A DNA stretch of 40,441 nt from NCBI GenBank assembly GCA_028684195.1, contig JAQUGH010000004.1, positions 1-40,441 of the forward strand, read 5' to 3'. Made by a program: the position numbers and the translations under genes. Positions 1 through 40,441 of the stretch are shown here, one piece after another. The stretch comes from Clostridia bacterium (GTDB lineage: Bacteria > Bacillota > Peptococcia > DRI-13 > DTU073). The notes below the pieces were generated by a model, which was not told where the DNA came from, made no database searches, and worked only from the letters and a program-made list of their open reading frames with translations. Position 1 is the first letter of the stretch. Every line of letters begins with the position of its first letter.

Positions 1-24
1 AAAGTGGAGTTTGTAATTAAGTAG
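1..24 (+). CDS. Possible 3' end of an upstream gene
   Basis: Frame 1 is open from the window edge and reads KVEFVIK before a TAG at 22-24. Seven codons are too few to identify anything. It could be the tail of a gene that runs in from the left, or chance. Confidence 0.2.
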   Translation, partial: KVEFVIK

Positions 25-100
25 GATTATGCTGATAAATGTCGAAGTACCTTTTGGAGAACGTAGAGAACGCTATTTAATATCTGGGGAGCTGTGAAAT

Positions 101-1291
101 ATGTTGTTAAATAAAAAAATAATATATTGTGTTTCTTTAATTGCTTGTTTTGTGTTCGTGACTGGAATTTATGATAAAGTTGATTTTAGTACTGAGAAAA
201 AAGTTGATTGTGATATTATGCAATATGAAAGTCTTTATAACCCTCAAATACTTATGCCTTTGAACGAAAAAATTTATTATGTAACACAGGGACTTAAAAA
301 GGATTTGCGTCCAGTAAAAAAAGAACCCATAAAGGTAAAAGGCGTATACATGAGTGGGAATGCCTTCAATTCTACGATATTGTTTTCATATCTCATTGAT
401 TTGGTGGATAAGACTGAACTAAATGCTATTGTTATTGATATGAAGGATGATGATGGATTTTTAACAACAAATTTTGATATAAAGCTTGCAAGGGATTTAA
501 AAGTACGTTTTCATAAGGGAATTGATGCAGAGAAGAATATGAATATTTTGTTGGATAAGAACATTTATCCTATTGCAAGAATTGTTGTTTTTAAAGATCC
601 TTCATTAGCGGAAAGTAAACCTGAATTTGCATTAAGGTGTAAAGATGGTACAATTTGGCGTGATAGAAAGGGGCTTGCTTGGGTAGATCCACATAATAAG
701 GGAGTATGGGAATATACTGTTGATGTAGCGAAAGAAGCTGCTAAGATGGGGTTCCGAGAAATACAGTTTGATTATGTTCGTTTTCCTTCTGATGGTAATA
801 TGGGGAATGTAGTTTATCCCCATGCTGATGGCAGAAAAAAAGAAGATGTAATAAAGGATTTCTTGAAATTTGCAAGAGAAGAACTAGAACCTTATAATGT
901 TTATATTTCTGCAGATGTATTTGGGCTAACTACTATGACTAAGGATGATATGGGTATTGGACAGAAATTTGAGAAGGTAATAACAGAGGTAGATTATGTT
1001 TGTCCTATGATTTATCCTTCTCATTACGGAAAAGGAAATTATGGTTTTGCAAACCCTAATGCCTATCCTTACGAAATTGTAAAAAATGCACTTTTAGATG
1101 GTTTGGAGAAGGTGGGAGATTCTTCTGTTGTCATAAGACCGTGGCTTCAAGATTTTAATTTAGGTAGTCCAAAGTATGGTGCAAATGAGGTTAAGGCTCA
1201 AATAAATGCTACTTATGATGTTGGCTTGGAAGAATGGATACTTTGGAATGCGAGAAATAGATATACAGCAGGTGCTTTAGGTGAAAACTGA
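101..1291 (+). CDS. Putative glycoside hydrolase (DUF4015-type), membrane-anchored or secreted
   Basis: A 396-residue protein. Residues about 5-24 form one hydrophobic segment after a lysine pair, which looks like a signal peptide or N-terminal anchor, so the enzyme should act outside the membrane. The remainder matches the DUF4015 putative glycosyl hydrolase family as I know it: an early KGVYMSG strand, NAIVIDMKDDDG, EIQFDYVRFPSDG with acidic residues typical of a TIM-barrel active site, then SADVFGLTT and VCPMIYPSHY. The substrate is unknown; the family is presumed to act on a polysaccharide. GGGGAG at 86-91 supports the ATG at 101. No terminator is visible after it, and the next gene has its own promoter. 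Confidence 0.8.
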   Translation: MLLNKKIIYCVSLIACFVFVTGIYDKVDFSTEKKVDCDIMQYESLYNPQILMPLNEKIYYVTQGLKKDLRPVKKEPIKVKGVYMSGNAFNSTILFSYLIDLVDKTELNAIVIDMKDDDGFLTTNFDIKLARDLKVRFHKGIDAEKNMNILLDKNIYPIARIVVFKDPSLAESKPEFALRCKDGTIWRDRKGLAWVDPHNKGVWEYTVDVAKEAAKMGFREIQFDYVRFPSDGNMGNVVYPHADGRKKEDVIKDFLKFAREELEPYNVYISADVFGLTTMTKDDMGIGQKFEKVITEVDYVCPMIYPSHYGKGNYGFANPNAYPYEIVKNALLDGLEKVGDSSVVIRPWLQDFNLGSPKYGANEVKAQINATYDVGLEEWILWNARNRYTAGALGEN

Positions 1292-1332
1292 TAATTATTA
1301 AAAAATGTTTAGAGCATATTTGAAGGAAAAAA

Positions 1333-1362
1333 TTGACGGTGATTAATATTACAAAGTATAAT
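1333..1362 (+). promoter_or_regulatory. Sigma-A-type promoter for the fakA cluster
   Basis: TTGACG (1333-1338), an 18-bp spacer and a consensus TATAAT (1357-1362) lie 45 bp before the fakA start. This is a near-consensus vegetative promoter and probably drives fakA, fakB and the genes after them. Confidence 0.7.
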
Positions 1363-1406
1363 GATTATTGGAGTTGGTTTCATACCTAGTTTGAGGGGGC
1401 AAAGTA

Positions 1407-3023
1407 GTGAAAATAGATATGATAGATGGTTTGCTTTGGACAAAATTATTATTAACTTCTAGCATATACTTAGAAGAGAGAAAGCAATCCGTTGATGAAT
1501 TGAATGTTTTTCCGGTGCCAGATGGTGATACAGGAACAAATATGAGTTTGACTATTGCTTCATCAGCAAAAATAGTAACGGAAAATAGTGAGGGTAATCT
1601 CAGCGATGTGACTAAGCTCATGTCACATGGTGCTTTGATGGGTGCCAGAGGAAATTCAGGGGTTATACTTTCACAGCTTTTAGCAGGGTTTACAAAATCA
1701 GTAGAAGGAAAAGATGAGATAAATACTCGAGAATTTTGTGAAGCTTTAAGTATGGCAGTTGAGACTGCATATTTGGCAGTAACGAATCCTGTGGAGGGAA
1801 CTATACTTACTGTTTCCAAAGAGGCCTCTCAAGCGGCGTGGGATGAGTTTAATAAGGATCCTGGGACGATTAATTCCGTTTTTGAGGCTGCCTATAGAGG
1901 TGCTTGTGTTGGCTTACAAAAGACGCCTTCGATGCTGCCTGTTCTTGAACAGGCGGGGGTAGTAGATGCTGGAGGGCAAGGATTGGTTTATATATTTGAG
2001 GGTATGTTAGCTGTACTGAATGGTGATGCTTCGGAATTTAAAAAGGTTAATGCTTCTACGGTAAGCGTCGAGAAGAAAGAAGCGGATTATACAAAAACAG
2101 AGGTTTTAACCTATCAGTATTGTACTGAGTTTATTTTAAAGAAGAGGGATAAGATATTGTCTTTGGATGAAATCAAGAGCTTTCTTTGTGATAAAGGGGA
2201 TTGTCTTTTAGTTGTAGGAAATACCGATACATGTAAAATTCATATTCATACTAATATTCCTGGTATAGTGCTCAATTATTGTACTGATTTAGGTACACTT
2301 CATAAAATTCAAATAGGAAATATGAGCGAACAAAGCGAAGAGATGAGGAATAAGTCAAGGGAAACAAAACATCTCGGAATTATAACGGTTTCGTTTGGTA
2401 CTGGATTGAATGAAGTTTTTAAAAGCTTGGGAGTTGACTATGTTATTACAGGTGGGCAAACAATGAATCCCAGTACCCAAGATTTTATTGAAGCTATTGA
2501 TCAGTTAATGACGGAGGAGGTATTAATATTACCTAATAATAGTAATATCATATTAGCAGCTCAACAAGCGGTTAAGGTTGCCTCTAAATCCACAAAAGTT
2601 GTTGCTACCAAAAGTATTCCGCAAGGCATTGCTGCTCTGATGGCATTTAATGCGGAAAGCGATATTCAAACGAACAAGGAAAAGATGGAAGAAGCCAGTA
2701 AACAAGTAGTTACATTAGAAGTAACTTATTCAGTAAGAGATGCTCAGTATGATGGACATAGTATTAAAAAGGGGCAGATACTGGGGATTGGAGAAGGTAA
2801 GCTTATTGTAACTGGTAGTCAGGTAGAGGATGTTGTGGTAAAAACATTATCTTATTATTTACAATCCAAATATGAATTAGTTACTGTTTATTATGGTGAG
2901 GAGATAAAAGAGGAAGAAGCGGAAAAAATGGTAGAAATGTTAGCACAAAGATATCCGAGAATTGATTTTGAACTCCATTATGGTGGGCAACCATTGTATT
3001 ATTATCTTATATCTGTTGAATAG
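1407..3023 (+). CDS. fakA: Fatty acid kinase subunit FakA (DAK/DhaL domain protein, YloV)
   Basis: A 538-residue protein of the usual FakA length. The N-terminal DhaL-like nucleotide-binding domain carries PVPDGDTGTNM at residues 36-46; its two aspartates are the Mg-ATP ligands in this fold. GARGNSGVILSQ follows near residue 80. The C-terminal half is the DAK1_2/YloV domain that contacts the fatty-acid-carrying FakB. In characterised Firmicutes, FakA phosphorylates exogenous fatty acids held by FakB to give acyl-phosphate for phospholipid synthesis. The start is GTG 1407, preceded by GAGGGGG at 1393-1399. The DegV/FakB gene follows after 15 bp, a classic kinase-carrier pair. An Asp23-type gene, which often precedes fakA, is absent here. 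Confidence 0.92.
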   Translation: MKIDMIDGLLWTKLLLTSSIYLEERKQSVDELNVFPVPDGDTGTNMSLTIASSAKIVTENSEGNLSDVTKLMSHGALMGARGNSGVILSQLLAGFTKSVEGKDEINTREFCEALSMAVETAYLAVTNPVEGTILTVSKEASQAAWDEFNKDPGTINSVFEAAYRGACVGLQKTPSMLPVLEQAGVVDAGGQGLVYIFEGMLAVLNGDASEFKKVNASTVSVEKKEADYTKTEVLTYQYCTEFILKKRDKILSLDEIKSFLCDKGDCLLVVGNTDTCKIHIHTNIPGIVLNYCTDLGTLHKIQIGNMSEQSEEMRNKSRETKHLGIITVSFGTGLNEVFKSLGVDYVITGGQTMNPSTQDFIEAIDQLMTEEVLILPNNSNIILAAQQAVKVASKSTKVVATKSIPQGIAALMAFNAESDIQTNKEKMEEASKQVVTLEVTYSVRDAQYDGHSIKKGQILGIGEGKLIVTGSQVEDVVVKTLSYYLQSKYELVTVYYGEEIKEEEAEKMVEMLAQRYPRIDFELHYGGQPLYYYLISVE

Positions 3024-3038
3024 GAATGAGGTGGAAAT

Positions 3039-3908
3039 ATGGCTAAAATAAAGATTGCTACGGATAGTACGGCCGATTTACCGCAGGCTTTAATAAAAGA
3101 ATATGATATAGCAGTTATTCCTTTAAAGGTATTTTTTGAAGAAAAGGGGTACAAAGAAGGGGTAGATATTACCTCACAGGAGTTTTATGAAAAGCTGAGA
3201 GCGTATGATAAATTACCAACAACATCTCAACCGTCTCCGGGCGAGTTTCAGAATTTTTACGAAGAGTTGACAGAAGATGGTTCCTCGGTAATATCCATTC
3301 ATATTTCCAGTTTAATGTCTGGCACGTGTCAAACTGCCCGTATTGCTTCTTCTGGTCTTATAGATAAAGATATAACGGTTATTGATAGCAAGCTTGTATG
3401 TATGGCATTAGGTTTGGTGGTTTTAGCTGCAGCGCGTGCTGCTAAAGCTGGTAAGAGTAAAGAAAAAATAATTAAGATTATAGAGACAATGAAGAAAAAA
3501 GTTCAGACTTATTTTGTTGTTGATACACTTGAGTATTTGGAAAAAGGTGGTCGTATAGGTAAAGCGGCAGCATTATTGGGTACAATGTTAAATATTAAGC
3601 CAATTCTTACGATTCAAGATGGTTTGATTGCTTCTTATGAAAAAATAAGAGGGAAGGGTAAGGCTTTAGAACGTATTATTGAAATTGCAAAAAGTTATTC
3701 CGAAGAGCATGGTTATCTTCATAGTGTAGTTCTTCATGGAGATGCAATTGATGATGCCGTTAAATTTCATCAAAAGGTAAGCTCTGAATTGAAATGTACT
3801 GAAACGATAATTGGTGATATTGGTGCTATAGTAGGTACTCATGCGGGACCCGGTACGATGGTATTGTTTTTTTATGAAGATAATATTGATGATTGTGAAG
3901 AAGAATAG
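3039..3908 (+). CDS. fakB: DegV family fatty-acid-binding protein (FakB)
   Basis: A 289-residue DegV protein. Family signatures visible are DSTADLP near residue 8, TTSQPSPGEF near residue 60 and HISSLMSGTCQTA near residue 87, followed by the second lobe with EYLEKGGRIGKAAALLG. DegV proteins bind one fatty acid and present its carboxylate to FakA, and the position directly after fakA strongly supports this role. A GAGGTGG ribosome site precedes ATG 3039. The TAG stop at 3906-3908 is in the same reading frame as the next gene, so the frame stays open from one gene to the next apart from that single stop. Which fatty acid it prefers cannot be read from the sequence. Confidence 0.9.
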   Translation: MAKIKIATDSTADLPQALIKEYDIAVIPLKVFFEEKGYKEGVDITSQEFYEKLRAYDKLPTTSQPSPGEFQNFYEELTEDGSSVISIHISSLMSGTCQTARIASSGLIDKDITVIDSKLVCMALGLVVLAAARAAKAGKSKEKIIKIIETMKKKVQTYFVVDTLEYLEKGGRIGKAAALLGTMLNIKPILTIQDGLIASYEKIRGKGKALERIIEIAKSYSEEHGYLHSVVLHGDAIDDAVKFHQKVSSELKCTETIIGDIGAIVGTHAGPGTMVLFFYEDNIDDCEEE

Positions 3909-3938
3909 CAACCAGTCAATCGCTGGGGGTGGAAAATT

Positions 3939-4682
3939 ATTGGTCAAATAATAGGAAATAATGTTTCGAATGTAATATCATTGCCAAAGAATTTTACCCA
4001 AGTATTACTGAGTAAGGGACAGATTTTTGAAGCTATTGTTGCATCGAAAGATGGTGAAAAATTTTGGCTTAAGATTGGTGAACAGACTTTGCCGGTTATT
4101 TCAGAAATTAATTTAAAAGAAGGGCAAAGAATAAAATTAGTTGTCATTGGAACTAGAGGGGAAGAAATTTTAGTAAAAAAAATATCTTTGGCGGATATAG
4201 AAGAGAAGAATGGAAAAAAAGAATCACTCTTAAAAATAATTGAAAAGTTTGGAGTCTCGGAAAAGGATGTTAAAGGTATTAGCGATATTGTTCAAAAACT
4301 TCCCGTTGAAAGTAATACGGCAGTGAGGTATTTGCTCGATCCGCATCTTTTTGCAGCTCTTTTAATACCTAAAGAAAATAATATGAATTCTTTTGATAAG
4401 ATAGAGGTTATGAAGTATAAGGGAATGGCAAAAGAACAGGATGTATGGGAAGTGAATTTCGAATTAGAAATGGCAGTTCTCGGACATATAGAAATAGTAG
4501 TTAAAATGTTGGGAACAGGTTTGTATACACAAATATGGGCGAGTTCTAAGGAAACTGAAAATATTTTAAGAAACAGGAAAAAAGATGTACAAGTATTTTG
4601 TACTAATGTAGAAATTATTCCAGTTGTAGAAGGACCTTTAATTGCTAAAAATAGTACAGAAAATATTGATTTTGTGGTGTGA
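3939..4682 (+). CDS. FliK C-domain-like protein (YlqG-type), probable ATT start
   Basis: About 247 residues. The C-terminal part (VLGHIEIVVKMLGTGLYTQIWA onward in pattern) resembles the FliK hook-length-control C-terminal fold, and the next gene is the FlhB C-domain protein FlhX. The ylqG-ylqH pair of Bacillus has the same arrangement. The start is unusual. The first ordinary in-frame start is TTG 3981, which has no ribosome site. A strong GGGGGTGG (3925-3932) lies 6 nt before ATT 3939, and another ATT sits at 3936. The codons between read IGQIIGNNVSNVIS, plausible protein sequence leading into LPKNF. I therefore place the start at ATT 3939; TTG 3981 remains possible. Its role is probably in type III export substrate switching, by inference. 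Confidence 0.65.
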   Translation: MGQIIGNNVSNVISLPKNFTQVLLSKGQIFEAIVASKDGEKFWLKIGEQTLPVISEINLKEGQRIKLVVIGTRGEEILVKKISLADIEEKNGKKESLLKIIEKFGVSEKDVKGISDIVQKLPVESNTAVRYLLDPHLFAALLIPKENNMNSFDKIEVMKYKGMAKEQDVWEVNFELEMAVLGHIEIVVKMLGTGLYTQIWASSKETENILRNRKKDVQVFCTNVEIIPVVEGPLIAKNSTENIDFVV

Positions 4683-4684
4683 TT

Positions 4685-4957
4685 ATGACGAATGATAATA
4701 AAAAAGCTGTGGCATTAAAGTATGAGAAAGAACAAGGAGTGGGTGTACCACGCATTATAGCTGTCGGCAAGGGTGGTATTGCAGATAAGATAATTGAGAT
4801 AGCTAAAAAAGAAAAGGTTCCGCTTGTGGTAGATACAGAAGTGGTTGAGAAGCTTGTTCAACTTCCAGTAGGAGTTGATATACCACTAGAATTATATGAA
4901 GCGGTTGCGGGTATTTTGGTTTTCATTTACAAATTAGATAGGGAAGCTAGAGCGTGA
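4685..4957 (+). CDS. FlhB C-terminal-domain homologue (FlhX/YlqH)
   Basis: About 90 residues that match only the cytoplasmic C-terminal domain of the flagellar export switch FlhB: KKAVALKYEKE, then PRIIAVGKGGIADKIIEIAKKEKVPLVVD and a VGVDIPLELYEAVAGIL tail. The membrane half of FlhB and the NPTH autocleavage motif are absent; the protein starts where the cleaved FlhB-CC fragment would start. Such FlhX proteins can partly replace FlhB-CC in other bacteria. The ATG at 4685 follows the upstream stop (4680-4682) by 2 bp; GTG 4679 would give two more residues. It is translationally coupled to the FliK-like gene. Confidence 0.85.
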   Translation: MTNDNKKAVALKYEKEQGVGVPRIIAVGKGGIADKIIEIAKKEKVPLVVDTEVVEKLVQLPVGVDIPLELYEAVAGILVFIYKLDREARA

Positions 4958-5017
4958 AGTGTGATAGTCTTATAGCTTGTTTGTTGAGGTCTTAAATGAA
5001 ATTAGAGAAGGGCGAGA

Positions 5018-5710
5018 GTGAAGTATATAATGATAGAAGAACGAATTAATGTATTTTCTTGTAATATTAATAAGAAGATAGGGCTTGATGTTGAAATACT
5101 GAGTGATGAGGCAACGATTGCCGATTATTGTAATGCTATGGATAATTTTATTTTAAATAATGAATTTTCAAGATTGAGGTCTTCCACAAATGAATGTGAA
5201 GGCTGTGATATTTGTTGTAAAGAGAGAATACCTTTAACAATAATTGATGTAAAAAGATTAAAAATGAGGCTAGATGATAATTTATCGATGGAAGACTTTC
5301 TAAGGAGATATACTTACGTTATAGTTAATAGTAATATAGTAGATATTACCCTGGTTATTGGTGAAAATGGTCGTTGTATGTTTTTAAATGAACAGCTAAA
5401 GAAATGTTGTTATTACGTGGATAGACCATTTGTGTGCAGAACTTATGTTTGTGCAGAAATATCTGCTAGAGCTAATAAATTAAGAAATTATATTTTAAAT
5501 AGTGGTGAGGATGAGTTAATGTTTTTGTGGCAAGATTTGTATGAAAAAGGCATTTGTATAGTGCATGAAACGTTGGACTTTTCTTTTGAGCCTAATAAAT
5601 ATGTTAGGAATGCTTGGACAGGTGCAGAAAGTTATGAAGATATTGTTTTAAAAGATATTCTGCCAACATCTTTATGGCAAAAATTAAGAAAAGGTGATTC
5701 GATTGTTTAA
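5018..5710 (+). CDS. YkgJ family cysteine-cluster protein
   Basis: A 230-residue protein with the CxxCxxCC pattern CEGCDICC near residue 63, then GRCMFL, KKCCYY and RPFVCRTYVC. This is the Zn/Fe-chelating cysteine cluster of the YkgJ (CxxCxxCC) family. No specific reaction is established for most members. The start is GTG 5018 after AAGGG at 5008-5012; ATG 5030 is an alternative. The 3' end overlaps the TrmL start by 8 bp, so the two are coupled. Confidence 0.75.
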   Translation: MKYIMIEERINVFSCNINKKIGLDVEILSDEATIADYCNAMDNFILNNEFSRLRSSTNECEGCDICCKERIPLTIIDVKRLKMRLDDNLSMEDFLRRYTYVIVNSNIVDITLVIGENGRCMFLNEQLKKCCYYVDRPFVCRTYVCAEISARANKLRNYILNSGEDELMFLWQDLYEKGICIVHETLDFSFEPNKYVRNAWTGAESYEDIVLKDILPTSLWQKLRKGDSIV

Positions 5711-6164
5711 TATTGTACTTGTTGAACCAGAGATACCTTCAAATACAGGAAATATAGCTCGAACTTGTGCTGTAACAGGTTGTAGTTTACATCTTATTGA
5801 ACCGCTTGGCTTTTCTATCGATGATAAACATTTAAAAAGGGCAGGACTTGATTATTGGCATTTGCTTGATGTTCATATTTATAAAAATTTAGATGAATTT
5901 TTGCAGGGGAAAGATCAGCAATTAATTTTTTTAGCTACTACAAAAGGCTCTACGGTGTATACTGATGTTAATTATCCCGAAGGAGCTTATTTGTTGTTTG
6001 GGAAAGAGACAAAAGGGTTGCCGGAATCTTTAAGAAGAAAATATCCCGATCAATGTATACGAGTACCGATGCAAAAGGAAATTAGGTCATTAAATTTGAG
6101 TAATTCTGTAGCGATAGTTGTGTATGAGGCTTTTAGGCAACATGATTTTGAGGGGTTAATGTGA
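5703..6164 (+). CDS. trmL: tRNA (cytidine(34)-2'-O)-methyltransferase TrmL
   Basis: A 153-residue SPOUT methyltransferase of typical TrmL size. It begins FNIVLVEPEIPSNTGNIART, carries FGKETKGLP in the middle and ends with IPM-type and SLNLSNSVAIVVYEA motifs, which form the trefoil-knot SAM site. TrmL methylates the ribose of the wobble base in tRNA-Leu isoacceptors. TTG 5703 is chosen because AAAAGGTG (5689-5696) is well spaced and MFNIVLVEPE matches the family N-terminus; GTG 5694 lies inside that ribosome site. It is followed by a bidirectional terminator. Confidence 0.92.
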   Translation: MFNIVLVEPEIPSNTGNIARTCAVTGCSLHLIEPLGFSIDDKHLKRAGLDYWHLLDVHIYKNLDEFLQGKDQQLIFLATTKGSTVYTDVNYPEGAYLLFGKETKGLPESLRRKYPDQCIRVPMQKEIRSLNLSNSVAIVVYEAFRQHDFEGLM

Positions 6165-6182
6165 TAGTAATTGATAATTAAA

Positions 6183-6215
6183 AAAAGGAGTACCCACTTG
6201 TTGGGTACTCCTTTT
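6183..6215. terminator. Bidirectional rho-independent terminator
   Basis: A perfect 14-bp stem (6183-6196 with 6202-6215) and a 5-nt loop lie between trmL (+) and tRNA-Arg (-). Runs of A on the left and T on the right give a U-tract in both directions. Confidence 0.9.
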
Positions 6216-6226
6216 GATTTACATTA

Positions 6227-6301
6227 TGGTACGCCCGATAGGAATCGAACCTACGCACCTGGCTCCGGAGGCCAGTGCTCTATCCACTGAGCTACGGGCG
6301 C
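6227..6301 (-). tRNA. tRNA-Arg (anticodon CCG)
   Basis: A 75-nt cloverleaf on the minus strand with a 7-bp acceptor stem (G1 pairs U72 as a wobble), D-arm GCTCAGTGGATAGAGC, anticodon stem CTGGC/GCCAG around the loop CTCCGGA (anticodon CCG), T-arm GGTTCGATTCC, and an encoded CCA end. Confidence 0.95.
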
Positions 6302-6321
6302 ATGTTGAAACAGCAGACTTT

Positions 6322-6350
6322 ATTATATATTAATGAGTAAGAAAAGTCAA
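6322..6350 (-). promoter_or_regulatory. Promoter of tRNA-Arg
   Basis: Read on the minus strand: TTGACT (6350-6345), a 17-bp spacer and consensus TATAAT (6327-6322), about 20 bp before the tRNA 5' end. Confidence 0.8.
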
Positions 6351-6416
6351 AAGAAGAATAAAACACGCAAAATTCAGCCGAAGTTAATTGATAATTTCAA
6401 ATATACAACATATTTT

Positions 6417-6467
6417 CCTACACATTGCAAAACGTCATGACAAAAAAGACAGTTTGCAATGTGTAGG
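6417..6467. repeat. 15-bp perfect inverted repeat downstream of mazF
   Basis: Arms at 6417-6431 and 6453-6467 (CCTACACATTGCAAA and its complement) match perfectly around a 21-nt centre. It lies 15 bp past the mazF stop codon. There is no clear U-run on either side, so it is not a textbook terminator; it could stabilise the mRNA 3' end or be an element remnant. The stretch 6351-6416 holds nothing I recognise. Confidence 0.7.
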
Positions 6468-6481
6468 ATTTATAATATTTT

Positions 6482-6835
6482 TTATTTTTCATTTTCTACA
6501 AATCCAATAATTATGTCTATGATCTCTTTAAGAAAGTCCTTAGTTGCTTTTTCGTAAAAAGACATATTTCTAGCATATATATCTAAAGACTTCACTTGTT
6601 CACACATAATAACACCTGTTGTTTTTGTTCTTTTATCCAATTCAATGTGTAACGGGAAATTTCTATTAGTATTAGTATTAGTATTAGTAATAGGACATAC
6701 CATGGTTATGTTAGTGAATTGATTAAAGGTATTATTACTAATGACTAATGCAGGTCTTTTTCCTTTTTGTTCATGTCCTGCTTGAGGGTCAAAATCTATA
6801 AATACAATATCGCCTTGTTCTGGGAAATATTTCAT
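6482..6835 (-). CDS. mazF: MazF/PemK family endoribonuclease toxin
   Basis: A 117-residue protein with the MazF signature: QGDIVFIDFDPQAGHEQKGKRPALVIS at residues 7-33, including the conserved RP (27-28), PIT at 48-50, and an IMCEQVKSLD strand at 76-85. MazF toxins cut mRNA at short sequence motifs. The loop after PIT is lengthened by NTNTNTN (51-57), which is encoded by a hexanucleotide repeat. The ATG at 6835 overlaps the antitoxin stop by one base (TGATG), so the pair is translationally coupled with antitoxin first. The TTG just before this ATG is not needed as a start. Confidence 0.92.
   Translation of the reverse strand: MKYFPEQGDIVFIDFDPQAGHEQKGKRPALVISNNTFNQFTNITMVCPITNTNTNTNRNFPLHIELDKRTKTTGVIMCEQVKSLDIYARNMSFYEKATKDFLKEIIDIIIGFVENEK
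6665..6688. repeat. Hexanucleotide microsatellite inside mazF
   Basis: Four tandem copies of ATTAGT (+ strand) encode the NTNTNTN loop of the toxin. Six-base steps keep the frame, so copy-number change would alter loop length only. Confidence 0.9.
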
Positions 6836-7074
6836 CAAAATACCTCATTGTCCTTCGGTTTCCCAGTATCCCATTCACTGCACTTATAATCACCTTTATA
6901 TTCTGCGATTCTATCTTGTAGGGTTTTGTGTTTTTTCACTGGAATAATAACCAAGTTTCCATCTATTATTTTTATTTCTACTTTATCATTTTCATTGAGC
7001 TTAGCTAATTCAAGAATAGCCTTCGGAATTCTTACAGCTTGACTATTTCCCCATTTTTGAATCGTTGTAAACAT
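6835..7074 (-). CDS. mazE: MazE-like antitoxin (AbrB/SpoVT-type DNA-binding domain)
   Basis: A 79-residue protein. Residues 1-45 form the swapped-hairpin AbrB/MazE fold: TTIQKWGNSQAVRIPKAIL, then NDKVEIKIIDGNLVIIP. The rest is a polar, acidic tail that in MazE families binds and inhibits MazF. ATG 7074 is chosen because homologues begin right before the QKWGNSQ motif and AAGAAG lies 8 nt upstream; GTG 7083 would add three residues. The gene is transcribed from the promoter inside the upstream palindrome, which it probably binds for autoregulation. Confidence 0.9.
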   Translation of the reverse strand: MFTTIQKWGNSQAVRIPKAILELAKLNENDKVEIKIIDGNLVIIPVKKHKTLQDRIAEYKGDYKCSEWDTGKPKDNEVF

Positions 7075-7096
7075 AGGCGGCACTTCTTACTTAGAT

Positions 7097-7135
7097 TTTG
7101 CCAATAGTATATACTTTGTATATATTATTGGCAAA
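7097..7135 (-). promoter_or_regulatory. mazEF promoter embedded in a palindromic operator
   Basis: The 17-bp arms 7097-7113 and 7119-7135 differ at one position. On the minus strand TTGCCA (7134-7129), a 17-bp spacer and TATACT (7111-7106) form a good sigma-A promoter fully inside the palindrome. A second 15-bp palindrome (7131-7145, GCAAATAATATTTGC) overlaps its right arm. This layout fits binding by a dimeric MazE or MazEF complex that blocks RNA polymerase. Confidence 0.75.
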
Positions 7136-7301
7136 TAATATTTGCTGAATAAAATAGTGGCTATGTTTAGCTTTTTAGATATTAACGTAAAAATTTGTAA
7201 ATATTAATAGAATAAAATGTTTTAAATAATATGCAATAGTATAAACGTTATATTAAAAATCCTTAAAATATTGAGTTTAAAAAATAATATTAAAATATAT
7301 A

Positions 7302-7330
7302 TTGAATTTTTTAATAAAGGGGTGTATAAT
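7302..7330 (+). promoter_or_regulatory. Promoter of the unknown 320-residue gene
   Basis: TTGAAT (7302-7307), a 17-bp spacer and consensus TATAAT (7325-7330) lie 35 bp before the start codon. The DNA from 7140 to 7300 is very AT-rich and shows nothing else I can name. Confidence 0.7.
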
Positions 7331-7364
7331 ATGAATATATGATAAAGAAGGAGTTGGTAGAGGT

Positions 7365-8327
7365 ATGTCACGTTATCAAGACAAATATCCGTATGAAATT
7401 ATAACTGAACCTGATGATTGGGTACGTGGATATAAATCGAATCCTTTTACACGTAAGGGAAATATTGCTTTTGCTTTAAAATTAACGGCGAGAAAATTAG
7501 TACCTTGGTTATCTATGAAATATTTAAATGATGGATATTTAGTATTAAATGATGATTATTATAGTACTCCAGTATCTTATGAAGAGAACATTAGGTCTTA
7601 TAAAAAAAATGCAGAACAATTGCTTAACATATATAAGGAATATTACGTGGAAAAATATGGTATGACTCGTGATGATTTTTTATTTAATTCCAATAAACTA
7701 TCAAATTATGTTAAAGAAATGGGGATAGTTGAATATACTCTTAAGAGAGAGATAAATGAAATAGAACGTGATTTAAATGCTAAAGTTGATTTATTAAAAT
7801 GTCATGCCATGCTAAGAGCTGGAATTAATGATAAAGAAACTATTGAAATTGCGATAGAATTAGAGAAAAAATTTGGAAATATAAAAACAGCAAGGGATAT
7901 GAGAAAAAAGTACAAGGGTGTAAATTTCAGATATAATTTACCAATTATAGAAAAAAGAGATAATTTAAAAAGCATCTTAAGAGATATTGATGCTAAAATA
8001 GGTTTTAGTGATATTTCGGATCATGATAAAGATCAAGATGAAAAAATTGAGTTAATGAAAAATAAATTTAATGAAAATAAAGATTTGAAAGAAAAGCTTG
8101 CTAAAAAAATTAAAAAGGCGTATAAAAGAAGAGCTAAAGCACAACGTAAGCTGGAAGCAAAAAGAAAAGAACCACAAAAATCTTTAGATCAGTTTAAAGA
8201 TGGCAACCCTAATTTTAAAGAAGATGGAGGTAGTAAATTTACAGAGAAACATAGGAATGCTTTTGTAAAAAGAAAAGAAGAAAGAAGAATTAAAGAATTA
8301 GCGAATGAGAACCGCGAATTCAAATAA
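7365..8327 (+). CDS. Unknown lysine-rich, largely helical protein
   Basis: 320 residues with no family I recognise. Residues 1-60 hold a YPYEIITEPDDW segment and a stretch rich in aromatics and hydrophobics (ALKLTARKLVPWLSMKYL). Residues about 80-200 look helical with repeated charged heptads. Residues 225-320 are dominated by K, R and E (KKIKKAYKRRAKAQRKLEAKRK), as in coiled-coil or nucleic-acid-binding tails. There is no signal peptide or clear membrane span. AAGGAG and AGAGG precede ATG 7365. It has its own promoter and is followed after about 220 bp by a terminator, so it is a single-gene unit. Its place beside MazEF in a gene-poor patch suggests accessory DNA. No function is proposed. 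Confidence 0.7.
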   Translation: MSRYQDKYPYEIITEPDDWVRGYKSNPFTRKGNIAFALKLTARKLVPWLSMKYLNDGYLVLNDDYYSTPVSYEENIRSYKKNAEQLLNIYKEYYVEKYGMTRDDFLFNSNKLSNYVKEMGIVEYTLKREINEIERDLNAKVDLLKCHAMLRAGINDKETIEIAIELEKKFGNIKTARDMRKKYKGVNFRYNLPIIEKRDNLKSILRDIDAKIGFSDISDHDKDQDEKIELMKNKFNENKDLKEKLAKKIKKAYKRRAKAQRKLEAKRKEPQKSLDQFKDGNPNFKEDGGSKFTEKHRNAFVKRKEERRIKELANENREFK

Positions 8328-8358
8328 TTCAGTTTAAACAGAGATAAAATTAAACGCA

Positions 8359-8457
8359 ATGCTTAGAGCAAAAAATAAATTATTAGGAAATAACGTAGGA
8401 CAAGAAACAAATGAGAGATTACTCGAGTTTAAAGAAGTTGGAGCCATACGTCAATAA
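8359..8457 (+). other. Short ORF or gene fragment (32 codons)
   Basis: An ATG-to-TAA frame in the 467-bp gap 8328-8794 encodes a charged peptide containing LLGNNVGQETNERLLEFKEV. There is no ribosome site and an in-frame stop lies just upstream (8335-8337), so it may be a decayed fragment or chance. Apart from this, the terminator at 8548 and a weak promoter at 8720, I see nothing in the gap. Confidence 0.2.
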
Positions 8458-8547
8458 TTAATATCAGAAAACAACAGCAATAATAGATTATATAGTATTA
8501 AGGTAATATGGTTATATGAGTTGTTGTAATATGTAAAATCAATCAAT

Positions 8548-8587
8548 AAAGGGAGTGTCCAGTTGAATTAAGGAAACTCTCTTTTTT
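8548..8587 (+). terminator. Rho-independent terminator
   Basis: The stem 8548-8560 with 8572-8584 has 13 positions with one mismatch and one G-U, a loop of 11 nt, and a T-run at 8582-8587. It ends transcription from the unknown gene before ahcY. Confidence 0.75.
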
Positions 8588-8719
8588 ATATCCTAATTAC
8601 CTTAATATTCATCAATAATATTTTAAGTGATTTCGTGTTTTTATTTGTAATGTGTATATTTAGTTAAAGTGTGTATAAGAAAAAGTCGGATAAAAAAGAA
8701 TAGGAATGATATAAGAAGT

Positions 8720-8748
8720 TTGATAGAATGTAATAGTGTGGATAATAT
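8720..8748 (+). promoter_or_regulatory. Possible ahcY promoter
   Basis: TTGATA (8720-8725) and TAATAT (8743-8748) with a 17-bp spacer; GATAAT at 8741 is an alternative -10. The match is only moderate in this AT-rich DNA. Confidence 0.35.
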
Positions 8749-8794
8749 GTAATCATAATAAATAAATAGACCAAAGTGAATAGGGGAGTGTGTT

Positions 8795-10048
8795 ATGCTT
8801 AGTGAGTCTAGTATTAGAGATATAAATTTAGCTTCAAGTGGTGAGGCTAAGTTAAGTTGGGTACAAAATTATATGCCAGTTTTAAATAAAGTGAAAGAGG
8901 ATTTTTTGCGTAACAAACCTTTTGCAGGAAAGAAGGTAGCTGTGTGTTTGCATTTAGAGGCGAAAACAGGGTATCTTGCTCTGGTATTAAAGGCAGGAGG
9001 TGCTGATGTTACTGTCACTGCTTCTAATCCGCTCTCTACGCAGGATGATGTAGTTGCGGCTCTCGTTAAAAATGGAATTAGGGCATATGCTTGGCATGGT
9101 GCTTCTGATGAGGAATATCGAGAACATCATAGAAAAACTTTGGATTTAAAGCCTAATTTGATTGTGGATGATGGGGGAGATCTTATTGCTCTTCTTCATA
9201 AGGAATATTCAAGTTTAATACCTGAAATTATTGGCGGATGTGAAGAAACAACAACTGGAATTATTCGCCTCAAGTCAATGGAGAATAACGGTGTATTAAA
9301 GATTCCTGTTGTAGCAGTCAATGATGCCCTAATGAAATATCTTTTTGATAATCGTTATGGAACTGGTCAATCAGTATGGGATGGTATCAATGGGACAACA
9401 AATCTTTTGGTTGCGGGTAAAAATGTCGTAGTTGCTGGTTATGGTTGGTGTGGTAGAGGTGCAGCTATGAGAGCAAAAGGTTTGGGGGCAAAGGTAATTG
9501 TTACAGAAATCAATCCAATTAGAGCTAATGAGGCGTTGTTAGATGGGTTTAATGTTATGTCTATGGATAAGGCAGCTTCTATAGGAAATATCTTTGTAAC
9601 CGTAACTGGTAATAAAAATGTTCTTCGGAAAGAGCATTTTGAGGTAATGCCTGAGGGGGCAGTATTGGCTAACGCAGGACATTTTGATGTAGAAATATGT
9701 AAACCTGATTTGGAAAAAGTTGCAGTATCTTATAAAACAATCAAACCGAATATCGAGGAATTCAAAATGTCTGATGGGAGAAAGATATTTTTATTAGCAG
9801 AAGGGCGCTTGGTAAATTTAGCTTCTGGTAATGGACATCCCGCAGAAATAATGGATTTGTCGTTTGCTATACAGGCTTTGTCCTTAGAATATGTAGTTGA
9901 AAATCAGAAAAAGTTAAAGTCTGGTGTTATTCCTGTTCCGGAACAAATTGATCATGAAGTTGCTAAAATCCGGCTTAAAGCGTTGAAAATAGAAATTGAC
10001 AAGATTACAGAAGAACAAGAAGAATATTTAAACAACTGGATTTTGTAG
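8795..10048 (+). CDS. ahcY: S-adenosylhomocysteine hydrolase family enzyme
   Basis: 417 residues, the short AdoHcyase form without the eukaryotic-type insertion. Visible are H53 in LHLEAKTG, D125/D126 in VDDGGD, E150/E151 in CEETTTG, K181-D185-N186 in VNDALMKYLFDN, and the NAD Rossmann motif GYGWCGRG at 215-222. These match the catalytic and cofactor residues of S-adenosylhomocysteine hydrolase, which splits AdoHcy to homocysteine and adenosine and so recycles the methylation by-product. The cysteine that follows the DN pair in classical enzymes (NLYGC) is threonine here (NRYGT, T190). This occurs in the archaeal/thermophile-like subgroup, some of which prefer S-inosylhomocysteine. GGGGAG precedes ATG 8795. 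dinG follows almost immediately. Confidence 0.88.
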   Translation: MLSESSIRDINLASSGEAKLSWVQNYMPVLNKVKEDFLRNKPFAGKKVAVCLHLEAKTGYLALVLKAGGADVTVTASNPLSTQDDVVAALVKNGIRAYAWHGASDEEYREHHRKTLDLKPNLIVDDGGDLIALLHKEYSSLIPEIIGGCEETTTGIIRLKSMENNGVLKIPVVAVNDALMKYLFDNRYGTGQSVWDGINGTTNLLVAGKNVVVAGYGWCGRGAAMRAKGLGAKVIVTEINPIRANEALLDGFNVMSMDKAASIGNIFVTVTGNKNVLRKEHFEVMPEGAVLANAGHFDVEICKPDLEKVAVSYKTIKPNIEEFKMSDGRKIFLLAEGRLVNLASGNGHPAEIMDLSFAIQALSLEYVVENQKKLKSGVIPVPEQIDHEVAKIRLKALKIEIDKITEEQEEYLNNWIL

Positions 10049-10057
10049 GTGAAAAAT

Positions 10058-12838
10058 ATGAATTTCAATTGGGCTTTTCTTGATTTAGAGACAACAGGAT
10101 TAGATTCAAGTCGAGATAAGGTTACGGAGATAGCAATTATTATAAAGATGAGTGATGGAACAAGAAAGACGTATGAAACCTTTGTTAATTCTGGTGTTTC
10201 TGTTCCAGCTCATATTACTGATATTACTGGTATTGATGATAGCATGTTGATAAATGCACCTTACCCTGAAGAGGTTTTAGATAAAGTAAGTAATTTACTG
10301 GAAGGCAAGGTAATTGTTGCCCACAATGCATCTTTTGATCAGAAATTTTTAGAAAATATGATGGGTGAGACTTTAAATAACAGGTGGGTAGATACATTAG
10401 AGTTAACAAAAATATTGTTTCCTAAGGTAGCTTCGTATAGCCTGCGTTATCTTATTCGGAAGTTTAATTTGGAGTGCAGTCCATCTCATAGAGCCTTGGC
10501 AGATACAGAAGCATTAGAAAAGTTATTTTTTTATTTGTTAGAAAAAGCTAACAGCTTTTCTTTGCAGGATATTCAGGAGATATATTATTGTTTGAAGGAT
10601 GAAGAGAGAGGGTTATCGCTATTATTTGAAGATATACTTAATGGTAAGCTGATAAGTTATAACTTCAATCAGCCAATAACTTATAAAAAATCAAAGAAGA
10701 AGGATTCTATAGAAAATTGTAATGGTAGAAAGCTTCAAGAGTGGTCACCGGAAGAATTAGTAAAAATGTTTAAGCCGGAAGGAGTAGTTGCAAGGGGATT
10801 AAAAGCTTATCAAGAAAGACCTGAGCAAATAGAAATGATGAGAGCTGTAGCAAAAGCTTTTAGTCAGGAACGTTATTTGTTGGTAGAAGCAGGTACAGGA
10901 GTAGGAAAGTCCTTGGCTTATCTAGTGCCGTCTTTAGCTTGGGCTATTACTCATCAGGAAAAAGTAGTGGTTGCAACACATACTATTGCTTTGCAAGAAC
11001 AGCTTTTTCGTAATGATATAAAATTCTTAAAGCAAAACCTACCTTTTTTCTTTAAAGCAGCAGTATTAAAAGGAAGAAGCAATTATCTTTGTTTATATAA
11101 ATGGAAATTAATTAAAGATAAGATAACCACCTTAAATTGGTCAGAAAAAATTTTTTTAGCTCGAATAGCTAATTGGGTTAGTAAAGATGGAACAGGTGAT
11201 AAAGATACTATTGCTTTAAAGGGGTGGGAACAGGAACTGTTCAGTCAGATGTCCTCATCTAGAGAAAGTTGTTTAGGTGCTCAATGTCCCTTTACGGGAG
11301 AGTGCTTTTATCAAAGAGCAAAAGAAAAAGCAAATGGAGCAGATGTAATTATAGTAAATCACTCTTTGCTACTTTCCGATGCGAAAATAGGCGATTATAT
11401 TTTACCTAAATATAATTATTTAGTTATTGATGAGGCTCATCATTTAGAAGATGAAGGAACAAGGCAATTTACAGAAACATTTTCTCTTCGGGAGTTCCAA
11501 AAAAAAATAAATCAGCTAGTTAGAAAAAAAGGAGCAGGCTTCAGAAAACCAGGACTTCTTTATATATGGAGTAACTATAGAGCTTTACCACCAGAAATGC
11601 TTCCTGAGGTAAAAAAATTAGTAAAAGCAGCAGAAGAGATAGCTCGTACTATTATTAAAAAAACAGATGATTTAAACCAATATGTTTTGACACAACGTCA
11701 GTTTGAAAAAGCAAGAATAAATATGGAAACACGTTCGCAGAAAGGGTGGGAGAATTTAAAAATACTTTTTGAAAATGTTTTTGTGCATACTGAGGATTTT
11801 TTAAATAACTTATATCAATTGCATAACAGACTAGCAGAAGATTGTTCAGAAACAAAGTGGGAGGATTCTTTAAAAGATTTAATGATGTATAGAGCAGAAA
11901 TCAAAGAGGATCTTGGGTTGGCAAAACGCTTTTTTAATACAGCGGAAGAGAAATATACATATTGGATGGAAGTAAATCAAAAAAGAAATGAACTTTTTCT
12001 CTATATTACACCTGTTGATATTGGGGAAATATTTAATGAGTTATTATTTTCAGTAAAGACAGCTGCTATCTTGACGTCAGCGACCTTGTGTATTGGCGAG
12101 AAATTCAATTTTTTATTAGATCGGCTTGGACTTATGGAAGATTTGGTAGATACCCAAAGGATATCATCACCTTTTGCTTATGAGGAGCAATCTTTGTTAT
12201 TGATTGATAATAGTTTGCCGGATTCGGTTAGTACCAGTGAAGAAGTTTATAATTTAGCGTTAAAAGAAGCATTATTGGATATTTTAAAAGCGACAAATGG
12301 GAGAACGTTGGTGTTGTTCACTGCTCATAGACAGCTACAAAGTGTTTATAAGCACCTAAAAAAGCCATTACAAAATAAAGGGATAGAGATTTATGCTGAT
12401 GGTATTGATGGTAATCGTACAACACTTTTGGAAGAAATGAGAGATAATTCTTCAGCGGTTATTTTTGGTACTAATACATTTTGGGAAGGTATTGATTTAC
12501 CGGGAGATTTTCTTACAGCTGTGATTATAGTTAAACTTCCTTTTTGGCCACCTAATCTTCCTCTGGTAGAGGCAAGAGTTGAGGCTATTCAAAAGGAAGG
12601 CAAGGATGGATTTTATAATTATAGTCTTCCACAGGCAGTATTGAGATTTCGTCAGGGCTATGGTAGACTTATTAGGTCGGTGAATGATTGGGGAGTAGTA
12701 GTGATCTTGGATAATCGTTTGGTTAAGAAAAGATATGGGAAAGTATTTCTTAAATCATTACCACAGAATAATTATATTATAGGGGATACTAATAAAATTG
12801 TAGAAAATATATTAAATTGGTTCAAAAAATTTTCTTAA
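10058..12838 (+). CDS. dinG: DnaQ exonuclease-DinG helicase fusion
   Basis: 926 residues. Residues 1-175 are a DEDDh 3'-5' exonuclease domain: D9 and E11 in FLDLETTGLD, AHNASFDQKFLE, and HRALADTEAL near 145. The remainder is an XPD/DinG-type superfamily 2 helicase with Walker A EAGTGVGKS near 276, the DEAH box VIDEAHH near 459, and late motifs NTFWEGIDLPGD and RFRQGYGRLIR. C345, C405, C410 and C416 have spacing C-x59-C-x4-C-x5-C, consistent with a 4Fe-4S site; several Firmicute DinG proteins lack it. ATG 10058 is chosen over GTG 10049 because TAGGTG at 10045-10050 is the ribosome site and GTG lies in it. It probably acts in DNA repair or R-loop processing. Confidence 0.9.
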   Translation: MNFNWAFLDLETTGLDSSRDKVTEIAIIIKMSDGTRKTYETFVNSGVSVPAHITDITGIDDSMLINAPYPEEVLDKVSNLLEGKVIVAHNASFDQKFLENMMGETLNNRWVDTLELTKILFPKVASYSLRYLIRKFNLECSPSHRALADTEALEKLFFYLLEKANSFSLQDIQEIYYCLKDEERGLSLLFEDILNGKLISYNFNQPITYKKSKKKDSIENCNGRKLQEWSPEELVKMFKPEGVVARGLKAYQERPEQIEMMRAVAKAFSQERYLLVEAGTGVGKSLAYLVPSLAWAITHQEKVVVATHTIALQEQLFRNDIKFLKQNLPFFFKAAVLKGRSNYLCLYKWKLIKDKITTLNWSEKIFLARIANWVSKDGTGDKDTIALKGWEQELFSQMSSSRESCLGAQCPFTGECFYQRAKEKANGADVIIVNHSLLLSDAKIGDYILPKYNYLVIDEAHHLEDEGTRQFTETFSLREFQKKINQLVRKKGAGFRKPGLLYIWSNYRALPPEMLPEVKKLVKAAEEIARTIIKKTDDLNQYVLTQRQFEKARINMETRSQKGWENLKILFENVFVHTEDFLNNLYQLHNRLAEDCSETKWEDSLKDLMMYRAEIKEDLGLAKRFFNTAEEKYTYWMEVNQKRNELFLYITPVDIGEIFNELLFSVKTAAILTSATLCIGEKFNFLLDRLGLMEDLVDTQRISSPFAYEEQSLLLIDNSLPDSVSTSEEVYNLALKEALLDILKATNGRTLVLFTAHRQLQSVYKHLKKPLQNKGIEIYADGIDGNRTTLLEEMRDNSSAVIFGTNTFWEGIDLPGDFLTAVIIVKLPFWPPNLPLVEARVEAIQKEGKDGFYNYSLPQAVLRFRQGYGRLIRSVNDWGVVVILDNRLVKKRYGKVFLKSLPQNNYIIGDTNKIVENILNWFKKFS

Positions 12839-12850
12839 ATTAAATATACT

Positions 12851-12879
12851 TTTACCTGTCAACAAAAAAGTGGTAAAAT
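12851..12879 (+). promoter_or_regulatory. Possible promoter for the pssA operon
   Basis: TTTACC (12851-12856), a 17-bp spacer and TAAAAT (12874-12879) lie just past dinG. The match to sigma-A consensus is moderate. Confidence 0.4.
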
Positions 12880-12930
12880 AGTGAAGGTTAGGGAAGAAGG
12901 AGGGGGAGACGATAATTGGGAGGTTTTCAA

Positions 12931-13434
12931 ATGAATAAGCGTATTATACCAAATACTGTTACTTTATCTAATCTTGTTCTAGGGATTACTTCACTTTGGT
13001 TTACTGTGGAAAGTCAATATAAGGAAGCGGCAATTGCTATTTTATTAGCTATGGTTATGGATGGAATGGATGGAAGGCTTGCTAGAAGATTTAATGTATC
13101 TTCTGATTTTGGTAAGGAATTAGATTCTCTTTCCGATCTAGTTTCATTTGGTGTAGCTCCGGCTCTATTAACTTATTGCGGCGTTATGTACCCTTTGGGT
13201 TATGTGGGTTTTATGCTTTCTATGATATTTGCTATTTGTGGCGCAATTAGATTAGCACGTTTTAATGTTTTAGAGATAAAAGAATATTTTGTTGGCGTAC
13301 CTATAACTTTTGCAGGTCCATTGATGGCTATCTTTGTGTTGATGTCCAATAGATTGAATTTTTATTTTTATCCTATTATCATTGCGCTACTGTCGTATTT
13401 AATGATAAGTAACATTAAAGTACATAAATATTAG
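12931..13434 (+). CDS. pssA: CDP-diacylglycerol-serine O-phosphatidyltransferase
   Basis: 167 residues of a multi-pass membrane enzyme. The full CDP-alcohol phosphatidyltransferase motif is present with exact spacing: D44-x2-D47-G48-x2-A51-R52-x8-G61-x3-D65-x3-D69. PssA joins CDP-diacylglycerol and serine to make phosphatidylserine, the precursor of phosphatidylethanolamine; the NTVTLSNLVLG N-terminus is typical of PssA rather than PgsA. ATG 12931 follows GGGAGG (12918-12923). An upstream in-frame TTG 12916 also has a strong site, AAGGAGGGGG, so a five-residue-longer form is possible. An unknown membrane protein and a SpoVM-like peptide follow in the same unit. Confidence 0.88.
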   Translation: MNKRIIPNTVTLSNLVLGITSLWFTVESQYKEAAIAILLAMVMDGMDGRLARRFNVSSDFGKELDSLSDLVSFGVAPALLTYCGVMYPLGYVGFMLSMIFAICGAIRLARFNVLEIKEYFVGVPITFAGPLMAIFVLMSNRLNFYFYPIIIALLSYLMISNIKVHKY

Positions 13435-13445
13435 TTCTTTTTTCC

Positions 13446-13480
13446 CCTTGTTCGGCATATTAATGCTATTGGACAAGGAG
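13446..13480 (+). promoter_or_regulatory. Hairpin covering the ribosome site of the next gene
   Basis: CCTTGTTC (13446-13453) pairs with GGACAAGG (13471-13478) with one G-U, and an inner 4-bp stem GCAT/ATGC (13455-13458 with 13463-13466) extends it. The right arm contains most of the AAGGAG ribosome site at 13475-13480. No U-run follows, so it looks like a translation-control hairpin rather than a terminator. Confidence 0.5.
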
Positions 13481-13488
13481 TGAGGGCT

Positions 13489-14031
13489 GTGTGTGTTATT
13501 TTTTTGTTATCTTTTTGTACTGGCTATTTATTAAACGAAGAAAAATCTCTTTCTAGATTGTGCGAAAAAATGGGATATCCTCATGCGGGGTGGCTTGTTT
13601 TTCGCTATAAGGAGGGGTTTTTCCTTTTTTTGTTTTTTTTGCTGTGTTCATTTTTGAAAAGTTGGATTTGGGGCTTGGTATTAAAAGAAACAGTATGTTT
13701 ATGGTACATACCGGCGGGGATGTACATATTAGGAAATAAAGTGGCCATAGCTAATACGAATGAACTTGGTTATACTCCTTGGAGTGCATTAACAGGAATG
13801 TTAATAGTGGAAAATTGGGTAATATGTCAAAACTCTTTTACTTTAGCTGTTCTCTGCTTTTTAATTACGAAGGATCTAAAGACTTCATTTTTAATGTGGA
13901 AAAAAGCTTTATTTGTGTCCTTACTGGTCATTACATTTTGTTGGAAATGGATATGGTTATTAGTCGTAATAATTTTGGTACGTAAATTGTTAGAGAAACA
14001 TGCACTATTTAAAGTTAAAATAATAGAATAG
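13489..14031 (+). CDS. Polytopic membrane protein of unknown function
   Basis: About 180 residues with five or so hydrophobic segments and few polar loops. GTG 13489 is chosen because AAGGAG (13475-13480) lies 8 nt upstream; GTG 13480 overlaps that site. The central segment AGMYILGNK...GYTPWSALTGML loosely recalls the ILGH...GGKGVATALG loop of the glycerol-3-phosphate acyltransferase PlsY, but the catalytic glycines and histidine are not conserved, so I do not call it PlsY. The position after pssA suggests a lipid or envelope role. The unit ends with a SpoVM-like micro-ORF 31 bp later. Confidence 0.6.
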   Translation: MCVIFLLSFCTGYLLNEEKSLSRLCEKMGYPHAGWLVFRYKEGFFLFLFFLLCSFLKSWIWGLVLKETVCLWYIPAGMYILGNKVAIANTNELGYTPWSALTGMLIVENWVICQNSFTLAVLCFLITKDLKTSFLMWKKALFVSLLVITFCWKWIWLLVVIILVRKLLEKHALFKVKIIE

Positions 14032-14062
14032 TTGTAGAAAGGGAAATGGAGGTTGAAAGATC

Positions 14063-14134
14063 ATGAAGGATATAAAAGCTGTTTACTTTATCCCTTTACC
14101 ACAATTTTTACTTAAAATTTTTAAGAAAAAGTAA
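14063..14134 (+). CDS. SpoVM-like 23-residue amphipathic peptide (candidate)
   Basis: A 23-codon ORF with a GGAGG ribosome site (14048-14052), 31 bp after the membrane protein gene and immediately before a terminator. Residues 8-16 read YFIPLPQFL. From memory, Bacillus SpoVM has YTIKLPKFL at residues 4-12, giving six identities in nine with the essential proline aligned. The C-terminus is LLKIFKKK, basic and amphipathic like SpoVM. SpoVM sits on the curved forespore membrane and anchors the SpoIVA coat base. The likeness, ribosome site and terminator together support a real gene, but the peptide is very short and the identity is unproven. Confidence 0.5.
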   Translation: MKDIKAVYFIPLPQFLLKIFKKK

Positions 14135-14139
14135 TAAAT

Positions 14140-14177
14140 AAAAAAATGGGAGTTAAAATTACTCTCATTTTTTTATA
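14140..14177 (+). terminator. Rho-independent terminator of the pssA unit
   Basis: Arms 14140-14153 and 14161-14174 pair around a 7-nt loop (one G-U), and T-residues continue to about 14175. It lies 6 bp after the micro-ORF. Confidence 0.85.
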
Positions 14178-14190
14178 GTGTATTTTTATC

Positions 14191-14234
14191 CATTGCCAAG
14201 ACGCCCACTTCTATAAGTAGGCGTCTTAGCAATG
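14191..14234 (-). repeat. Dispersed palindrome, copy A
   Basis: A 44-nt hairpin beginning CATTGC and ending GCAATG with an AAGACGCC/GGCGTCTT core and a 6-nt loop. Its two mismatches on the + strand are C/A. On the minus-strand RNA they become G-U pairs, giving an unbroken 19-bp stem, so the minus strand is the likely functional sense. It starts 5 bp past the stop codon of the minus-strand TIGR04086 gene. A related copy lies at 17471-17501. Confidence 0.75.
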
Positions 14235-14239
14235 TTTTA

Positions 14240-14632
14240 CTAAGAACTCATTCCCACACCGATGATACCTCCCAGTACACCGGAAATGGTGGCAATTGCT
14301 AGCTTTTTGAAGAATAAAGCAAGGGTAATTAATGAGTGATCTACAAAAAGACATATGAAAAGAATGATAAGAAAGTAAAGGAAACTAACAATAATACCAT
14401 AAATAACTCCTTTTCTGCCGGCTGTACGAGCAGCTAGGGTTGCACCAAAAAACATACTGATGAAATAAACAAATGTTGATAAACTAGGTAAAAGACGTTC
14501 TGATAAAGGGGTGTATTGAAAAAGTATGCTTGCAATAATTCCTAAAATAATGGTAATTGTAATAGACCTGCGAAGCCCTTTCCAGACGTAGGAAATTTGC
14601 AAACCTTCTGAAAGAGGCAGATTTTCAGACAA
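14240..14632 (-). CDS. TIGR04086 family membrane protein
   Basis: About 130 residues with four predicted membrane segments and the family's small-residue-rich final helix (GVLGGIIGVGM). It matches the TIGR04086/DUF3792 (YrzE-like) family, which is common in spore-forming Firmicutes and has no established activity. TTG 14632 is preferred because AGGAGG (14646-14641) lies 8 nt upstream; GTG 14641 lies inside that site. It is transcribed away from the TPR gene. Confidence 0.75.
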   Translation of the reverse strand: MSENLPLSEGLQISYVWKGLRRSITITIILGIIASILFQYTPLSERLLPSLSTFVYFISMFFGATLAARTAGRKGVIYGIIVSFLYFLIILFICLFVDHSLITLALFFKKLAIATISGVLGGIIGVGMSS

Positions 14633-14800
14633 ACGTATCACCTCCTGTAATATTTAACATATAAGTATGCGTTGTTTAATCAGATTATGAATTTAATAAA
14701 GCAAGGTTTAAACAACAAAAGAAATATAAAAGGAAGGAATTTCCAATTAGATGTAGAAATACAAATACTAACGTAATACAATTATATGGAGGGTAGTAAT

Positions 14801-15940
14801 ATGAATATTTTAAAGAAAAAATTTCTCCTTATTTATTATCGAAGTCTTTCTACATTGTATAATATTAGGGGGGAGTACGAAAAAGCTATCAGATGTCTTA
14901 ATAAAGTTATAGAAAATAAAGAGGATGGTGGAGAGGATTGGTGTAAATTAGGATGCTTATTAGGGGCTAAAGGGAATTGGTTGGAAGCAAAGGAGGCGTT
15001 TTTAAAGGCAGTTAGTTATAATGACCAAAACTATCAATATTTATATTGGCTAGGTAAATCCGAAGAATCAGTTGGTAATTGTGAAAAAGCTGCAGAATTG
15101 TACGATGAAGCTTTAAATTGTAATACCAATTATGTGGAGGCTTTATTAGCAAAAGGATATTTTTTGATGAAGAAAGGTCAATATGAGGATGCACTAGTGT
15201 TGTTTGCTAATTGTATAAATATAGACCCATTTAATTCAGAAATATATAACAGTATGGGTTTGTGTCAAATGAATTTAAATAATCATGAAATTGCTGAAAA
15301 ATATTTCAAAAAAGCTATTGAGTTAAAACCGGATGATTTTGTTATTAGGAATAATTATGGGGTTATGTTATTAAAAAAAGGTTGTTATGAAAAAGCAATT
15401 GAGCAGTTAAATAAAATTAAAGAGAAAGAAAAATCTGCTGATATATTTTCTTCTCTCGCTTATTGTTATGGTAATATAGGAAAATATGAGCTAAGTATAG
15501 AAGGTTATATAAAGGCGATACAATTAGACCCTCATAATAAAGAAAATTTAACCAATTTGGCTTGTATATATGCAAAAAATGGTGAAAGCAAAAAGTCATT
15601 GACCATTTTCAAAAAATTGATAGGCGTAAATCCTTATGATACTAATTTATTAAATAACATTGCATGGGTTTATGAAAATTTAAATAATTACAAAGAGGCT
15701 GAGGAAAATTATTATCGTGGACTTGCGTTGACTCCTAACAATCCATATTTAATATATAATCTAATATGTTGTTTAAATAAACAAAATGTGTATTTGGAGG
15801 CAATAGGTTTTATTAATAAATTGAAGGATTTGCCTGAGTGGAGCAGTACAGCTTGGTCATCCTTGGCTCAAATTTATGAAAAATTAGGCGCAAATAATTT
15901 AGCAGTGGATTGCTATAATAGGGCATTTGGTTTAGAATAA
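14801..15940 (+). CDS. Tetratricopeptide-repeat protein
   Basis: 379 residues made almost entirely of 34-residue TPR units, about nine or ten, with repeated W-x2-L-G and A-x2-Y/F-x2-A/S-I-x-L-x-P patterns (for example AEKYFKKAIELKPDD and SIEGYIKAIQLDPHN). There is no signal peptide, so it is probably cytosolic. TPR arrays bind other proteins; the partner is unknown. ATG 14801 follows TGGAGGG (14787-14793); ATG 14786 overlaps that site. It stands alone between divergent TIGR04086 and folE. Confidence 0.85.
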   Translation: MNILKKKFLLIYYRSLSTLYNIRGEYEKAIRCLNKVIENKEDGGEDWCKLGCLLGAKGNWLEAKEAFLKAVSYNDQNYQYLYWLGKSEESVGNCEKAAELYDEALNCNTNYVEALLAKGYFLMKKGQYEDALVLFANCINIDPFNSEIYNSMGLCQMNLNNHEIAEKYFKKAIELKPDDFVIRNNYGVMLLKKGCYEKAIEQLNKIKEKEKSADIFSSLAYCYGNIGKYELSIEGYIKAIQLDPHNKENLTNLACIYAKNGESKKSLTIFKKLIGVNPYDTNLLNNIAWVYENLNNYKEAEENYYRGLALTPNNPYLIYNLICCLNKQNVYLEAIGFINKLKDLPEWSSTAWSSLAQIYEKLGANNLAVDCYNRAFGLE

Positions 15941-16046
15941 AGCGTAAGTAGTAATTATTTGGAGTTTTTTAATACATTTAATTTTTAGTTGAAGCATTAA
16001 AGGGATTTAGTGAAATTCATATTTTATTTTAAGAAAGAGTGATGAA

Positions 16047-16607
16047 ATGAATCAAGAAAAAATTCAGGAAGCTATAGGAATGCTATTGGAAGCTATTGGA
16101 GAGGATCCTCAAAGAGAAGGTTTAAGAGATACACCTTTGAGGGTAGCTAAAATGTGTAATGAAATATTTGCAGGAATTGGAAAAGAACCTGATAATGAAT
16201 TATTTGTATGTTTTAATGAGGAACATGAGGAAATGGTATTAGTGAAGGATATTCCTTTGTATTCATTTTGTGAGCATCATCTATTACCGTTTTATGGGAA
16301 AGCACATGTTGCTTATATTCCTCGTAAAGGTAAATTAACAGGATTATCAAAATTAGCAAGGGTGGTTGAAATGTTTGCTAGAAGACCACAGCTTCAAGAG
16401 AGATTAACTTCTCAAATAGCAGATTCAATTATGAAGGCTTTAAATCCATTGGGAGTTATTGTAGTAATTGAAGCCGAACATATGTGTATGACCATTCGTG
16501 GCGTTAATAAGCCTGGAAGCAAAACGATAACATCAGCTGTACGTGGCAGCTTCCGTTCCAATGAAGCAACAAGAGCAGAGGCACTTGCTTTAATTAGAGA
16601 AAGATAG
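16047..16607 (+). CDS. folE: GTP cyclohydrolase I
   Basis: 186 residues, the usual FolE length. The zinc ligands C75 and H78 ([10 protein letters not shown]) and C147 ([10 protein letters not shown]) are present, with [18 protein letters not shown] near the N-terminus and [27 protein letters not shown] in the centre. It converts GTP to dihydroneopterin triphosphate, the first step of folate (and queuosine-type) synthesis. No other folate genes are adjacent; surE follows after about 40 bp. Confidence 0.96.
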
Positions 16608-16651
16608 GTAATTGTTTTGTGAAATGAATGTAATTGTAAAAAGAAGTGGGT

Positions 16652-17434
16652 GTGAGGGTGGAAATACTTGTTACTAATGATGATGGTATTTGGGCAACTG
16701 GTATTCAGACTTTAGCTAGTAGCTTGAAAGAGCTGGGTGAGGTTTCAATTGTTGCTCCTTTAGAAGAAAAAAGTGCAATTGGTCATGGGATAACTATTAG
16801 AGAATCTATTAGGGTTCAGGAACATAAGCTAAAAGGTTTAAAAAGTGCTTGGGCAGTAGATGGTACACCAGCAGACTGTGTGAAATTAGGAGTTAAAGAG
16901 CTTGTTGGCAATGATTGTGGTCTTGTAATTTCAGGAATAAATCATGGGCCAAATCTTGGTACTGATGTACTTTATTCAGGTACAGTTTCTGCAGCAATAG
17001 AGGGTGTTATCATGGGGCTACCTTCTATCGCAGTATCTTTGAATTCGTGGGATTATGACGATTATAGTGTGGCAGCAGATGTTACCTTAAATCTTGTTAG
17101 ATATATACTAGAGAACAAAATGATGTTACCTGGTAGAACATTGCTGAATGTTAATATTCCACCAGTAAAAAAGGAAGAAATTTTGGGCTTTAGGATAACA
17201 AAATTAGGCGTGAGGGAATATGATAATCAATATGAAAAACGACTTGATCCAAAGGGAGATACTTATTATTGGCCTGCCGGAAAGATTATCCCATCAAAAG
17301 AAATTAATCCTGATATTGATATTATAGCTGTTGAACAAAATTATATCTCAATAACTCCTATCCACTTTGATTTAACTAATTATCAGATAATCAAAGAAGT
17401 AAATAAATGGGACTTGGATAAGCTACGAATTTGA
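16652..17434 (+). CDS. surE: 5'/3'-nucleotidase SurE
   Basis: About 260 residues. VTNDDG with the metal-binding DD pair at residues 10-11, VAPLEEKSAIGHGIT, and SGINHGPNLGTDVLYSGTVSAAIEG are the SurE signatures. SurE is a divalent-metal phosphatase of nucleoside monophosphates. Three in-frame GTG codons (16646, 16652, 16658) compete; I take 16652 (M-R-V-E-I-L-V-T-N-D-D) after AAGAAGTGGG, but the choice is not firm. A terminator follows directly. Confidence 0.94.
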   Translation: MRVEILVTNDDGIWATGIQTLASSLKELGEVSIVAPLEEKSAIGHGITIRESIRVQEHKLKGLKSAWAVDGTPADCVKLGVKELVGNDCGLVISGINHGPNLGTDVLYSGTVSAAIEGVIMGLPSIAVSLNSWDYDDYSVAADVTLNLVRYILENKMMLPGRTLLNVNIPPVKKEEILGFRITKLGVREYDNQYEKRLDPKGDTYYWPAGKIIPSKEINPDIDIIAVEQNYISITPIHFDLTNYQIIKEVNKWDLDKLRI

Positions 17435-17461
17435 AAGTTTGACGTAGGTCAAACTTTTTTT
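17434..17461 (+). terminator. Rho-independent terminator after surE
   Basis: A perfect 10-bp stem (17434-17443 with 17448-17457), 4-nt loop and T-run to 17461. The hairpin begins at the surE stop codon. Confidence 0.9.
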
Positions 17462-17470
17462 ATCCAATTC

Positions 17471-17501
17471 TAAGACGACTGCTTCTACAAGTGGGCGTTG
17501 A
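17471..17501. repeat. Dispersed palindrome, copy B
   Basis: Shares AAGACG-N6-CTTCTA-N-AAGT-N-GGCGT with copy A at 14191-14234 and again forms a hairpin, though with more mismatches. Its right half overlaps the last codons and stop of the minus-strand flippase gene (17485 onward), so it supplies that protein's C-terminal residues. Confidence 0.6.
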
Positions 17502-19014
17502 CTTTATTAAAAAGTCGTTTGGTTATTAGGCGGATATATTTATCTCCAGTAATATAAAGAGTCAAGAAAAAAATTGAAATGCTGAAGAAACAAAATAATA
17601 TTAATAAAATTATACTTTGAGATACAAAATATTCTAAACGGGTTAGTACATAAATAAAGAAAATACTAGTGGCGATGATTCTTATAAAGAATCCTTTTTC
17701 AAAAAACATAGCTGTTTTGAATTTAATTATTATTAGATTCAAAACAGCTATAATTGAATAATTAGCGACATAACTTAATGCGATAAATGTTGAACCAAAT
17801 AAGGGATGTGAACCCAAAAAATATATTCCGGATAGCTTTATAATGTTACCTGTTAAAGTAGTAAGAAAGATAATTTTTACACAGCCAAGACCTTGAAGTA
17901 TTCCGGATGTTGTCTGAAGAAGATAAAGGAATACACTGCCTAAGGATAATGTTCTTAACAAACTACCGGCTTGAGATGAATTAAAGAGGGCTTTTGTAAT
18001 TATAGGACCCCAAAAATAGAGAATAAGTGCACAAGGAATGCCGACGATGAGAGTTATACCAATTGCTTCGGATGTTCGGTGGCAAAGTAATTTTTTTTGA
18101 TTTTTGCCTTGAGCTTCTGAGATAGCAGGGACAAGGGTTGTAGCTAGGGAAAATGTGAGTGTGGAGGGAATAGTAAGAAGAGTTAAGGCAATGCCTGTAA
18201 GTTCTCCGTAAAAAGATGCTGCCATGGAAAGTGAATGTCCGGAGGCTATTAATTGTTGCGGAATGAGACAAGATTCAATTGCGGCAACGGTAGTAAATAT
18301 AAGTCGAGTTATAGTGATGGGAATTCCAAAAGAAAAAAGACGTTTAGCTATTTTAAAAGAAGGAAGAGTGAATGGTTTTAATGAAAAGAATTTTTTATAA
18401 TGGTGGACAAGATAGATCATTCCTCCTAATTCGCTTGTAAGTACGGCAATGGAAAGACCAACTGCTGACCATATTAAACCGTAAGGACTAAGGAAATATA
18501 CGAGAATAAGACCACAGAAAACACGAATACATTGTTCAATAAGCTGGGCGTATGCTGTTGGTTTCATGTCTTGTAAGCCCTGGAAAAATCCTTTTATGGC
18601 TGAAGATATACCTACAAGTAGTAATGCAGGCAATAAAAACATAAAGGCGGGTAACACTCTTTGATCAGGATAGAATGAAGTGATAAGGTAAGGAGCAATT
18701 AAGATAAAAAATGTAGAAACTATGATAGATAAAAAAAGAAGTATTGATATTGCAGTTTTTAAAATCTGTTCAGCGTCGTAGTGATTGCCTTTGGCTGTTT
18801 CTTCTGCTACAAACTTGGAGACAGCAAGAGGAATTCCAGCAGTTGTTATAACTAAAGCTGTGATATAAAGTGGAAAGATCATATTATAAATCCCGATGCC
18901 TTCAGTAGTTATGGTTCTAATTACTAAGATTTGATAAATAAATCCTAGGGTTTTTACTAATACGTTGGCTGTTACGAGAATAAAAGCTCCTTTAAGAAAA
19001 GATTGTTTGGACAT
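17485..19014 (-). CDS. SpoVB/MurJ-type lipid or polysaccharide flippase
   Basis: About 509 residues with some fourteen membrane segments. The N-terminus SKQSFLKGAFILVTANVLVKTLGFIYQI and the EGIGIYNMIFPLYI and AGIPLAVSKFVAE motifs match the SpoVB branch of the MOP (MATE/Wzx/MurJ) superfamily. Such proteins flip lipid-linked sugars; SpoVB itself is needed for spore cortex in Bacillus, and relatives serve in vegetative wall or capsule synthesis. ATG 19014 is used because GGAGGGG lies just upstream; the earlier ATG 19029 overlaps that site. The last codons lie in a dispersed palindrome, so the natural C-terminus may have been replaced. Confidence 0.85.
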   Translation of the reverse strand: MSKQSFLKGAFILVTANVLVKTLGFIYQILVIRTITTEGIGIYNMIFPLYITALVITTAGIPLAVSKFVAEETAKGNHYDAEQILKTAISILLFLSIIVSTFFILIAPYLITSFYPDQRVLPAFMFLLPALLLVGISSAIKGFFQGLQDMKPTAYAQLIEQCIRVFCGLILVYFLSPYGLIWSAVGLSIAVLTSELGGMIYLVHHYKKFFSLKPFTLPSFKIAKRLFSFGIPITITRLIFTTVAAIESCLIPQQLIASGHSLSMAASFYGELTGIALTLLTIPSTLTFSLATTLVPAISEAQGKNQKKLLCHRTSEAIGITLIVGIPCALILYFWGPIITKALFNSSQAGSLLRTLSLGSVFLYLLQTTSGILQGLGCVKIIFLTTLTGNIIKLSGIYFLGSHPLFGSTFIALSYVANYSIIAVLNLIIIKFKTAMFFEKGFFIRIIATSIFFIYVLTRLEYFVSQSIILLILFCFFSISIFFLTLYITGDKYIRLITKRLFNKVNAHL

Positions 19015-19144
19015 TTTAGCCCCTCCCATGGATGTGTATAAAAATAATTATGAGAGAGAACAGAAAAATATCATTACTATTTCTTTTTAGAGTATATTAG
19101 AAATAAAATTAGTTAAATTATTTTACATAATAAAGAAGGATTTT

Positions 19145-19168
19145 AAGAATATTTGAGTAAATATTCTT
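19145..19168. promoter_or_regulatory. Perfect 10-bp inverted repeat in a divergent intergenic region
   Basis: AAGAATATTT and AAATATTCTT flank the tetramer GAGT. It lies in the 318-bp gap between the flippase gene (-) and the EF-G-like gene (+), where promoters for both must sit. An operator is plausible. No clear -35/-10 pair stands out in this gap, and I see no other structure there. Confidence 0.4.
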
Positions 19169-19332
19169 GTATAAGTGTAATTAGTTAAAATTGATTAAGG
19201 GAGCATTTTAAAGTTACTTGCTGATGTATGGTTGTGTGCTTATATCATTAATTAAGGTTATGTTTGATTATTTTCAATGTAGCAATAATTATGATGTAAG
19301 TAAAATAAAATCTTCCAAAGGAGGAAACTATA

Positions 19333-21372
19333 TTGAGGGTATATACAAGTAATAAAATTAGAAATGTGGGTATTTTAGCACACGGAGGTTCAGGGAAAAC
19401 GTCTCTTGTTGAAGCAATGCTATTTAATGCAGGTCACACTACGCGTTTAGGAAGAGTTGATGATGGGACAACATTAACAGATTATCTTCCTGAAGAAATT
19501 AAGAGAAAAGTTACAGTTAGTGCTACTCTTGCTCCGGTAGAATGGAAGGAACATAAAGTAAATATATTAGATACTCCCGGTTATGCTGATTTTATAGGTG
19601 AAGTCAAAAGTGCGAGGAGAGCTATTGAGAGTGTTATTCTTGTTGTAGATTGTGTAGCTGGGGTTGAGGTTCAGACAGAGGTTCAATGGGAAGCTACAAA
19701 GAATGAGGGAAAGGCATGTTTTATTTTTGTTAACAAATTGGAAAAAGAAAATGCTAATTATTATAGTGTGTTAGACAAATTAAAAGAAAAACTTGGAAAT
19801 AATATTGTTCCTGTGATGTTACCAATTGGTACGGAAGATAATTTTACAGGTGTAGTGGATTTAATAAAACTAAAAGTGTGTAATTTTGAAGGTAATAAAT
19901 ATAATGAATTGTCGGTGCCAGATGATCTAAAAGAAGAAGTGAATAAATATAGGGAAGCATTAGTGGAGGCTGCGGCCGAAGGTGACGATGTACTTTTGAT
20001 GAAATATTTAGAAGGGGAGTCTCTCACTGATGAAGAAGTTTTTAACGGCTTAAAAAAAGGTGTGAAGAATGCAAAGATTGTTCCGGTTTTTTGTGGGTCT
20101 GCACTTGAGAATATAGGTGTTCAACCTCTTATGAATGCAATCATTGAGATGTTACCTTCTCCTGTTGATAACATTGAAGATAAGGATATTAGCAAAGAAA
20201 CGTTGAGTGCTGTTGTATTTAAAACATTAGCAGATCCTTTTGTAGGCAAATTAAACTTTGTGAAGGTTATTAGGGGAGTGTTAAAGAGTGATTCGACTGT
20301 TTATAATGTAAATAAACAAAGAGATGAACGCTATAGCTCTCTTCTTGTTATGCGTGGAAAGAATCAAGAAACTGTTAGTGAGGCACAGACAGGTGATATT
20401 GTAGCTATTGCTAAGTTGGCTAGCACTAGCACAGGTGATACGTTGGGAGTGAGGGACAAAACAGAAGAATTGGAAGGTATTAATTTTCCGAATCCAACTT
20501 TTCCGGTTGTTGTTGAGACTAAATCACGTAATGACGAAGATAAAGTAGGTACTGCACTTGTAAGATTAACAGAAGAAGATCCTACTCTTAAAGTAGAGAA
20601 GAATACGGAAACAAAAGAGACTATTCTCGTGGGTATGGGCGAAACTCATTTGGATATTATTATTGAAAGGATGAAAAAGAAGTTTGGTGTAGAAGTTAAT
20701 ACACGAACTCCCCGTGTACCATATAGAGAAACAATTAGGGGGAAAGCGGAGTGTGAGTATAAACACAAAAAACAATCTGGCGGTCATGGACAATATGGGC
20801 ATGTTAAGCTTCGCTTTGAACCGCTTCCTGATAAAGATTTTGAGTTTGATGAGAAAATTTTCGGCGGATCTGTACCAAAGAATTACCATCCTGCTGTTGA
20901 AAAAGGTATTCGTGAGGCTATGGCTGAAGGTACTTTAGCAGGTTATCCTGTGACAAATATTAAGGTAACTCTTTATGATGGTTCTTATCATGATGTTGAT
21001 TCTTCAGAAATGTCTTTTAAGATAGCAGCTAAAATGTGTTTTAAAAAAGGTGTAGAGAAAGCTAAACCTGTATTAATGGAGCCGATGATGAATGTGAAGG
21101 TGCAAGTACCTGAACAGTATATGGGTGATATTATTAGTGATTTAAATGGGAAGAGAGGTCGTATATTAGGAATGGAACCTCAAGGGGAATGTCAGGTTGT
21201 AAAAGCACAGGTGCCTCTTTCTGAGATGTACAGATATGCAATTGATTTAAAGTCTATTACTCAAGGGCGAGGGAGCTTTAGTATGGAATTTGCTCAATAT
21301 GAGGATGTACCTGCACAAACTGCAAAGGAAATTATTGAAAATGTGGAAAAACAAAAGGAACAGGAAAAATAA
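19333..21372 (+). CDS. EF-G-like GTPase (EF-G-2/FusA-like paralogue)
   Basis: 679 residues with the five-domain EF-G layout. G1 is AHGGSGKTS (16-24) instead of GHIDAGKTT; G3 is DTPGY (80-84), so the position of the catalytic histidine of EF-G and EF-Tu is tyrosine; G4 is NKLE (134-137) where NKxD is normal. Domain IV (YKHKKQSGGHGQYGHVKLR) and the C-terminal EPMMNVKVQVPEQYMGDIISDLNGKRGRILGM are well kept. These features mark the EF-G-2-type paralogues rather than the main fusA. TTG 19333 follows a perfect AAAGGAGG (19317-19324). It is a single gene with its own terminator. A ribosome-associated role is likely, but canonical translocation is doubtful. Confidence 0.88.
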   Translation: MRVYTSNKIRNVGILAHGGSGKTSLVEAMLFNAGHTTRLGRVDDGTTLTDYLPEEIKRKVTVSATLAPVEWKEHKVNILDTPGYADFIGEVKSARRAIESVILVVDCVAGVEVQTEVQWEATKNEGKACFIFVNKLEKENANYYSVLDKLKEKLGNNIVPVMLPIGTEDNFTGVVDLIKLKVCNFEGNKYNELSVPDDLKEEVNKYREALVEAAAEGDDVLLMKYLEGESLTDEEVFNGLKKGVKNAKIVPVFCGSALENIGVQPLMNAIIEMLPSPVDNIEDKDISKETLSAVVFKTLADPFVGKLNFVKVIRGVLKSDSTVYNVNKQRDERYSSLLVMRGKNQETVSEAQTGDIVAIAKLASTSTGDTLGVRDKTEELEGINFPNPTFPVVVETKSRNDEDKVGTALVRLTEEDPTLKVEKNTETKETILVGMGETHLDIIIERMKKKFGVEVNTRTPRVPYRETIRGKAECEYKHKKQSGGHGQYGHVKLRFEPLPDKDFEFDEKIFGGSVPKNYHPAVEKGIREAMAEGTLAGYPVTNIKVTLYDGSYHDVDSSEMSFKIAAKMCFKKGVEKAKPVLMEPMMNVKVQVPEQYMGDIISDLNGKRGRILGMEPQGECQVVKAQVPLSEMYRYAIDLKSITQGRGSFSMEFAQYEDVPAQTAKEIIENVEKQKEQEK

Positions 21373-21395
21373 TATTAATGTTTGAGACGTGAAAC

Positions 21396-21426
21396 AAAAA
21401 AGAGAGTGAGGTTCACTCCCTTTTTT
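21396..21426 (+). terminator. Rho-independent terminator of the EF-G-like gene
   Basis: Stem 21396-21409 with 21413-21426, one mismatch, ending in six T residues. Confidence 0.88.
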
Positions 21427-21433
21427 GTGGTAT

Positions 21434-21462
21434 AAAAAAATCCCGCAAAATTTTGCGGGATT
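21434..21462 (-). terminator. Terminator of tRNA-Trp
   Basis: A perfect self-complementary stretch (21439-21450 with 21451-21462, AATCCCGCAAAA arm). On the minus strand it is followed by seven U, placing it 12 bp past the tRNA 3' end. Confidence 0.88.
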
Positions 21463-21474
21463 AAATTTCATATA

Positions 21475-21550
21475 TGGCAGGGGCAGAAGGACTTGAACCC
21501 TCAACCAACGGATTTGGAGTCCGCTACTCTACCAATTGAGCCATGCCCCT
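21475..21550 (-). tRNA. tRNA-Trp (anticodon CCA)
   Basis: A 76-nt cloverleaf on the minus strand: acceptor AGGGGCA/TGCCCCT, D-arm GCTCAATTGGTAGAGT, anticodon stem GCGGA/TCCGT with loop CTCCAAA, T-arm GGTTCAAGTCC, encoded CCA. Confidence 0.96.
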
Positions 21551-21566
21551 ATGACCAACAATAGAT

Positions 21567-21595
21567 ATTATAGGTGAAAAAAGTTGCCATGTCAA
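21567..21595 (-). promoter_or_regulatory. Consensus promoter of tRNA-Trp
   Basis: On the minus strand TTGACA (21595-21590), 17-bp spacer, TATAAT (21572-21567): a perfect sigma-A consensus, as expected for a strongly expressed tRNA. Confidence 0.92.
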
Positions 21596-21690
21596 CTAGA
21601 TATAGCGTAAATTTAATTTGCGTGGTAGAATGTTTAGAAGAAAGTATGAAAAAATTAGTGTATGAAAAGGAGCTTTAGTAGGAGATGTTT

Positions 21691-21990
21691 ATGTATATTG
21701 TTGGTGTGGTAGCCTTAATTATAACAATACGTTTGTGGAAATGGTATGATCATATTCTTGGAAATTTCTCTATTAGATTTAGAGTCTTGGATATATTAAC
21801 TTGGGGAATATTTCTTTGGTATTTTATAGTGCAGTATAGGAAAAGTCTCAATGCGTATCCACAGGTATACCTATTACAAAATGAGATGAGTATGTATTTT
21901 AATATTCATACATGGTTTGGCTTGACAATCATAGGCTTTATTGTAATAGGATTTGTTCGATTATTCATAAAAAGAAATATTTTTGATTAG
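21691..21990 (+). CDS. Small membrane protein, unknown
   Basis: 99 residues with three hydrophobic segments (about 1-15, 30-47 and 73-93) separated by basic loops. No family recognised. ATG 21691 follows TAGGAG (21679-21684) with a 6-nt gap; ATG 21685 would touch that site. It lies alone between tRNA-Trp and a decayed gene. Confidence 0.55.
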   Translation: MYIVGVVALIITIRLWKWYDHILGNFSIRFRVLDILTWGIFLWYFIVQYRKSLNAYPQVYLLQNEMSMYFNIHTWFGLTIIGFIVIGFVRLFIKRNIFD

Positions 21991-22041
21991 AATACATTAT
22001 AGAAAATACTATAGATAAATTTTTCTATAAAAAATTATTGT

Positions 22042-22070
22042 TTGACGTATAATATAGAAAACTTTATAAT
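22042..22070 (+). promoter_or_regulatory. Near-consensus promoter before a pseudogene and dprA
   Basis: TTGACG (22042-22047), 17-bp spacer, TATAAT (22065-22070). It lies 23 bp before a decayed gene. No terminator lies between it and dprA, so it may now drive the dprA-codY run. Confidence 0.75.
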
Positions 22071-22092
22071 TAAAAAATAAGGCTATTATGTA

Positions 22093-22217
22093 ATGCTAAA
22101 TATTATTTTTTACGGTCATGCTGTTTTATTTTGGAAGATGATACAGAGAAGATTATTATCGATCCCTTTCCTGTGATCTCTCAAGACTCTGATAAGTTTA
22201 TTGAAAAATCAGGATAA
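22093..22217 (+). pseudogene. Remnant of a UPF0173/YtkL-type metal-dependent hydrolase
   Basis: The ATG frame starts MLNIIFYGHA, then the sense shifts to another frame reading CFILEDDTEKIIIDPF. Together they match the start of UPF0173 metallo-beta-lactamase-fold proteins (GHACF...IDPF). One base is missing at the join (GCTGTTTT where GCTTGTTTT would be expected). The next residues, FPVISQDSDKFIEKSG, match the C-terminal NTFPVI-QDP motif of the same family, so the roughly 170 residues in between, including the HxHxDH metal site, have been lost by an internal deletion at a shared F. The promoter remains. The DNA between 22218 and 22330 has no recognisable gene. Confidence 0.75.
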
Positions 22218-22342
22218 TGGGATATAATAGGTAGAGTACTAAATGGTGGGTAAAAAATAGAGCTTAATTGATAACATAATTTGGAACAGAAGAAGGATTT
22301 TGCCTCTATACCTCGAAAACGTATTTGGGAAGGAGGCATATG

Positions 22343-23431
22343 ATGCGTGAAGATGAAAAATATATTTTGGCTCTTCATAAAATATTAGGTTTAAATTTAA
22401 ATAAATATTTTATGAAATTATATCAGTATTACGAATGCTTTGAACAAGTTTGGAAATGCAAAAAAATAGCTTCTGAAATAGGAATGTCGATTAGTCATAG
22501 AGAACGTTTTGAAGTATGCAGAAAAACAGTTGAACCACTGAGGATAGAAGAGGATTATTGTAGGAAAGGGATTGGTTACATAACTAGATTAAATCAATCC
22601 TATCCAAAATTAATGTTGCAAATATCTAATATTCCATGTATTCTTTATTACTGTGGTGATGTTTCACTTATAGATAAACAAGCTTTGGCTATTGTAGGTT
22701 CACGTAGGGCTACGTCATATGGGCTGAGACAGGCAAGGTTAATGGCGGGTGAATTGAGTAAGAATGGGTTAGTGATTGTCAGTGGCATGGCTCGTGGTAT
22801 AGATTCAGCGGCTCATCAAGGTGCTTTGGAGGAGGATGGGGAGACGATTGCGGTGTTAGGTTCAGGTGTTGATATTCCGTATCCCCGGGAAAACAGAAGC
22901 TTGTATACCGAAATATCTAAAAGGGGTCTTGTTCTAAGTGAATATCCACCAGGGACGGAACCATTAAGTTATAACTTCCCAATTAGAAATAGAATAATTA
23001 GCGGATTAAGCTTGGGTGTATTTATTGTGGAAGCTCAAGCCAAAAGCGGTTCATTGATAACTTGCGATTGTGCTCTTGAACAGGGGAAAGAAGTTTTTGC
23101 GTTACCGGGACCTGTAGTTAGTCCTAATAGTGTTGGACCTTTACGTTTGATTCAGCAGGGAGCGAAACTGATTATCTACCCTCAAGAAATTTTAGAACAA
23201 CTTGGGTACGAATATAGTAGATGTGTATATGATAAACAAAAGGATAAACGTAAAGAGGTTAAGGAAAGTGAAAAACAAATATATAATAATATATCCTGGG
23301 AACCTGTAAATATAAATGAATTGCTTGATAAAAATCCAGATGATCAGGGAAAAGTAATTAGGATTCTTCTTGAACTTGAAATCAAAGGTTTAATTAGACA
23401 ATTACCGGGTAAATATTATGTTAGAGTATGA
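22343..23431 (+). CDS. dprA: DNA-processing protein DprA
   Basis: About 362 residues. The Rossmann-like core has VGSRRATSYG, VSGMARGIDSAAH, VLGSGVDIPYPREN, SEYPPGTEP and FPIRNRIISGLS, the standard DprA/Smf signatures. A C-terminal winged helix (INELLDKNPDDQGKVIRILLELEIKGLI) follows. DprA loads RecA onto incoming single-stranded DNA during transformation. ATG 22343 sits 6 nt after AAGGAGG (22330-22336); ATG 22340 is also possible. It heads the dprA-topA-trmFO-xerC-hslVU-codY block, the same order as in Bacillus. Confidence 0.94.
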   Translation: MREDEKYILALHKILGLNLNKYFMKLYQYYECFEQVWKCKKIASEIGMSISHRERFEVCRKTVEPLRIEEDYCRKGIGYITRLNQSYPKLMLQISNIPCILYYCGDVSLIDKQALAIVGSRRATSYGLRQARLMAGELSKNGLVIVSGMARGIDSAAHQGALEEDGETIAVLGSGVDIPYPRENRSLYTEISKRGLVLSEYPPGTEPLSYNFPIRNRIISGLSLGVFIVEAQAKSGSLITCDCALEQGKEVFALPGPVVSPNSVGPLRLIQQGAKLIIYPQEILEQLGYEYSRCVYDKQKDKRKEVKESEKQIYNNISWEPVNINELLDKNPDDQGKVIRILLELEIKGLIRQLPGKYYVRV

Positions 23432-23461
23432 GGTAATATAAGTATTTGAGGTGATAGAAAA

Positions 23462-25597
23462 TTGGCAAAGATACTGGTTGTTGTGGAGTCGCCAGCAAAA
23501 GCAAAAACAATAGGCAAATATTTGGGAAAAAAATATGTAGTGAAGGCATCCATGGGACATGTACGTGATCTACCTAAAAGTCAATTTGGTGTGGATGTGG
23601 AAAATGACTTTGAATTAAAATATATTACTATACGTGGCAAAGGAGAACTTGTAAAAGAGTTAAAAAGCTATGCTAAGAAGAGTGATAAGGTTCTTCTTGC
23701 TACTGACCCGGATCGTGAAGGAGAGGCTATTGCTTGGCATCTTCAAGAAATTTTAAAATTATCTGAGGATAGTAATTGTAGGGTGGAGTTTAACGAAATA
23801 ACAAAAGGAACTATAGCCGAGGCAATAAAGAATCCTCGCAAGGTTAATATAAACAGGGTTGAAGCTCAACAGGCAAGGCGTGTATTGGATAGAATTGTTG
23901 GTTATAGGTTAAGCCCTCTTCTTTGGAGTAAGATTAGGAAAGGACTTAGTGCTGGTCGAGTTCAATCGGTAGTTGTTCGTTTGGTATGTGATCGAGAGGA
24001 AGAAATAAATAACTTTGTATCGGAAGAATATTGGACATTGACAGCAAAATTGAGAAAAGAAAAGTTTAATTTTGAGACTAAGCTTATAAAAATTGGAGGA
24101 AAAAAAACCGAATTAAAAAATAAAGATCAGGTAAAAGAGATTATTGATAATATTGGTAATGAGGCTTTTATAGTGAAAAAAATCACCAAAAAAAAGCAGA
24201 AAAGGAATCCGTCATTTCCTTTTATTACGAGTACCTTACAACAGGAAGCATACCGAAAATTAAATTTTACAGCAAAGAAAACGATGATGCTTGCTCAACA
24301 GCTGTATGAGGGCTTGGATTTAAGTAAAAAAGAGGGTACGATTGGTTTGATAACGTACATGCGTACTGATTCTACTAGAATTAGTGAGGAAGCTAAAAAC
24401 GATACTGAGGGATATATTGAAGATGTGTATGGTAAAGAATATATTGCAGAAGAGGTACGTAAAAATAATGCTAAAGGAAAGATACAAAATGCTCATGAAT
24501 GTATCAGACCTACATCAATTAAAAGAGAACCTGATGCTATAAAAGAATATCTAAAAAAAGATCAATATAAACTTTATAAATTGATATGGAAACGTTTTTT
24601 AGCTTCTCAGATGGCTTCGGCTGTTTTGGATATAACTGTTGCTGATTTAAATGTTAATATATATTCTTTTAAAGCGACTGGAACAGTAATGGTATTTCCT
24701 GGCTTTACAAAAATATATATTGAAGGTAGCGATGAACAAGAAAATGAGGAAAGGGTTATACTTCCGGAGCTTAAGGAAGGGGAAGAGATACAACTAGATG
24801 AGTTTTTACCTAAACAGCATTTTACACAACCACTTTCACGTTACACTGAGGCAACGTTAGTAAAAACATTGGAAGAGAAGGGAATTGGTAGACCAAGTAC
24901 GTATGCACCCATATTAGACACGATTGTTTCAAGAGGGTATGTATTTAAAGAAAAAAAACAATATGCTCCTACAGATTTAGGTATTCTAGTAATGGAGCTT
25001 CTTAAAAAGTATTTTCCTGAAATTATAGATATAAAATTTACAGCAAATATGGAAGATAAGTTAGATTCCATAGAAGAAGGAGAAAGTAAATGGAAGGAAA
25101 TACTGGCACAATTTTTCAAGCCATTTGATGATGAATTACAAATTGCGGATAAGGAAATTGAAAATATTGAAATAGCAGATGAAGAAACAGATGTAATTTG
25201 TGATAAATGTGGTAGGAACATGGTTATTAAGCAAGGTCGCTATGGAAAATTTATTGCATGCCCTGGTTTTCCTGAATGTCGCAATACGAAACCAATTTTA
25301 GAAGAGATTGGGGTTACGTGCCCACAATGTGAAGAAGGAAAAGTAATAATACGTTGGTCAAAAAAAGGTAGAAAATTTTATGGGTGTAGTAATTATCCTG
25401 AATGTGACTTTGTTTCATGGGATGAGCCGACAAATAGAAAGTGTCCTCTGTGTGGAAAGGTTTTAGTTGTAAAAAGAAGCAAAAAAAATGGCAATAAATA
25501 TATTTGCTCAGACGAAAAATGTAAATACCTAGAAGAAATAGAAGAAATAGAAGAAATAGAAGAAATAGAAGAAATAGAAAATGATAATAAATCTTAA
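23462..25597 (+). CDS. topA: DNA topoisomerase I
   Basis: 711 residues. The Toprim domain begins [16 protein letters not shown] and has the [15 protein letters not shown] metal motif. The catalytic tyrosine is Y299 in [10 protein letters not shown]. Three C-terminal zinc ribbons follow (CDKC..., CPQC..., CPLC... groups, residues about 580-690). TopA relaxes negative supercoils. The start is TTG 23462 with GAGGTGAT upstream. The protein ends in an unusual (EEI)5 acidic tail encoded by a 9-bp tandem repeat. trmFO follows closely. Confidence 0.95.
25532..25576 (+). repeat. Nine-base tandem repeat at the topA 3' end
   Basis: Five perfect copies of GAAGAAATA encode EEI repeats at the TopA C-terminus. 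The unit is a multiple of three, so slippage changes tail length without breaking the frame. Confidence 0.95.
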
Positions 25598-25617
25598 TAG
25601 TGTTGGAGGGCGAAAAT

Positions 25618-26925
25618 TTGGGGCATATAAATGTAATTGGGGCGGGTCTTGCAGGAAGTGAAGCTGCTTGGCAGATTGCCAGGAGGGGAATAAAAGTAAG
25701 ATTATATGAAATGCGTCCAAAAAAAATGACTCCTGCTCATCATAGTGATCTTTGTGCGGAACTTGTTTGTAGTAATTCATTACGTGCAAATAATTTAACA
25801 AATGCAGTGGGATTGTTAAAAGAAGAAATGAGAAGCCTCAATTCATTAATTATGGGATGTGCGGATAGTACTAGTGTACCTGCCGGTGGGGCATTAGCTG
25901 TAGATAGGACTGCTTTTTCACAAATGGTTACTCAAAAATTAATAAATGATCCTTTAATAGAAATAGTGAATCAAGAGGTTGTCTTTTTACCGCAAGGAGA
26001 AATAACAATTGTTGCCACAGGACCATTAACAAGTGATCTGCTATCAAGTGAGCTGCAGAAAATTACAGGTAAAAATCATCTTTATTTTTACGATGCGGCA
26101 GCTCCTATTGTTTATGGTGACACAATAGATTATGAAAAAGTATTTTGGGCATCTCGTTATAATAAAGGGACAGCTGATTATTTAAACTGTCCAATGGATA
26201 CAAATGAATACGAAAGATTTTATCAGGAACTTATTAATGCGGAAGTTCATTGTAGTAAGGAATTTGAAAAAGAAATATTTTTTGAGGGATGTATGCCTAT
26301 TGAGGTAATGGCGCAGAGAGGGTATCAAACTTTACTTTATGGTCCTTTAAAACCTGTAGGACTTTTTGATGAGAAAAAAAATCAACGTCCACATGCGGTG
26401 GTTCAGTTGCGTCGTGATAATATATCAGGTACCCTTTTTAATATGGTAGGATTTCAGACACATCTAAAATGGGGGGAACAGAAAAGAGTATTTCGCATGA
26501 TTCCAGGTCTTGAAAATGCTGAATTTGCTCGTTATGGAATAATGCATCGTAATACTTTTATTAATTCACCACAGGTACTAAAATCAACAACACAATTAAA
26601 GGGGTATCCATATATATTTATTGCTGGACAACTTTCGGGAGTTGAGGGCTATGTAGAGTCTACGTCATCTGGACTTGTAGCGGGTATTAATGCTAGTCGT
26701 CTTTATAAGGATAGGGAATTACTAGTTCCGCCAAGAGAATCTGCTATTGGTTCTTTGATGTATTATATTACGGAAACTCAAAGTGATAATTTTCAACCTA
26801 TGAATATTACTTTTGGTTTGATGCCTTCATGTAATGCTAAAGTTAAGGATAAGGCTGAAAGAAAAAGTATAGTGGCAAAGAGAGCATTAGATGTTATAAG
26901 TGTCTGGAAAGATGCAACCAAGTAA
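25618..26925 (+). CDS. trmFO: Methylenetetrahydrofolate-tRNA-(uracil-5-)-methyltransferase TrmFO
   Basis: About 435 residues. It opens with the FAD-binding [16 protein letters not shown] and carries [15 protein letters not shown] (with the conserved cysteines near residue 50), [10 protein letters not shown], and the late [20 protein letters not shown]. TrmFO makes m5U54 in the T-loop of tRNA using methylene-THF and FADH2. TTG 25618 is selected because GGAGGG (25605-25610) lies 7 nt upstream and [10 protein letters not shown] fits the family; GTG 25600 would put the site inside the gene. Confidence 0.94.
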
Positions 26926-26939
26926 AGAAGGTGGCTTGT

Positions 26940-27845
26940 TTGTTGCTAGTACCGCTTGTCGAAAATTTTATATATTATTTAGATTGCGAAAAAAATATGG
27001 CAAAAATGACAATAAAGTCGTATAATAGTGATTGGATGGATTTCTTTAATTATTTAGAAAAAGAAATGAAGTTTGATATAAAAAAAATAGATATTTGCAC
27101 AATTAACCATAGCATTATACGCAAATACTTGGTATATTTAAATAATAGAAATCTTGCCAAAAGTACGATCGCACGAAAAATTGCTGCAGTAAGGAGCTTT
27201 TACCGCTATTTATTGAAAAAAGGGATTATTGAACAAAATCCACTTGATACTGTATCTACACCTAAAATACCACAAAGATTGCCTAGGTATTTAGAAATAG
27301 AAGAAATTAATAAGGTGATGAAGCAACCTATTTTATTGAATAATTCAGGTTTGAGAGATAGGGCTATTTTGGAGACATTGTATGGTGCAGGTATTAGAGT
27401 GAGTGAATTGGTTAACATTGATGTTGATAATTTGGATTTGTCATATGGTTATGTTAGAGTTACTGGGAAGGGAAATAGGGAACGAATTTTACCGTTAGGT
27501 AATGAAGCAATTAAAGCACTGAAAGATTATTTAAATAAGGCTTATATTTTAATGGTAAAAGACGGGGAGAAAGCACTGTTTGTAAATAAAAATGGGATGC
27601 GGTTATCAAGTCGTTCTATAAGAGATATAGTTAACAAATATTGTCATAAAGCTGATATAAAAGGAAACTTTTCTCCTCATAGTTTTCGTCATAGTTTTGC
27701 TACCCATCTACTTGATAATGGGGCGGATTTGAGAGTTGTACAGGAATTATTGGGACACAAAAAGATTTCATCCACCCAGGTATATACTCATGTTTCAAAG
27801 TCGGAGTTACGCAAGATATATCATTTGACACATCCCAGAGCTTAA
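26940..27845 (+). CDS. xerC: Tyrosine recombinase XerC (CodV-like)
   Basis: About 301 residues. An N-terminal SAM-like core-binding domain is followed by the catalytic domain with all six residues: R153 (GAGIRVSEL), K177 (TGKGNRER), H247 and R250 (HSFRHSFATHLL), H273 (LGHKKISS) and nucleophile Y282 (TQVYTHVS). With XerD it resolves chromosome dimers at dif. The start is uncertain: AAGAAGGTGG at 26925-26934 favours TTG 26940 or 26943 over GTG 26931. The gene follows trmFO as in Bacillus, which supports a housekeeping XerC and not a phage integrase. Confidence 0.92.
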   Translation: MLLVPLVENFIYYLDCEKNMAKMTIKSYNSDWMDFFNYLEKEMKFDIKKIDICTINHSIIRKYLVYLNNRNLAKSTIARKIAAVRSFYRYLLKKGIIEQNPLDTVSTPKIPQRLPRYLEIEEINKVMKQPILLNNSGLRDRAILETLYGAGIRVSELVNIDVDNLDLSYGYVRVTGKGNRERILPLGNEAIKALKDYLNKAYILMVKDGEKALFVNKNGMRLSSRSIRDIVNKYCHKADIKGNFSPHSFRHSFATHLLDNGADLRVVQELLGHKKISSTQVYTHVSKSELRKIYHLTHPRA

Positions 27846-27860
27846 AAGAGGTGATTAATA

Positions 27861-28391
27861 TTGTTCTATGGAACTACGATTATTGGTGTAAAAAAAGGGA
27901 ATAAGGTTGCGATAGGAGGAGATGGACAGGTAACATTAGGGCAAAATATTATTATGAAACATACCTCTAATAAAATAAGAAGGTTGTATCAGGGTAAAAT
28001 ATTAGCGGGTTTTGCAGGTTCAGTGGCGGATGCTTTTTCTCTTTTTGAAAAGTTTGAAAAAAAACTTGAGGAATACCATGGTAATTTGCCTAGAGCAGCT
28101 GTTGAATTAGCTAAAAGTTGGAGAATGGATAAAGTTTTACGAAACCTGGAGGCTATGTTGATTGTTGCTGATAGAGATAATTTACTTATAATTTCAGGTA
28201 CAGGGGAAGTCATTGAACCTGATGATGGAATAGCTACGATAGGTTCAGGTGGTCCCTATGCGTTAGCTGCGGCAAAAGCGTTAATGAGACATACAGAGTG
28301 TTCTCCAATAGAAATAGTAAAAACGGCAATGGAAGTAGCCTCTTCGATTTGCGTTTATACGAATAACAATATAAACATTGAAGAAATATGA
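27861..28391 (+). CDS. hslV: ATP-dependent protease subunit HslV (ClpQ)
   Basis: 176 residues. The proteasome-type N-terminus reads [12 protein letters not shown]; cleavage before T5 would free the catalytic N-terminal threonine. GGDGQVTLG and a [14 protein letters not shown] loop are typical. HslV forms a double hexamer that degrades proteins unfolded by HslU. TTG 27861 follows GAGGTGATT. It stops 13 bp before hslU. Confidence 0.95.
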
Positions 28392-28404
28392 AAGGAGGCG
28401 AAAT

Positions 28405-29802
28405 ATGTTTAAAACTCTTACACCAAGAGAAATAGTGATGGAACTTGATAAGTATATTGTTGGACAAGATAATGCAAAAAAATGTGTTGCTATAGCTTTG
28501 AGAAATCGTTTTAGAAGAAATATGTTATCTGAAGAATTACAAGATGAAATAATGCCTAAAAATATATTAATGATAGGACCGACAGGGGTTGGTAAAACAG
28601 AAATTGCAAGGAGATTAGCAAAGCTTGTTAAAGCGCCATTTGTCAAGGTCGAAGCAACTGGATTTACAGAAGTTGGCTATGTAGGACGGGACGTTGAAAC
28701 AATGGTTCGTGATTTGCTGGAGATATCTATTAGAATGATCAAACAGGAAAAAGTACAAGAAATAGAAGATCAGGCTTTAAAGCTGGCTAATGATGTTTTA
28801 GCAAAGTTATTGTCTCCTAAGGTGCATTCTAATTCTGAAAACAAGAATCCATTTGATGTATTATTTAGTGATACTTCGGTTTCTCAAGATAGTACGGATG
28901 AATTTGAAGAAAGAGAGGAAATTATTAATGAAGGAAAAGAAGATATTAAAGAGAAGTTAGCAAGTGGTGAGTTAGATAAGGAATATGTTGAAATTGAAAT
29001 AGAAGAGTCTTCTAATTCGTCAATGGATTTTTTTGTGGGTAGTAATTTTGAAGAATTTGGAATGAATATTCAAGATATGTTTGGGAGCATGTTTCCTAAA
29101 AAAATGAAAAAGAAAAAAGTAACAGTAACTCAGGCTCGTAAGATATTAACTCAAACAGAGGCTCAAAAATTAATTGATATGGATGAGGTTATTAATGAAT
29201 CAATAAAACGTACTGAACAAAATGGAATAGTTTTTATTGATGAAATTGATAAAATATCTGGCAAAGATTCCAACGGACCAGATGTTTCAAGAGGGGGTGT
29301 ACAAAGGGATGTTTTACCCATTATCGAAGGCGCAACTGTGATGACAAAATACGGCCCGCTAAAAACAGATCATATTCTTTTTATTGCTGCCGGTGCTTTT
29401 CATACTAGTAAGCCTTCTGATTTAATACCAGAATTGCAAGGACGTTTTCCAATACGCGTTGAATTAGATAGTTTAAGTTGTCAGGATTTTAAACTTATTT
29501 TGACGCAACCTCGTAATTCTCTTATTAAGCAGTATACAGAATTATTAAAAACAGAGGGGGTTATATTAAAATTTACTGAAAATGCTATTGATGAAATTGC
29601 ACAAAATGCGTATACTGTAAATAGTCAGACAGAAAATATAGGAGCGAGACGACTTCATACGATTATGGAAAAGTTGTTGGAGGATATTTTGTTTAATGCT
29701 CCTGATAAGACAGAAACGAATATTGTTATTGATGATGTTTATGTTAAAGAAAAAATGCAATTAATAGTTTCTGATGATGATTTGAGCCGCTATATATTAT
29801 AA
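28405..29802 (+). CDS. hslU: ATP-dependent protease ATPase subunit HslU (ClpY)
   Basis: 465 residues. Walker A GPTGVGKT at 58-65, GYVGRDVE pore loop just after, a long variable acidic I-domain (about 115-250), Walker [11 protein letters not shown] and sensor [25 protein letters not shown]. HslU unfolds substrates and feeds HslV. ATG 28405 follows a perfect AAAGGAGG (28391-28398), so upstream TTG 28378 within hslV is not the start. The C-terminal DDLSRYIL matches the HslV-activating tail. Confidence 0.96.
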
Positions 29803-29822
29803 ATTGAATGGGAGGAAAAATA

Positions 29823-30605
29823 ATGAAAACGCTTTTGGAAAAAACACGTACAGTAAATAAGTTATTGCAAAAAACAGCAGGTAATCCTGTTGAATTCACA
29901 GAAATGGCTAAGGTATTGAGTGATCTTATTGATTGCAATGTTTACATTGTTGGTAGAAGAGGCAAAATTTTGGGGTATGCATTTATGGATGGTTTTACTT
30001 GTCAAACGATTGAGGATATAGTTATGAAAGCTGAAAGATTTCCTGAGAGTTATAACGAAGATTTAATGAGAATTACGCAGACTCATGCCAATATTAAAAA
30101 AGAAGAAGCTGGATGCATTTTTAGTACTGATGTTTGTAGTTTTGAAAATAAAATAACTACAGTTGTACCGATAATGGGTGGCGGTGAAAGACAGGGTACT
30201 TTATTGTTGGCGAAATATGAAAATGAATTTACATCTGAGGATTTAATTCTTTCTGAATATGGTTCAGCTGTAATAGGAATGGAAATTTTACGGTCAAAAG
30301 CAGAACGTATAGAAGAAGAAGCTAGGCGTAAAGCAGCTGTACAGATTGCAATAGGTACTTTATCATATTCTGAGTTAGAAGCGATTGAACATATTTTTGC
30401 TGAATTGAAAGGTAAAGAAGGGCTTTTGATTGCTAGTAAGATTGCCGATCGTGTTGGAATTACTCGTTCAGTAATTGTAAATGCGTTGAGAAAATTTGAG
30501 AGTGCTGGTGTTATTGAGTCAAAATCACTTGGAATGAAGGGGACTTACATTAGAATTCTCAATGATAATTTGCTTGAGGAATTAGCAAAAATTAGACTTT
30601 GTTAG
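29823..30605 (+). CDS. codY: GTP-sensing global regulator CodY
   Basis: 260 residues. An N-terminal GAF domain (with [32 protein letters not shown]) binds branched-chain amino acids; the C-terminal winged helix [40 protein letters not shown] is the highly conserved DNA-binding part. CodY represses stationary-phase, nutrient and often motility genes when nutrients are rich. ATG 29823 follows GGGAGG; ATG 29808 overlaps the upstream spacer only. The gene closes the dprA-codY block and directly precedes the flagellar operon. Confidence 0.96.
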
Positions 30606-30624
30606 TTTAATTATAATTTAAAAC

Positions 30625-30657
30625 AAAAAGTTGTAGCCTAGGCTGCAACTTTTTTTT
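30625..30657 (+). terminator. Terminator after codY
   Basis: Stem 30625-30636 with 30643-30654 (one U-G) around CCTAGG, then T-run to 30657. Confidence 0.88.
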
Positions 30658-30672
30658 AAACCAACCAACTGC

Positions 30673-30772
30673 TTAACAATGGTTTAACGATAGTTTAACA
30701 ATAGTTTAACGATAGTTTAACAATAGTTTAACAATGGTTCAACAATCGTTCAGCAATAGTTTAACTATTGTT
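30673..30772. repeat. Tandem 11-bp dyad array (nine units) before the flagellar operon
   Basis: Nine consecutive 11-bp units of the form AAC-N4-GTT-T start at 30675 and every 11 bp after. The AAC and GTT half-sites hold in eight units (one has AGC), while only the middle four bases vary (AATG, GATA, AATA, GATA, AATA, AATG, AATC, AATA, TATT). The array is bordered on both sides by ACCAACTG (30664-30671 and 30778-30785). The last two units form a perfect 17-bp palindrome (30754-30770). It lies between the codY terminator and the flgB promoter. Confidence 0.9.
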
Positions 30773-30815
30773 TCCTGACCAACTGACCAAAAAAAAAAGC
30801 TTAAAGAAGAGGAAT

Positions 30816-30844
30816 TTGACGATTTAACTAGAAATTAGTAACAT
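30816..30844 (+). promoter_or_regulatory. Probable promoter of the flagellar operon
   Basis: TTGACG (30816-30821), 17-bp spacer, TAACAT (30839-30844), about 44 bp before flgB. The -10 is imperfect; CATAAT at 30842 is an alternative with a long spacer. Confidence 0.45.
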
Positions 30845-30887
30845 AATATGTGTAGAGACATAATTAAATTGTATTGGGAGTGATTGA

Positions 30888-31280
30888 GTGTTTGAAACGA
30901 ATGCTATTAATCTGCTTGAAAGGGCTATGAATGGTAGTAATTTGAGACACGCGGTACTAAGTAATAATTTAGCTAATGTTAATACACCAGAATATAAGAG
31001 GGGCGATGTGGAATTCCGTTCTTTATTAGGGAAAGAAATGGAATCGCATCTACTGTTAAAGAAAACACGGGATAAACATTTGGATTCAAAAGAAGTAAGT
31101 GTAGAGCCTGTAATGATTGATTATAGCTCAACAAGTTTACGCAATGATGGTAATAATGTTGATATTGATATGGAAAATGCTGCGTTGGCTGAGAATACTT
31201 TGTATTTTAATGGTATAGCTAAGTTTTTATCTTCACGGCTTTCGTTACTACGATATGCTGTTACGGAAGGAAGGAAATAG
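30888..31280 (+). CDS. flgB: Flagellar basal-body rod protein FlgB
   Basis: 130 residues with the N-terminal rod motif AVLSNNLANVNTPEYKR and a C-terminal helix. FlgB forms the proximal rod of the flagellar axial structure and is exported by the type III apparatus. GTG 30888 follows GGGAGTGA (30877-30884). It is the first gene of the operon, after the repeat array and promoter. Confidence 0.95.
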   Translation: MFETNAINLLERAMNGSNLRHAVLSNNLANVNTPEYKRGDVEFRSLLGKEMESHLLLKKTRDKHLDSKEVSVEPVMIDYSSTSLRNDGNNVDIDMENAALAENTLYFNGIAKFLSSRLSLLRYAVTEGRK

Positions 31281-31283
31281 CTT

Positions 31284-31721
31284 ATGAATTTGATAAAATC
31301 GTTAAATATTAGTGCATCGGGGCTTAGTGCGGAAAGATTAAGAATGGATGTTATTTCTTCTAATATTGCTAATGCCAATTCTACTCGTACTGAAGGGGGA
31401 GGCCCCTATAGGAGACAGGTTGCTCTTTTGTCACCTCGAAATGACAGGGAAAACTTCCAAAAAATTTTAGATAATAAGGTGAATAGGTTGTTTTCGTGTG
31501 GTGGGGTGAAAGTTTCTGGCGTTGTACAGGATAGTACACCATTCAAGAGAGTGTATGATCCCGAACATCCTGATGCTTCGGAAGATGGTTATGTGGAGTA
31601 TACTAATGTAAACGTGATGAAAGAGATGATAGAGTTAATGACTGCTTCACGCTCGTATGAAGCAAATGTTACGGCTTTTAATGCGACAAAAAGTATGTTC
31701 TCAAAGACTTTAGAAATTTAA
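31284..31721 (+). CDS. flgC: Flagellar basal-body rod protein FlgC
   Basis: 145 residues. SLNISASGLSAERLRMDVISSNIANANST at the N-terminus and the C-terminal YVEYTNVNVMKEMIELMTASRSYEANVTAFNATK are hallmark FlgC segments. Proximal rod component; 3 bp after flgB. Confidence 0.96.
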   Translation: MNLIKSLNISASGLSAERLRMDVISSNIANANSTRTEGGGPYRRQVALLSPRNDRENFQKILDNKVNRLFSCGGVKVSGVVQDSTPFKRVYDPEHPDASEDGYVEYTNVNVMKEMIELMTASRSYEANVTAFNATKSMFSKTLEI

Positions 31722-31740
31722 AATTATTGAGGTATGATAA

Positions 31741-32034
31741 ATGGATATAAAAAGTATTGATTCAATAATAACAAATGACCAAGTACAGAAGTCTAATGTA
31801 CGAAAAGAGAGTGTTTCTACTTTTTCAGGTATATTGAAAGATGCTTTAAATGAAGTTAATGCTTCTCAAACTCAGGCAGAACAGTTGATTAGTGACTTTG
31901 CTATTGGCAATGATGTTGAGCTACATCAGGTTGTTATAGCTACAGAAAAGGCTAGTCTTGCTTTGGAGTTAACGATGAGTATAAAAAACAAAGTGGTTGA
32001 AGCGTATCAAGAAATAATGAGAATGCAGGTATAG
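31741..32034 (+). CDS. fliE: Flagellar hook-basal body complex protein FliE
   Basis: 97 residues. The C-terminal DVELHQVVIATEKASLALELTMSIKNKVVEAYQEIMRMQV is the conserved FliE helix. FliE joins the MS ring to the rod and is needed early in export. Confidence 0.95.
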   Translation: MDIKSIDSIITNDQVQKSNVRKESVSTFSGILKDALNEVNASQTQAEQLISDFAIGNDVELHQVVIATEKASLALELTMSIKNKVVEAYQEIMRMQV

Positions 32035-32050
32035 CCATTGAGGTGAGAAA

Positions 32051-33613
32051 ATGGGTTTAGGAGCTCAACTTCGTGAACAAACAAATAATATTTGGAAGAA
32101 AATGCCTATAAAACAAAAAGGAATGTTTGCGTCTATTATTGTAATTTCATTATTAATTGTGCTTGGAATAATTTTTGTTCAAAAGCCCAAAATGGAAGTT
32201 TTATATTCAAATTTAGAACCACAAGACGCTAGTGCTATAACAGCTAAATTAAAGGAAGAAAAGATTAATTACCAATTGACTGAAAATGGAAAAGCAATTT
32301 TGGTAAATGGTGAGGATGTATATCAACTTCGTTTGGATATGGCTGGACAAGTTGACCTAAAAGGCGTTGTTGGATTTGAGTCGTTTAATGAAACAAAATT
32401 TGGTGAAACTGATACTGATAAGAGAGTACGTTTTCTTGTAGCCTTACAAGGAGAGCTAACAAGAACTATAGAAGAATTAGATGGTGTAGAATCAGCAAAA
32501 GTACACATTGCCTTACCACAACCATCTTTGTTTATTAGGGATGAGAAAGATGCTACTGCTTCAGTGCTGCTTCGCCTGAAAGCTTATGCTAATTTAGATT
32601 CTGATAAGGTAAAATCTATAATGTGTTTTGTAAGCCACAGTGTAGAAGGGCTTAAATTAGAAAACGTTACAGTAATGGATGTTAATGGAAACTTATTATC
32701 AGAAGGTGTTGAAGATGGGGAATCTTATAGTGCTTCGCGTATATCAGCTAATCAGCTAGCTTTGAAGCAAGAGTATGAAAAAGAATATGCTCGTTCCATT
32801 CAAAGTATGTTGGAAAAAATGAAAGGATCTGGTAAGGCGGTTGTTAGATCAAACATTTCTATGGATTTTGATAAGGTAGAAAAGCATTCGGAAATTTATG
32901 GAGAACCTATTCTTGTAAGTGAACAAGTAAAAGAAGAGAGTTCAAAAGGATCATCAGGACAAAGCGGTGAGAATCCAGCCGATGCTAATATGATTGGCCC
33001 TAGCTATGGAAATGTGGGAGGTTCAGATGAAAGTGAATATCAGTTGACAGAGCGCACTAGAAATTATGACTTTAGTAAGACTGTTGAAAATAAAGTTATT
33101 GCTCCGGGAAAGATAACTATGGTTTCCTTATCAGTTATTATTGATGGAGAATTGACACCTGAAGAGGAGAACAAAATCAAAGATGCGGTAGCGATGGCAG
33201 GCGGTATTGACATGGATAGAGGAGATCAGATATCAGTAATAGGGATGGCATTTAATAATGCAGATGTTTCTAAAATGAAAGAAGAGCTTGCCCAAAGGGA
33301 AACATCTCAAAGAAGAATGGAATATTTAAGAATTGCGATAAAACCGTTAATTGCAGTATTAATAATCGGAGCTATAATTTTTATGATTCGTCGTTCACCT
33401 GCATATTTTAAAGAGTTGGGAATTAATACTGGTGGTAGAAGCCAAGAGATTGCAGCAGTAAATGATGATGGAGTTAGTGAAAATGAGTTAAATTTGAGTG
33501 AAAAAGCCTTAGAAAGGAAAGCAACGCAGGTACAAATAGAAAAATTAGTTGATAAAAATTCAAAAGAAGTAGCAGATGTAGTTAAGACATGGTTGCTAGA
33601 AGAACAGAGGTGA
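32051..33613 (+). CDS. fliF: Flagellar MS-ring protein FliF
   Basis: 520 residues. Membrane segments at about 24-45 and 428-447 flank a large periplasmic/extracytoplasmic ring-building region with VLYSNLEPQDASAI, ARVHIALPQP-like SAKVHIALPQPSLF and the low-complexity GSSGQSGENPAD linker; the C-terminal cytoplasmic tail (VADVVKTWLLE) binds FliG. It forms the membrane ring on which the motor and export gate assemble. fliG starts a few bases after the stop. Confidence 0.96.
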   Translation: MGLGAQLREQTNNIWKKMPIKQKGMFASIIVISLLIVLGIIFVQKPKMEVLYSNLEPQDASAITAKLKEEKINYQLTENGKAILVNGEDVYQLRLDMAGQVDLKGVVGFESFNETKFGETDTDKRVRFLVALQGELTRTIEELDGVESAKVHIALPQPSLFIRDEKDATASVLLRLKAYANLDSDKVKSIMCFVSHSVEGLKLENVTVMDVNGNLLSEGVEDGESYSASRISANQLALKQEYEKEYARSIQSMLEKMKGSGKAVVRSNISMDFDKVEKHSEIYGEPILVSEQVKEESSKGSSGQSGENPADANMIGPSYGNVGGSDESEYQLTERTRNYDFSKTVENKVIAPGKITMVSLSVIIDGELTPEEENKIKDAVAMAGGIDMDRGDQISVIGMAFNNADVSKMKEELAQRETSQRRMEYLRIAIKPLIAVLIIGAIIFMIRRSPAYFKELGINTGGRSQEIAAVNDDGVSENELNLSEKALERKATQVQIEKLVDKNSKEVADVVKTWLLEEQR

Positions 33614-33618
33614 TCATA

Positions 33619-34629
33619 TTGGAAAAAGAACAAATGTTGTCGGGTCGTCGAAAAGCTTCTGTTTTTATGATCAGCTTGGGTTCTGAAAAGTCAGCTGAGA
33701 TAATGAAGTATTTGACTGAAGAAGAAATTGAACAAATTGCCTTAGGTATTGCTAATATTGGTACAGTGGATAGTAAACAAATTGAATATGTTAGAGATGA
33801 GTTTGCTCAATTGTATATGGCGTCTCAGTACATAGCACAAGGCGGCGTCGAATATGCTAAAGTTGTTTTGGAAAAGGCGTTAGGATCTGATAAGGCACTT
33901 GATGTTATCGATCGATTGTCTACTAATTTACAAATAAAACCTTTCGATTTTATAAGAAAGTCGGATCCCAGCCAAATATTAAATTTCATTCAAGGTGAGC
34001 ATCCACAAACTATAGCACTTATTATTTCATACCTGGATTCTCAACAATCGGCTGCTATTTTGTCCGCACTTCCGGCAGAGACACAGGCAGATGTTGCAAG
34101 GCGTATTGCTATTATGGATAGAACTTCACCGGATATTATTAGGGAAGTTGAGAGCATTTTAGAAAGAAAAGTATTGGCGATGGGAACTCAGGATTATACA
34201 AGTGTTGGTGGAATAAATTCTATAGTTGAGATTTTAAATAATGTTGATAGATCCACAGAAAAAACCATACTCGAAACATTAGAAATACAGGATCCTGTTT
34301 TATCTGAAGAAATCAAGAAGCTTATGTTTGTGTTTGAAGATATAATAAGAATGGATGATAGGAGTATACAGTTGGTACTTCGTGAAGTTGAGAGTAAGGA
34401 TTTAGCACTAGCTCTCAAAGGGGCAGGGGAGGATGTGAGTGAAAAAATCAAAAAGAATATGTCAAAACGTGCTGCAGAAATGCTTGATGAAGAAATTGCT
34501 TTTATGGGTCCGGTACGTTTGAGGGATGTAGAAGAATCACAGCAAGGTATAGTGAGCATTATTCGTCGCTTGGAAGAATCAGGAGAGATTGTTATATCCC
34601 ATGGAAAAGAGGACGAGTTAATTGTCTAA
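33619..34629 (+). CDS. fliG: Flagellar motor switch protein FliG
   Basis: 336 residues. RRKASVFMISLGSEKSAEIMKYL starts the FliF-binding domain, GEHPQTIALIISYL is the EHPQR-like middle motif, and the C-terminal domain has the charged MFVFEDIIRMDDRSIQLVLREV helix that meets the stator. TTG 33619 follows AGAGGTGATC (33606-33615); an open frame extends upstream into fliF but has no better start. FliG generates torque and sets direction. Confidence 0.95.
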   Translation: MEKEQMLSGRRKASVFMISLGSEKSAEIMKYLTEEEIEQIALGIANIGTVDSKQIEYVRDEFAQLYMASQYIAQGGVEYAKVVLEKALGSDKALDVIDRLSTNLQIKPFDFIRKSDPSQILNFIQGEHPQTIALIISYLDSQQSAAILSALPAETQADVARRIAIMDRTSPDIIREVESILERKVLAMGTQDYTSVGGINSIVEILNNVDRSTEKTILETLEIQDPVLSEEIKKLMFVFEDIIRMDDRSIQLVLREVESKDLALALKGAGEDVSEKIKKNMSKRAAEMLDEEIAFMGPVRLRDVEESQQGIVSIIRRLEESGEIVISHGKEDELIV

Positions 34630-35362
34630 AATTATTAAAGCTTGTTATGTTGAAAAACAATGCACGGATGATGTTGTTAAGGATGGTGATGGTGAAGGTA
34701 AATTAACGACAGAAGTAGCAAATGATATTTACATTGAAACTAAAATTATGATAGAAGAGTTAGTTTCAGAAGCTCAAAAAAATGCTGAAAAAATTGTATG
34801 TGGTGCTGAAGAAAAAGCCAGTAAATTACTGGAAGAAAGCAAGCGTGAAATTGAAGAAATCAAGGGGAAAAGTTATATTGAGGGTATGAATTCGGGATAT
34901 AAGGATGGGACAAGAAAAGCTGAGGAGGAATTATCTTCTCTTGTGCAGACGACAAATGTAATGTTAGCTGAATTGGTTAAAGTGAAAGAAGATTACCTTA
35001 AAAATAATGATGAAGATATTCTAGAATTGGTGTTGCTGATTTCAGAAAAAATAGTAAGAACAGTAGTTGAAACAAAACCGGAAGTTATTTGCGAAGTTGT
35101 AAAAAATGTTTTAAAGCGATTAAAGGGTTCAGAGTGTATTACACTTAAAGTTAACCCTATACATGTACCGTATTTGGATGACTATGGGGAACAAGGTAGT
35201 GAGTTTGACAAAAATAAAATTACGATAGAAGAGGATTCTGGTTTAAAACCTGGCGAGTGTGTGATAATGACGAAAAATGGTTACATTGAAGCAATCATAG
35301 ATGAGCAGTTAACGATTTTAAAAAAAGCTTTAAAGGAAGAAATTAATAATGCTGAATTTTAG
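34622..35362 (+). CDS. fliH: Flagellar assembly protein FliH
   Basis: 246 residues. A long charged coiled-coil (about 35-100, with AQKNAEKIVCGAEEKASKLLEES) precedes the conserved C-terminal VLLISEKIVRTVVETKPEVICEVVKNVLKRL domain. FliH binds and restrains the export ATPase FliI. TTG 34622 overlaps the fliG stop by 8 bp; the C-terminus overlaps fliI by 14 bp, indicating tight translational coupling. Confidence 0.9.
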   Translation: MSKIIKACYVEKQCTDDVVKDGDGEGKLTTEVANDIYIETKIMIEELVSEAQKNAEKIVCGAEEKASKLLEESKREIEEIKGKSYIEGMNSGYKDGTRKAEEELSSLVQTTNVMLAELVKVKEDYLKNNDEDILELVLLISEKIVRTVVETKPEVICEVVKNVLKRLKGSECITLKVNPIHVPYLDDYGEQGSEFDKNKITIEEDSGLKPGECVIMTKNGYIEAIIDEQLTILKKALKEEINNAEF

Positions 35363-36665
35363 TAAGTGTAAAAGTAAGGTGATAAATACACAGACATTAA
35401 ATTTCAAAGGTGTTGTTTCTGAAATTATAGGGCTAACAATACAAGCTAAGGGACCTAAGGCTAGTGTGGGTGAGCTTGTCTACATTGAAAATGATAAAGG
35501 TACTATTCCTGCTGAAATTGTTGGGTTTAAAGAAAACAAGACCTTAATTATGCCACTTGGTAATATGACAGGAATTGCTCCAGGGGATTTAGTAGTTGCA
35601 AGTGGAAAGGTTCTGAGTGTAAAAGTAGGAACAGGAATAGTTGGAAGAGTTTTAAATGGTCTTGGTGAACCGCTTGATGGGAAGGGAGCTTTGAATTGGG
35701 AAATAGAGTATCCTTTGGATGCAGATCCGCCCCATCCATTAAAGAGAAAACGTATATTAGAACCTTTACCTCTTGGGATAAAAGCAATTGATAGTATTAT
35801 TACGTGTGGAAATGGACAAAGAATGGGTATATTTGCAGGTAGTGGTGTTGGGAAAAGTACTCTTTTAGGAATGATTGCAAGAAATAGTAGCGCTGATGTG
35901 AATGTCATTGCTTTAATAGGGGAAAGAGGAAGAGAAGTACGTGAATTTATTGAAAATGATCTTGGTAAGGGGTTAGATAAATCTGTTGTGGTTGTTGCTT
36001 CCTCTGATCAACCTGCACTTATCAGACTTAAGGCAGCTTTCTTGGCTACTGCTGTGGCAGAATATTTTCGTGATAGAGGTTCTAAAGTTGTTTTAATGAT
36101 GGATTCTGTTACTAGATTTGCTATGGCTCAAAGAGAGATTGGTTTAGCAATTGGGGAACCTCCGGCAACTAAAGGATATACGCCTTCTGTATTTTCTGTT
36201 ATGCCACGTCTTCTCGAAAGAAGTGGTAACTCTGAAAAGGGAAGTATTACAGGACTTTATACTGTTTTGGTTGATGGAGATGATTTGAATGAACCTATTG
36301 CAGATAGTGTGAGAGGGATTTTAGATGGACATATTGTGCTATCAAGACAGATGGCTTCATATGGGCATTATCCGGCAATTGATGTTTTAAGTAGTATAAG
36401 TCGTGCTATGATAAATATTGTGAATGATGAACATATTAATGCGGCAAATAAAATCAAAGAATTGCTTGCTGTTTATAGAGAAGCTAAGGACTTAATAGAT
36501 GTTGGAGCTTATCAGATAGGTAGTAATGGGAAAATAGATCTTGCTATTAAATACATTGAGGAAATAAATAGCTTTTTGAGGCAGAACATTAATGAGGCTT
36601 GGGTCTATTCCGATATTGTAAAAAAAATGATGGAAATAAACAATCAAATTCTTAATGATGGGTAG
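35349..36665 (+). CDS. fliI: Flagellum-specific ATP synthase FliI
   Basis: 438 residues of the F1-beta-like export ATPase. Walker A GSGVGKST near 164, ALIGERGREVREFI, Walker B VVLMMDSVTRFAMAQREIGLAIGEPPATKGYTPSVF, and DPPHPLKRKRILEPLPLGIKAID before the P-loop. It powers or primes substrate unfolding at the type III gate. ATG 35349 lies inside the 3' end of fliH. Confidence 0.96.
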   Translation: MLNFSKCKSKVINTQTLNFKGVVSEIIGLTIQAKGPKASVGELVYIENDKGTIPAEIVGFKENKTLIMPLGNMTGIAPGDLVVASGKVLSVKVGTGIVGRVLNGLGEPLDGKGALNWEIEYPLDADPPHPLKRKRILEPLPLGIKAIDSIITCGNGQRMGIFAGSGVGKSTLLGMIARNSSADVNVIALIGERGREVREFIENDLGKGLDKSVVVVASSDQPALIRLKAAFLATAVAEYFRDRGSKVVLMMDSVTRFAMAQREIGLAIGEPPATKGYTPSVFSVMPRLLERSGNSEKGSITGLYTVLVDGDDLNEPIADSVRGILDGHIVLSRQMASYGHYPAIDVLSSISRAMINIVNDEHINAANKIKELLAVYREAKDLIDVGAYQIGSNGKIDLAIKYIEEINSFLRQNINEAWVYSDIVKKMMEINNQILNDG

Positions 36666-36678
36666 AGGAATTGAGTGT

Positions 36679-37110
36679 ATGTTTAAGTATCGATTAGCAA
36701 GTGTATTGCGTTTAAAAGAGCATAACGAAAAGATATGTCTTAAAGAAGTGGGAAAAAATGTTGCACTGTTAAGATATGAATGCAAAAGAAAAGAGCAAAT
36801 GGAAAATGAAATTATAGAACTGGAAAATGATTTTGTGTATTTTTTAAAGGGTTCGATTTCCTCTGAGGAGATTAGTTTATATAGAAATTATTTATGTTAT
36901 AAGTATGAATTATCAAAATTGCAGGAACAGGTTGTATTGGAAGTAAAAAGGGATTTGGAAAATTCAAAAGAAAGATTAATGAATGCTATAAAGGAAAGAA
37001 AAATGTTAACTAAATTGAGAGATAAGCAGTATAACAAATATCAGAGTGAGCAAGAAAAGCTTGAACAAGTTATTCAAGATGAATTGGCAGTTACTACAAA
37101 AAGAAGGTAA
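36679..37110 (+). CDS. fliJ: Flagellar export chaperone FliJ
   Basis: 143 residues, almost wholly alpha-helical coiled coil. The start MFKYRLASVLRLKEHNEKI matches the FliJ N-terminus. FliJ links FliI to the gate protein FlhA and escorts chaperones. ATG 36679 is chosen because AGAGGA (36664-36669) lies 9 nt upstream; ATG 36655 and 36658 lie within fliI. Confidence 0.88.
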   Translation: MFKYRLASVLRLKEHNEKICLKEVGKNVALLRYECKRKEQMENEIIELENDFVYFLKGSISSEEISLYRNYLCYKYELSKLQEQVVLEVKRDLENSKERLMNAIKERKMLTKLRDKQYNKYQSEQEKLEQVIQDELAVTTKRR

Positions 37111-37667
37111 TGGGTGGAATGAAAAAAATTACATTTTTACTTCTGTTAAGTATAATAATTGTATTAGGGACGGGGGCTTTAGCGGCGCATAAAACAGGCT
37201 TTATTGATTTGAGTCCGGTTCTTAATAAAATACCATTTGCAAATAAAATTATTGAGACAAATAAAGAAGTTTTAGACGACACGGTAGTTGTATCGCCTAT
37301 AGAAAAAGAAAATATTCAATTGAGAAAAGAAAAAAGTGAACTAAAAAATATGGTTGTTATATTAAAAGGTGAAAAAACGAAGTTGGATGAACAATTTCAA
37401 GAAATGGAAATTGAATTAACTGAGTTAAGGGAGTTAAAAAAGCAAAATGAGATGAAGGTTTCGAATACAAATGAACTGGTTGAGTGTTATAAAGAAATGA
37501 AGGCGGAGGCGGTAGCAAAAATTTTTGAAAGCTTAGATGATGATACAGTTATAACAATGTTAGTTCTTTTGGATAATGAACAAACTGCGAAAATATTGGC
37601 CTTAATGGAACCACAAAGAGTTGCTTTGATTACGCAATTATTGTTGAATAAAAAAGAGCAACAATAA
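37110..37667 (+). CDS. MotE/YlxF-like membrane protein with MgtE N-domain fold
   Basis: 185 residues: one membrane segment (about 6-27), a coiled coil (about 65-115, KSELKNMVVILKGEKTKLDEQ) and a C-terminal MgtE-N-like domain (VAKIFESLDDDTVITMLVLLDNEQTAKILALM). This is the layout of YlxF/MotE proteins found between fliJ and fliK; relatives chaperone the stator protein MotC. ATG 37110 overlaps the fliJ stop (TAATG); ATG 37119 is an equally reasonable start. Confidence 0.82.
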   Translation: MGGMKKITFLLLLSIIIVLGTGALAAHKTGFIDLSPVLNKIPFANKIIETNKEVLDDTVVVSPIEKENIQLRKEKSELKNMVVILKGEKTKLDEQFQEMEIELTELRELKKQNEMKVSNTNELVECYKEMKAEAVAKIFESLDDDTVITMLVLLDNEQTAKILALMEPQRVALITQLLLNKKEQQ

Positions 37668-37702
37668 AGTGAATTAGTTATTTTGAAAGGAGGTGATAAG
37701 GA

Positions 37703-38992
37703 ATGAAAAATGTATGCGAAGTTGTTTCAAGTGATTATTTACAGCTAAAACAAGGGAAAAAAAGAAAAGATGCTGGTAAAGGTTTTGATGAAATTTTGAA
37801 TTCCATACAGGAAGTGAAAGTTGATATTGTAAAGGATGATGAGCAAGATTTACTTGAAGATGGAAATTTAATTGACCCAAAGTTTCAATTACAGATGATG
37901 CAGTTGAATGGTAATAATATTTCGGTAGTTGATAAAAATGCAGTAGATACTCAAGTGGATAAAGCTGATTCTGAAGCATTGATGGCACAACATGATGTTG
38001 ATGACAAGCTATTGGTAGAGCAGATTTTTGAAAAAGCATCAAGTACAATGGAAAGTGATACAGTAGAAGAAAAAACAGGTAAGGATATCTCGATAGATGT
38101 TCTAAATAAAAATGAGGATAATGTAAAGGAAGTGCTTTTTCAAGCTAAAACAATTACGGGGGAAACCATAATAGAAGAAACAGAGAACAACGTTGAAGGA
38201 AAAGATATTAAAAAATGGGCGGAACAACCTAATACCAATAACAGTTATATTACTCCTGGTAAGGAATTTGAAATTGATAGTTGTGTAATAGTTGAAAGGA
38301 ATAAATTGTATGTTGATAAAAATACAATAGACTTAGAAAAAAATCTTATTATTGATGAAGTACAAGGGGAAGAGACGGATGTGTCAGAGAAAGTATTAAA
38401 TTTTAAAGAAGAAAAAGGTTCTAAGGAGAGCTTGTCTAGTCAAAAAGAAGATGTACAAAACATTGAGAGGATTATGCAACAAATAAATGTTTCTAATATT
38501 AAGGTAAAGGATAAGGGTTTTATTGATGAGCCTAAGTTGCAAATTCAGAATGTGACAAAGGATTTACCTGAAATGGTGCTATCAAAGTTAAAAACGATAG
38601 GTGATAATGACAATAAAGATTTAATTATTCAACTTGAACCTAAAGAATTGGGAAAGATGATATTAAAATTAACAACAAATGATGGAAATGTGTCAGTGAA
38701 AATAATTGCACACGTTCCCATGACAAGAGATTTACTTGAAAGTAGTCTGAATAATTTAAAACAATCTTTTATAGAAAATGGAATCAAATATGATCAAATG
38801 GACGTTGAACTAGGAGGACAACAATTTAGTCAGAACAATTATCGAGGGCAAAATCAGCAACAATGGCAGCAGAGTGAGTACGGAAAGAATACAGATTACG
38901 GAGAGCTAGAAGGATATTTTGATGTTGAAGAAGCTAATAGCCATTTAAAAGAGAATCACTTAAGAACAGGAACGTATGATTATATTATTTAG
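37703..38992 (+). CDS. fliK: Flagellar hook-length control protein FliK
   Basis: 429 residues. A long, acidic, probably disordered N-terminal ruler region (1-285) is followed by the conserved C-terminal switch domain LIIQLEPKELGKMILKLTTNDGNVSVKIIA and a glutamine-rich tail (GQNQQQWQQ). FliK measures the hook and triggers FlhB to change substrates. A very strong AAAGGAGGTGAT precedes ATG 37703. A separate FliK-like protein lies at 3939-4682 in this window. Confidence 0.9.
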   Translation: MKNVCEVVSSDYLQLKQGKKRKDAGKGFDEILNSIQEVKVDIVKDDEQDLLEDGNLIDPKFQLQMMQLNGNNISVVDKNAVDTQVDKADSEALMAQHDVDDKLLVEQIFEKASSTMESDTVEEKTGKDISIDVLNKNEDNVKEVLFQAKTITGETIIEETENNVEGKDIKKWAEQPNTNNSYITPGKEFEIDSCVIVERNKLYVDKNTIDLEKNLIIDEVQGEETDVSEKVLNFKEEKGSKESLSSQKEDVQNIERIMQQINVSNIKVKDKGFIDEPKLQIQNVTKDLPEMVLSKLKTIGDNDNKDLIIQLEPKELGKMILKLTTNDGNVSVKIIAHVPMTRDLLESSLNNLKQSFIENGIKYDQMDVELGGQQFSQNNYRGQNQQQWQQSEYGKNTDYGELEGYFDVEEANSHLKENHLRTGTYDYII

Positions 38993-39011
38993 TGAAAAGA
39001 GGTGAAGAGAT

Positions 39012-39485
39012 ATGCAAGTAAATGCAGCAGGAACAGATAGTACAACTACTACAAATCAAAATATTACTAAAAATAATATGTTAGATAAGGATGCTTTTTT
39101 AAAGTTACTTGTAACTCAACTTCAAAATCAAGATGCAACGAACCCTGTGGATGATAAGGAGTTTATTGCACAAATGGCACAAATATCAAGTCTAGAGCAA
39201 ATGCAAAATTTAAATCAAACTTTTGAAGATGGAATACAAAAATTAATAGATGTACAATATGTTTATGGGGAAGGTTTAATGTCAATGTTAGACGCAATAA
39301 ATAAGCAGAGCTTTATTAATAATTTTAATCAGGGGCTTAGTCTGCTGGGACATGAGATAACATATAGAAAAGACTCTGAAGAAATACAAGGAGAGGTAAC
39401 TGCTATAAGACAAACAAATGATGGCTATAATCTGATGGTTAATGAGGAAGAAGTACAACTTTCAGAAATAGTATCAGTTAGGTAG
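39012..39485 (+). CDS. flgD: Flagellar hook assembly protein FlgD
   Basis: 157 residues. [45 protein letters not shown] is the diagnostic FlgD N-terminal segment. FlgD caps the growing hook. The protein is short, since the C-terminal Ig-like/FLN domains are missing, as in many Firmicutes. AGAGGTGA precedes ATG 39012. Confidence 0.94.
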
Positions 39486-39494
39486 GGGATTGTT

Positions 39495-39884
39495 TTGATA
39501 GATAAACCGTTTTTTATTTCACAACCAATAGAAGCAATAAGACCAAGTAAAGAACAAATTAAAATTAGTAAAAAACAAAACAATAAAAATTTGTTCAATG
39601 AAGTATTGCAAAAAGAAATTAGTAGTAGTGGGAAGTTGAAATTCTCCCGACATGCTCAGGAAAGAATAAATATTAGAAATATTAAATTGGATGATAAGCA
39701 GTTAGTAAGGTTAGGTGAAGCTGTTGAAAAAGCTGAGTTGAAGGGAGCAAGGGAATCGTTAGTGCTGTTAGATGATTTGGCTTTTGTGGTAAGTATTAAA
39801 AATAGAACTGTTATAACAGCTGTTGATAGTGATAGTAGAAAGGGGAATGTTTTTACAAATATAGATAGTGCAGTAATTAATTAA
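39495..39884 (+). CDS. TIGR02530 family flagellar protein
   Basis: 129 residues. The core FSRHAQERINIRNIKL...LDDLAFVVSIKNRTVITAVD is the TIGR02530 signature; these proteins are found only between flgD and flgE in Firmicutes-type operons, and their exact role is not settled. TTG 39495 follows TAGGGGAT. The N-terminal 45 residues are basic and variable. Confidence 0.88.
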   Translation: MIDKPFFISQPIEAIRPSKEQIKISKKQNNKNLFNEVLQKEISSSGKLKFSRHAQERINIRNIKLDDKQLVRLGEAVEKAELKGARESLVLLDDLAFVVSIKNRTVITAVDSDSRKGNVFTNIDSAVIN

Positions 39885-39901
39885 ACAAGCAAATGATTAA
39901 T

Positions 39902-39970
39902 GGGGGCTGGACCTCTTTGAGGGAGCCCGGGTCGATGAATGATAGAGGACGACCGCTAAAAATAAGGAGG
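39902..39970 (+). ncRNA. Structured GC-rich leader of flgE (candidate cis-regulatory RNA)
   Basis: Two adjacent hairpins stand out from the AT-rich background. Hairpin 1: GGGCT (39904-39908) with AGCCC (39924-39928), capped by CCTC/GAGG. Hairpin 2: GGTCG (39930-39934) with CGACC (39950-39954) around a 15-nt loop. CCTCT (39912-39916) can instead pair with AGAGG (39944-39948) in the second loop, so a pseudoknot or switch is possible. GGA occurs in hairpin 1, in the loop of hairpin 2 and in the AAGGAGG ribosome site, the pattern seen at CsrA-bound leaders. Confidence 0.5.
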
Positions 39971-39981
39971 TTGATGAGTTT

Positions 39982-40441
39982 ATGTTACGCTCATTGTATG
40001 CTGGAGTATCTGGTTTAAGTAATCATCAAACGAGATTAGATGTTATTGGTAATAATATTGCCAATGTTAATACGGTAGGCTTTAAAAAAAGCCGTGTACT
40101 ATTTCAAGACATGCTTAGCCAAACATTGCGGGGTGCATCTTCGCCTACGGAAGATTGTGGTGGGACTAATGCTTGTCAGATTGGAACAGGTGTGACGGTG
40201 GCTTTTATTGATGTTATTCATACAGATGGAAGTCCTCAACCGACAGGAAAGAATACTGATCTCTCCATTGAGGGTGAAGGGTTTTTTATGTTGGGGAATG
40301 GTGATAATGTGTATTATACAAGAGCCGGTTCGTTTGATTTTGACTATAACATGTCTTTAGTTAATAAAGCTAATGGAATGTATGTCAAAGGAATAATGGC
40401 TGATGAAAATGGGGTGATTGATCCAGAAGGGGAGATAGCGA
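39982..40441 (+). CDS. flgE: Flagellar hook protein FlgE, 5' part (runs off the window)
   Basis: 153 codons are present. [38 protein letters not shown]-type rod/hook N-terminus, then [37 protein letters not shown], standard for FlgE. FlgE polymerises into the hook. AAGGAGG (39964-39970) lies 11 nt before ATG 39982, a rather long gap. The remaining two thirds lie outside the window. Confidence 0.93.

Follow-up and report, generated by a model that had tools for sequence, protein, structure and literature searches.

An 11-bp tandem array between codY and flgB in a Clostridia bacterium, probably one copy of a dispersed intergenic repeat family

Introduction

The closest described counterparts of the array reported here are the intergenic heptamer repeats of Xanthomonas and Nostoc, GGGAATC and GGGGA(C/T)T, about 90% of which are intergenic and whose function is unknown (PMC4692102). 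Dispersed tandem short units in a chromosome are also represented by the tandemly repeated heptanucleotides of the cyanobacterium Calothrix, as far as these are presented in the same source (PMC4692102). Another class, the REP, BIME and REPIN elements associated with RAYT, comprises dispersed, palindromic, extragenic sequences in many copies (PMC2817692; PMC3116915), the REP palindromes being 20-40 bp long (PMC3733652). At the level of the single site, the LexA SOS boxes of Bacillota read GAAC-N4-GTTC/T, and their AAC-N4-GTT core has been described in C. difficile (PMC4234289).

Here we analyse a tandem array lying between codY and the flagellar gene flgB in a Clostridia bacterium (assembly GCA_028684195.1, contig JAQUGH010000004.1, positions 1 to 40,441; this whole stretch of 40,441 nucleotides is called the window). 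Like the Xanthomonas and Nostoc heptamers, it belongs to short tandem units that occur at many loci, mostly intergenic and close to the upstream ORF, are rare between divergent genes and vary in length. Unlike the heptamers, which are 7 bp long, G-rich and quadruplex-forming, its 11-bp unit (TTAACNATNGT) is AT-rich and self-complementary, has three free positions and is accompanied by an 8-bp unit. The Calothrix repeats, in what the source gives of them, have other units and belong to another phylum. In contrast with REPs, we find 11-bp tandem arrays, and RAYT genes are not flanked by them; the AAC-N4-GTT core is shared with the SOS box, but the array units match neither its outer G nor its centre. 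A CRISPR array was discarded, the spacers being of 1 bp instead of the unique spacers of about 20-40 bp that would be needed. Literature searches for the unit sequences found none, and topic searches gave only the general class. In kind, the family resembles the heptamers (PMC4692102), with a new unit.

The array and its locus

The features of the locus are collected in Table 1. A first-pass annotation, made from the sequence alone, had described nine dyads upstream of the flagellar genes, and nine units stepping by 11 bp are indeed present. Eight are perfect AAC-N-AT-N-GTT and one is an AGC variant (AGCAATAGTT), the order from 5′ to 3′ being AACAATGGTT, AACGATAGTT, AACAATAGTT, AACGATAGTT, AACAATAGTT, AACAATGGTT, AACAATCGTT, AGCAATAGTT, AACTATTGTT. 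Tandem Repeats Finder (TRF) calls the array at 30673-30773 (period 11, 9.2 copies, score 132), which makes it the top-scoring tandem repeat of the window. The window also holds a perfect 9-bp tandem repeat, TAGAAGAAA, in 5.6 copies at 25530-25579, just before a trmFO-like ORF at 25600.

Table 1. Features of the codY-flgB region, in window coordinates
Feature	Position	Strand	Basis
codY, upstream gene	29823..30605	+	ORF; tblastn finds orthologues, 78-96% identical, before flgB in relatives
Hairpin and T-run, likely codY terminator	30625..30657	+	RNA fold; comparable hairpins noted on visual inspection of this place in several relatives
Left 8-bp-type repeat words ACCAACCAACTGC and junction CTGCTT	30661..30674	+	CTGCTT-AAC junction recurs at many other loci
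11-bp array, nine AAC-N-AT-N-GTT units with 1-bp spacers	30675..30772	+	Sequence reading, Tandem Repeats Finder
Junction TCCTG and right 8-bp repeat ACCAACTGACCA	30773..30790	+	TRF 30775-30790, period 8; junction recurs elsewhere
SigH-like promoter of flgB, AGGAATTT-N12-TAGAA	30810..30833	+	Downstream of the array; aligns in 15 relatives without the array
flgB, downstream gene	30888..31280	+	ORF; homologues in 25 of 26 genomes searched

Several details of the earlier description have to be amended. The half-sites of the proposed AAC-N4-GTT unit hold, but its centre is not free: it reads N-AT-N, with AT as fixed as the half-sites, and the 1-bp spacer between units varies too. The word ACCAACTG, noted at both ends, is present there as a piece of a second, 8-bp tandem unit. 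Furthermore, the idea that all sites face one side of the DNA does not stand, because eight 11-bp steps, counted at 10.5 bp per turn, accumulate a drift of about 137 degrees on relaxed B-DNA; the helical phasing of the nine units is approximate only.

The array lies downstream of the terminator-like hairpin and before, not within, the SigH-like promoter, and since it is placed between a terminator and a promoter this gap is probably little transcribed. A simple terminator scan did not flag the hairpin, probably because its stem absorbs the T-run. For comparison, we considered 15 relatives with a comparable codY-flgB gap, whose CodY proteins are 78-96% identical: none of the 15 gaps holds the array. 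In one relative of the same family (G001), the gap measures 1221 bp and seems to contain an inserted, possibly broken gene.

A composite family throughout the genome

The unit was also sought elsewhere in the genome, another check that the annotation had proposed. A two-unit pattern of the 11-bp repeat gives 101 matches in the 2.37-Mb genome, and the reversed control none; the arrays are not due to chance. The 8-bp unit, WCCAACTG, gives 71 three-unit matches, again with zero in the reversed control, and goes along with the 11-bp arrays throughout the genome. Arrays were studied in stretches around these matches, total copy number being therefore a lower bound. Such stretches contain 53 arrays of at least three units, 51 of which lie outside ORFs in spite of a coding share of 82% in the sampled loci. 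The composite was found at about 40 sampled places beside unrelated genes, and the flanks of these stretches differ, except for one pair that corresponds to a single stretch represented twice.

The usual order of the composite is CTGCTT-[11-bp]n-TTTCCTG-[8-bp]m. Oriented by the 8-bp unit, it runs from CTGCTT or a T-run through purine-type AAC-RATR-GTT units to TTTCCTG and the WCCAACTG repeats, after which a second 11-bp array sometimes follows. The 3′ end of the 11-bp array is often a pyrimidine-type or A..C unit, and the unit just before TTTCCTG is more often of non-purine type than the others (Fisher p 0.003), a difference that fits an ordered, copied element. As to the surrounding genes, 1 of 36 arrays lies between divergent genes and 15 touch a stop codon; arrays nearer to the upstream stop than to the downstream start (15 vs 8) are not significantly in excess (p 0.09). 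In four contigs of this genome (C89, C98, C117 and C225) arrays stand at or near the ends; the assembly is probably interrupted by the repeats, and their copy number would be underestimated.

Variation in unit number was seen in one case. Contigs C117 and C225 share 262 bp and differ only by one 11-bp unit and one SNP, which fits slippage, a strain mixture or an effect of the 236-contig assembly being possible as well. Moreover, exact three-unit runs are common to 38 pairs of loci with unrelated flanks, vs 5.6 +/- 2.7 in shuffles; these shared runs fit the copying of segments between loci.

The sequence rule of the unit

Unit chains were anchored on AAC....GTT only, so that the centre was not assumed. 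In the 254 units of the genome, eight positions are 92-100% fixed, including the central A and T (92% and 98%), and three are free, N1, N2 and the spacer carrying almost no information. N1 and N2 are nevertheless linked: both are purines or both pyrimidines in 218 of the 254 units, when about 129 would be expected (chi-square 130), and a self-complementary pair occurs in only 13. The same rule holds for 172 of 206 units in other Bacillota, where a centre-free search in the other carriers returned almost only N-AT-N units. The claim that the half-sites are kept beyond what neutral slippage would give is thus upheld, since the 254 units and those of unrelated genomes retain AAC-AT-GTT while three positions vary; the variable middle is restricted to N1 and N2.

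When the unit is folded back, its paired positions are the eight fixed ones, and their conservation could be due to such fold-back or to a symmetric binding protein. Fold-back is probably not the sole constraint, because the 8-bp unit, which is not self-complementary, also has fixed and free positions.

Distribution among genomes

The 11-bp unit is absent from all six same-family genomes searched and from nearly all other relatives. Among 399 genomes sampled across the phylum, four (about 1%) carry it, each with at least ten matches, and seven carry the 8-bp unit. Leaving aside the genome of the window, the two sets overlap in two genomes (chance p 0.0006), a figure that could be inflated by kinship inside families and by a propensity for repeats in general; the two units tend to go together in a genome. 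Named carriers in the GTDB collection include Clostridiales MAG AS21ysBPME_83 and Clostridia MAGs CSMAG_105 and CSMAG_113. In the other carriers, too, arrays lie outside genes (36 of 37), and the sequence constraint is common to distant Bacillota. Gammaproteobacterial records hold single uniform arrays that could have arisen by chance. Viral contigs showed five single arrays without 8-bp repeats, and no sign of a phage vector.

In one carrier (G134), the gaps between the genes of a 70-kb region (480-550 kb) contain tandem repeats of 11, 8 and 7 bp (TTAGCAG, AATTGTA), together with longer repeated blocks, up to about 16-fold. The AAC..GTT cores of this island raised the idea of integron attC sites, which was dropped because arrays in the genome of the window sit singly between ordinary genes.

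A tentative and rather improbable extension would see in these carriers a transferable repeat system, composed of the 11-bp unit with its R-AT-R rule and often the 8-bp companion, and spreading through whole genomes of unrelated Bacillota by means of a dedicated machinery, either a protein that binds the unit or an enzyme that copies it, in which RAYTs and LexA would have no part.

Origin of the array and alternative explanations

We consider it probable that the array belongs, as a single copy among many, to a composite family of intergenic short tandem repeats that slippage and copying have dispersed, and that it has no specific flagellar role. The parts of the family would be the 11-bp unit (AAC-R-AT-R-GTT with its spacer base) and the 8-bp unit WCCAACTG. 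Unit numbers would shift by replication slippage and multi-unit segments would be copied between loci, as the shared runs with unrelated flanks suggest, and the repeats would persist where they are harmless, away from coding sequence and in many cases immediately behind a stop codon. The copy studied here would have come to lie in the space that separates the codY terminator from the flgB promoter. This explanation is favoured by the multiplicity of the repeats against empty reversed controls, by their extragenic location in mostly coding loci, and by the absence of the array from the 15 codY-flgB gaps and of the unit from the six same-family genomes. The one-unit difference between contigs and the excess of shared runs also point to it, as do the pairing of all eight fixed positions on fold-back and the precedent of intergenic heptamers with large length variation in Xanthomonas and Nostoc (PMC4692102). 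However, pure slippage fails to account for three free against eight fixed positions across this and unrelated genomes, the 8-bp unit is constrained yet not self-complementary, and no enzyme that would copy segments between loci was found. The fixed positions nevertheless indicate that the unit is recognised or selected in some way, through either single-strand fold-back during replication or a binding protein; for the 11-bp unit we weakly favour slippage assisted by fold-back.

The binding protein, taken as the main cause, leads to the strongest of the rival readings, which we nonetheless hold to be doubtful. The palindromic AAC-N-AT-N-GTT would be an operator or iteron on which a dimeric protein loads along many arrays, organising the chromosome or having a titrating function and not acting as a local regulator. 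The symmetry of the fixed positions and the set places of the free bases, both kept across unrelated genomes, would suit such a site. Ribbon-helix-helix proteins such as MetJ and ParR bind 8-11 bp repeats side by side and provide a precedent. Nevertheless, no candidate protein was identified, the non-palindromic R-AT-R centre is unusual for a symmetric site, close relatives lack the arrays, and the 8-bp unit differs in sequence.

A role at the RNA level, as a hairpin at mRNA 3′ ends or between cistrons, is less probable still. As RNA, the array can form a self-paired structure (-25.8 kcal/mol), but folding is equally good on either strand (-25.8 and -26.0). Several arrays adjoin stop codons, and on the purine strand A-to-G changes exceed T-to-C changes (27 vs 7); the array of the window, in turn, is the one placed in the probably little-transcribed gap. 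In one carrier (G059) the purine-type strand is the sense one at 5 of 5 loci, but both orientations relative to genes occur in the genome of the window, and a fixed strand rule was rejected. An Rfam search gave matches only far below gathering scores.

Mobilisation of REP- or REPIN-like elements by RAYT (Y1) transposases is very unlikely and was rejected on the flanks of the RAYT genes. The repeats are dispersed, palindromic and intergenic, and all four carriers tested possess Y1_Tnp genes, mostly of RAYT length; however, genes of that length are likewise present in about 5 of 14 non-carriers. The genes read are not flanked by 11-bp runs or 8-bp arrays, and beside 13 Y1_Tnp genes of the four carriers no array was found, at most scattered single near-units. 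The RAYT-like genes are flanked instead by inverted words of their own (GGGACAGGTCCC, GGGACGGTTCTTTTG), probably belonging to unrelated REP families. One RAYT-like gene lies directly upstream of uvrB in this genome (contig C128).

That the array would be a regulatory element gating flgB, and so motility, as the first-pass annotation had proposed from its place between codY and flgB, is now scarcely credible. The motif AGGAATTT-N12-TAGAA, or a close form, aligns before flgB in the 15 relatives lacking the array (12 of 15 for the strict pattern); it resembles the SigH promoter consensus. As it is recognisable across the order, the flagellar operon of this lineage may well be under SigH-type control, and the conserved signal that controls flgB would lie elsewhere than in the array, which precedes this promoter without entering it. 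Moreover, the more than 50 copies in the genome (53 arrays) stand beside unrelated genes. The annotation had regarded absence of the array from relatives, with flgB regulation unchanged, as evidence against its own proposal, and on sequence evidence this is largely what was found.

The least probable reading takes the units for LexA (SOS-box) sites or decoys: the Bacillota box has the core GAAC-N4-GTT, and boxes with the exact AAC-N4-GTT core lie upstream of lexA in this genome (CGAACAAATGTTTG) and in eight others, but the outer G is missing in most array units, and none of 264 units (median 0.0, maximum 10.6 bits) reaches the 13.8 bits of the weakest true box in a matrix built from 20 lexA-type boxes, on which score this reading was rejected. 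Upstream regions of uvrB, considered as a further source of boxes, contained almost none and were left out of the matrix.

Concluding remarks

As this case shows, a striking array in a promoter region can turn out to belong to a repeat that runs through the whole genome. The array at codY-flgB is probably a little-known kind of spreading repeat and not a flagellar switch. The presence of arrays at several contig ends means that such repeats matter for assembly and typing, and the unit patterns are specific enough to be searched for in any genome and to serve as bait for a binding protein. The question raised is why about 1% of the sampled Bacillota, unrelated to each other, carry many 11-bp units in which eight positions are fixed and three free, in many cases beside the 8-bp companion, when their relatives carry none: the same rule recurs in a few distant members of the phylum.
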